Origin: a virus | Reading direction: 5' to 3' (one strand) | Virus record (IMG/VR): IMGVR_UViG_3300021438_000007 | Coordinates: 1-35,047 of that record | Length of the DNA: 35,047 nucleotides | In this document: piece by piece, positions 1 to 35,047 of the stretch | How positions within the stretch are numbered: the stretch's first letter is position 1 | Layout of the letters: every line of letters begins with the position of its first letter | Program-made: the position numbers and the translations under genes | The notes under the pieces: generated by a model | The model's database searches: none | Seen by the model: the letters and a program-made list of their open reading frames with translations, nothing else | What the model was told of the DNA's origin: nothing

Positions 1-127
1 CTCGACTGAATCAGTGCAGACTGGCTGAATGTATGGAGCGCAGATAGGATCATCTGGCCTATACGGACACCATGCTGTCCTAAGCGCTGTAGCATCGTCA
101 ATGTCGTGGCACTGTAAGTTTGTAACC
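1..127. repeat. Terminal direct repeat, left copy (assembly overlap)
   Basis: These 127 bases are identical to positions 34921-35047. An open reading frame continues uninterrupted across the join when the two copies are merged, so the unique circle is 34,920 bp. The length equals a k-mer size commonly used as the maximum by short-read assemblers, which fits an overlap left at the ends of a circular contig. A true short terminal repeat, as in T7, would more usually be non-coding. Confidence 0.9.
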
Positions 128-222
128 CAGCCTTGAGTTGTTGGAACATATGTGCAATACCATGCATAGCTTGTGTTACTCCACAGAAGGATTAACAAGA
201 GGTAACGTATATGTCGGACCAT
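1..222 (-). CDS. Secreted Cys-rich protein, N-terminal part (gene crosses the contig join)
   Basis: The ATG at 222-220 opens a frame that runs to base 1 and continues at 34920 down to a stop at 34141, giving 333 residues on the circle. The first 20 residues are a signal peptide: basic start MVRHIR, hydrophobic LLLILLW, and an SYA cleavage motif before WYC. The mature N-terminus is rich in Cys and aromatic residues, so it is probably exported and disulfide-bonded. The start overlaps the upstream secreted-protein gene by 47 bp; upstream there is only a weak GAGA ribosome site. The protein is unidentified; an attachment or envelope role is possible because of the TSP1-like modules in the second half. 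Confidence 0.7.
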   Translation of the reverse strand, partial: MVRHIRYLLLILLWSNTSYAWYCTYVPTTQGWVTNLQCHDIDDATALRTAWCPYRPDDPICAPYIQPVCTDSVE

Positions 223-640
223 AGAGTTTCTCAAATCGTTTAGGATCTTTCTCATGCCATGCACGTTTAGCTGTGTAGCCTAATGATCCACCAATAGGGC
301 AAGGTGATCCAGACATTTCCATAGCATCCCATACTCTAGGATCTTGACATAATACTGATACTGCTGCTACCTTTAAACCTAAGTCGTTAAGTGTCTTGGC
401 TAGTTTGATGCGCTCACAGTTTTCATCTGTGATAGTAGCACCACCACTGATAGAGAACATGCCTGTGTTAGCTCCGCCAGATACACCAGACTTACACATG
501 TCATTAGAGAATCCAGACATAGATGGGGCCATAGCACTTGGCACTGGCATTCCTTTGTTATTGATGGTTGTTGTATCAGCGTATGAATGAACGCAATATA
601 ATAAACATAATGTGAGTAGTATGCCTAATAATGTTTTCAT
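176..640 (-). CDS. Secreted protein with signal peptide, unknown function
   Basis: A 154-residue protein. Residues 1-21 form a signal peptide (MKT, hydrophobic core LLGILLTLCLLYC, SYA before DTT). The Cys before the cleavage site is preceded by LLY, not a good lipobox, so type I cleavage is more likely than a lipoprotein. The body has conserved-looking blocks MCKSGVSGGANTG, GGATITDENCERIKLAKTL and VSVLCQDPRVWDAM, with five cysteines in the mature part. It lies just after a small XhlA-like membrane protein and before the Cys-rich secreted protein, with which it overlaps. An envelope role late in infection is plausible. I recall similar proteins in other podophages without an assigned function. 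Confidence 0.75.
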   Translation of the reverse strand: MKTLLGILLTLCLLYCVHSYADTTTINNKGMPVPSAMAPSMSGFSNDMCKSGVSGGANTGMFSISGGATITDENCERIKLAKTLNDLGLKVAAVSVLCQDPRVWDAMEMSGSPCPIGGSLGYTAKRAWHEKDPKRFEKLYGPTYTLPLVNPSVE

Positions 641-644
641 TTGA

Positions 645-803
645 TTACATGAACCTATGAGTTAATAGAAACACGATAACAAAACCAGCAGTTCCAATAA
701 GGATCTGCTCTAGTCTTTTAAGTCTTGCATTGATTTGTTCATAGCGTAATGCACATACTTCTTCGTGTGTGCTTAGTCTTGATTCTACATCATGCTTCAC
801 CAT
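645..803 (-). CDS. Small XhlA/holin-like membrane protein
   Basis: A 52-53 residue protein: an N-terminal charged helix (KHDVESRLSTHEEVCALRYE, then NARLKRLEQI) followed by one C-terminal membrane segment (LIGTAGFVIVFLL). This helix-then-membrane plan matches XhlA-type and other small phage lysis or membrane-anchor proteins. Two adjacent ATGs (806 and 803) overlap the stop of the preceding gene as TATGATG; 803 is preferred because AGAGG then sits at a better distance. The stop at 645-647 is five bases before the next ATG. Confidence 0.65.
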   Translation of the reverse strand: MVKHDVESRLSTHEEVCALRYEQINARLKRLEQILIGTAGFVIVFLLTHRFM

Positions 804-1147
804 CATACCTCTACCCAGTTAGTTGTTGATTCATCCCATCTATACTTCTTACCATCTGTAGGTCTTGCAATAGGAGATTCCCATAACCATGTTGATTCAT
901 CTAATATCCATGATGAGAATGGTTTAGGCTCAATGAATACATCATTAACATGATCGTATGTATATCCAATACCAGCATAGTTACCACGCACTGGAGTGCC
1001 ACCAAGTTTATGTTGATTACCATAAGTATTATATGATGTTTGAATCCATGTGCCTGGACTATCATCTACAAATGTTTCAAAAAATTCTTGTTCAGCAACA
1101 ATAACTTGAACTACTTTACCATCTCTAACTTTAGCAAAATTTCCCAT
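803..1147 (-). CDS. Conserved tail-fibre-associated protein
   Basis: A 114-residue soluble protein. The N-terminus (MGNFAKVRDGKVVQVIVAEQ) looks like a small beta domain. It is followed by TWIQTSYNTYGNQH and GNYAGIGYTYD blocks, and the C-terminus is rich in Trp with PTDGKKYRWDE. I know this pattern from phage proteins encoded beside tail fibres, usually without an assigned function. It is last in the fibre cluster and overlaps the next gene by the TGATG junction. A role in fibre assembly or as a virion decoration is inferred from position only. Confidence 0.6.
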   Translation of the reverse strand: MGNFAKVRDGKVVQVIVAEQEFFETFVDDSPGTWIQTSYNTYGNQHKLGGTPVRGNYAGIGYTYDHVNDVFIEPKPFSSWILDESTWLWESPIARPTDGKKYRWDESTTNWVEV

Positions 1148-1156
1148 GTATATTCC

Positions 1157-2290
1157 TTACGCTGTATATGAACCAGATGTTCCAGTCCATTTAATAATTG
1201 TATTAGATCCACTTGTTGTGACTGTAGCTGTGCCAGTATATGTGCCAGTATAGTTTACAGTAGGAATAGATATAATAACTACACCAGAACCTCCATTACC
1301 ACCAGTTCCAGAATTATCTAAATAGCCACCACCACCACCACTACCAGTATTTGCAGTAGCATTAGTTCCACTTGATCCTCCATTACCACCGCCAGCAGCT
1401 CCTGTTCCTTGTGTTTGTCCTTCAAAAGATCCACCACCACCACCAGCATAAGTTACAGATGATCCTGTAATACTTGAAGAATAGCCAGAACCTCCATTAC
1501 CAGCAGTTGTTCCAGTAGTATTTCCTCCAACACCACCAGCACCACCTCCTCCTCCAGATCCAGTTGTTCCAGTTCCTCCAGCATAACCTTGTCCAATTGT
1601 TCCAGATCCAGCAGCAGAGTTAGTTCCGCCACCACCACCAGAACCTCCAGAAGATCCTGGACCAGAACCAGCTAATGAACTTCCGCCACCACCACCACCA
1701 ATAGCAGTTAATCCAAATCCAGTTGTGTTGTTACCATTAGCTCCAGTATTTCTGGATCCAGCACCACCAGATCCAATTACAAATGAATAAGTAGTTCCTG
1801 GATATAAATTAGTTGTTCCAGCTAATAATCCTCCAGCGCCACCGCCACCACCAGAAGAAGAAGCTGCTGGTTCACCACCACCAGCACCACCACCAGCAAT
1901 TAGTAAATAAGATGCCACATATACGTTTAATGGAGCAGTTGCTAAAGATGAACTATACATGAGCCATCCTTGTGTTGCATTAACATACACAATAGTAGCT
2001 CCTTGTCTTTTTGTGACTAATGTTCCAGATGATGTTGAACCATTAATCTTATTACCATTAGGATTTAGAACAAGACTATTTGTATCAAATGTTCCAGCAT
2101 AATCTATGAATGTTATTTCATCTCCAGCAGATGGACTGGCTGGAAGTGTTACTGTAAAAGAAGCAGATGTTGTATCGCATGGATATGATTCATTAGCTAA
2201 TGCAGTAAAGCCAGATGTCTTGACTGACTGTAATGCTGCTATACCTCTAGCCCCTGTTATTGTTCCATCACCACTGAGTGTAAGTGCCAT
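1157..2290 (-). CDS. Polyglycine-rich tail fibre / adhesin
   Basis: 377 residues. Residues 1 to about 125 form a fibre-like beta domain (TLSGDGTITGARGIAAL, then VTLPASPSAGDEITFID). From about residue 130 to 345 there are many runs of Gly separated by short Ser/Thr/Asn/Ala loops (AGGGGGG, SGGGGGAGG). The run ends in GGSGVVIISIP, the usual closing strand of glycine-rich repeat domains. A short Thr-rich beta tail follows. Packed polyglycine helices form the receptor-binding tip of some phage adhesins, such as S16 gp38, so this is a good receptor-binding candidate. The underlying DNA is a long low-complexity CCA/CCACCA tract that could recombine or be misassembled. Confidence 0.7.
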   Translation of the reverse strand: MALTLSGDGTITGARGIAALQSVKTSGFTALANESYPCDTTSASFTVTLPASPSAGDEITFIDYAGTFDTNSLVLNPNGNKINGSTSSGTLVTKRQGATIVYVNATQGWLMYSSSLATAPLNVYVASYLLIAGGGAGGGEPAASSSGGGGGAGGLLAGTTNLYPGTTYSFVIGSGGAGSRNTGANGNNTTGFGLTAIGGGGGGSSLAGSGPGSSGGSGGGGGTNSAAGSGTIGQGYAGGTGTTGSGGGGGAGGVGGNTTGTTAGNGGSGYSSSITGSSVTYAGGGGGSFEGQTQGTGAAGGGNGGSSGTNATANTGSGGGGGYLDNSGTGGNGGSGVVIISIPTVNYTGTYTGTATVTTSGSNTIIKWTGTSGSYTA

Positions 2291-2293
2291 ATA

Positions 2294-2554
2294 TTATCCT
2301 TTAGGAAACTGATCTTTAATTGCTTGAATGCTTGCTTTCCATGCGTCATAACCACCATGATAGAGAGTATCTAGTTGGTCTACGATAGATGGATAAGCGT
2401 TAGCTCTATCATATTTGTATTGTTCTGGATCTACCCATGAATTGACTAATTCTAAGTCAATAGACACTTGATTACCATTAACATCAAATGCACCAGCACC
2501 ATCATCTATGGTTACTACTGTGGGATATAATTTATATATAGCTTTATGATTCAT
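2294..2554 (-). CDS. Small fibre-cluster protein
   Basis: 86 residues. It begins MNHKAIYKLYPTVVTIDDG and ends with YPSIVDQLDTLYHGGYDAWK plus a basic tail. The pattern Y-P-S-I-x-D-Q-L-D-x-x-Y-H is common in small proteins encoded next to tail fibres in many phages, where they are thought to be fibre chaperones or adaptors. It overlaps the neighbouring fibre gene start by one base at 2554. Function is inferred from family resemblance and position. Confidence 0.65.
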   Translation of the reverse strand: MNHKAIYKLYPTVVTIDDGAGAFDVNGNQVSIDLELVNSWVDPEQYKYDRANAYPSIVDQLDTLYHGGYDAWKASIQAIKDQFPKG

Positions 2555-3168
2555 TATGCTATCTCCATTACTGTAATTGTTGATGCCTGTCTTGGCGTGC
2601 TTCCTGAATCTGCATCTGAATTTCCAGCTTTGTTTATAGTAACTGATCCTGCATTATCCATGCTATTTGCTTGCCATTTGTAAGTAATTGCAGAAGTTGT
2701 TGCTGGAGAATCTAAATAATTTACTCCCATTGAAACTGCTCCATATGAATCAGTAGCCCAATATGCAGAACTTGAAACTCTTGTTCTACTTCCAGCAGCA
2801 TCACCTATACAAATAGCAGTGCTATCTCTCATTAAACGACCACCTATTTTAGAAACTGCATTATTCCATCCACCATATACATTGACAATAATTAGAAATT
2901 TACTACTTGTGGATCTTGGTGTGATAGACACACTTAATCCAGTTACATCAGCAAATGTTGATGATGAAAATGATGCTGTGTCTGTTTTTGTAGCACTGAC
3001 TACTTGCAATACGCTACCAGTTGGTAACTGACTTGAAGTTAAAGAACTAGCAGATGTTAATACATTACCACTTGTTGATGGCAACGTAAGTGTAGTAGTG
3101 CCAGCAACTGATGGCGCTGTAAGTGTTACTGATCCGCTGGTATCTCCAGCTATGACTACTGAACTCAT
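2554..3168 (-). CDS. Tail fibre protein, collar-type N-terminus with C-terminal beta domain
   Basis: 204 residues. The N-terminal 50 residues are a Thr/Ser/Val-rich shaft typical of phage fibre starts (GSVTLTAPSVAGTTTLTLPS, then TSGNVL). The C-terminal part from about 55 (VLQVVSATKTDTASFSSSTF) looks like the compact beta-sandwich found at fibre tips, with WNNAVSKIGGRLMRDST and INKAGN elements. It probably forms a trimeric fibre or tip subunit. The ATG overlaps the stop of the XkdW-like gene (TCATG on the plus strand). Confidence 0.65.
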   Translation of the reverse strand: MSSVVIAGDTSGSVTLTAPSVAGTTTLTLPSTSGNVLTSASSLTSSQLPTGSVLQVVSATKTDTASFSSSTFADVTGLSVSITPRSTSSKFLIIVNVYGGWNNAVSKIGGRLMRDSTAICIGDAAGSRTRVSSSAYWATDSYGAVSMGVNYLDSPATTSAITYKWQANSMDNAGSVTINKAGNSDADSGSTPRQASTITVMEIA

Positions 3169-3326
3169 GCTAATTGCTCCTGTGTTGGTTTAGCTAATGT
3201 AGGATGTTCCCATTTAGCTATGTAATCTCCACGACCATCAGAGTCGTTTTGTAAGATAATAACAGTCATAAAGTCTTTATCTTCTAACTGTGGATATATT
3301 GATTTAATCTTTTCGTATAATGTCAT
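3165..3326 (-). CDS. XkdW-like small tail protein
   Basis: 53 residues, M-T-L-Y-E-K-I-K-S-I-Y-P at the start and QNDSDGRGDYIAKWEHPTLA in the middle, ending in PTQEQLA. This matches the small XkdW-like proteins that accompany phage tail fibres. The start overlaps the stop of the fibre gene 3326-3916, and the stop overlaps the next ATG at 3168, so translation is probably coupled. Confidence 0.7.
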   Translation of the reverse strand: MTLYEKIKSIYPQLEDKDFMTVIILQNDSDGRGDYIAKWEHPTLAKPTQEQLA

Positions 3327-3916
3327 TATGCAGCCCTCGCTAAAAATCCAGACATTCTAGTATATTCTCCAGCAGATGGAGCGACTACTGTTAAAGTTCC
3401 TGTTCCATTTAAATATACATATAACTCAACATAATCAGTAGAACCATTAAAATAAATTAAATCACTATATGATGCATATACATAAGAACTGCTTGCACTG
3501 AAAGGAAAATCTATTCCTCTGGAATAAATACTGCCATTTTTAAAAAAAGTTAATATAGCCCTTCCTAAATTTGAAGATGCTCCAGCTGTTAATGTTCCAT
3601 TAATTTGATAGTATCCAGCTACTTGAGGCGTAAATCTATAATTAGTGCTATTATCAAACGCATTAGCAGTATCAAAAGTTTCTGTATTTAATTGAACTTT
3701 AGTAAACGTAGCAGCAGTAATTGTTTGATCTGAAGCTCTATATGCACTAAACGCTGGTCCAGTAGGAGCTAATACTTTTCCACTAGCCATAGATAATCCA
3801 GTGCTATTAATTGTAGCAATTGTTGTGCCACCAGACTGTAAGTTTAAAGTTCCTGTATTATCAGCAGTGGTTATTATTCCACCAGCGCCACTTGTTGATG
3901 CATCTATTGAAGCCAT
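3326..3916 (-). CDS. Tail fibre protein with C1q-like C-terminal domain
   Basis: 196 residues. The N-terminal 50 residues are a fibre shaft (TADNTGTLNLQSGGTTIATI, NSTGLSMASGKVL). From about residue 53 the sequence PAFSAYRASDQTI, then FTKVQLNTETFDTANAFD, NYRFTPQVAGYYQINGTL and YVELYVYLNG matches the jelly-roll C1q/TNF-like domain of phage fibres, a trimeric tip that binds surface receptors. It follows the T7-type fibre by nine bases, so several alternative tips appear to be encoded in series. Confidence 0.75.
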   Translation of the reverse strand: MASIDASTSGAGGIITTADNTGTLNLQSGGTTIATINSTGLSMASGKVLAPTGPAFSAYRASDQTITAATFTKVQLNTETFDTANAFDNSTNYRFTPQVAGYYQINGTLTAGASSNLGRAILTFFKNGSIYSRGIDFPFSASSSYVYASYSDLIYFNGSTDYVELYVYLNGTGTLTVVAPSAGEYTRMSGFLARAA

Positions 3917-3925
3917 CTATTTCTC

Positions 3926-5557
3926 CTATAATACTACCCAGCGTTGTCCGCTAGGCACAGTGACTGCGACACCACTTGCAATCGTTATTGGACCAACAGA
4001 CATACCATTGGTGCTTGTTGTTAATGTATAGTTTGCACTAATTGTTTTTGTGTTCTCATATATTGCACCACCAGCAGATGCGCCACCACCGATAGATCCC
4101 CATGCAGATCCATTGTATCCTTCAAATCCTGGTGTAGAACTGTTGTATCGAATATAACCAGCTTGAGGAGATGCATCTCTTTGTGCTGTTGTGCCAGCTG
4201 GTAACTTAGCAGATCCTGTAGTTGTTGTGTATCCAACAGCTAATAGGTTTGTTCTAGCTGTCGTAGTATTTGCTACGTCAGATAAATTATTAGCAGCAGC
4301 AAGATATGATGCACCAGATACATAAGCAGCTACCCATGCTGATCCAGTATATAAACGCATTTCTGGAACAACTGTATTGTAGTATAAAGCACCAGCAAGT
4401 AATGCATTGCCATCATTATCTACTGTAGGATTAGATGATTTAGATCCTAGGTATCTATCATCAAATTGATCGTATGCAGCTAGTGTTGCATCACGTGCAG
4501 CCTCAGCAGCAGTCTGAGCAGATGAAGCATTAGATGCACTTGTAGCAGCATTAGAAGCTGATGTAGATGCATTAGATGCAGATGTTGCCGCAGCATTAGC
4601 ATGATACTTAGCAGAATATTCTCCACCAGCTACAGTGCCAGAAGTCTTTGTTGCCCAATCATTAGCTAAGATTGCAGATGCAGCAGAGTCGTTAGAGTAT
4701 TTCTTAGCTGAGTATTCTGATCCATCTACTGTGCCAGATGTCTTAGTAGCCCATTCTTTAGCAGCACCTTTGCCAGATGAATTAGTTACACCAGTGCCAC
4801 CAATAGACCATGCTTTAGATGAATAGTCTGTAGAATCTACAATACCATCAGTTTTCTTTGCCCAATCAGAAGCTAATGCAGCGCTTGCACCAGCGGCAGC
4901 AGCGTCTACTACTAAAGCCCATTTAGTTGAGTCAGCATTAGTTGATATAGGAAGTGAGCCAGATGATGTATGTGCTGTTACGCAAATATATACGTTGCTA
5001 TTTGTTGTATCTTTAACTTGATCTCTGTTCTGATATGATGTGCTAGCAGCCCAATTACCACGCCATATACCAATAGGATCACCAGCGACTGGATTGCCAG
5101 ATGAATCAAATGCTAATGTTCTACCAGCACGTGTAGTGTTATTAGGTAGTGTCATATTAATAGACGTTGGATCTGTTACAGGAGCTTTAATTGAACGCTC
5201 TGCTGTTTCAGCTACTTGTTGCACAAAGATTGTTTCTGAGTCTAATTCTGTATTAAGTGTATTAGCAAAGAAGTCACCACCAGTTACAAAGTCTGTTGAT
5301 CTTTGGATTGGTCTTGCACCAACGATTGTAATACGATCAGATCCAGTAGCGGCTGATACTAATGTAACTGATCCAGTTCCAGTAGTTGAACTAATAGATA
5401 CTGTATAATCTGTTGTTAATGTGAGTAATGCGTCATTCTTATATACAGCGATATCTGTATTTACAATAACTGGGAATGAAAAAGCATATGGTCCTACACC
5501 AGCAGAGCCAGTATAGACCACACGTCTTGCTACATTGGTAATTGGATAGTCAGCCAT
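3926..5557 (-). CDS. T7 gp17-like tail fibre
   Basis: 543 residues. Residues 1 to about 150 match the T7 tail fibre N-terminal domain that docks on the tail (RRVVYTGSAGVGPYAFSFPV, TTDYTVS, RITIVGARPIQRSTDF, ELDSETIFVQQVAETAERSI). Around residues 230-330 there are three degenerate copies of a W-A-x-K-T-x-G-x-V-x-x-x-x-Y-S-x-K unit, followed by an Ala/Ser/Asn coiled-coil (ATSASNAST). The C-terminal part has fibre beta elements (YIRYNSSTPGFEGYNGSAW) and ends abruptly in RWVVL. It is the likely main fibre to which the downstream small fibre proteins attach. Confidence 0.85.
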   Translation of the reverse strand: MADYPITNVARRVVYTGSAGVGPYAFSFPVIVNTDIAVYKNDALLTLTTDYTVSISSTTGTGSVTLVSAATGSDRITIVGARPIQRSTDFVTGGDFFANTLNTELDSETIFVQQVAETAERSIKAPVTDPTSINMTLPNNTTRAGRTLAFDSSGNPVAGDPIGIWRGNWAASTSYQNRDQVKDTTNSNVYICVTAHTSSGSLPISTNADSTKWALVVDAAAAGASAALASDWAKKTDGIVDSTDYSSKAWSIGGTGVTNSSGKGAAKEWATKTSGTVDGSEYSAKKYSNDSAASAILANDWATKTSGTVAGGEYSAKYHANAAATSASNASTSASNAATSASNASSAQTAAEAARDATLAAYDQFDDRYLGSKSSNPTVDNDGNALLAGALYYNTVVPEMRLYTGSAWVAAYVSGASYLAAANNLSDVANTTTARTNLLAVGYTTTTGSAKLPAGTTAQRDASPQAGYIRYNSSTPGFEGYNGSAWGSIGGGASAGGAIYENTKTISANYTLTTSTNGMSVGPITIASGVAVTVPSGQRWVVL

Positions 5558-5580
5558 TATTTTTCCTTTGCCTTATTTTA

Positions 5581-8500
5581 CTATGGATTTGTAGAAAAGC
5601 GAACAAATTTTCTATTCTTATTTATAGCTTTTGTCAAGTCCTGATATTTGGCTATAACTTCATTGCCATCTTGATCCATATACTTGCCACTATATTGAGC
5701 ATCATAATCTTGATCGTCTGGTAAATCAGGGTTATATTTCTGTAAATCACCGATCATCATGCGTTTTGCTTCTTTTCTATACATTGTTACAATACGATCA
5801 ATTTCTTTGCGTTTATCGCCTGGTGGCATAGGAGTTTCTCCACGAGCTGCTCTATCCCTATCGATATCTTTTATAATTAATGGAATAGCTTTCTCCATGT
5901 TTACTGTACCTAATTCTGTGCCATCAGAGCTATATTGAGTAAGTTTAATCTTTTGACCATATAACTTCTTAAAGTCATTATATTGCTCAGCATTTAATGG
6001 AACGCCATCCCATATCCTAGCTGGCATATTAATACCATGTTTATTATCAAATAGCACTTCATCCATTTCAGACTTGCCTGTAGATGTAGCTGATACGAAT
6101 GGAATAGCATTGACCCATAGATCCATGACTGTATTTTTAGTAAACTTCTCACGACCAGCATTGTCTAACTCTTTAGTTAAATCGCCACGTAATACTGGGA
6201 TTCTTCCAAGTAGTTCATTCTTAGCTTGTTGATATACCTTTTCAGCTCTTTCACCAATACCACTACCAACGATAATTTCATCAGCCATCTTAGAAGTAGT
6301 AGGTCTATCAATTAATCTTGCAACGTGAGCTGATTGTGTAGATGTAGCTAGGCCAACACCTGGTGTACCCATGACTACAGATTTAGCCATTTGTCTTGAC
6401 ATAGCCTCAAATACGTTAAGCATCTTCTCGCCATTATCTTCAAACTTACCACGACCCATAGTAATCAAATCACCTACGAATTGCATAGTATTTAAGTTTG
6501 TTAAGTATTCAGCATTAGCACCAATGATAGCGCCAACATAATTACTTACAGTGCTTGAGTTAGGATCTTCTTGTGCAAACTTCATAGTATCTGAGAAGTC
6601 AGCACCTACAGCCATTACTTGAGCTACTTGGTCAAATCGTTTATAAGATACATAATAAGCATCGTTAGCTTCATTGACTTCTGTATAGCCTTTAAGTTTA
6701 TCTACAACATCTAAAGACATCCAAGATTTAGGAACTCTAATAGAATATTCTTGTCTACCTAATTTATGCCATGCATCTCTTTGGCCTGGATCTGTAGGAC
6801 CTTTTCCAGTAATCCAGTCATCACTTGCAGCTAATGCTGTCAATGAAGATACAGTAGCGCCAACAGCTAATCTAGCTTTAGCACGATCTCTATATATGCC
6901 ACCACGATTCCAGTCTTTATAGAATTGTGGAGATATGAAATTCATACCAGGAATACGTGAAGCACCTTGGTCAAATATCTTAGTCAATGTACCAGAGAAT
7001 GGCACCATTGTTCTAATGATAGGCAATTGCAATACTTCATTGACTTTATCGTAATACTTGCCTGGACCAGTTTTCTCAAAGTCATATGAGAATGATATGA
7101 GTTTACGTACTTCTTCTACATTATTATAGATATCTGCTGGTTGCTCTCTAACAAATTTAACTACTTCATCTTTAACAATAGCACTTGCTTCATCTAATGA
7201 TTTACCAGATCTTTGCAATTCATTTAGTCTATTAGTAGCAAACTTATATGCTTCTCTATGTAATGCCATACGAGCTACGCTAGATGATACTAATTCATCA
7301 CCAGAAGCTAATGCTCTAAATGGAATAGATTGTAAGAAACCATTAGCATCTAAAGTTTTACCAATAAATGTATCTGTAAGGTCACCAGTTCTAATTAACT
7401 CTTTTGACGTAAATGGAATGGTTACAGCAGTATCTGATAAGTATTCTGCTGATAATGGCATATCTCTTACTTCACCTTTATAACCAGCACGTTTACCAGT
7501 CTTAATAACATTAGATGCGCTTTCTAAACCATCAAGCATACCATTGCGCCATCCATGCCATCCAGCTATAACTTCGCCATCAACATATTCTTCACCAGCA
7601 GCTTTAAGTCTGCGCTTAGTAAAGCCAGCTTGTATACCATCTTCTATGGACATTAATCCACCATGAGTTATAGAACCAAGTAAGTTCTCAGCCCATGTTT
7701 TAGCGTCATTAAGAATATTACTTTGGAATGTATACCACATACCTTCGCCAAGTTTATTCCAAATATTCTTTTGATTCTTGAGAAGTTCGTTCTTGCCTTT
7801 GCGTGTTGGTGAGCTTACATAGAATTCAGCAAATTTACGTAATACGCTTTCATTAGCTGTTTCATCTAGCAATGCTTGGAATTCCTCACCTTGCAATGCT
7901 GGACCCATATCTTTAGCACGTTTAAATACATTCAATGATCTAGCTACGTCAGTTTGTATACCAGCCATTTGTTTTAAAATTACATCGTGATATGCTAATT
8001 GTTGTCTAAGATTAAGTTTATCTACATCGCTCAATCCTTCTGTTACATATCGATTCATAAGATCATCAAGATATGCAGCACTATCATCATGTAGTTTAAT
8101 AAAGCCAGCAAGATTAGTAGCCAACTCTGAATTACCTACTTTAGATGCAAAATCTTCTCCAGCTAGAATTTGACGTGCAGATTGTTCTGGTACGCCACGT
8201 TCAATAGCAGCATCAAACATTTCTTGTACTGTCTTAGTTTTAACAGTTTGATCTTTTAATAAGGTTTGTGTAGTAGCTTGTACAGTAGCTTTTAATGAAT
8301 CCTCATCAAATGGCACTGTAGAAATTCTTAACTCTGGTGGTTTAACACCTTCTACACCAGCAGCCTGAATCTCTTGCTTCTTACCAGTTACCTTTTTCAT
8401 CTTGCTTTCTGGTACAGGCTTAACATCAATAGGTGTAGGATTATCTGGTATATTAACTTCAGCTTCATTTCCACCTGGCGTACGTTTAGGTCTTTGTGTA

Positions 8501-8799
8501 GCTGGTCCTACTTTTATCTCACGTTGTATCTTTGTACCAGGAACTTCTAATGTTTCTTTAATAATCTTTTTTGCAGCAGATTCTACTACAGATCCAACAC
8601 CAGCAACCAATATAGGTTCTTCTTGTGTAAATACAGATGGCTCAATAGGATCTACTGGCTCATTAATGATAGGAGCTGGGTTATCTTCAACTGTATCTTG
8701 AATAACCTTATCTGTTGCTAAGTTTTCATTAATAGTCGTAGCAACATCTTGTTCCATCTGATTTAAACGATTCTCTAAATTTTGATTTTGAATTGTCAT
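5581..8799 (-). CDS. Large internal virion (DNA ejection) protein
   Basis: 1072 residues, the largest gene. The N-terminal 150 residues are acidic and low complexity, then mostly helical. Residues about 590-760 (PFSGTLTKIFDQGASRIPG, ITGKGPTDPGQRDAWHKLGR, YSIRVPKSW, VSYKRFDQVAQVMAVGADF) resemble the LPD38-type module seen in large polyvalent and internal phage proteins. No lytic transglycosylase motif is visible, unlike T7 gp16, which occupies the same place. It probably enters the host with the DNA to help form the ejection channel. The start overlaps the preceding gene by ATGA. Confidence 0.65.
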   Translation of the reverse strand: MTIQNQNLENRLNQMEQDVATTINENLATDKVIQDTVEDNPAPIINEPVDPIEPSVFTQEEPILVAGVGSVVESAAKKIIKETLEVPGTKIQREIKVGPATQRPKRTPGGNEAEVNIPDNPTPIDVKPVPESKMKKVTGKKQEIQAAGVEGVKPPELRISTVPFDEDSLKATVQATTQTLLKDQTVKTKTVQEMFDAAIERGVPEQSARQILAGEDFASKVGNSELATNLAGFIKLHDDSAAYLDDLMNRYVTEGLSDVDKLNLRQQLAYHDVILKQMAGIQTDVARSLNVFKRAKDMGPALQGEEFQALLDETANESVLRKFAEFYVSSPTRKGKNELLKNQKNIWNKLGEGMWYTFQSNILNDAKTWAENLLGSITHGGLMSIEDGIQAGFTKRRLKAAGEEYVDGEVIAGWHGWRNGMLDGLESASNVIKTGKRAGYKGEVRDMPLSAEYLSDTAVTIPFTSKELIRTGDLTDTFIGKTLDANGFLQSIPFRALASGDELVSSSVARMALHREAYKFATNRLNELQRSGKSLDEASAIVKDEVVKFVREQPADIYNNVEEVRKLISFSYDFEKTGPGKYYDKVNEVLQLPIIRTMVPFSGTLTKIFDQGASRIPGMNFISPQFYKDWNRGGIYRDRAKARLAVGATVSSLTALAASDDWITGKGPTDPGQRDAWHKLGRQEYSIRVPKSWMSLDVVDKLKGYTEVNEANDAYYVSYKRFDQVAQVMAVGADFSDTMKFAQEDPNSSTVSNYVGAIIGANAEYLTNLNTMQFVGDLITMGRGKFEDNGEKMLNVFEAMSRQMAKSVVMGTPGVGLATSTQSAHVARLIDRPTTSKMADEIIVGSGIGERAEKVYQQAKNELLGRIPVLRGDLTKELDNAGREKFTKNTVMDLWVNAIPFVSATSTGKSEMDEVLFDNKHGINMPARIWDGVPLNAEQYNDFKKLYGQKIKLTQYSSDGTELGTVNMEKAIPLIIKDIDRDRAARGETPMPPGDKRKEIDRIVTMYRKEAKRMMIGDLQKYNPDLPDDQDYDAQYSGKYMDQDGNEVIAKYQDLTKAINKNRKFVRFSTNP

Positions 8800-9338
8800 T
8801 TAATAGCCTTTGTCATTGCTGAGATGCCTTTTGATATTTTCTTGCCAGCCTTTACATATCCACCAGGAGCAATAATTTCTCCCATAGATTGGTAAGGCAT
8901 ATTTCTTAAACCTTTAAAATAGTTACTATTGCTATCTAAAAACTCTTTGATCTTTTCTGTAGTTGGCAATATTGTATCTTGTTCAAGTCCAGTTAAAAAC
9001 TTTTGTAGCTTTGGCTTATCTTCTTCGCTATTAGCCATATTAATCACGCCACGCAATATCATTTCAAGATCACCAGGTAATCCAGCAAATGCTTGTGCAG
9101 CACCTTTTACTGTAGCTACTGGAGCATCAACTAACACAGCTTGAGCTACTTCTGATGGCTTAGCAATAATACCTTTAGCTTCTAATTCAGGAGCCATAGA
9201 AGCTCTAGATTTAGGAACATATGGTGTTTCTACTGGAGCCTGTGCAACTTTCATTGGCTGTTCTTCAGCAACAGGAGGCACTGGACCAAACTCTTGATCT
9301 AGTCTCCAATTCTCATAGTTATCAAATATGTTATCCAT
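8796..9338 (-). CDS. Internal virion protein candidate
   Basis: 180 residues between two internal virion genes. The N-terminal half is Pro/Val/Ala-rich and probably disordered. The C-terminal half contains AVLVDAPVATVKGAAQAFAG, PGDLEMILRGVINM and a short hydrophobic/Gly stretch (GEIIAPGGYVKAGKKISKGI). I recognise no enzyme motif. It sits in the ejection-protein block and overlaps the next gene by four bases, so it is probably packaged in the capsid or helps assemble the core. Confidence 0.55.
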   Translation of the reverse strand: MDNIFDNYENWRLDQEFGPVPPVAEEQPMKVAQAPVETPYVPKSRASMAPELEAKGIIAKPSEVAQAVLVDAPVATVKGAAQAFAGLPGDLEMILRGVINMANSEEDKPKLQKFLTGLEQDTILPTTEKIKEFLDSNSNYFKGLRNMPYQSMGEIIAPGGYVKAGKKISKGISAMTKAIK

Positions 9339-9346
9339 AATATCTC

Positions 9347-11080
9347 TTATTTAATATTAGCTTCGTCTATTTGCGCTTTTCTAATAGCATCTATATATTT
9401 AAGAATTTCCTCTTTGTTCTTATATTTGCTACGAGTTACGTTTTGTTTAAACATATTATATACATTATCATCTGCCAATGATTCTGCTGGTAATGGTAAT
9501 TTTATATCTTTAGTTTCAATAAAAGTATCATATGCTTCTTTATTCTTATTAACTGTAGATCTAGCAGAAACTTCTTTCTTTCTCTTTTCTTTAATGCCTT
9601 CTAAGATATCTACATATCTAGTTGGTTTTTCAGGCTTACCTACTAATTTATTATGTTCTTCATTTGCAACGCTAATAGTTTGAATTTCAGATCTTACAGC
9701 ATCTTCTTTCTTTGCTCTTTGAGATCTATTGCCAGAAGGTACAATTTGATCTACATAGTCTTTAACTTGCTCATCAAGGTATGCTTCTGATTTATTAGCG
9801 TATACACCATACACATGTTTATTTAAAGCATATCTTCCAATGCCTAGTTCAGATCCTCTTACTAATACTTGATCCCATGTATCAAATTTACCTCTACGAA
9901 TTTCATCTTTAATCTTCACTACTTGATCTGTATATTCAGCTTCAGTTTCTTTGCTCTTACGTATTTCATCTACAGTCTTTGGTGATCCAAGATTAGGATT
10001 ACGTATAGTCATAGATGTCATTTTAGCTAATAAATCTGTTTTTCCTGTTTTAAAGTACTCTGTTTCTAAAGCATTAAAGACTTTCTTATCTTCTTCAGTT
10101 TGTAATGAAATAGCATCTTTACGTGCAGAATCTAAGTTATTAAGCCTTGCTCTTACTTGGTCAATGACCTTAGCTTTCTTACTATTACCTTGCTCATCAA
10201 ATCCTAGCATGCCAAAGTAATCAGTCATATCACCAGCAATGCCTTGATTAAGATTATTGATGACTTCGTAATCATTAGTAAATGTTTTCTTGTCAGTTAG
10301 ATGAGTAACAATGCTATCCATAATAGCAGCATCAATGACTTCTTGATGTTTATTAGCATATTTAAGTCTGTACTCTACAGGCAACATTGCTACACGAGTT
10401 TTAATGTTATTAATATATGGCTGTACTTTAATAGCAAAATCAGCTGGGTTATTGTTCTTAATAAGATCTGGCAAATCAGCTTGAAAATTCTTAACATCTT
10501 CATCTGTTCTGATTACATTATCAGCTACATTTCTTTTTGCTATCTCAACGTCTACCTTTTCAAGTAAATCATATCCTTGTGCGCCAATAGATGCTTTAAA
10601 CTTTAATGCTTGATCTGGACTAATCTTAGCCAATGTATTGCCATAACCATCTACTAAACCAGCTAATGTTGATTTAATTTCTTCTCTGTCGATAGGTAAG
10701 CCAGATTTAATAACTTCATTAATCTTGCTCATCTCACTGCGAGCTTCTGTTTCTAGTTCTGTTCTAAATCCTACAGCTTGAACTTCTCTAGCAGCTTGAC
10801 CAAAATATGTATAATCTTCTGAGAATAAAGTAACTGGATCTACATTGTTTTGAATAGCATCAGCATATTGTTTTAATGTAGGCTTGTTAGTAACAGCATA
10901 TTCTGCACCAGCTTGTTTAGCTTTTTCAGCAGCTGACTTAAATGCAAACTCTGAAATCTTATCAAGACTTTGTTGCAATGACTTAGATCTTGTAATGCTT
11001 TCTTTAACGTCAGCAAATTGCAATGGCTGTGTTTCAGCCAACATAATGTTTTGTCTTTGATATCTTGGATTATCTGCCAT
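9347..11080 (-). CDS. Internal virion protein, long helical
   Basis: 577 residues, strongly charged and almost all helical, with no transmembrane segment. The start MADNPRYQRQ is followed by an amphipathic stretch (ESITRSKSLQQSLDKISEFA, FKSAAEKAKQAGAEYAV). Size, helix content and place after the gp14-like gene fit the T7 gp15 position of the core stack. It probably forms part of the internal core ejected across the envelope. Assignment is by synteny; no sequence motif was recognised. Confidence 0.6.
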   Translation of the reverse strand: MADNPRYQRQNIMLAETQPLQFADVKESITRSKSLQQSLDKISEFAFKSAAEKAKQAGAEYAVTNKPTLKQYADAIQNNVDPVTLFSEDYTYFGQAAREVQAVGFRTELETEARSEMSKINEVIKSGLPIDREEIKSTLAGLVDGYGNTLAKISPDQALKFKASIGAQGYDLLEKVDVEIAKRNVADNVIRTDEDVKNFQADLPDLIKNNNPADFAIKVQPYINNIKTRVAMLPVEYRLKYANKHQEVIDAAIMDSIVTHLTDKKTFTNDYEVINNLNQGIAGDMTDYFGMLGFDEQGNSKKAKVIDQVRARLNNLDSARKDAISLQTEEDKKVFNALETEYFKTGKTDLLAKMTSMTIRNPNLGSPKTVDEIRKSKETEAEYTDQVVKIKDEIRRGKFDTWDQVLVRGSELGIGRYALNKHVYGVYANKSEAYLDEQVKDYVDQIVPSGNRSQRAKKEDAVRSEIQTISVANEEHNKLVGKPEKPTRYVDILEGIKEKRKKEVSARSTVNKNKEAYDTFIETKDIKLPLPAESLADDNVYNMFKQNVTRSKYKNKEEILKYIDAIRKAQIDEANIK

Positions 11081-11082
11081 AA

Positions 11083-11592
11083 TTAAACTCCTTTCCAGTA
11101 GCTAGTACTGCCTACTGCTGGAGCCGCAGCAGTTGTTCCAGATGTTTTATATACCTTGCTAAGTTCGAATGCGCCAGTAGCTAGTTTAGATGCAGCATCT
11201 AATGTACCACTTCTTAAAGCAATTTCACCAGCTGTACCAAATATGTCAGCTTGTGTTGATCCAGCCATAAGAGCATTAGAAGCATTGCTAATGTCTGCCA
11301 TATAGTCTCTACCAGCTTCTCTTAAATTCATTGTTTCAACTAATTTAGCTGATCCTTCAAAACCTAATACGCCACCAGCATATCTACGTGTAGCATTAGC
11401 AGCATTAGCTGCTGTAACCTTACGTAATGTTTCATTAGCTCTTTCTTGATATTGTAATGCTTTACGAGCAGCATCAGCTTCTGTTTGCATCGCTTGTAAT
11501 CGATACATAGCAGCCTGATTTTTAGCCTGAGACATGCTTTGGCTTGCGCTCATTAATGTAGAACCAACAGATAATGCTATTTGCCAAGACAT
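11083..11592 (-). CDS. Internal virion protein, gp14-like
   Basis: 169 residues. An Ala/Gln/Met-rich helix (LMSASQSMSQAKNQAAMYRL, QAMQTEADAARKALQYQERA) is followed by RRYAGGVLGFEGSAKLVETM. This matches the small internal virion protein of T7-like phages, which inserts in the outer membrane during ejection. It lies directly downstream of tail tube B with a two-base gap, the usual T7 order (12, then 14). Confidence 0.7.
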   Translation of the reverse strand: MSWQIALSVGSTLMSASQSMSQAKNQAAMYRLQAMQTEADAARKALQYQERANETLRKVTAANAANATRRYAGGVLGFEGSAKLVETMNLREAGRDYMADISNASNALMAGSTQADIFGTAGEIALRSGTLDAASKLATGAFELSKVYKTSGTTAAAPAVGSTSYWKGV

Positions 11593-11594
11593 AA

Positions 11595-13595
11595 TTATGT
11601 TCCTTGATGGACTCCTACTTTATATTCTAAACCTAATAATGTAAATTTCAATGGTGCGCTTTGAGTAATCGTAATCTTTGCTTCGTTACTATACCCTAAA
11701 ATGCCATGTAATACTTTAGTTCCTGTATAATCTGGCACATCAGCATCTAATGTAGATGGTGTGTCAAATGATCTAAATGGAACTTCTATGTTATTAATGA
11801 CCATGTTTTGTGTTTCATAGACCAAAGCATTAACTTCAACAATACGTTTCTTAAAGCCTAATCTTGTGCCTGATTGAATCTTTAAGTCAATTGGCATAGT
11901 TGTTGCTTGTACTGATATAGGTAAACCTACTTCATAAGCTGATGTAGATGCTCTAGTAAATGTTACTGTGCCACCGCCTGGAACAGTTTGATTTGGCTGT
12001 ACAATGCCATCAAGCAATATATTAACTTCTTTACCAGCTACATGAGACATGGATGCAGTAGATGATACACCACCAGTGACAGCACTATCAGTCAATAATG
12101 AATGGTCAAATCGTTCTACATAATATTGAGCTGTACCGCTAATTGTGCGTTTAACCACAGTATAAATAGTTGTAATATCTACGCCAACATCTAAGAACTC
12201 ACCACTAGCTGTTACAAACTCTGATGGAGCAATGACGTTTTGTGAACGCATAATAGAATATGCAGCCATCGTACCATCTGTACCATTAGTAATTAATAAT
12301 AGATCATTCTCATCTGTATCCACAGCACGTCTTAATGCCATACGTGTAGGATTTTTTAATAGATGTCCTGATAATAGAGATATCTTAGAAGTAAGATAAG
12401 TTAATTGTGTATCAGAATATGCAATCTCACTAAGTATCTTACCTTGACGTTGTATAAATAACACGCCTGATTCTAGTTGCTGTACTCGAATGCCTTGTTT
12501 ACTACCAGCACGACCCGTAGTAGATACAAAGAATGATGTAGGTGTAATTGGCTCTAGACCTTGTTGTGGTACATAGAACTCACCACCAGTTGTAAATATC
12601 ATTAGATCACGACCAGAGATAATATCTGTAATCGCATTGAATGTATTAGTATCTAGTGTAGCTTCTACAGAATCATCATCTAATCCTTCTGTGCCTTCAA
12701 AGTCAAAGAAGATACCAACTTTAGATCCCCATACTGTAGATGGTCTAGATTTAGATCCACCGAAGTATAAACGACCTTGATGAAATGTAACTGTTCTTGG
12801 CCATCCTTTTGTGCTTGACCATACGTTTTCATAACCAGATTCATATTCCCATGATCCAGAAGCAATGGCAGATGTATTAAAAAATGGAAAGTCAGTAATA
12901 GCATCTACAACTGTACCACTGGTATACTTAACAATTTTAGCTCTACCTTGTGGACTTGCATTTACATATTGACCTACTGATGCTGCACTAAATACAGACG
13001 CTGATGCTGTCAATGTAATCTTACCTGATACAGCAGATGGTGTTAATGTTGCAGCTGGATTAGATACGCTTAATGTAAATGCATATTTAGGAACACTATC
13101 AAAACTAATAGCAGATGCAGTCCATGTAGCATCATTAGCTCCACGTACAATTTTAATTGGAGCTACATCTTCATGCACTACAATCAATGTATCAGCAGAT
13201 TGTGTCCAGCACATATTGGCTAGTTTAGCTGATGATAATGATACGCCTGATGTATCTAGATATGGATTGCCAGATCCGTTAATGTTAGTAATTAATGCGC
13301 CATTTTTATACACATACATGCGATTATGTGTAAAGCAAAGCATATAACTATCTGATGTTGAGAATTCAAATGCAACTAATCTAACACCATTAGCAGCAGA
13401 TTCTGTACCTGAATTAGGAAGTGCATTAATATAACGCAAACCATTACGTCTAGTGATACCACCTTGTGGCTGACATAATACGTTCTGAGCTGTCTCTAAA
13501 CCATTTTCATATGACTTAATATCTATACGTGAGCGTAATAGAGGATCTATTTCACCCGCAGTAAAGTTAGTTTGAATGGTTACAAAACGAGCCAT
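11595..13595 (-). CDS. Tail tubular protein B / nozzle protein
   Basis: 666 residues. The N-terminus TIQTNFTAGEIDPLLRSRID followed by SYENGLETAQNVLCQPQGGI and TRRNGLRYI is the hallmark start of podovirus nozzle or tail tube B proteins. The body contains WTQSADTLIVVHED, RTVTFHQGRLYFGGSKSRPS, TVWGSKVG and FFDFEGTE, all typical of this family's propeller. It forms the lower tail tube on which the fibres dock. Its start overlaps the stop of tail tube A by one base. Confidence 0.85.
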   Translation of the reverse strand: MARFVTIQTNFTAGEIDPLLRSRIDIKSYENGLETAQNVLCQPQGGITRRNGLRYINALPNSGTESAANGVRLVAFEFSTSDSYMLCFTHNRMYVYKNGALITNINGSGNPYLDTSGVSLSSAKLANMCWTQSADTLIVVHEDVAPIKIVRGANDATWTASAISFDSVPKYAFTLSVSNPAATLTPSAVSGKITLTASASVFSAASVGQYVNASPQGRAKIVKYTSGTVVDAITDFPFFNTSAIASGSWEYESGYENVWSSTKGWPRTVTFHQGRLYFGGSKSRPSTVWGSKVGIFFDFEGTEGLDDDSVEATLDTNTFNAITDIISGRDLMIFTTGGEFYVPQQGLEPITPTSFFVSTTGRAGSKQGIRVQQLESGVLFIQRQGKILSEIAYSDTQLTYLTSKISLLSGHLLKNPTRMALRRAVDTDENDLLLITNGTDGTMAAYSIMRSQNVIAPSEFVTASGEFLDVGVDITTIYTVVKRTISGTAQYYVERFDHSLLTDSAVTGGVSSTASMSHVAGKEVNILLDGIVQPNQTVPGGGTVTFTRASTSAYEVGLPISVQATTMPIDLKIQSGTRLGFKKRIVEVNALVYETQNMVINNIEVPFRSFDTPSTLDADVPDYTGTKVLHGILGYSNEAKITITQSAPLKFTLLGLEYKVGVHQGT

Positions 13596-14209
13596 TAGTA
13601 TCTCACGTTAATTAATGAGAAGTCTTGTATAGCGTTTACTGGTTGTCCTTGACCATCAATATTCATAGCTTGTCTCATGTATCCACCACGACCATTTTCT
13701 CCTGGTGTACCGACAGCTACTGATTGCCAATATTGAGCTTTTTCTGTTTGGTCTGTAATAGGCACAGATAGATGCCATGCCAATAGATATTTAAGCAATT
13801 GAATAAAGTATGTAGGCATAAGTGACTCTGGTACTGAGTATTGATAATCTACCCATACTTCTTCATAATCTGTAAGAATCTTATCTCCCATAATTCTATA
13901 CTCATTACGTACAGGAGAACCAACTTCATTAGCATCGTACACCGCTCTTGGTGAACCTATGCGATCAGAAGGTAATTGATATTCGTATTTATATTCGGTA
14001 ACTGGTGTAGTGACCAGTCTAGCACATTGAACTTTCTTAAATGAAAAAGACCATGGGTAAGTAATTAACGCTTGGTCTCTAATATCTGGATATAGTCGGT
14101 CGCATACAGATGATTCATCTGTACCTTCTGTGAAGGATGATATAGGTCTTGCACCTAACATTAATAGTGAATCAGAACAAACTGATAATGCTGAATCTCC
14201 AGCTGCCAT
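13595..14209 (-). CDS. Tail tubular protein A (head-tail adaptor)
   Basis: 204 residues, T7 gp11-like. Diagnostic parts are SVCSDSLLMLGARPISSFTE, DRLYPDIRDQALITYPWSFS and YKYEYQLPSDRIGSPRAVYD. The protein sits under the portal and links it to the tube B nozzle. A strong hairpin lies between it and the upstream decoration gene, so it is probably transcribed at a lower level than the capsid genes. Confidence 0.85.
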   Translation of the reverse strand: MAAGDSALSVCSDSLLMLGARPISSFTEGTDESSVCDRLYPDIRDQALITYPWSFSFKKVQCARLVTTPVTEYKYEYQLPSDRIGSPRAVYDANEVGSPVRNEYRIMGDKILTDYEEVWVDYQYSVPESLMPTYFIQLLKYLLAWHLSVPITDQTEKAQYWQSVAVGTPGENGRGGYMRQAMNIDGQGQPVNAIQDFSLINVRY

Positions 14210-14231
14210 ACGCTATCTCCAAATGTGAGAA

Positions 14232-14259
14232 TAAGGTGGATGCAAAAACACCCACCTTA
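14232..14259 (-). terminator. Hairpin after the decoration gene
   Basis: The arms TAAGGTGG (14232-14239) and CCACCTTA (14252-14259) are perfectly complementary over 8 bp with a 12-base loop. In the leftward direction the stem is followed by TTCTC, a poor U-tract, so it is either a weak terminator or an RNA end-stabilising or processing hairpin. It separates the abundant capsid/decoration pair from the tail tube genes. Confidence 0.5.
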
Positions 14260-14278
14260 CCCAATTTATTACAGATTA

Positions 14279-14566
14279 TTAGTCTGTATTTGTTACTGTT
14301 AAAGCTGTTGTATCAGATACGTCTACAACGCCAGCAGCTGAAATTGTCATCACAACGTGCTGACCAGCTGTTGAAACTGCACCACTAGAAGTAGTAACGC
14401 GGAAAATCACGTCACCAACTTTTAATAATGAAGCTACGCTATTGAAATAACCTGATGTATCAACTGTTGCAGCAGCATCAGTAGTAGTATAGCTCCATAA
14501 TTGTGGAGCATTACCAGCTTTTGATTGACCGCCGATTGGTTGAAAATTTGTACTGTTAAAAGCCAT
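14279..14566 (-). CDS. Capsid decoration protein candidate
   Basis: 95 residues, small beta-rich protein: NFQPIGGQSKAGNAPQLWSY, then VASLLKVGDVIFRVTTSSG and VVMTISAAGVVDVSD. This GGQSKAGNAP-xx-(W/F)SY pattern recurs in small proteins encoded directly after phage major capsid genes and is often considered a head decoration or stabilising protein. It lies 17 bp downstream of the capsid gene. It could instead be a head fibre base. Confidence 0.6.
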   Translation of the reverse strand: MAFNSTNFQPIGGQSKAGNAPQLWSYTTTDAAATVDTSGYFNSVASLLKVGDVIFRVTTSSGAVSTAGQHVVMTISAAGVVDVSDTTALTVTNTD

Positions 14567-14583
14567 GTTATTTTCTCCCTAGA

Positions 14584-15426
14584 TTAAGATTCGCGGCATG
14601 TTAATGAAACGATACCCTCTGCATCGATCGTTGTTGCAGTCGCAGAGAAAACAGCATTTACTAAGTATGATGTTTTTTCTGGAATGTAATTGATCTCTGT
14701 GCGAGGAGCGATACCTTCAGCATAACCAACAGCATCTTTATGGAATGCAAAGATTGTTCTGTCTAAAGAACCATCAATTGCTAAACCACCTTCTGAACGA
14801 TCACCTAATACATGGAATGTGAAACCTAAGAATGTATTGATTTCACCAGCTACAAGAGCTTTAACTGTATTAAAGTCAGAAGAAGTTACTGCTGTTTCTG
14901 AAAGTAATGATGCTAAGTTGTTACCATGAAGAACGATATGACGACCTTCTGGTGGAACATTGTTTTTATCTAAAAGACGTTTAGCTTCACGTAGTTTAGC
15001 TACGTTTAAGTTAGAGTCAGTTGCACCGATATCGTTAGACACTGTTAATGCTGTTGATGATGTAGCAAGTGCATCAAGAATCATTTGATCTTGTCTACGA
15101 CCGATAGCATTAGCAACTAATTGAACTAACTCTTGTCTTTCGTCAAAGTTTACTTTTTGTTGCATGAAAATGTCTGAATACTCAGCTGCATTCCAGTCTG
15201 CTAAAGTAGCAGTTACTTGGCTCCAGCCAGCATTTAGAGGTGTTACGTCTGTTTGTGGGATTCTTAAAGTAGCAACACCTTTGCCTACTTTAGGAAATTT
15301 TACTACTGAACCTTCAACGCCGCGTCTTTGGCGAACTGCACCAACTAACTCTGCCTTACCTTGGTAAGCCTGTTTAACTTCGGCATCAAAGAGCGTTACA
15401 AAAGCGCTTGATAATCCAATTGCCAT
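14584..15426 (-). CDS. Major capsid protein
   Basis: 280 residues, the size of a compact HK97-fold coat protein without a delta domain. Characteristic features are an N-terminal region VTLFDAEVKQAYQGKAELVG, KFPKVGKGVATLRIPQTDVT, a long spine helix (RQELVQLVANAIGRRQDQMI, LDALATSS) and a C-terminal DRTIFAFHKDAVGYAEGI strand. It follows the scaffold gene but is separated from it by an intrinsic terminator and its own promoter with a leader of about 135 nt. The ribosome site AGGAGAA is 5 bases before the ATG. Confidence 0.85.
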   Translation of the reverse strand: MAIGLSSAFVTLFDAEVKQAYQGKAELVGAVRQRRGVEGSVVKFPKVGKGVATLRIPQTDVTPLNAGWSQVTATLADWNAAEYSDIFMQQKVNFDERQELVQLVANAIGRRQDQMILDALATSSTALTVSNDIGATDSNLNVAKLREAKRLLDKNNVPPEGRHIVLHGNNLASLLSETAVTSSDFNTVKALVAGEINTFLGFTFHVLGDRSEGGLAIDGSLDRTIFAFHKDAVGYAEGIAPRTEINYIPEKTSYLVNAVFSATATTIDAEGIVSLTCRES

Positions 15427-15567
15427 GTTGTTCTCCTAGAATTGATAAAAATAAAGTTTATCGCTTTGGTTAGCCAGACAAATCCTGGGCCAGTGCTTGC
15501 TATTTACGATAGCCAAACGACAAGACGACTTGCGTGAAGGGTTGCGAATGCAATGAGCCTTGTACGA

Positions 15568-15596
15568 TTTTTAGCATATTTTGCAAATTTGTGCAA
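15568..15596 (-). promoter_or_regulatory. Leftward promoter for the major capsid gene
   Basis: On the minus strand there is a -35-like TTGCAC (15596-15591), a 17-bp spacer, and TAAAAA (15573-15568) preceded by TGC, an extended -10. The start would be near 15561, giving a leader of about 135 nt that contains a GCTAT/ATAGC hairpin (15499-15513). It lies immediately downstream of a terminator, where a new promoter is needed. The hexamers are not close to consensus. Confidence 0.5.
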
Positions 15597-15614
15597 GTAT
15601 TTTGCGTAAAAGGC

Positions 15615-15640
15615 AAAAAAAAGACCCGCCTAAGCGGGTC
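15615..15640 (-). terminator. Intrinsic terminator between scaffold and capsid genes (leftward)
   Basis: GACCCGC (15623-15629), loop CTAA, GCGGGTC (15634-15640): a perfect 7-bp GC-rich stem. Read leftwards it is followed at once by eight T (15622-15615). This is a textbook rho-independent terminator and ends transcripts coming from portal and scaffold. Confidence 0.9.
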
Positions 15641-15660
15641 AAGCGAACTACGGAGTCTTA

Positions 15661-16446
15661 CTATGAACCAAATGACGCTTGGAACATTCTTTCAACTTTA
15701 GCACGATAAGCTGGATCTGTTTTATATTTAGGATCTCCTACCATTGCATAAAGTTCTTCTTTTGATGGAGCGCCAGAGACTGGAGCGCTATCTGTAGGTA
15801 CGCGACCTTCATAAGCACCTCTGAGTTTTTCTAATGCAGCAAGGCCTTTTGCAGTGCCTCCCATGTATTTAAACTCCTCAAAGTCATCTTTACCCCAAAT
15901 ACCTTTGTTTACTAAACCACTAGCCCATTTAACCATGCCATTAATGCGAGCATCTGCATTAGGACCAAGCGCTTTCTTCTCTTGTTCTAGATTAACAGAA
16001 GTCGTTTGTTGAGCTTCAAAACCCATTTCTACAACTTTGCTCACTAAGCTATCTAAAGCTGATTGACTTACGCCATATTCTTTAGCCCAAGATAGTACGT
16101 GATTGCGTACGGGATCTTCTGCTGGAATATCTTTGAATGCGGCTACATCATAGTTACCATCTGCTGGTGCCTTGTGTTTACCTTGTGAGATTTGTTTACG
16201 TAGATCAGTCCAAGATTTAGCCATTGCCTGTAGATCAGGTTCTGCTTCATCTTTCTTCCAGAAATTCTCTGGCCACCAATCTGGTCGTTCTAGAGGACTA
16301 TCATCATCTTCTGGATCTAAATGTGATATCTCTGTCTTTTGTGGATTTACTTCTGTTGCTTCTGTTTCTACTGATGCGCTGTCGAGTAGGCCAGTTTCTT
16401 GAGATACTTCCTCAGTGCCACTAGGCTCGATGTTGTCGTCTATCAT
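15661..16446 (-). CDS. Capsid scaffolding protein
   Basis: 261 residues, acidic in the first 75 (many Glu/Asp, PEDDDSPLERPDWWPENFWK), then PADGNYDVAAFKDIPAEDPV, a helical middle and a C-terminal segment ending KVERMFQASFGS. The acidic disordered N-terminus, helical core and short basic C-terminus, together with the place between portal and capsid genes, match podovirus scaffold or capsid assembly proteins (T7 gp9 position). It would shape the procapsid and then leave before DNA packaging. Confidence 0.8.
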   Translation of the reverse strand: MIDDNIEPSGTEEVSQETGLLDSASVETEATEVNPQKTEISHLDPEDDDSPLERPDWWPENFWKKDEAEPDLQAMAKSWTDLRKQISQGKHKAPADGNYDVAAFKDIPAEDPVRNHVLSWAKEYGVSQSALDSLVSKVVEMGFEAQQTTSVNLEQEKKALGPNADARINGMVKWASGLVNKGIWGKDDFEEFKYMGGTAKGLAALEKLRGAYEGRVPTDSAPVSGAPSKEELYAMVGDPKYKTDPAYRAKVERMFQASFGS

Positions 16447-16709
16447 TACATTTTCCTTGCTCTAATTAACCTTGCTTCAATGTCTCTCACAATACTATTC
16501 TGACCTTCACGATAGTACGCATAACTTGAGTCGCTACCAGGCAAGGCAACTGGTTGCTCTAAAACTGTTTGACGTAACCACGCCAACAGTTTCTGTCCAT
16601 CATCATTATTAAAAACTCTTAATGCTAATCTATCTAAATCTTCTCTTGCTTGTGATACATTTCTTACATCTAATGGAAGTGCTTGATCTAAATCTTCCCA
16701 TCCAGCCAT
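16446..16709 (-). CDS. Bbp19-like small phage protein
   Basis: 87 residues: VFNNDDGQKLLAWLRQTVLE, then PGSDSSYAYYREGQNSIVRD and IEARLIRA. The DGQ-xx-LAWLR and YYREGQNS motifs match the Bbp19-like domain, found in podophages between portal and scaffold; no biochemical role is known to me. It overlaps both neighbours by one base, suggesting coupled translation within the head operon. Confidence 0.7.
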   Translation of the reverse strand: MAGWEDLDQALPLDVRNVSQAREDLDRLALRVFNNDDGQKLLAWLRQTVLEQPVALPGSDSSYAYYREGQNSIVRDIEARLIRARKM

Positions 16710-18289
16710 TACATCATCCCTTTAGTTGCGGCTTCTACCATGCCAGGCACTGCTTCTGGGTTTTGCTGTGCAACTTGTTGTGCAGCATCTGTCATTTGTT
16801 TAGCCATTGTTGCGCGTTCTTCTTGAGTGTTACGTATCTTTTGTGGGATACCTAATTTCTCAGCAATAAAGTCCATCATAGCATCTGTTTTCAATGTCAT
16901 TTGAGCTTGTGGTCCAGCTTGTTGTACGATTTGAGCGTATTGTAATACGTTCTGTACATCTTCCATGCTTTGAGCCATAGCTAATGGTGCTACTGCTGAT
17001 ACTTTAATCTCAAGTCCATTGACTTTAAGAGGAAGATCAATAAGACCACGAGAATCCATCACTCTTAAAATCTTAGTAACCAATGGTATCATAGTTTCAT
17101 TTATCAGGCGACCAAAAGCTGAACCTAAGTTTTGTGATAATTCTTTCATTCTTTCTACAACTTCTGTAGCAGAACGAGCTGACATATTATCTGGTGGCAA
17201 TGATTCATCTAGAAGAATACGCTTAATACTCATGCGTAAGTCATTCATAATGATTTGTGATACATTGAAATCACCAGCACGAGTCAATGGTTTTAATGAT
17301 TCACCTTGTGGGCCACCATTACGTGCTACAGGAATAATAGCACCAGGAATAATCTTAACTGTATTAGGATTCAATACGCCATCATCAGCAGCTGTATATA
17401 CACCAGCAATAGCTAATGAAGCATTCTTGAGTAATAACTCTAATGTTTTGTTAAGTGTTTTAATATCTGGCAATGCAGTGATAAGTGGACCGCGACCATA
17501 GATCTCACCAGCTACTTTTGCATAGCGTGATACAATCCATGGACTTTCTTCCATACGTCTATATACTAACTCAGTCTTAGATTCTTTGTGAATTACGTGA
17601 TAACAGAAGTCACCACGTTTTTGATCTAATACTGTAGCTTCAATAAATTCTAAATCTTCTGTAGGTTTTTGGTCAATTTTCTTTTGCAAGTCATCTGGAA
17701 TAACTGCATCAGGCCATTGACGCATAATAGACTCACCTTTAAGGCGCATACGTCTATATACATTGTCTACTTGACCATTAGCACCTTCTTCAAATGATAC
17801 TAAGAATTGTGGTACAGGAATAAAGTTAAGTGGATTAACGTCATCACCTGGTTGTACCATCATCACAGCAGTACCTACAGATAAATCAAGTAAGAACTCA
17901 CCAATAGCAATATCAAAGTTTGATTGCTTGAGTGATGCAAATAATTTATCTGAGTAAACATCTAATGCTGCTTGTGCTTCTTCTTTACGATCTTCAGGAA
18001 TATCTGGTCCTGGTTCAAGTCTGCACCATTTACGTTGTGGTGGGAATATGCCAGATTGCATACGATTAGCAAATCTTTGTGTAGAATTGATTGCTGTAGA
18101 ATCAAATACACGATTCATTTTCTTTTGACCACCTACTTTACCTTCGTAGTATCCGTCATAAAGATTACGTTGTGGCAACGCAAATTCATAACATTCTTCG
18201 TATAAAGATCTAAAGTCCTCTTTTTTAGTGAGTGCTTTATCGTGTCGTTTTAAAACATCCTCTGCGGATAATCTCATCATTTCTGCCAT
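16709..18289 (-). CDS. Portal (head-to-tail connector) protein
   Basis: 526 residues, T7 gp8-type portal. Recognisable blocks: RSLYEECYEFALPQRNLYDG, FDSTAINSTQRFANRMQSGI, FPPQRKWCRLEPGP near the N-terminus; SPWIVSRYAKVAGEIYGRGP, DIKTLNKTLELLLKNASLAI in the stem region; and a Gln/Ala-rich C-terminal helix (ADAAQQVAQQNPEAV-like) forming the crown. Twelve copies would form the DNA channel at one capsid vertex and bind the terminase during packaging. Confidence 0.88.
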   Translation of the reverse strand: MAEMMRLSAEDVLKRHDKALTKKEDFRSLYEECYEFALPQRNLYDGYYEGKVGGQKKMNRVFDSTAINSTQRFANRMQSGIFPPQRKWCRLEPGPDIPEDRKEEAQAALDVYSDKLFASLKQSNFDIAIGEFLLDLSVGTAVMMVQPGDDVNPLNFIPVPQFLVSFEEGANGQVDNVYRRMRLKGESIMRQWPDAVIPDDLQKKIDQKPTEDLEFIEATVLDQKRGDFCYHVIHKESKTELVYRRMEESPWIVSRYAKVAGEIYGRGPLITALPDIKTLNKTLELLLKNASLAIAGVYTAADDGVLNPNTVKIIPGAIIPVARNGGPQGESLKPLTRAGDFNVSQIIMNDLRMSIKRILLDESLPPDNMSARSATEVVERMKELSQNLGSAFGRLINETMIPLVTKILRVMDSRGLIDLPLKVNGLEIKVSAVAPLAMAQSMEDVQNVLQYAQIVQQAGPQAQMTLKTDAMMDFIAEKLGIPQKIRNTQEERATMAKQMTDAAQQVAQQNPEAVPGMVEAATKGMM

Positions 18290-18291
18290 AA

Positions 18292-18564
18292 TTAATCTTT
18301 CTTATGTGTATTTGCAAACTTCTTGGCTGCTTCTTTACTACCAAATCCCCAAGCCTTTAATGCCAATTTTAATCTTGTTGGTCTACCTTTTTCATCTACT
18401 AACGGACCATCCATTCCACCAAAGCGAGCAGCAAAAGACACACGCCTAGGATTAGTACCGCTCTTGACTGGTGCTTGTAGATTACCACCTTCTTTTCTTT
18501 CAAAGTGTTTTCTTCCAGCTTCATTTAATCCACCTTTAGGATTTTGATATTTCTTTAAAGTCAT
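18292..18564 (-). CDS. DUF6321-like basic protein
   Basis: 90 residues, very basic: MTLKKYQNPKGGLNEAGRKH, then EGGNLQAPVKSGTN, GPLVDEKGRPTRLKLALKAW and a Lys-rich tail. The KGGLxxxGRxxF and LVDEKGRPTRL blocks match small DUF6321-type proteins found next to podophage portals. The ATG at 18564 overlaps the previous stop (TAATG); an in-frame GTG 12 bases upstream is less likely. Function unknown; its charge suggests nucleic acid or capsid interior contact. Confidence 0.65.
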   Translation of the reverse strand: MTLKKYQNPKGGLNEAGRKHFERKEGGNLQAPVKSGTNPRRVSFAARFGGMDGPLVDEKGRPTRLKLALKAWGFGSKEAAKKFANTHKKD

Positions 18565-19148
18565 TATTCGTACCACTCTAAATGTAAATAAGCCATGTGA
18601 TCTGTTCCGTTCACATTAGTTAATCTAAATAAATATGTTGTTAATGGTGCCAATACTTGTTCTGTAGATCCAGCAATACCACCGCCAGATTTTTTACCAG
18701 CTCCTCCAGCAATAAATTCAGCTTCTAATAATGATCCAGTAGATGTTACTGTAGGATTAAGTAATATTGCACTTGCACTTGTAGAAGCAATTGTTCTATT
18801 TCTAGAAAAAGCATTTAATGTTGTGCCACCAGTGACTACTGCATTTTCATATAAATACATTTCAGCATCTCCTCCACAGTTTGCATCATATACAAGATGT
18901 GGTTTAATTCCACTTGCAAATGCTATAGCAATATCAATACTTGTTCCAGCAACTAACATTGAACTATGTGGATATAATACATATGCATAAAATGCACGAC
19001 CTTCATGTAAACGTAAATGATTTACGTCTATAGTAGGAAATGGCTTATCAGAACTAGATATATAACTTATGCCATCTTTATCAACGTATGCTGGATTAAC
19101 ATGACGTGCTTTAGTGGTATCTGATTCTCTTAATACATTAATAGCCAT
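18564..19148 (-). CDS. Virion structural protein candidate
   Basis: 194 residues, beta-rich: RESDTTKARHVNPAYVDKDG, RLHEGRAFYAYVLYPHSSML, PHLVYDANCGGDAEMYLYEN and YLFRLTNVNGTDHMAYLHLE. The fold pattern and its place just upstream of the portal gene fit a virion protein such as a head fibre or decoration. No family is certain. Starts and stops overlap those of its neighbours by one base. Confidence 0.6.
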   Translation of the reverse strand: MAINVLRESDTTKARHVNPAYVDKDGISYISSSDKPFPTIDVNHLRLHEGRAFYAYVLYPHSSMLVAGTSIDIAIAFASGIKPHLVYDANCGGDAEMYLYENAVVTGGTTLNAFSRNRTIASTSASAILLNPTVTSTGSLLEAEFIAGGAGKKSGGGIAGSTEQVLAPLTTYLFRLTNVNGTDHMAYLHLEWYE

Positions 19149-19594
19149 TAATCTTCTTCTGTATCATTGTCATGCATTTCAAGTTCTTTATCTACTTCTG
19201 CATAACGAGCATCATCTATTGGACCACCAACTAACCATGCATCACATGTTCTTGTAGCTGCACATTTAAAAGAAAATAATTCGCAAAATCCTAAATCTGC
19301 TGATGCTATCATTTCTTCATCATATCCACCTTCAAGATTTTTAGCTTTCTCTAAACCTTGCTTGATACAATCCAACATTTGCGTTGTTTTTATAAAAGCA
19401 GAGCAATTACCACATCGCATGGTTTTTGCTTCTTCTTCTGTATTATTATACATAATAGCCTTTTTAAGCCAGAAAATCTTATTAGGTTCTTCTGGATTAG
19501 CTGGGCCATAGCCATAATGCTCAAACGCATAGTTTCTGTTTTTTAAATTAACAGAAATATCTTGCGTAGGTAACGGACATGATCTTTCTTCCAT
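19148..19594 (-). CDS. Cysteine-rich, possible metal or Fe-S binding protein
   Basis: 148 residues. Cysteines cluster as MRCGNCSAF, MLDCIKQG, GFCELFSFKC and TRTCDAWLVGG. The CGxC-x(n)-C-x(n)-GFC pattern with a following C-x5-C-D-A-W is reminiscent of small high-potential iron-sulfur proteins, and such proteins recur in podophage head-gene regions. A metal or cluster ligand role is inferred from cysteine spacing only. The C-terminal 20 residues are very acidic. It is in the head operon, overlapping its neighbours by one base. Confidence 0.5.
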   Translation of the reverse strand: MEERSCPLPTQDISVNLKNRNYAFEHYGYGPANPEEPNKIFWLKKAIMYNNTEEEAKTMRCGNCSAFIKTTQMLDCIKQGLEKAKNLEGGYDEEMIASADLGFCELFSFKCAATRTCDAWLVGGPIDDARYAEVDKELEMHDNDTEED

Positions 19595-19749
19595 TATTTT
19601 TTCTTAGCCATTCCAGCTTCGCTCATAGCAATTGCTACAGCTTGCTTTTGAGATTTAACTACTTTACCGCCTTTACCTGAATGAAGTGTACCTTCTTTCC
19701 ATTCACGCATGACTTTATGTACTTTAGCTTGCATCTTATCTTTTTTCAT
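19594..19749 (-). CDS. DUF6496-like small basic protein
   Basis: 51 residues: MKKDKMQAKVHKVMREWKEG, then LHSGKGGKVVKSQKQAVAIA and MSEAGMAKKK. This is the pattern of small DUF6496-type proteins (KVxKVMREFKxGxLxS, QAIAIALSEAG). It is very Lys-rich and may bind nucleic acid. It has a TAATG overlap with the next gene and directly follows the stop of the previous one. Confidence 0.7.
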   Translation of the reverse strand: MKKDKMQAKVHKVMREWKEGTLHSGKGGKVVKSQKQAVAIAMSEAGMAKKK

Positions 19750-20163
19750 TTATTTTCCTTTTCCATAGCGTTGTATTAAAAACTGTTTCATTTTTTTAGC
19801 TTGGCCTTCTGTCATACCTTTACCTTCATGTGGATCTTTACCAGTTAATTGCATATAATCCTCCATCCATCCAGTAGGATGATTTAATGCTTTTAAACTT
19901 TCTCCTTTAGGAGTCTCACTTGGCCAATGGTATTTATTATCATCTGGCGCATATCTTTCTGGTTTAACTCCAGCTTTCCATGCAGCTCTATAGTTATAAT
20001 CCTTGCTATTTAAATCAGGATCTTCACCATAGTTTTGTTTGTATTCTTTATACCAATCGCTACTTTTAACTTCTTGTTGAAACTTTTGTTCTTCTGCGGC
20101 AGTAAGATTAGCTTTTGCTTCTGGAGCAATGCTATATTCTTTTTTGCCTACCATTCCACTCAT
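19750..20163 (-). CDS. Hypothetical virion-region protein
   Basis: 137 residues, charged and Tyr/Trp-rich: VKSSDWYKEYKQNYGEDPDL, DYNYRAAWKAGVKPERYAPD, YHWPSETPKGESLKALNHPT. The D-Y-x-Y-R-x-A-x-K-A-G followed by H-W-P-S and N-H-P-T pattern recurs in hypothetical proteins near podophage head genes. No enzyme motif is seen. The C-terminal third is Lys-rich and probably helical. Confidence 0.55.
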   Translation of the reverse strand: MSGMVGKKEYSIAPEAKANLTAAEEQKFQQEVKSSDWYKEYKQNYGEDPDLNSKDYNYRAAWKAGVKPERYAPDDNKYHWPSETPKGESLKALNHPTGWMEDYMQLTGKDPHEGKGMTEGQAKKMKQFLIQRYGKGK

Positions 20164-20363
20164 TACATTAATCCGCCACCAAGTGTTGTATCTGTACCTA
20201 AACTATCTGCTGTTGTGCCTGATAATAAAGATGCTGATCTACCACGTCTAGCTCTTTTGAATGAAGATGCTTTTTCAGCTTCTGTTCTAGCTGGTGCTAC
20301 ATCTACTGGTTTTGGTGCTTCCACTGGTGCTGGTGCTGGTGCTGGTCTTGATCCTCCGCCCAT
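20163..20363 (-). CDS. Small Pro/Ala-rich protein
   Basis: 66 residues: MGGGSRPAPAPAPVEAPKPV, a basic patch FKRARRGRSASLLSG and a Gly-rich end TTLGGGLM. The start at 20363 is chosen because AGGAGG lies 8 bases upstream; a TTG 24 bases further upstream has no such site. The basic RRGRSASLLSG patch resembles tails of small head-region proteins in podophages. Function unknown. Confidence 0.6.
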   Translation of the reverse strand: MGGGSRPAPAPAPVEAPKPVDVAPARTEAEKASSFKRARRGRSASLLSGTTADSLGTDTTLGGGLM

Positions 20364-20364
20364 G

Positions 20365-20610
20365 TTATAGTCCTCCTGATGCGCCAAGCGTATCTGTTAC
20401 GCCTGTTTCTGGGTTTAATCTTTCTTCTGCAAGCAATGCTCTAGCACCACCACGTTGTCTAGCTTGACGTTTTGCTGCTAAATCTTCTGCAAGTTTTACT
20501 TTATCTTGCTCTGCTTGCGCTCTTAGTCTTTCTGTTTCAGCTTGTTGCGCTCTAATTTGAGCCTCGGCTGCTGATGTATCTGGCTTACCACCGCCTAATA
20601 ATCCGCCCAT
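20365..20610 (-). CDS. Small coiled-coil protein
   Basis: 81 residues: MGGLLGGGKPDTSAAEAQIR, then a long Gln/Glu/Ala/Arg coiled-coil (QQAETERLRAQAEQDKVKLA, EDLAAKRQARQRGGARALLA) and a Gly-rich tail. A GAGGAG ribosome site precedes the ATG. Both it and the next gene end in short Gly-rich, Leu-containing tails preceded by basic residues, so they may be related or work together. Head- or core-associated role inferred from position. Confidence 0.6.
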   Translation of the reverse strand: MGGLLGGGKPDTSAAEAQIRAQQAETERLRAQAEQDKVKLAEDLAAKRQARQRGGARALLAEERLNPETGVTDTLGASGGL

Positions 20611-21101
20611 TACTGTCTCCTCATTAATGTATAATCATCTTTATCTGCGCTATAACGTAGCATATTGCATTCTGGTACAAAATATAACGCTTTAGCCCAA
20701 GACATAGCACGAGTATCTAGTGTTTTAACAGTTATTTGCACTCTGTGCAAGTTAAATAATATCTCTACGATATCAATAAATGTTAAACCAGCTTTTGTCA
20801 TAGCTATTGGATATCTTCTAGATTGCTCTGATAGCAAAGACCAGAACTCTGCCACACCTTTCCACAGCATAGTAGCACCAAATATAGCTACTGGCTTACC
20901 ATAAACAAAGGCTGTAATGGTAGGACCACATTCTGACTGATGATTTATCATGTGTTTAAACTCATGTATGCTTAATGCTTTCTGAGTTTTCATCTCTACA
21001 CAGTCTAATTCATCTAAATGATGCTGCATATATGGAAGAAAATAGCCACCTTTGACTGGTGGCATGTGTTTTAATATTGATGGATAATCAGTCAAAAACA
21101 T
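20610..21101 (-). CDS. T7 Gp13-like protein (DUF2833)
   Basis: 163 residues with a GNAT-like build: CGPTITAFVYGKPVAIFGAT, MLWKGVAEFWSLLSEQSRRY, PIAMTKAGLTFIDIVEILFN and LHRVQITVKTLDTRAMSWAK. This matches the DUF2833/Gp13 family of podophages, known in T7 as an internal protein needed for virion morphogenesis. The acetyltransferase fold is a family resemblance; no activity is implied. It overlaps the 3' end of the terminase gene by 14 bp. Confidence 0.7.
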   Translation of the reverse strand: MFLTDYPSILKHMPPVKGGYFLPYMQHHLDELDCVEMKTQKALSIHEFKHMINHQSECGPTITAFVYGKPVAIFGATMLWKGVAEFWSLLSEQSRRYPIAMTKAGLTFIDIVEILFNLHRVQITVKTLDTRAMSWAKALYFVPECNMLRYSADKDDYTLMRRQ

Positions 21102-22641
21102 TAAAGTCAGACTTTGCTACAGTTTGAGCAATAATGGTTGAAGCTGATAATGGACTTTTAGTCATACGCTTATGTTCACCGCCACCAAGTAGCAAGTAAC
21201 CAAAAGCATCACCTACGTGTGAGTGTTCGTTCTTATTTGGCGCATCTCTAAATCTTTCTTGACCAGCACCAACTGATACGCGCTTGAAATGATAGCCACC
21301 AGCGAGTGATTTACGTATCATCTTGCACTTAGTATTAACAATAAGTCCAGGTTTGCCAGCAATTAATCTTTGCATAGGTGCAGCAGCAGCTTCTCGTCTT
21401 ACTTTAAAGTCATTAGATGGTGTCGGTTGTGCGCGTAATCCTAATGTACGTAGATAATCAAATGCTGTGACTTCATAAATCGCATCACGTTGCATACCAG
21501 CTGGGTCTCCCCATAGCATGACTTGAGCTTTTGGGTATTTAGCATTGAGTTCTGCTAGTAATTGCTGACCAAATCGTTCAAGACCCATATCAAATGTAAC
21601 AATCTCATCTAAAATAATCCATCGGCCATTAGGTAATCGTTGTCCTACCACTGCGGCTGGTGTTAAACCAAAGTCAAGACCGACTTGCAATGCATGTTCA
21701 GGATCATAATCTACTTCACCAGACATAGAATGATCGTCATACTCTGGCCATACGGGTCTACCTTCTTGAACGTATGTATATTTACCTTCGGCATAACATT
21801 TAATCCAGTCTAAATTCTTACCGCCTAACATCTGCATGTAATAACCCGCTGGTAAGTTACCTACGTTTTCAGCTTTAGGATTAATTTTCCACCAACGACC
21901 ACCAGAAAATATATGATCGTTTGCTTCTGGATTCTCTGGTAAATTGCCTGGTTCTACTTCTGTAACACCGCCAGGCTGCTTAAAGAATTGCCATGCATAT
22001 TTACCTGATAACTTTTCTTTCTCGGCTAATCTAAACCACCAGTGGTCATCATCCATTGGATTAGTATCCATCCACACACCATGCCAAGTAGGTCCGCCAT
22101 CACGTTGTGTCGGATACCGACCCACACGATGTGTAAGTCCATCAATAACTGCTTTAGGAAGTTCACGAGCTTCATTGACCCACGCTCCTGTAAGTTCAAG
22201 TGATAGAAGTTTTCTTACGTCTTTAGGTTGATCCAATGCTAAGAAGATTACTTCACAATCAATCCCCGCAGCATCACCCCTTGCTGGGAGTCTAATGTGA
22301 TGAGTAATAGGAGGAGTATATAGCATCGGACCAAAAGTGTTTTCTGGAAATAAATCTTGCCATGTTTTAATTGTTGTTGTTTTTAATTCAGGATATGAGT
22401 TACGCACAATCACAAATCGTGTATAACGAATGCCATCTACTGGAGATGGTTTCTGCCTGACTGCTCGCATCATAATTTCTGCGGCACATGCATAGGATTT
22501 ACCAGAACCTACAGGCCCCATCAGTCCACGCACGAATGCATCTGACTGTAGGAATTGCCAAGTAGTTGGCGCTGTAGAAAAATCTAAATCAATACCAGGA
22601 CCATGAATGGCCTTGGTTGATTTCTCTTTTGTATTAGCCAT
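21088..22641 (-). CDS. terL: Terminase large subunit
   Basis: 517 residues, the packaging motor. Walker A is G42-PVGSGK-S49. Walker B with catalytic Glu is at TGAWVNEARE (150-159, E156). The RNase H-like nuclease has acidic residues at D322 (QVGLDFG), D378 (LWGDPAG) and D477 (SHVGDAFG). The enzyme pumps DNA into the procapsid through the portal and cuts concatemers. Its start overlaps the end of a 55-codon gene by 8 bp and its end overlaps the Gp13-like gene. Confidence 0.93.
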   Translation of the reverse strand: MANTKEKSTKAIHGPGIDLDFSTAPTTWQFLQSDAFVRGLMGPVGSGKSYACAAEIMMRAVRQKPSPVDGIRYTRFVIVRNSYPELKTTTIKTWQDLFPENTFGPMLYTPPITHHIRLPARGDAAGIDCEVIFLALDQPKDVRKLLSLELTGAWVNEARELPKAVIDGLTHRVGRYPTQRDGGPTWHGVWMDTNPMDDDHWWFRLAEKEKLSGKYAWQFFKQPGGVTEVEPGNLPENPEANDHIFSGGRWWKINPKAENVGNLPAGYYMQMLGGKNLDWIKCYAEGKYTYVQEGRPVWPEYDDHSMSGEVDYDPEHALQVGLDFGLTPAAVVGQRLPNGRWIILDEIVTFDMGLERFGQQLLAELNAKYPKAQVMLWGDPAGMQRDAIYEVTAFDYLRTLGLRAQPTPSNDFKVRREAAAAPMQRLIAGKPGLIVNTKCKMIRKSLAGGYHFKRVSVGAGQERFRDAPNKNEHSHVGDAFGYLLLGGGEHKRMTKSPLSASTIIAQTVAKSDFNVFD

Positions 22642-22801
22642 CGATGTCTTTGATTTCGAGTGCTAGTAATTGATTCAACACTGCAATCTGTGCTTGCAAT
22701 GCATCAATAATCTGTAATGACTCCGTTTGATAAATGTTATTCAATGCATAAGCATCTCGTAACTTTTGAATACGATCTTCTAAATTATTTGGCTGACTCA
22801 T
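22634..22801 (-). CDS. Small helical protein upstream of terL
   Basis: 55 residues: MSQPNNLEDRIQKLRDAYAL, NNIYQTESLQIIDALQAQIA, VLNQLLALEIKDIDG. The spacing of Leu/Ile residues predicts a coiled coil. It overlaps the preceding gene by 17 bp and the terminase start by 8 bp, so it is an in-phase member of the operon. No family was recognised; it may accompany the terminase. Confidence 0.65.
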   Translation of the reverse strand: MSQPNNLEDRIQKLRDAYALNNIYQTESLQIIDALQAQIAVLNQLLALEIKDIDG

Positions 22802-23105
22802 TAGAACTCTCCTCTAGTTGTAAACGATCTGATACTAACTTAGCATAACCAGCAATGTCAATCCATGAATCTGCATATGTAGGATCTCCATTAACAATAC
22901 GACCAATCTTATGACAAATCATATCTAATGCTTCTACCATATCAGAAGTAACTGCATCTTCTTTAGCATGATTCTTAATATGTTCATGTATAATCATTTT
23001 CAATGCTATTGTAATATTTGCATGAGTAGCAAAACTACCATAACGACTACCACGTTCATCAAGTATTTGACTGATCTGATCCTGTTTCTTCTGTGCTTTC
23101 GCCAT
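22785..23105 (-). CDS. DUF6378-like protein
   Basis: 106 residues, helical. GSRYGSFATHANITIALKMI, DMVEALDMICHKIGRIVNGD and YADSWIDIAGYAKLVSDRL match the DUF6378 pattern found in many phage genomes (R-x-x-x-Y-G-x-F, then M-I-x-x-K-I-x-R-I, then D-x-W-x-D-I-A-G-Y). The all-alpha shape with conserved Asp/Glu recalls MazG-type nucleotide hydrolases, a speculative link. It overlaps the terS candidate by 47 bp. Confidence 0.7.
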   Translation of the reverse strand: MAKAQKKQDQISQILDERGSRYGSFATHANITIALKMIIHEHIKNHAKEDAVTSDMVEALDMICHKIGRIVNGDPTYADSWIDIAGYAKLVSDRLQLEESSNESAK

Positions 23106-23532
23106 TATCTATCACCTCGGGTGCGCGTATGTTAATACCTAATACGCTTGGTTTATCTGATTCTTCTGGATTGTCTAATAACCCAGATGCCTTTGCAAGT
23201 AAACGTAAGACTCCAACTTTATCCCACAACTCAATATCCAAAGTCGTATAACTATTTCCTTCCTTATCAACTTTAGTATTCGACTTAATGGACTTAATGG
23301 CTTGTAAAGCATGGGGCGGTATATCCTTACTCGGTTTAACTTTAATATTACCTTGCTCATCCCATTCCATAATGTCAGTAAGATTTGTATTCGCCATACA
23401 TAATAAAGAATAACTAACAGCTTCACGATTCTGCTGAAGCGTAGTCGAGCGCTCAAGTTTCTTTTGAAGGCTACGGACACCACCATAGCCAGCAAGAGAC
23501 GGGATTGGATTTTTCTTTTTGACTTCATCCAT
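23059..23532 (-). CDS. Terminase small subunit candidate
   Basis: 157 residues. The part from about residue 37 (EAVSYSLLCMANTNLTDIME, WDEQGNIKVKPSKDIPPHAL, QAIKSIKSNTKVD, LDIELWDKVGVLRLLAKASG) matches the second half of many Terminase_2-type small subunits: a DxxxW-D-xx-G-x-(V/I)-x-L/VKPS segment followed by L-x-D-K-x-x-A-L-xxL-xKxxGLL. The usual N-terminal DNA-binding HTH is not obvious in the short N-terminus. Position 257 bp upstream of terL supports the call. Confidence 0.6.
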   Translation of the reverse strand: MDEVKKKNPIPSLAGYGGVRSLQKKLERSTTLQQNREAVSYSLLCMANTNLTDIMEWDEQGNIKVKPSKDIPPHALQAIKSIKSNTKVDKEGNSYTTLDIELWDKVGVLRLLAKASGLLDNPEESDKPSVLGINIRAPEVIDNGESTEETGSDQSNT

Positions 23533-23798
23533 TAGAATGGAATATTGTCAATCATATCGTGGATAGGATTTGGTGCTGCATTACTTGGTGCAGCTTTAGC
23601 AACCTTTGGTTTAATACTTATTTGACGATATGGTTCACCCGTATGTTGCCCAACACTTTCTTTAATGTTGAGATAATATAAATTACCATTAAGATCTGCA
23701 AACTCACCAGTCCACTCTGGATGCCAATCTTCCGTTTTTTTGTCATTCTTCCATGCAGCGCCTGTGCCTGGTTTACGTGGTTTTTTATCTTCTGCCAT
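23532..23798 (-). CDS. Small protein with SSB-like acidic C-terminal tip
   Basis: 88 residues: basic N-terminus (MAEDKKPRKPGTGAAWKNDK), WTGEFADLNGNLYYLNIKES in the middle, a Pro/Ala linker and the end DMIDNIPF. The last residues resemble the DDDIPF tip by which single-stranded DNA-binding proteins recruit partners. The small beta middle is too short for a full OB fold. A role at replication or recombination forks, next to RusA, is an inference. Confidence 0.55.
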   Translation of the reverse strand: MAEDKKPRKPGTGAAWKNDKKTEDWHPEWTGEFADLNGNLYYLNIKESVGQHTGEPYRQISIKPKVAKAAPSNAAPNPIHDMIDNIPF

Positions 23799-23808
23799 TA
23801 TATTCTCC

Positions 23809-23994
23809 TTATTTAATTGGCGTGGGTCTTACTTTTTTAGTCATACATTCTTCGCAAATCCATCTGCGATTCTTACCATGTGCTGCAATCTTCCATTTAC
23901 CATTGACACTAAATTTGTATTGGTAGCATGTTGAGCAGAATCTGTCACCAAGTGGACTAGGATCTGCGTGTACATACTTATCCTTCAGTTCCAT
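23809..23994 (-). CDS. Small zinc-ribbon-like protein
   Basis: 61 residues. Two Cys pairs, FCSTCYQYK and WICEECMTKK, are spaced about 26 residues apart with many basic and aromatic residues, as in zinc ribbons. The ATG at 23994 is preferred over a GTG at 24000. The start lies inside the 3' end of the RusA gene. A nucleic acid-binding adaptor role is likely but unproven. Confidence 0.55.
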   Translation of the reverse strand: MELKDKYVHADPSPLGDRFCSTCYQYKFSVNGKWKIAAHGKNRRWICEECMTKKVRPTPIK

Positions 23995-24334
23995 ATTCAC
24001 TAATACTCACGACTGCTGATCCTCCTGGTTTAGGTGTACTACGTGCAATGGATAACATATCTATTTGTGAGTCGTCATCATACACGTTTGCTGCCATCAA
24101 TGCATCCAAAATAGCTTTTAAGCAATTATCGAGATCAAATATACGCCTACTTCTAGGATGAATATAAATATTAACAGAAAGGCGAGCATTGCCAAAAGAT
24201 CCCACTTTGTCCCGAACACAGATGGCTTGGACTGCTGTCTTGAATAATACGCCTTCTTTTGATATAAATCTTCTTTTGCCATTGGCTCTCCAGTATGTAT
24301 TCACACTTGGTGGATATGGTAGCTCTAATATCAT
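23978..24334 (-). CDS. rusA: RusA-type Holliday junction resolvase
   Basis: 118 residues, the size of RusA (120 in E. coli). The N-terminus ELPYPPSVNTYWR and the catalytic core RRIFDLDNCLKAILDAL (D67, D69, N70, K73, D77) followed by VYDDDSQID (D86-D88) match the family's conserved acidic and Lys residues. It would cut branched DNA made by recombination or replication, alongside the phage exonuclease and ERF. Its ATG overlaps the stop of the RHH gene. Confidence 0.9.
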   Translation of the reverse strand: MILELPYPPSVNTYWRANGKRRFISKEGVLFKTAVQAICVRDKVGSFGNARLSVNIYIHPRSRRIFDLDNCLKAILDALMAANVYDDDSQIDMLSIARSTPKPGGSAVVSISEYGTEG

Positions 24335-24507
24335 TAAAGGATCTTATTTAACCTTGCATTAATATCATTGTCTTTAGAAAGATACGCTTTAATCGCATCA
24401 TTGATAATACTTGCTTTTGGTTTCTCTTGATCTTTAGCTGCTTTGTCTAATAACTCAACACTTGATGGTGTGAGTCTAACTAGGAATGGTTTTAATTCTG
24501 TACTCAT
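24334..24507 (-). CDS. Ribbon-helix-helix (CopG/Arc-type) protein
   Basis: 57 residues: KPFLVRLTPSSVELLDKAAK, then KPKASIINDAIKAYLSKDND. A short beta-strand (PFLVRLTP) followed by two helices is the ribbon-helix-helix plan of small dimeric DNA-binding repressors. AGGAG lies upstream of the ATG. The ATG overlaps the previous stop (ATGA) and its stop overlaps the rusA start (TAATG). It may regulate this leftward operon. Confidence 0.75.
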   Translation of the reverse strand: MSTELKPFLVRLTPSSVELLDKAAKDQEKPKASIINDAIKAYLSKDNDINARLNKIL

Positions 24508-24758
24508 GTGATCTCCTTATACTTTGTTAATTGCTTCACTACTTTCTTCTTGTCTTTTCCTTTGGCCTGTTGTTTCTTTGGTCTTAAAAATACAGGCAAA
24601 ATACAATCGATTGCTTTATATTCTTTTAGATTAGGTGGATCATCTTTCCATCCTGGTGATTTAAGTTCCACCATACCTTTATCATTTTGATACTTAACTT
24701 TGTATTCATAATTGCCAAACTCTTTGGCCATGGAACGCATCCACTCTTTAGCATCCAT
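24504..24758 (-). CDS. Hypothetical basic protein
   Basis: 84 residues: MDAKEWMRSMAKEFGNYEYK, VKYQNDKGMVELKSPGWKDD, then a Lys-rich C-terminus (PKKQQAKGKDKKKVVKQLTK). No family recognised. The TTG 3 bases upstream of the chosen ATG is not needed. It sits second in the leftward early operon and overlaps both neighbours, by 11 bp upstream and 4 bp downstream. Confidence 0.6.
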   Translation of the reverse strand: MDAKEWMRSMAKEFGNYEYKVKYQNDKGMVELKSPGWKDDPPNLKEYKAIDCILPVFLRPKKQQAKGKDKKKVVKQLTKYKEIT

Positions 24759-25044
24759 CAAACTTCTTCTCTACTTCGCCAGTAGACTTGTTGAGTTCAT
24801 ATTCATAATGAAGCCCATCATTACCATTTTGGCCAATGGTATCTATCCTAGAAGTTGTATCCGCCTTTATATCCTGGTCCGTAGTCACATTTGCATTTAT
24901 TGCATCCGTATTCACATTTGATGCATCCGTATCTACGTTGTTTGTTGATCCATCTTTTGATTTGTTTCCAAATATTAAATCCCAATTGGCTTTCTCCTGT
25001 TCCTCAGAAATTAATAATGGTCGTCTAAGTGATCCTTTGCTCAT
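24748..25044 (-). CDS. Hypothetical protein with Asn/Asp/Thr repeats, first gene of the leftward operon
   Basis: 98 residues. The basic N-terminus (MSKGSLRRPLLISEEQEKAN) is followed by a degenerate repeat region built of N-V-(D/N)-T-D-A units (NVDTDASNVNTDAINANVTT), then an acidic/aromatic tail (HYEYELNKSTGEVEKKFDG). The repeats probably arose by slippage. The -10 box of a near-consensus promoter ends 6 bases before the ATG and no ribosome site is present, so the mRNA is predicted leaderless. Function unknown. Confidence 0.6.
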   Translation of the reverse strand: MSKGSLRRPLLISEEQEKANWDLIFGNKSKDGSTNNVDTDASNVNTDAINANVTTDQDIKADTTSRIDTIGQNGNDGLHYEYELNKSTGEVEKKFDGC

Positions 25045-25050
25045 ATGCTC

Positions 25051-25079
25051 AATATATATCTATAAGATATACAAGTCAA
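25051..25079 (-). promoter_or_regulatory. Leftward sigma70-type promoter P1
   Basis: On the minus strand TTGACT (25079-25074), 17-bp spacer, TATATT (25056-25051), each one mismatch from consensus. The start point would fall at or within one base of the ATG at 25044. It drives the leftward operon that begins with the repeat-rich protein. Confidence 0.8.
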
Positions 25080-25092
25080 TAGTATCCTTAAC

Positions 25093-25121
25093 TTGACTTA
25101 AAATAATTTATCGCTTATATT
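25093..25121 (+). promoter_or_regulatory. Rightward sigma70-type promoter P2 for the gap RNA
   Basis: TTGACT (25093-25098), 17-bp spacer, TATATT (25116-25121): the same hexamers and spacing as the divergent leftward promoter P1, whose -35 lies 14 bp away. Transcription would start near 25128 and run into a stretch with no convincing gene. Confidence 0.75.
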
Positions 25122-25127
25122 AATCAT

Positions 25128-25694
25128 AACGGGGCCATTACCCAGCCCTCCTAAATGTAGTAGCTGACAGATAGGGATAAACGTGGTGTAAGTCGGTGGA
25201 TCTTTCTTATTAGTTGCTCTCGGATGAGATCAAGTAACAGTATCGGGGATCAGATCACTGAACATAGAGAGTAGTGCCATCTATGTCACCTAGATAAACG
25301 AGAAGCTACAACCCTAAAAGGTTAGTAAGATAATTTAACAATACTGTTTTATTATCGGGTTAGGTTCTATTTCGGCACGAACTACATCATGTTCATCTAT
25401 ATTGTCTACAAAGCTCTTGATATCATCCTATTTGGTTTGTATTTAGTCTATATATTTATAAAGGAAATCTTAAGGTAAGGTTTGCTTTTGCTAAGACATA
25501 CCATGGTGACACGATATCTGTTGTCATGTGTCTTGAAATATGGGGAAAAATTTGTTTGGAGTACCCCACCGATAACGTGAGGGTGCGGGGGGCAATAGGT
25601 ACTCTTCCAAATTAAACACCATAGGCTTTTCAAATCCCTGAATGCTTACAATGCTTGCAATATAAGGGATGTCATTAGAGGCCTAATGATTTTT
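25128..25694 (+). ncRNA. Predicted structured non-coding RNA, about 570 nt
   Basis: This is the only gene-free stretch over 300 bp (25045-25729). It starts at a near-consensus promoter and ends in a hairpin with a T-run. No open frame longer than about 30 codons has a ribosome site. Clear hairpin arms: ACATAGA (25262-25268) with TCTATGT (25280-25286); AAGACA (25493-25498) with TGTCTT (25529-25534), holding an inner TGACA/TGTCA; GAGTACC (25559-25565) with GGTACTC (25598-25604), enclosing a GC-rich CACC/GGTG arm; ATCCCT (25634-25639) with AGGGAT (25665-25670). It may be an ornate phage RNA of the GOLLD/ROOL kind or a new class. It lies between two leftward genes, so it is also antisense to any transcript running on from 25730-26356. 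Confidence 0.55.
25672..25694 (+). terminator. Terminator of the predicted gap RNA (rightward)
   Basis: TCATTAG (25672-25678), loop AGGC, CTAATGA (25683-25689), then TTTTT (25690-25694). The 7-bp stem is perfect but AT-rich. The T-run is on the plus strand only, so it ends rightward transcripts. Confidence 0.65.
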
Positions 25695-25729
25695 AAGGAT
25701 GCTAAACGAACCTTTAGCTGACTTGAATG

Positions 25730-26356
25730 TTATAACTTATCGACATGAATGCCTTGAGCTAAGCGAGTCTTAAGTGATGCAATTGAATGACCGCTATTAA
25801 TGAGCTTTTCTAGTTTCAATAGATCGCTATCAGTTGTTATATATTCAAACAAGCTAGTTATATCATCCACTTGATTATGTTCTGATCTTCCAACTTCCTG
25901 AGGTTGCATTGTTTTATCTATCTCGTTGATAAGTTTTGTATGTTTTCTTATCGCTGAGATATCAGAGTTTAAGAATTGATGTTCTTTTAAATCGCTATCT
26001 TTTATCTTTTCGTCATAGATAATGCGCCTCGTGTTACCTTTTAGAGCTGGCCATGAATTCTGCACACTTGAGATAATGCCAGCCTTTTCTAGTCTTTTAA
26101 GATGCTTAGCGATGTTTTGATGAGTGCAGCCTAGATCGTCAGCAATGCGCTGCAAGCTAACAAAACTATAACCGCCTTTATTGCAATAACTGGCCAGCAC
26201 TGCCAGCACTCTTAGATTCTCACCAGTAACGCTTTTATTTAAGAATGCCTTTAATGGCACAACGCAGAACTTGCGCAAGTCTTCATTCTTAACGACCTTG
26301 AGCTTTATTGGTTCGGGTATATGATAACTTTTACTTATCAACTTGCTATTATTCAT
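25730..26356 (-). CDS. Winged-helix DNA-binding protein (regulator or replication initiator)
   Basis: 208 residues. Residues about 62-97 (SFVSLQRIADDLGCTHQNIA, KHLKRLEKAGIIS) form a clear winged helix-turn-helix. The N-terminus is basic and the C-terminal half is helical and acidic. Such a domain with a longer tail is found in phage replication-initiation proteins and in MarR-like regulators; I cannot decide between them. It is divergent to the plus-strand genes. An extended -10 box lies 6 bases before the ATG and no ribosome site is visible, so it is probably made from a leaderless mRNA. Confidence 0.7.
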   Translation of the reverse strand: MNNSKLISKSYHIPEPIKLKVVKNEDLRKFCVVPLKAFLNKSVTGENLRVLAVLASYCNKGGYSFVSLQRIADDLGCTHQNIAKHLKRLEKAGIISSVQNSWPALKGNTRRIIYDEKIKDSDLKEHQFLNSDISAIRKHTKLINEIDKTMQPQEVGRSEHNQVDDITSLFEYITTDSDLLKLEKLINSGHSIASLKTRLAQGIHVDKL

Positions 26357-26362
26357 TTAATC

Positions 26363-26371
26363 ATTGTATCA
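26363..26371 (-). promoter_or_regulatory. Leftward extended -10 promoter P3
   Basis: On the minus strand TGATACAAT (26371-26363), an extended -10 (TGn plus TACAAT) with no good -35. It is followed by GATTAA and then the ATG at 26356, so the start of transcription coincides with the start codon. Confidence 0.6.
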
Positions 26372-26391
26372 AATTTATTTCATTTAACCTA

Positions 26392-26420
26392 TTGACAATC
26401 AATAAAAACGAGTCCATAGT
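26392..26420 (+). promoter_or_regulatory. Rightward early promoter P4
   Basis: TTGACA (26392-26397), a perfect -35, then a 17-bp spacer and CATAGT (26415-26420). Transcription would start near 26427, at the base of a hairpin. It drives the plus-strand gene block starting at 26476. Confidence 0.75.
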
Positions 26421-26426
26421 CACCAC

Positions 26427-26450
26427 ATCGCAGCAATAAATGCGATTTTT
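26427..26450 (+). promoter_or_regulatory. 5'-terminal hairpin / possible attenuator of the rightward early transcript
   Basis: ATCGCA (26427-26432), loop GCAATAAA, TGCGAT (26441-26446), then TTTT. It begins at the predicted transcription start. A stem right at the 5' end protects mRNA from decay; the T-run also makes early termination possible, although a terminator this close to the start would be unusual. An in-frame ATG at 26440 lies inside the loop and is not the likely start. Confidence 0.5.
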
Positions 26451-26475
26451 AAACAAACCTAGAAAGGTATATAAC

Positions 26476-26841
26476 ATGAAAACAATAGCAAACTTAAAAC
26501 AATATACACCAGAGCATGACGCTTTAATGTCCACTTACTTAGAACCAATCCTTATGGATTATTCTTTTATGGATGATTTTCAGATAAGCGTTAAAGTTCC
26601 TGAGTCTTTTACATTTGTTGAATTTAAAAGCGGCTGGGATCAAGACGACTACATTCACAATCGCAAAGCTCACGAGATCGCACGCGATTTAGGACTTGAG
26701 TTTCAAGTTTTACAAGACTATCCACGTTATTCACCAAAGGACAAACTACAAGACGCTTTAAGATTCTTTTTTAAAACTGAGGGCGCTGCTTTAAGATTTA
26801 TAAATGCTATCGAATGCGAGATAGCTGGCGTTACTATTTAA
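26476..26841 (+). CDS. Hypothetical early protein
   Basis: 121 residues, acidic, no motif recognised: MKTIANLKQYTPEHDALMST, FMDDFQISVKVPESFTFVEF, RFFFKTEGAALRFINAIECE. The ATG at 26476 has the GAAAGGTATAT leader directly before it, so it is preferred to an ATG 36 bases upstream that sits in the leader hairpin. It is the first gene on the rightward early transcript, and a hammerhead ribozyme begins right after its stop. Confidence 0.7.
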   Translation: MKTIANLKQYTPEHDALMSTYLEPILMDYSFMDDFQISVKVPESFTFVEFKSGWDQDDYIHNRKAHEIARDLGLEFQVLQDYPRYSPKDKLQDALRFFFKTEGAALRFINAIECEIAGVTI

Positions 26842-26842
26842 A

Positions 26843-26894
26843 ACTTAACTGACGAGTCCTTAATGGCCGAAACGATCGCGAGATCGTCTTAAGT
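26843..26894 (+). ncRNA. Type I hammerhead ribozyme
   Basis: All invariant core bases are present and in order. Stem I: ACTTAA (26843-26848) with TTAAGT (26889-26894), 6 of 6 pairs. Core CTGACGA at 26849-26855. Stem II: GTCC (26856-26859) with GGCC (26865-26868), loop TTAAT, with one U-C mismatch next to the conserved G-C pair. Core GAAA at 26869-26872. Stem III: CGATC (26873-26877) with GATCG (26882-26886), capped by the GNRA loop GCGA. Cleavage site GTC at 26886-26888, so scission is predicted after 26888. The 5' and 3' ends lie in stem I (type I). The downstream product keeps a 33-nt leader before the next ATG. Confidence 0.8.
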
Positions 26895-26921
26895 ATAATT
26901 AAACTATGAAAGGTATATATT

Positions 26922-27614
26922 ATGACTACGAAACTTCAAAATCTTATCTATTCAATGCTAACTGAATCAACTGGCACTGCTATCGCTGATAGCGGTGGCG
27001 ATGATGGCCGCCACTGGCAACGAAACCAAAAAAAGACAATTCAAGACTTTATTGACTCACCAGAATGCACACTTGAGTCTTATCATTACAAGGATAATAA
27101 CTGGGACTTGATCCCGACTATTGATCTATTTCATAAGCTAACCAGCTCGCTTGATCTAGATAACTTATGCGATGAGTTCAACTCGATGCCAGTTGAAAAC
27201 TGGAACTCTGATTATTATGGCGTGAGTGCAGAGGGCTTTGAATGGTTAGAAAATCAAGGCTTCCAAGCTATTGGCGAGGCTTATAATTCCTATAATGGCG
27301 ACTCTGCATTATCTCAAGTCGTGCAAGGTCAGCAGCTTCAATTGCATGGCGATGACTACCTATTATTGCAGATTCATAACGGAGCTGACGTTCGAGGCGG
27401 TTACACTGACGCCAAGCTATTTAAAATAGACTTTAACGAGTTTATATTTTCAGAATATTGTAGTTTTACTTATGGCAAGGGCGATAACGATCAAATTGAC
27501 TATATGAGCGGCGAGTGGACTGACGTTGAAGGTCGCTATCTAGACAATGAAGCACGAAACGAGATCGCTGCCAAAATTGGCGCTAGAACTATTACTGGCG
27601 GTCTTATCTATTAA
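26922..27614 (+). CDS. Conserved phage protein, unknown function
   Basis: 230 residues, acidic, rich in Tyr/Trp/Asp. The N-terminus YSMLTESTGTAIADSGGDDG followed by RHWQRNQ is a recurring signature in phage hypothetical proteins. Later parts are DNLCDEFNSMPVENWN and IHNGADVRGGYTDAKLFKID. No enzyme assigned. The ATG has a GAAAGGTATAT leader. The gene lies directly downstream of the hammerhead cleavage site, so its mRNA probably begins with a 5' hydroxyl. Confidence 0.7.
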   Translation: MTTKLQNLIYSMLTESTGTAIADSGGDDGRHWQRNQKKTIQDFIDSPECTLESYHYKDNNWDLIPTIDLFHKLTSSLDLDNLCDEFNSMPVENWNSDYYGVSAEGFEWLENQGFQAIGEAYNSYNGDSALSQVVQGQQLQLHGDDYLLLQIHNGADVRGGYTDAKLFKIDFNEFIFSEYCSFTYGKGDNDQIDYMSGEWTDVEGRYLDNEARNEIAAKIGARTITGGLIY

Positions 27615-27638
27615 TTAAACTCTGAAAGGGTATATAAA

Positions 27639-27785
27639 ATGAAAGCATATTGTTTGCACTGGAATGGCCTTGTTTATGCGATGACTATCTATGGATCATC
27701 TAAAAAAGACGCTATCAATAGATTTAAAACAGAAAATTACATCGACCGCATGCCTAATGGGTGGATCGTTTGGAGGGCTTATTAA
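27639..27785 (+). CDS. Small hypothetical protein
   Basis: 48 residues: MKAYCLHWNGLVYAMTIYGS, SKKDAINRFKTENYIDRMPN, ending GWIVWRAY. The likely fold is two strands, a helix and a strand. GAAAGGGTATAT lies just before the ATG, the same leader as three neighbours. Its stop overlaps the ATG of the next small gene (TAATG). Confidence 0.65.
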   Translation: MKAYCLHWNGLVYAMTIYGSSKKDAINRFKTENYIDRMPNGWIVWRAY

Positions 27786-27871
27786 TGACTCAGTTACTTA
27801 AATACTTCCTATTCTTAACGCTTGGCATGATAAGTTTTTATTGCTGGTTATTACTACTCTTATCATTCTAA
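27785..27871 (+). CDS. Very small membrane peptide
   Basis: 28 residues: MTQLLKYFLFLTLGMISFYC plus WLLLLLSF. Almost entirely hydrophobic, one membrane-spanning helix. It is translationally coupled to the preceding gene by the TAATG overlap. No family recognised; a role at the inner membrane is all that can be said. Confidence 0.45.
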   Translation: MTQLLKYFLFLTLGMISFYCWLLLLLSF

Positions 27872-27882
27872 AGTTATTTTTT

Positions 27883-27904
27883 AAAGCCTCTTTTTAGGGG
27901 CTTT
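27883..27904. other. Intergenic hairpin
   Basis: AAAGCCTC (27883-27890), loop TTTTTA, GGGGCTTT (27897-27904), 8 pairs including one G-U. No T-run follows on either strand, so it is not a standard terminator. It separates the small membrane peptide gene from 27945 and could act in RNA processing. Confidence 0.4.
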
Positions 27905-27944
27905 AAGGGGCTAACTTTGGCCGAAACCTTGAAAGGTATATGAA

Positions 27945-28136
27945 ATGAAATCAAATCAATTTGAATCATTGGCGGCTGTTACATGGCACGCTGAAGATGT
28001 GCAGACATTAAAACCAAACTGGAGCCTTGAAAAGTGCAACGAGTGGTTAGAAGATAATGAAAGGCACATGCAAGACAGGCTTATCGAATTAGGCTGGGAG
28101 GTTATGGACGCTCTTTTAATGACTGAAAGCGAGTAG
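27945..28136 (+). CDS. Small hypothetical protein
   Basis: 63 residues: AAVTWHAEDVQTLKPNWSLE, KCNEWLEDNERHMQDRLIEL, GWEVMDALL. Two amphipathic helices; the W-H-x-x-D-V-Q and C-x-x-W-L-x-x-N-E-x-H patterns recur in small proteins of phages and mobile elements. The gene has the GAAAGGTATAT leader and ends four bases before the recombinase ATG. Confidence 0.65.
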   Translation: MKSNQFESLAAVTWHAEDVQTLKPNWSLEKCNEWLEDNERHMQDRLIELGWEVMDALLMTESE

Positions 28137-28139
28137 GCC

Positions 28140-28826
28140 ATGAAATTTATCGCTTACTATCGCGTCTCAACTGATAAGCAAGGCCAAAGCGGTTTAGGCC
28201 TTGAAGCGCAACAGATGATCTGTTATGAGTACGCGCGGCGGGTCAATGCCGAAATAATCTCAGAGTTTACAGATATTGAAAGCGGCTCAGATAATCATCG
28301 GCCTGAGTTGAATAAAGCGCTGGCCATGTTAGAACTTGAGAGCGGGTCTAGGTTGCTGGTTGCTAAGCAATGCCGCCTTACTAGATCCGTTGCATTGATG
28401 AGTAGCCTTCTGGAAAAGAAGGTGCCGCTCACTATTGCCGAAACTCCAGAGGCAAGCATTTTTGAGTTGCATATTCGTGCTGTCTTAAATGAGGAAACAA
28501 GGCGTCAAATCTCTATAAACACGCGCAATGCGTTAATGGCAGCCAAAGCTAGAGGCGTTAAACTTGGCGCGCCGAGAGATGCATTACTAGAAGCATCAAA
28601 GCGAGGTGGCTCAACATCTCGTGATATCAAAATTGAATTTGCCATGAGCATCAAGCCTATGATTGATTTGGCTATTGCTAATTGTGGCAAACCTTCATGT
28701 CGTAACATTGCAAAGAAACTCAATGAATTAGGTGTCAAGACTTATACAGGCCACACGTGGACTGCGCCTAATGTATCCTATTATCTAAACACTTACAAAG
28801 AGAAAGCGAGAATATACAATGAATGA
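28140..28826 (+). CDS. Small serine recombinase (resolvase/invertase type)
   Basis: 228 residues. Catalytic domain: AYYRVSTDKQ with R8 and nucleophile S10, the QSGLGLEAQ segment, and CRLTRSVALM with R79 and R82. A long helix (RRQISINTRNALMAAKARG) leads to a C-terminal HTH (NCGKPSCRNIAKKLNELGVK, TYTGHTWTAPNVSYYL). This is the size of resolvases and invertases, not of large serine integrases, and no attachment site is seen. It could resolve genome multimers or invert DNA. It overlaps the exonuclease gene by 8 bp. Confidence 0.88.
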   Translation: MKFIAYYRVSTDKQGQSGLGLEAQQMICYEYARRVNAEIISEFTDIESGSDNHRPELNKALAMLELESGSRLLVAKQCRLTRSVALMSSLLEKKVPLTIAETPEASIFELHIRAVLNEETRRQISINTRNALMAAKARGVKLGAPRDALLEASKRGGSTSRDIKIEFAMSIKPMIDLAIANCGKPSCRNIAKKLNELGVKTYTGHTWTAPNVSYYLNTYKEKARIYNE

Positions 28827-29781
28827 TAAAGCCATGGGAAAACTCACGCCTGATGACATGATGTCATGTTCAAGGCTCCCAGCGTTATTAGGTTTAAGCA
28901 AGTTTCGAACGCCTAACGATGAGCTGAAATACTCAATCAATGCAATCAATAAAGAACCCAATGAGTTTATTGAGAATGAGCCTATTCTGTGGGGAAATCT
29001 TACAGAGAAGTTAATACTCGCTGAGGCATCAAAAAGACTTGGCGTTGATATTGATAATCTAGCACATGATAAACCTTACTTTCATCCTGACATCCCATTG
29101 GCTACAAGCCTTGATGGCACAGCGTCTGGCAATGATACGACTATTTACACAGACATAGAAAAAGGTATTTATGTCATGGGTCAAGACTCTATCAAGTTAG
29201 ATGGCTATGGCATTCTAGAAGCTAAACTCACAGCTCAAGAAGTTGAGACTGAGCCAGCGCCTTATCGTGGTGTCATACAGCTTCAAGGTCAGATGGATAT
29301 TATGAAAGCTAAATGGGGCGCATTGTGTGTGTTATACAGAGGTACAACATTGCGTATCTTTTTGTATGCAATCAATGAAGATCAAGTCAATATGATTCAT
29401 CAAGCCACAGAGGATTTTCAGAGGCGTTTAGATAAGTACAAAACCAATCAAGAGATCGAATGGTATGAGTTACAAAATGCTTTTGAAGCGAGTCGTATCT
29501 TTGACCATGCGGAAAAGAGTACGATTGAGTTACCCGAAGTTGAGATCCAAGCTGAGAAAATCATAGAACTTCGTGAACAAATCATGGAGTTAGAGAATGC
29601 GATTGATCGCTTGCAGATCAACATCATGGAGAAAATGCGTGATGCTGAGGTGTGCAATGCTGGTCGTTACAAAATATCATGGCCTATGCGAAGCTACAAA
29701 GCACAGCCAGAAAAGAAGGTGCCAGCTAAACATGCCTATGTTATCCGTCAATCTAAATTGTCAATCAAGGATAGAATATGA
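28819..29781 (+). CDS. YqaJ-like recombination exonuclease
   Basis: 320 residues, PD-(D/E)XK nuclease of the YqaJ/lambda exonuclease type. Motifs: SRLPALLGLSKFRTPNDEL at the start, WGNLTEKLI (conserved Glu), LATSLDG (Asp), ILEAKLT (E-x-K) and the RGVIQLQGQMD helix. The last 90 residues are a coiled coil and a basic tail (RSYKAQPEKKVPAKHAYVIR). It resects 5' ends so that the neighbouring ERF protein can anneal single strands. Confidence 0.88.
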   Translation: MNDKAMGKLTPDDMMSCSRLPALLGLSKFRTPNDELKYSINAINKEPNEFIENEPILWGNLTEKLILAEASKRLGVDIDNLAHDKPYFHPDIPLATSLDGTASGNDTTIYTDIEKGIYVMGQDSIKLDGYGILEAKLTAQEVETEPAPYRGVIQLQGQMDIMKAKWGALCVLYRGTTLRIFLYAINEDQVNMIHQATEDFQRRLDKYKTNQEIEWYELQNAFEASRIFDHAEKSTIELPEVEIQAEKIIELREQIMELENAIDRLQINIMEKMRDAEVCNAGRYKISWPMRSYKAQPEKKVPAKHAYVIRQSKLSIKDRI

Positions 29782-30515
29782 ACGATCAAGATCGATTTGA
29801 AACAGAAGTTATGAATGAACTACAACAACAGGAGAAAAGTATGAAAACTATAGCAACAGCCTTTGTTAAGGCGCAGAAAGAATTTGCACCAGCACTCAAG
29901 ACATCAACGAATCCACATTTTAGATCTAAGTATGTGTCTTTAGATGGATGTATTGAAGCTGTCATTGATGCATTAAACAATAATGGCATTGGACTTATTC
30001 AAAGCACTTTAGATTGTGATAATGGTGTTAAGATTGAGACAGTACTTATCCATGAATCAGGTGAGACTTTATCTGGTGGCATCTTGCATGTACCAGCAGT
30101 AAAACAAGATGCTCAAGGATACGGATCAGCATTGACATATGCCCGTAGATATAGCCTTATGGCTACTTGTGGCATAGCTCCAGAGGATGATGATGGTAAT
30201 TTAGCTACAGAAAGAGCTGGCAGTGTTGTAAAAAAGCAACAAACTAGCGGTTTTACCTTCTATATTCCTAACAAAGACCCGATAGAGCTATCGGATGTCT
30301 TGACATGGCAAGCAAAGTTCGATGAAATGAGTGAACAGTTAGTTAATTCTAGCTTAAACCCAGAGGATAAGATATCGAAACTAAAGGCATTAGTAGACGC
30401 TAACCAGCCCACACTAAACCGCCTACCCATAACAGTTAAGATGCAATATATAGGCAAGCAAGCCACACGCATCAACACAGTGAAAGGAAAATCAAATGAA
30501 ACAGTACAAAACTAA
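29778..30515 (+). CDS. erf: ERF family single-strand annealing protein
   Basis: 245 residues. ERF signature: FVKAQKEFAPALKTSTNPHF, RSKYVSLDGCIEAVIDALNN, NGIGLIQS, then GYGSALTYARRYSLMATCGI followed by APEDDDGN. This protein anneals complementary single strands and partners the exonuclease encoded just upstream, with a 4-bp overlap. The AAGGA site lies 7 bases before the ATG. It gives the phage its own recombination route and could feed concatemers to the terminase. Confidence 0.92.
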   Translation: MNDQDRFETEVMNELQQQEKSMKTIATAFVKAQKEFAPALKTSTNPHFRSKYVSLDGCIEAVIDALNNNGIGLIQSTLDCDNGVKIETVLIHESGETLSGGILHVPAVKQDAQGYGSALTYARRYSLMATCGIAPEDDDGNLATERAGSVVKKQQTSGFTFYIPNKDPIELSDVLTWQAKFDEMSEQLVNSSLNPEDKISKLKALVDANQPTLNRLPITVKMQYIGKQATRINTVKGKSNETVQN

Positions 30516-30696
30516 CTTCAATGCTTTTGAATGGCGTTTCCCACGCTCATTTAAAGAACTCAATGGCTATGAATACGAGGTGACTTTAGAGTCCCCAAAA
30601 GAGAAAAGGCAACGCATATGGAAGGCCACTAGGATTTCCATAGGCATTGCCCTATCTGTGTATGCTTGGCTTACTTATTCATTACATACATTGTAA
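30496..30696 (+). CDS. Small membrane-anchored protein
   Basis: 66 residues. A soluble N-terminus ([40 protein letters not shown]) is followed by one C-terminal membrane segment ([17 protein letters not shown]). It starts inside the end of the erf gene after AAAGGA and converges with pqqA, overlapping its 3' end by 26 bp. Function unknown. Confidence 0.65.
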
Positions 30697-30742
30697 CTTC
30701 GAAGCCGAAGCGCATTTCAGTAGCTGCTGGTTTTGTCCACAT
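30671..30742 (-). CDS. pqqA: PQQ precursor peptide PqqA
   Basis: 23 residues, exactly the length of many bacterial PqqA peptides. It begins [13 protein letters not shown] and ends VMNK. The diagnostic core is FEVTMY, with Glu15 and Tyr19 in the E-x3-Y spacing. In known systems the radical-SAM enzyme PqqE, with PqqD, joins these two residues, and PQQ is built from them. AAGGAG lies 7 bases before the ATG. It is on the minus strand inside the plus-strand early block, with its own extended -10 promoter. No other pqq gene is present, so host enzymes must process it. It suggests a host using PQQ-dependent dehydrogenases, for example for methanol or sugars. Confidence 0.85.
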
Positions 30743-30765
30743 AATAGTTCTCCTTTCGTGAGTTC

Positions 30766-30774
30766 ATTATGCCA
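30766..30774 (-). promoter_or_regulatory. Leftward extended -10 promoter of pqqA
   Basis: On the minus strand TGG followed by CATAAT (30774-30766) fits an extended -10 element; no good -35 is visible. Transcription would start near 30759, giving a leader of about 17 nt with the AAGGAG site. An AT-rich near-palindrome (about 30777-30795) lies just upstream, between pqqA and the divergent hydrolase gene. Confidence 0.5.
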
Positions 30775-30833
30775 AATGTATATATAAAGTATATACGCAA
30801 AACCATGAAAGCTACCTAAGCAAAGGAGACTTT

Positions 30834-31187
30834 ATGTTAGATGTTGCAGCAGTCATGTGTATGAGTTTAACTATGTTCCATGAAGCCAGAGGCGAACCAG
30901 TTTCTGGCCAAGTGGCAGTAGGGTATGTACTATATCGGAGAGCAGACTTCAATCAAAAGAATATATGCTCGGAGACTTTCAAAGCAGATCAATTTGAATG
31001 GACTCAAAAGACCAAATATATACCGCCTTACAAAACACTCAAACCATTTATAGAATTATCCCAAAAAATTATCAAACAAGAAATCAAAGATAGTAGCAAG
31101 GGAGCCATGTATTTTCATAGTGTGTCATTGCATAATCAATGGGGCATGAAACCAAGAACCATTATCAATAACCATGTATTTTATTAG
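30834..31187 (+). CDS. SleB/CwlJ-like cell wall hydrolase
   Basis: 117 residues, close to the minimal catalytic domain. AVMCMSLTMFHEARGEPVSG (E17, in the M-x-x-E-A-x-G motif), QVAVGYVLYRRADF, ICSETFKADQFEWTQ and AMYFHSV match the SleB/CwlJ family, which cuts peptidoglycan. There is no signal peptide. AAGGAG precedes the ATG. It is encoded with early genes, apart from the GH24 lysozyme in the late region. Confidence 0.8.
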   Translation: MLDVAAVMCMSLTMFHEARGEPVSGQVAVGYVLYRRADFNQKNICSETFKADQFEWTQKTKYIPPYKTLKPFIELSQKIIKQEIKDSSKGAMYFHSVSLHNQWGMKPRTIINNHVFY

Positions 31188-31196
31188 GAGGCCATG

Positions 31197-31343
31197 ATGG
31201 ATAACGAATTAGATTTAGAAGCTAAGAAAATTAAGAAGCCACTTAAAGGACTTCAAAAACTATACGAAGATCCGACAGAGGATGACGATGTTATCAATGA
31301 TTTTAAATATGACCATGGAATAAAGGATCATTATGACGAGTAA
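31197..31343 (+). CDS. Small acidic hypothetical protein
   Basis: 48 residues: MDNELDLEAKKIKKPLKGLQ, KLYEDPTEDDDVINDFKYDH, ending in GIKDHYDE. Highly charged. AGGAGG is 5 bases before the ATG at 31197; an ATG three bases upstream is too close to it. Its end overlaps the next gene by 11 bp. No family recognised. Confidence 0.55.
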   Translation: MDNELDLEAKKIKKPLKGLQKLYEDPTEDDDVINDFKYDHGIKDHYDE

Positions 31344-31545
31344 AGAAAAATGGCTGACACTCATATGTATAATATGTATATTTTTAACGCTATTTGTATC
31401 AGTCGATGTCAGTATTAATCAAGTTAAACCTAGAGACTTTGCAAACAAAGATTTAAAGTGCATTGATGGTAGATTATTTGAGGAAGTAAAGAAGAATATG
31501 TTTGTGTCTAGCCATCTTGAGTGCTTTGAACAAAGAAAGTTCTAG
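31333..31545 (+). CDS. Small exported or membrane-anchored protein
   Basis: 70 residues. An N-terminal membrane segment (KWLTLICIICIFLTLFVSVD) is followed by a short domain with two Cys (KDLKCIDGRLFEEVKKNMFV, SSHLECFEQRKF). The Cys could form a disulfide in the periplasm. It is the last gene of the rightward block. Function unknown. Confidence 0.6.
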   Translation: MTSKEKWLTLICIICIFLTLFVSVDVSINQVKPRDFANKDLKCIDGRLFEEVKKNMFVSSHLECFEQRKF

Positions 31546-31570
31546 CTAAGTCATTGATTATAAAGAGAGA

Positions 31571-31614
31571 CCTACACAATCGCTCTATAACGCACGATCG
31601 TTATACAGGGTAGG
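31571..31614. terminator. Two-level hairpin where the rightward and leftward blocks meet
   Basis: Inner stem TATAACG (31586-31592), loop CACGAT, CGTTATA (31599-31605), 7 perfect pairs. Outer stem CCTAC (31571-31575) with GTAGG (31610-31614). It fills the 85-bp gap between convergent genes. Leftwards the outer stem is followed by TCTCTCTTTAT; rightwards by AAGG and then CTTTTT after about 15 bases. It probably serves as a two-way terminator, although the U-tracts are not ideal; a structured RNA role is also possible. Confidence 0.45.
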
Positions 31615-31630
31615 CTAAGGTATTAACTTT

Positions 31631-31831
31631 TTAGTGTAGTTTCTTAGGTTTTGGAGAGATGTAGAGCATCTGCATGTATTCAGCATTGATCTCTATGTAA
31701 TCATCTTCAAATTCTGACAAAAAAATTCTAAGGATCGCGAGAGGTTGCTCCTCAATGATCTCGATATCCCATATCTTACGACCAATAAGTTTGTCTAAGA
31801 TATCTAATTGTTCTGATGTAGGGTTTTCCAC
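31631..31831 (-). CDS. Hypothetical acidic protein, last leftward gene
   Basis: 66 residues: ENPTSEQLDILDKLIGRKIW, DIEIIEEQPLAILRIFLSEF, EDDYIEINAEYMQMLYI. Beta-rich and acidic. The start is a GTG at 31831 that overlaps the stop of the phosphoesterase gene (TAGTG); no closer ATG is suitable. No family recognised. Confidence 0.55.
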   Translation of the reverse strand: MENPTSEQLDILDKLIGRKIWDIEIIEEQPLAILRIFLSEFEDDYIEINAEYMQMLYISPKPKKLH

Positions 31832-32541
31832 TACACCAGTTTACCATTCCATTTACCATTTGTGTTAAGAACCATTGGCATTAATTTAGGTTGGCCATCT
31901 ATAATCATTCCGCATCCGACAATGAATCTTGTCTTAAAGTTCTTAGCGTAATTGAATGCCATTGACTTCTGATTGATAAGAGATCCTACTTGCATGCCCC
32001 ATACTAAAGCATCTGGGTTAGAGTAGTATCCAATACTAAACTTAGTATGATAGTGACCTTGAACTGTGTTCATACCATACTGCATAGCTACCTTGAGTAC
32101 GTCTGCTGATAGACCATGTGTAAAAAAACAACGAGTGCCATCTGATAATGTAATGGTAATATCTTCTAGCCATTCCCATCCATTGCCAATGCCTAAAAAG
32201 TCATTGTAATGTTTAAGGTAACCTTTAGGTACACCATGCTTTAATGCACGTCTATATAACATGGATGAATGATTGCTATGTACAATCTTCATCTGTGGAA
32301 ATATCTTTTCTAGTTGTTGAACATACGAGATAGACGCTGCCAACTCATGTCCAGCGCTATATAAGTCAGGGTCACTATCATGCATAGACATAGCATGCAT
32401 ATCAAGCTCATCACCAATATTGATAATAAGATCGGGTTTATATTTTGTCTTGAGCGCTTTAAGAAAGTTGAATGCATCTGGATGATGATATGGAATATGG
32501 AGATCAGAGATTACTAATACAGACTTGTATGTTTTTGCCAT
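31831..32541 (-). CDS. Calcineurin-like metallophosphoesterase
   Basis: 236 residues. Metal-binding motifs in order: VISDLHIPYHHPDAF (D-x-H), INIGDELDMHAMS (G-D), IVHSNHSSMLYRR (N-H), FFTHGLSADV (H) and VQGHYHTKF (G-H-x-H). This is the five-block calcineurin-type phosphoesterase set with two metals. The ATG at 32541 is preferred over one 12 bases upstream because GGGAG lies 5 bases before it. Substrate is unknown; such phage enzymes may trim nucleic acid or small phosphoesters. Confidence 0.85.
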   Translation of the reverse strand: MAKTYKSVLVISDLHIPYHHPDAFNFLKALKTKYKPDLIINIGDELDMHAMSMHDSDPDLYSAGHELAASISYVQQLEKIFPQMKIVHSNHSSMLYRRALKHGVPKGYLKHYNDFLGIGNGWEWLEDITITLSDGTRCFFTHGLSADVLKVAMQYGMNTVQGHYHTKFSIGYYSNPDALVWGMQVGSLINQKSMAFNYAKNFKTRFIVGCGMIIDGQPKLMPMVLNTNGKWNGKLV

Positions 32542-32593
32542 CACAGCTCCCATAAATTAGGTATCTGAAAGATAGCACAGTCAGTCTATTAAA

Positions 32594-33046
32594 TCAATAA
32601 CCTGACTCGAACATCTTACGTTCATCTGTTCTACGATTAAGTAAACCTTTAAGTACCTTGCCACCAGCTTTACAGTACTTCATTAACGATTCCATAGCCG
32701 CTTCTTTATCGTCACGAAGAAGCGCTTGACGGATGGTTGATCGCTGAAATGTACCCAAGCCAAGATTGAAGGCAAAAGAAACCAAGCAATCGAATTCACA
32801 TTGTCTAAGGCGCACGTTAGGTAGCATCTTAGATACTCCCAACTCGAAACGATTGAGGTCACGTTTAAGAAGTCCATCTATTTCCTCGTTAGTAAAAGTC
32901 TTATTCCAAGATTCAGGCAATGACTTACCATCACCAATAAGATGACCCACACCAACAGTCCACAGACCAGCGGGGCAACGATAAGGCTTGCTCCTAACGC
33001 CCTCATGGTGTTTGAGTAATTGTATTAACTTGTTTGATACTTTCAT
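32594..33046 (-). CDS. Endolysin, GH24 lysozyme
   Basis: 150 residues, the usual size. The catalytic triad pattern is E15-x8-C24-x5-T30 in HHEGVRSKPYRCPAGLWTVG followed by VGH, the Cys variant of the E-x8-D/C-x5-T rule. The C-terminal FDCLVSFAFNLGLGTFQRST and LLNRRTDERKMFESGY are typical. It has no signal or SAR segment at its N-terminus, so it needs the holin to reach the cell wall. Its start overlaps the holin end by 4 bp. Confidence 0.92.
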   Translation of the reverse strand: MKVSNKLIQLLKHHEGVRSKPYRCPAGLWTVGVGHLIGDGKSLPESWNKTFTNEEIDGLLKRDLNRFELGVSKMLPNVRLRQCEFDCLVSFAFNLGLGTFQRSTIRQALLRDDKEAAMESLMKYCKAGGKVLKGLLNRRTDERKMFESGY

Positions 33047-33543
33047 TCACCGCTCTTTTTCTTTTCCCATGTGCGAGATCCGAAATAGAAGCCAATGATA
33101 GAAGCCACAATGCTCATCTCATCACTAGAGAATATAGTATCCATAGCCTCTGGTGTGAATCCACCAGTAGATTTAACTGCCCATATGAAGCCAGCAATAT
33201 CAACGAATACAAGTAAGCCAACAAAAGTAAATGCTACTATAGGTCTAACTGATGCGTTTAATGTCTTAACCCATGGTGCAGCTTGCTCTACAAGTTTAGC
33301 ATCGTGAGCATAAAGAGCTTCACGTTCTTGTGCATAGGTTTCTGCATTAGTTTGCTCTAATTCAATCGCTGCAATCTTCTCTTGAGATACGAAGCCAGCC
33401 TGTGCCATAGCCATAGCTTGTTCATTCTGCATCTTTGCCATCTCACGCTCATGCTTTTGATCGCCACGTTGTTGGAAGAAACCAAGTAGACTTGGTAGTC
33501 CACTGGTTGCAAAGCCTAATATACCACTGATAATACTAAACAT
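33043..33543 (-). CDS. Holin of the three-transmembrane (GTA-type) family
   Basis: 166 residues. An N-terminal hydrophobic segment (FSIISGILGFATSGLPSLLG), a long charged helix (residues 25-90), then VRPIVAFTFVGLLVFVDIAG with FIWAV (99-123) and SIVASIIGFYFGSRTW (144-159). The R-P-x-(V/I) start of the second segment and FYFGSRTWEK end match this holin family. It would open the inner membrane for the endolysin. A GAGGAG site lies before the ATG. Confidence 0.82.
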   Translation of the reverse strand: MFSIISGILGFATSGLPSLLGFFQQRGDQKHEREMAKMQNEQAMAMAQAGFVSQEKIAAIELEQTNAETYAQEREALYAHDAKLVEQAAPWVKTLNASVRPIVAFTFVGLLVFVDIAGFIWAVKSTGGFTPEAMDTIFSSDEMSIVASIIGFYFGSRTWEKKKSGE

Positions 33544-33882
33544 TTAAAACTCCTCTTTATCATATCCGTATAGATTGCATACAATCTCTGCATACTTATT
33601 AAACTTATCTTCATGTGCATCAAAGTCTTTATGCTTATTATACCAAAGCATACAATGAATCATCTCATGCAATAAAGTTTCATTGATCTTATTAAAGTCC
33701 TCACATAACCTAGATATCTCTATCCTTGGTGGATCATTCACAAACCATCCATATGTATCTGGATCATTAACTACCTTGAAGGTTACCTTGTGTGGCGCTG
33801 GCATCCTGTAGTTACAGAATGGTGGCATCCTAACAAAACAAGCATACAGTTTACGCAAGTTTTGTTTAGTCAATAAGACCAT
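33544..33882 (-). CDS. SprT-like zinc metallopeptidase
   Basis: 112 residues. HEMIH at 72-76 is an HExxH zinc site, with a likely third ligand at H90 (DFDAHEDKF). Upstream NDPPRIEISRLCEDFNKINE matches the SprT-like core. No signal peptide is present. Its place between a membrane protein and the holin is unusual for a cytoplasmic peptidase; it may process a phage or host protein late in infection. Its start overlaps the previous stop by one base. Confidence 0.78.
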   Translation of the reverse strand: MVLLTKQNLRKLYACFVRMPPFCNYRMPAPHKVTFKVVNDPDTYGWFVNDPPRIEISRLCEDFNKINETLLHEMIHCMLWYNKHKDFDAHEDKFNKYAEIVCNLYGYDKEEF

Positions 33883-34283
33883 TATTTAGCCAATGGATTG
33901 ATTGTTGATTTACGTAATGCTTTCATCTCCTCACGCACTGCGTTAAGAGATACATCAACTTCTCGTTGTGATCCTTTGATAATAGCTGCTGTTTCTTTAG
34001 AAGATGCAAAGGCTTCTGATGCTTTCTCATAAGCTCTATTGTTAGACATAGCCAATTCAATCATACGATTGTCAGCATTCTTAACCTTATCTTCTAATAC
34101 AGTGATGCGTGTTTCAACATCACTCATCTTTTTTACTTCTTCAATTGTCGAAGTCAAATCGTTGAATAGGGTTATCCCGTAGTAGACTGCCCCACTGATA
34201 GGAACTAATACCGACAAGAGTATCCCCAATATCATCTGCGATGATAAGTTTAAAGTATATTTCTTGTTCTCTGGCGTAGTCAT
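33882..34283 (-). CDS. Membrane-anchored coiled-coil protein (possible inner spanin)
   Basis: 133 residues. One N-terminal membrane segment (MILGILLSVLVPISGAVYYG, residues about 17-40) followed by a long coiled coil (TSTIEEVKKMSDVETRITVL, EDKVKNADNRMIELAM, then a helical tail). This plan, with its place in the lysis cluster, suggests an inner-membrane spanin, but no partner lipoprotein with a clear lipobox was found. GGAG is 7 bases before the ATG. The first 143 bp overlap the end of the secreted Cys-rich gene in another frame. Confidence 0.6.
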   Translation of the reverse strand: MTTPENKKYTLNLSSQMILGILLSVLVPISGAVYYGITLFNDLTSTIEEVKKMSDVETRITVLEDKVKNADNRMIELAMSNNRAYEKASEAFASSKETAAIIKGSQREVDVSLNAVREEMKALRKSTINPLAK

Positions 34284-35047
34284 TCTCTTGCTCCATGTTG
34301 ATTGCTTCGATGATCTGTTGATTCTGTATCGTGTATGCTTGAGTCAGTAGTTGCATGCTCATAACAATCCCAAACCCAGGCACTATTTCTTTTGACTTTG
34401 GTAGTTCCATCTTTACTTCTGGCGTAGATATTGTGGGACTCGTTGATACTATCGTTGAAGTTTCTGTAGACTTCACTTCTTCCTTGACCGAAGTAGTTGT
34501 TTCCGTTGTCTGAGTCTGCGCAACATCCTGTGGCACAGTTACAGGATCTGTTACTATGGGCTGTGCATTGATGGGATTCAGTGGACTCGTTGGATTTAAC
34601 GGACTTGTCGGACTGATTGGATTTGTCGGGTTGTCCATCGACTTGACACAACTGTTGGTAACTTGAATCCAAGAACCAAACACTGGAGTCGAGTATGGAT
34701 CTGAGCATGTCGAAGTTCTTTGCTCTAGTATTGATCCAGTGTATCCAGCTTCGCATGCTACTGTCCTTTGTTCAGTAGACGTGAAACAAGTTGGCGGATC
34801 TTGTGTGCAATTATCTGACGTAGTTGTCCAAGAAGTCCAAGTATGCGAGCTACAAGTATAGGAACGACTTTGATTAACCACGCCACTATAGTGTGGTAGA
34901 GGGCAACTAAGCGATTGATACTCGACTGAATCAGTGCAGACTGGCTGAATGTATGGAGCGCAGATAGGATCATCTGGCCTATACGGACACCATGCTGTCC
35001 TAAGCGCTGTAGCATCGTCAATGTCGTGGCACTGTAAGTTTGTAACC
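34141..35047 (-). CDS. Secreted Cys-rich protein with TSP1-like and Pro-rich segments, C-terminal part
   Basis: Continuation of the gene starting at 222. It has Cys/Trp/Ser/Thr-rich stretches such as TWTSWTTTSDNC, YTGSILEQRTSTC and FGSWIQVTNSC, resembling thrombospondin type 1-like modules. A Pro/Asn/Ser linker follows (repeated NP-TSPLNP units), then a Thr/Ser/Glu-rich stretch and a helical C-terminus. Similar module-plus-linker designs occur in surface and attachment proteins of some filamentous phages; that comparison is from memory and weak. A GTG at 34881 could be taken as the start, but it is residue 88 of the full protein. The last 143 bp overlap the next gene (start 34283) in another frame. 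Two other minus-strand frames here (34280-34756, 34758-35021) look like shadows. Confidence 0.65.
   Translation of the reverse strand, partial: VTNLQCHDIDDATALRTAWCPYRPDDPICAPYIQPVCTDSVEYQSLSCPLPHYSGVVNQSRSYTCSSHTWTSWTTTSDNCTQDPPTCFTSTEQRTVACEAGYTGSILEQRTSTCSDPYSTPVFGSWIQVTNSCVKSMDNPTNPISPTSPLNPTSPLNPINAQPIVTDPVTVPQDVAQTQTTETTTSVKEEVKSTETSTIVSTSPTISTPEVKMELPKSKEIVPGFGIVMSMQLLTQAYTIQNQQIIEAINMEQENDYAREQEIYFKLIIADDIGDTLVGISSYQWGSLLRDNPIQRFDFDN
34921..35047. repeat. Terminal direct repeat, right copy
   Basis: Exact copy of positions 1-127. One copy should be removed before the sequence is treated as a circle. It lies within the coding sequence of the secreted cysteine-rich protein that crosses the join. 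Confidence 0.9.

Follow-up and report, generated by a model that had tools for sequence, protein, structure and literature searches.

Stand-alone pqqA genes encoding a PQQ precursor peptide in an MEP301-type podovirus and other phages of Methylophilaceae

All positions refer to the window analysed here, a 35,047-base virus contig. It contains genes for TerL, a head–tail connector, ERF and YqaJ, which identify it as a genuine phage genome. When its proteins were compared with those of OM43 phage MEP301, 22 of 36 matched, with identities of 85% for TerL, 85% for the capsid and 83% for the portal (head–tail connector). Judged by these matches, the window is an MEP301-type podovirus. MEP301, the nearest isolate, infects OM43 (a Methylophilales strain), which bears out the methylotrophic host hinted at in a first-pass annotation of the sequence. 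The region around pqqA has the following features:

29778–30515 (+): ERF-family ssDNA annealing protein (PF04404 and PHROG), past the 3′ end of pqqA
30496–30696 (+): 66-codon ORF from the ORF list, convergent with pqqA; its DNA is well conserved in relatives
30671–30742 (−): pqqA, 23-codon PQQ precursor peptide plus stop codon (PF08042, TIGR02107); identical to host PqqA; kept in 16/16 nearest phages
30686–30688 (−): Tyr19 codon (sequence); kept in 120/120 phage copies among the matches listed
30698–30700 (−): Glu15 codon (sequence); kept in 120/120 phage copies among the matches listed
30750–30755 (−): AAGGAG ribosome-binding site (sequence), 7 bases 5′ of the pqqA ATG
30766–30774 (−): candidate extended −10 box TGgCATAAT (sequence), without a consensus −35
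30834–31187 (+): cell-wall hydrolase (PF07486), in divergent orientation beyond the 5′ end of pqqA

The pqqA frame opens with an ATG at 30742, closes with a TAA at 30673–30671 and is the lone minus-strand gene among plus-strand neighbours. Going by sequence, this arrangement corresponds to a 'moron', a gene that has been inserted and has a promoter of its own. The last 26 nt of pqqA overlap the 66-codon ORF, which is probably a gene and whose product would have a hydrophobic C-terminus. The ERF gene also adjoins pqqA in MEP301. At 28140–28826 (+) lies the gene for a small serine recombinase that lacks a clear large-integrase domain. Scans for Rfam families and tRNAs found no match in the window, and PADLOC gave none for pqqA and five other window ORFs.

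The window peptide scored above the curated cut-offs of both family models, with 42.4 bits against Pfam PF08042 (E 6.4e-11; cut-off 21.1) and 40.4 bits against TIGR02107 (PQQ_syn_pqqA, an NCBIfam equivalog model; cut-off 20). A whole-record PqqA search returned a single match (E 2.3e-11) and no match in 14 control genomes. Among the PHROGs, no family matched the peptide. In characterised PqqA, Glu15 and Tyr19 are the crosslink partners joined by PqqE. Both residues are present here as E15-V-T-M-Y19, the Glu-x-x-x-Tyr arrangement within some 20–24 residues that is expected of a PqqA. The first-pass annotation had described a 23-codon minus-strand PqqA-like gene with an E15-V-T-x-Y19 core, a strong AAGGAG ribosome site (30755–30750) and no other pqq gene nearby. 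All of these points held; in the window as a whole, pqqA was the only pqq gene seen. The usual, though not obligatory, pqqBCDE neighbourhood is thus missing, which we do not count against membership because Methylophilaceae also keep orphan pqqA copies (PMC4109929).

The signals upstream of pqqA were compared across phages. A Shine–Dalgarno-like motif precedes the gene in 111 of 114 dereplicated phage copies. Among the phage loci listed, pqqA is antisense to both neighbours in 61/143. Upstream of 34 dereplicated antisense copies, sigma-70-like signals exceeded dinucleotide shuffles (z = 3.75), whereas they were not enriched upstream of 47 co-directional copies (z = 0.90); dereplication was at 75% ungapped identity, and the copies are not fully independent. 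The 'own extended −10 box' of the first pass fared less evenly. The string TGgCATAAT exists and a CATAAT-type −10 recurs in relatives, but its TG is not conserved and a generic promoter scan of the window did not call it. Neither a consensus −35 nor an intrinsic terminator was found at the window pqqA. MEP301 has no RNA polymerase gene (PMC8024684); host polymerase would therefore transcribe pqqA.

Within the collections searched, which may omit the nearest records of the window, all 16 nearest relatives carry pqqA at the same place and in the same orientation, antisense just past ERF. MEP301, a phage of the same type, has its own pqqA with this place and orientation; its PqqA peptide differs from that of the window and the gene is unannotated there. 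The frame, Glu and Tyr that the first pass had singled out are kept in related phages. Both residues are also kept in the 120 phage copies among the matches listed, a set selected by a DNA pattern on codons 2–14 only, which avoids bias at either position.

The window peptide is identical over 23/23 residues to chromosomal PqqA of the OM43-type strains LSUCC0401 and KB13, of Methylopumilus and of Methylophilus, in agreement with the first pass, which had named Methylophilaceae among candidate hosts. Genome contigs with a similar DNA pattern were, among the matches listed and where named to family or genus, Methylophilaceae. The chromosomal genes share with the phage gene the peptide and a ribosome-binding site, and are often orphan copies away from pqqE; the window gene differs in lying on a phage genome with its own flanks and in 4–13 of 69 bases, all synonymous. 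We found pqqA in 80/80 Methylophilaceae genomes (mean 4.5 copies, range 1–12) and in 37/150 genomes of the wider order. According to published work (PMC4109929), Methylophilaceae have 3–12 pqqA copies, whereas the remaining pqq genes are single-copy. The 17 genomes of ≤ 1.4 Mb hold a mean of 2.7 copies; even these streamlined genomes thus retain about three, away from pqqE. PqqE and a PQQ-dependent alcohol dehydrogenase each exceeded the cut-off in 8/8 host genomes.

The gene is under purifying selection. Against the OM43 copies the window gene has seven differences, and the chance that all seven are synonymous is about 7e-6. For 127 distinct phage pqqA genes, a set largely conditioned on the search pattern, pS was 0.62 and pN 0.098. 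In a set of phages picked by their neighbouring ERF gene, and so free of this bias, pS was 0.341, pN 0.047 and pN/pS 0.138. With a host homologue that encodes the identical peptide and a pN/pS of this size, the gene is a candidate auxiliary metabolic gene.

A tblastn search of 50,697 phage records detected PqqA in nine cultured methylophage records (Venkman, P19250A, MEP301, MEP401, MEP402 and four Melnitz) and one uncultured podovirus. Two contigs of a mislabelled bacterial entry also matched; this entry, 'Acinetobacter phage MD-2021a' (CAKLQF020000010.1), carries a polyphosphate kinase and a pqq operon and was dropped. A divergent Acinetobacter PqqA as query returned the same set of phage records. 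All nine cultured methylophage records found, which represent four distinct phage groups and include the T4-like Melnitz, carry pqqA. In the collection, tblastn with pelagiphage head proteins did not bring up the Methylophilales phages MEP431–434 (possible counter-examples), and HIM624-A is represented by a partial genome only. In all methylophages tested, PqqA was detected by an HMM whose alignment contained no phage sequences; the same HMM found no PqqA in the SAR11-infecting relatives HTVC202P, HTVC112P, Hodr and Baldr or in T4-like HTVC008M. The gene therefore tracks the host rather than the phage lineage.

The first pass had expected standard gene callers to skip so short a gene. This is correct for MEP301, Venkman, P19250A and MEP401/402, which have no annotated feature at pqqA; in Melnitz and the Manatee Spring phage, a 'hypothetical protein' is instead called on the opposite strand. 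The methylophage literature searched does not mention pqqA.

In IMG/VR, at least 120 further contigs carry pqqA; these copies were found by DNA patterns, so that counts are lower bounds and the sample is conditioned on the pattern. Single linkage on ≥ 2 shared proteins sorted the 167 phage loci listed into 23 gene neighbourhoods. The cultured phages fall in three of them: MEP301, Venkman and P19250A belong to a single large cluster, joined through recombination genes that they share, and MEP401/402 and Melnitz lie apart. Since the first three are joined by these genes, pqqA may have travelled among them with the recombination module. Exactly one pqqA copy was present in 20/20 larger virus records checked, and neither PqqE nor a PQQ-dependent alcohol dehydrogenase exceeded the cut-off in any of the 20. 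Together with their presence in all eight hosts, this fits the earlier proposal that the phage would supply only the substrate and use host enzymes. A recognisable phrog_2 TerL was found in 11/19 pqqA virus records, the rest being fragments or having other TerL types. In one virus contig of 356,312 bases (L363), pqqA is followed by a clear hairpin and T-run terminator, and the TerL match contains stops. Four further loci (L011, L017, L020 and L024) encode more divergent PqqA peptides (MWTKPTYE.IRLGFEVTMYFKN.), which suggest phages of other PQQ-making hosts.

We consider it likely that the gene is a functional pqqA from Methylophilaceae hosts that, as a single-gene unit in a podovirus of OM43-like methylotrophs, boosts or sustains PQQ for XoxF. 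Among the other readings, the one that fares best, though still improbable, is a working PqqA with a role outside methanol oxidation (redox protection, lanthanide handling or another PQQ enzyme). The hosts show more than one match to PQQ-dependent dehydrogenases, and PqqA has been proposed to belong to a lanthanide uptake route (PMC11317620). Against this, xoxF is the dominant OM43 transcript (PMC5120137), and pqqA is paired with methanol dehydrogenase in Baikal T4-like phages (PMC7678222).

Much less probable is that the 69-bp pqqA is an attP site for integration or recombination, a host gene fragment used by the serine recombinase rather than a working gene. The recombinase gene lies 1.8 kb away, hosts hold several pqqA copies, and the longest exact match to host pqqA reaches 36–38 bases, starting immediately 5′ of the start codon and running to codon 11. 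An exact run of this length is all that was found, however, and the complete frame is kept with start, stop and ribosome-binding site. Phages differ strongly from one another at synonymous sites (pS 0.34–0.62), the opposite of what a core site kept at the DNA level would show. Furthermore, 153 host pqqA loci contained no relative of any of the 36 window proteins, the T4-like Melnitz carries the gene too, and the match of the recombinase to the large-serine-recombinase domain falls below the cut-off. Accordingly, we rejected the attachment site.

A decoy that ties up PqqD/PqqE and reduces PQQ in the host, or one that diverts SAM, appears marginally less probable again. PqqA does bind PqqD, and a shift in periplasmic metabolism could benefit the phage. 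A decoy would, however, be expected to lose its crosslinkable residues, whereas the phage peptide is identical to the natural substrate and both residues are retained throughout the copies listed; we rejected it on these grounds. A neutral passenger, easily captured as a short gene with several host copies, can be dismissed almost outright given a pN/pS of ≈ 0.14, retention in place in 16/16 relatives, spread over about 23 neighbourhoods among the loci listed and absence from SAR11-infecting relatives.

Provision of PqqA for XoxF would proceed as follows. The gene would have been acquired from Methylophilaceae hosts and placed on the strand opposite to its neighbours, where host sigma-70 RNA polymerase would transcribe it. 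The phage peptide, the same as that of the host, would bind host PqqD; host PqqE would crosslink Glu15 to Tyr19; and a host protease with PqqB/PqqC would complete PQQ. One PqqA is consumed per PQQ, and added template would therefore raise or sustain the supply of what would be the rate-determining substrate. XoxF, the PQQ-dependent methanol dehydrogenase and main energy enzyme of the host, would thereby be kept charged during phage DNA synthesis. According to PMC11317620, PqqA availability was reported as rate-determining in Methylovorus MP688, a strain of the Methylophilaceae (Ge 2015, cited there), and pqqA was reported as dispensable for PQQ in Methylobacterium extorquens AM1, where orphan copies were unexamined. 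The top OM43 transcript is xoxF, and OM43 methanol dehydrogenase is among the most abundant coastal-sea transcripts and proteins (PMC5120137). Because PqqA is consumed, reported as rate-determining in that one Methylophilaceae strain and multi-copy in hosts, and xoxF is dominant, supplying the peptide alone would be a cheap support of methanol oxidation. As OM43-sized host genomes already hold about three copies, an extra one would matter only with high phage copy number or promoter strength in infection. A rise in PQQ during infection is what we infer from these considerations.

Phage-encoded PqqA as such is already known (PMC7678222, PMC13188868). It was reported in Lake Baikal T4-like phages together with methanol dehydrogenase; viral populations VP_266 and VP_139 are, like the window, predicted Methylophilaceae phages with PqqA, but they additionally carry methanol dehydrogenase and, in the case of VP_139, radical SAM proteins, whereas the small podovirus of the window has pqqA alone (PMC7678222). 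The same paper states that P19250A encodes none of the reported auxiliary genes; contrary to this, P19250A (KX815270.1) has pqqA at 28085–28153 (−). A 2026 paper described viral pqqA, pqqD and pqqE from reservoir metagenomes, virus-encoded PQQ genes as here, and read them as phosphate solubilisation (PMC13188868). The occurrence of pqqA throughout all methylophage groups found, and its stand-alone form, appear undescribed in the literature searched.

Whether pqqA is a near-universal, repeatedly acquired, single stand-alone hallmark of Methylophilaceae phages, such that supply of the 23-residue precursor limits infection, seems to us evenly balanced; if true, pqqA would also give a simple indication of the host of uncultured phages. 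Usual annotation does not cope with so short a gene: every cultured methylophage record found either lacks it or has a call on the wrong strand there. Its 69 bases offer a marker for phages of methylotrophs. The finding raises a testable question, namely whether methanol oxidation in infected OM43 cells is limited by the supply of PQQ. By supplying just the consumable peptide, a phage may control an entire cofactor pathway.
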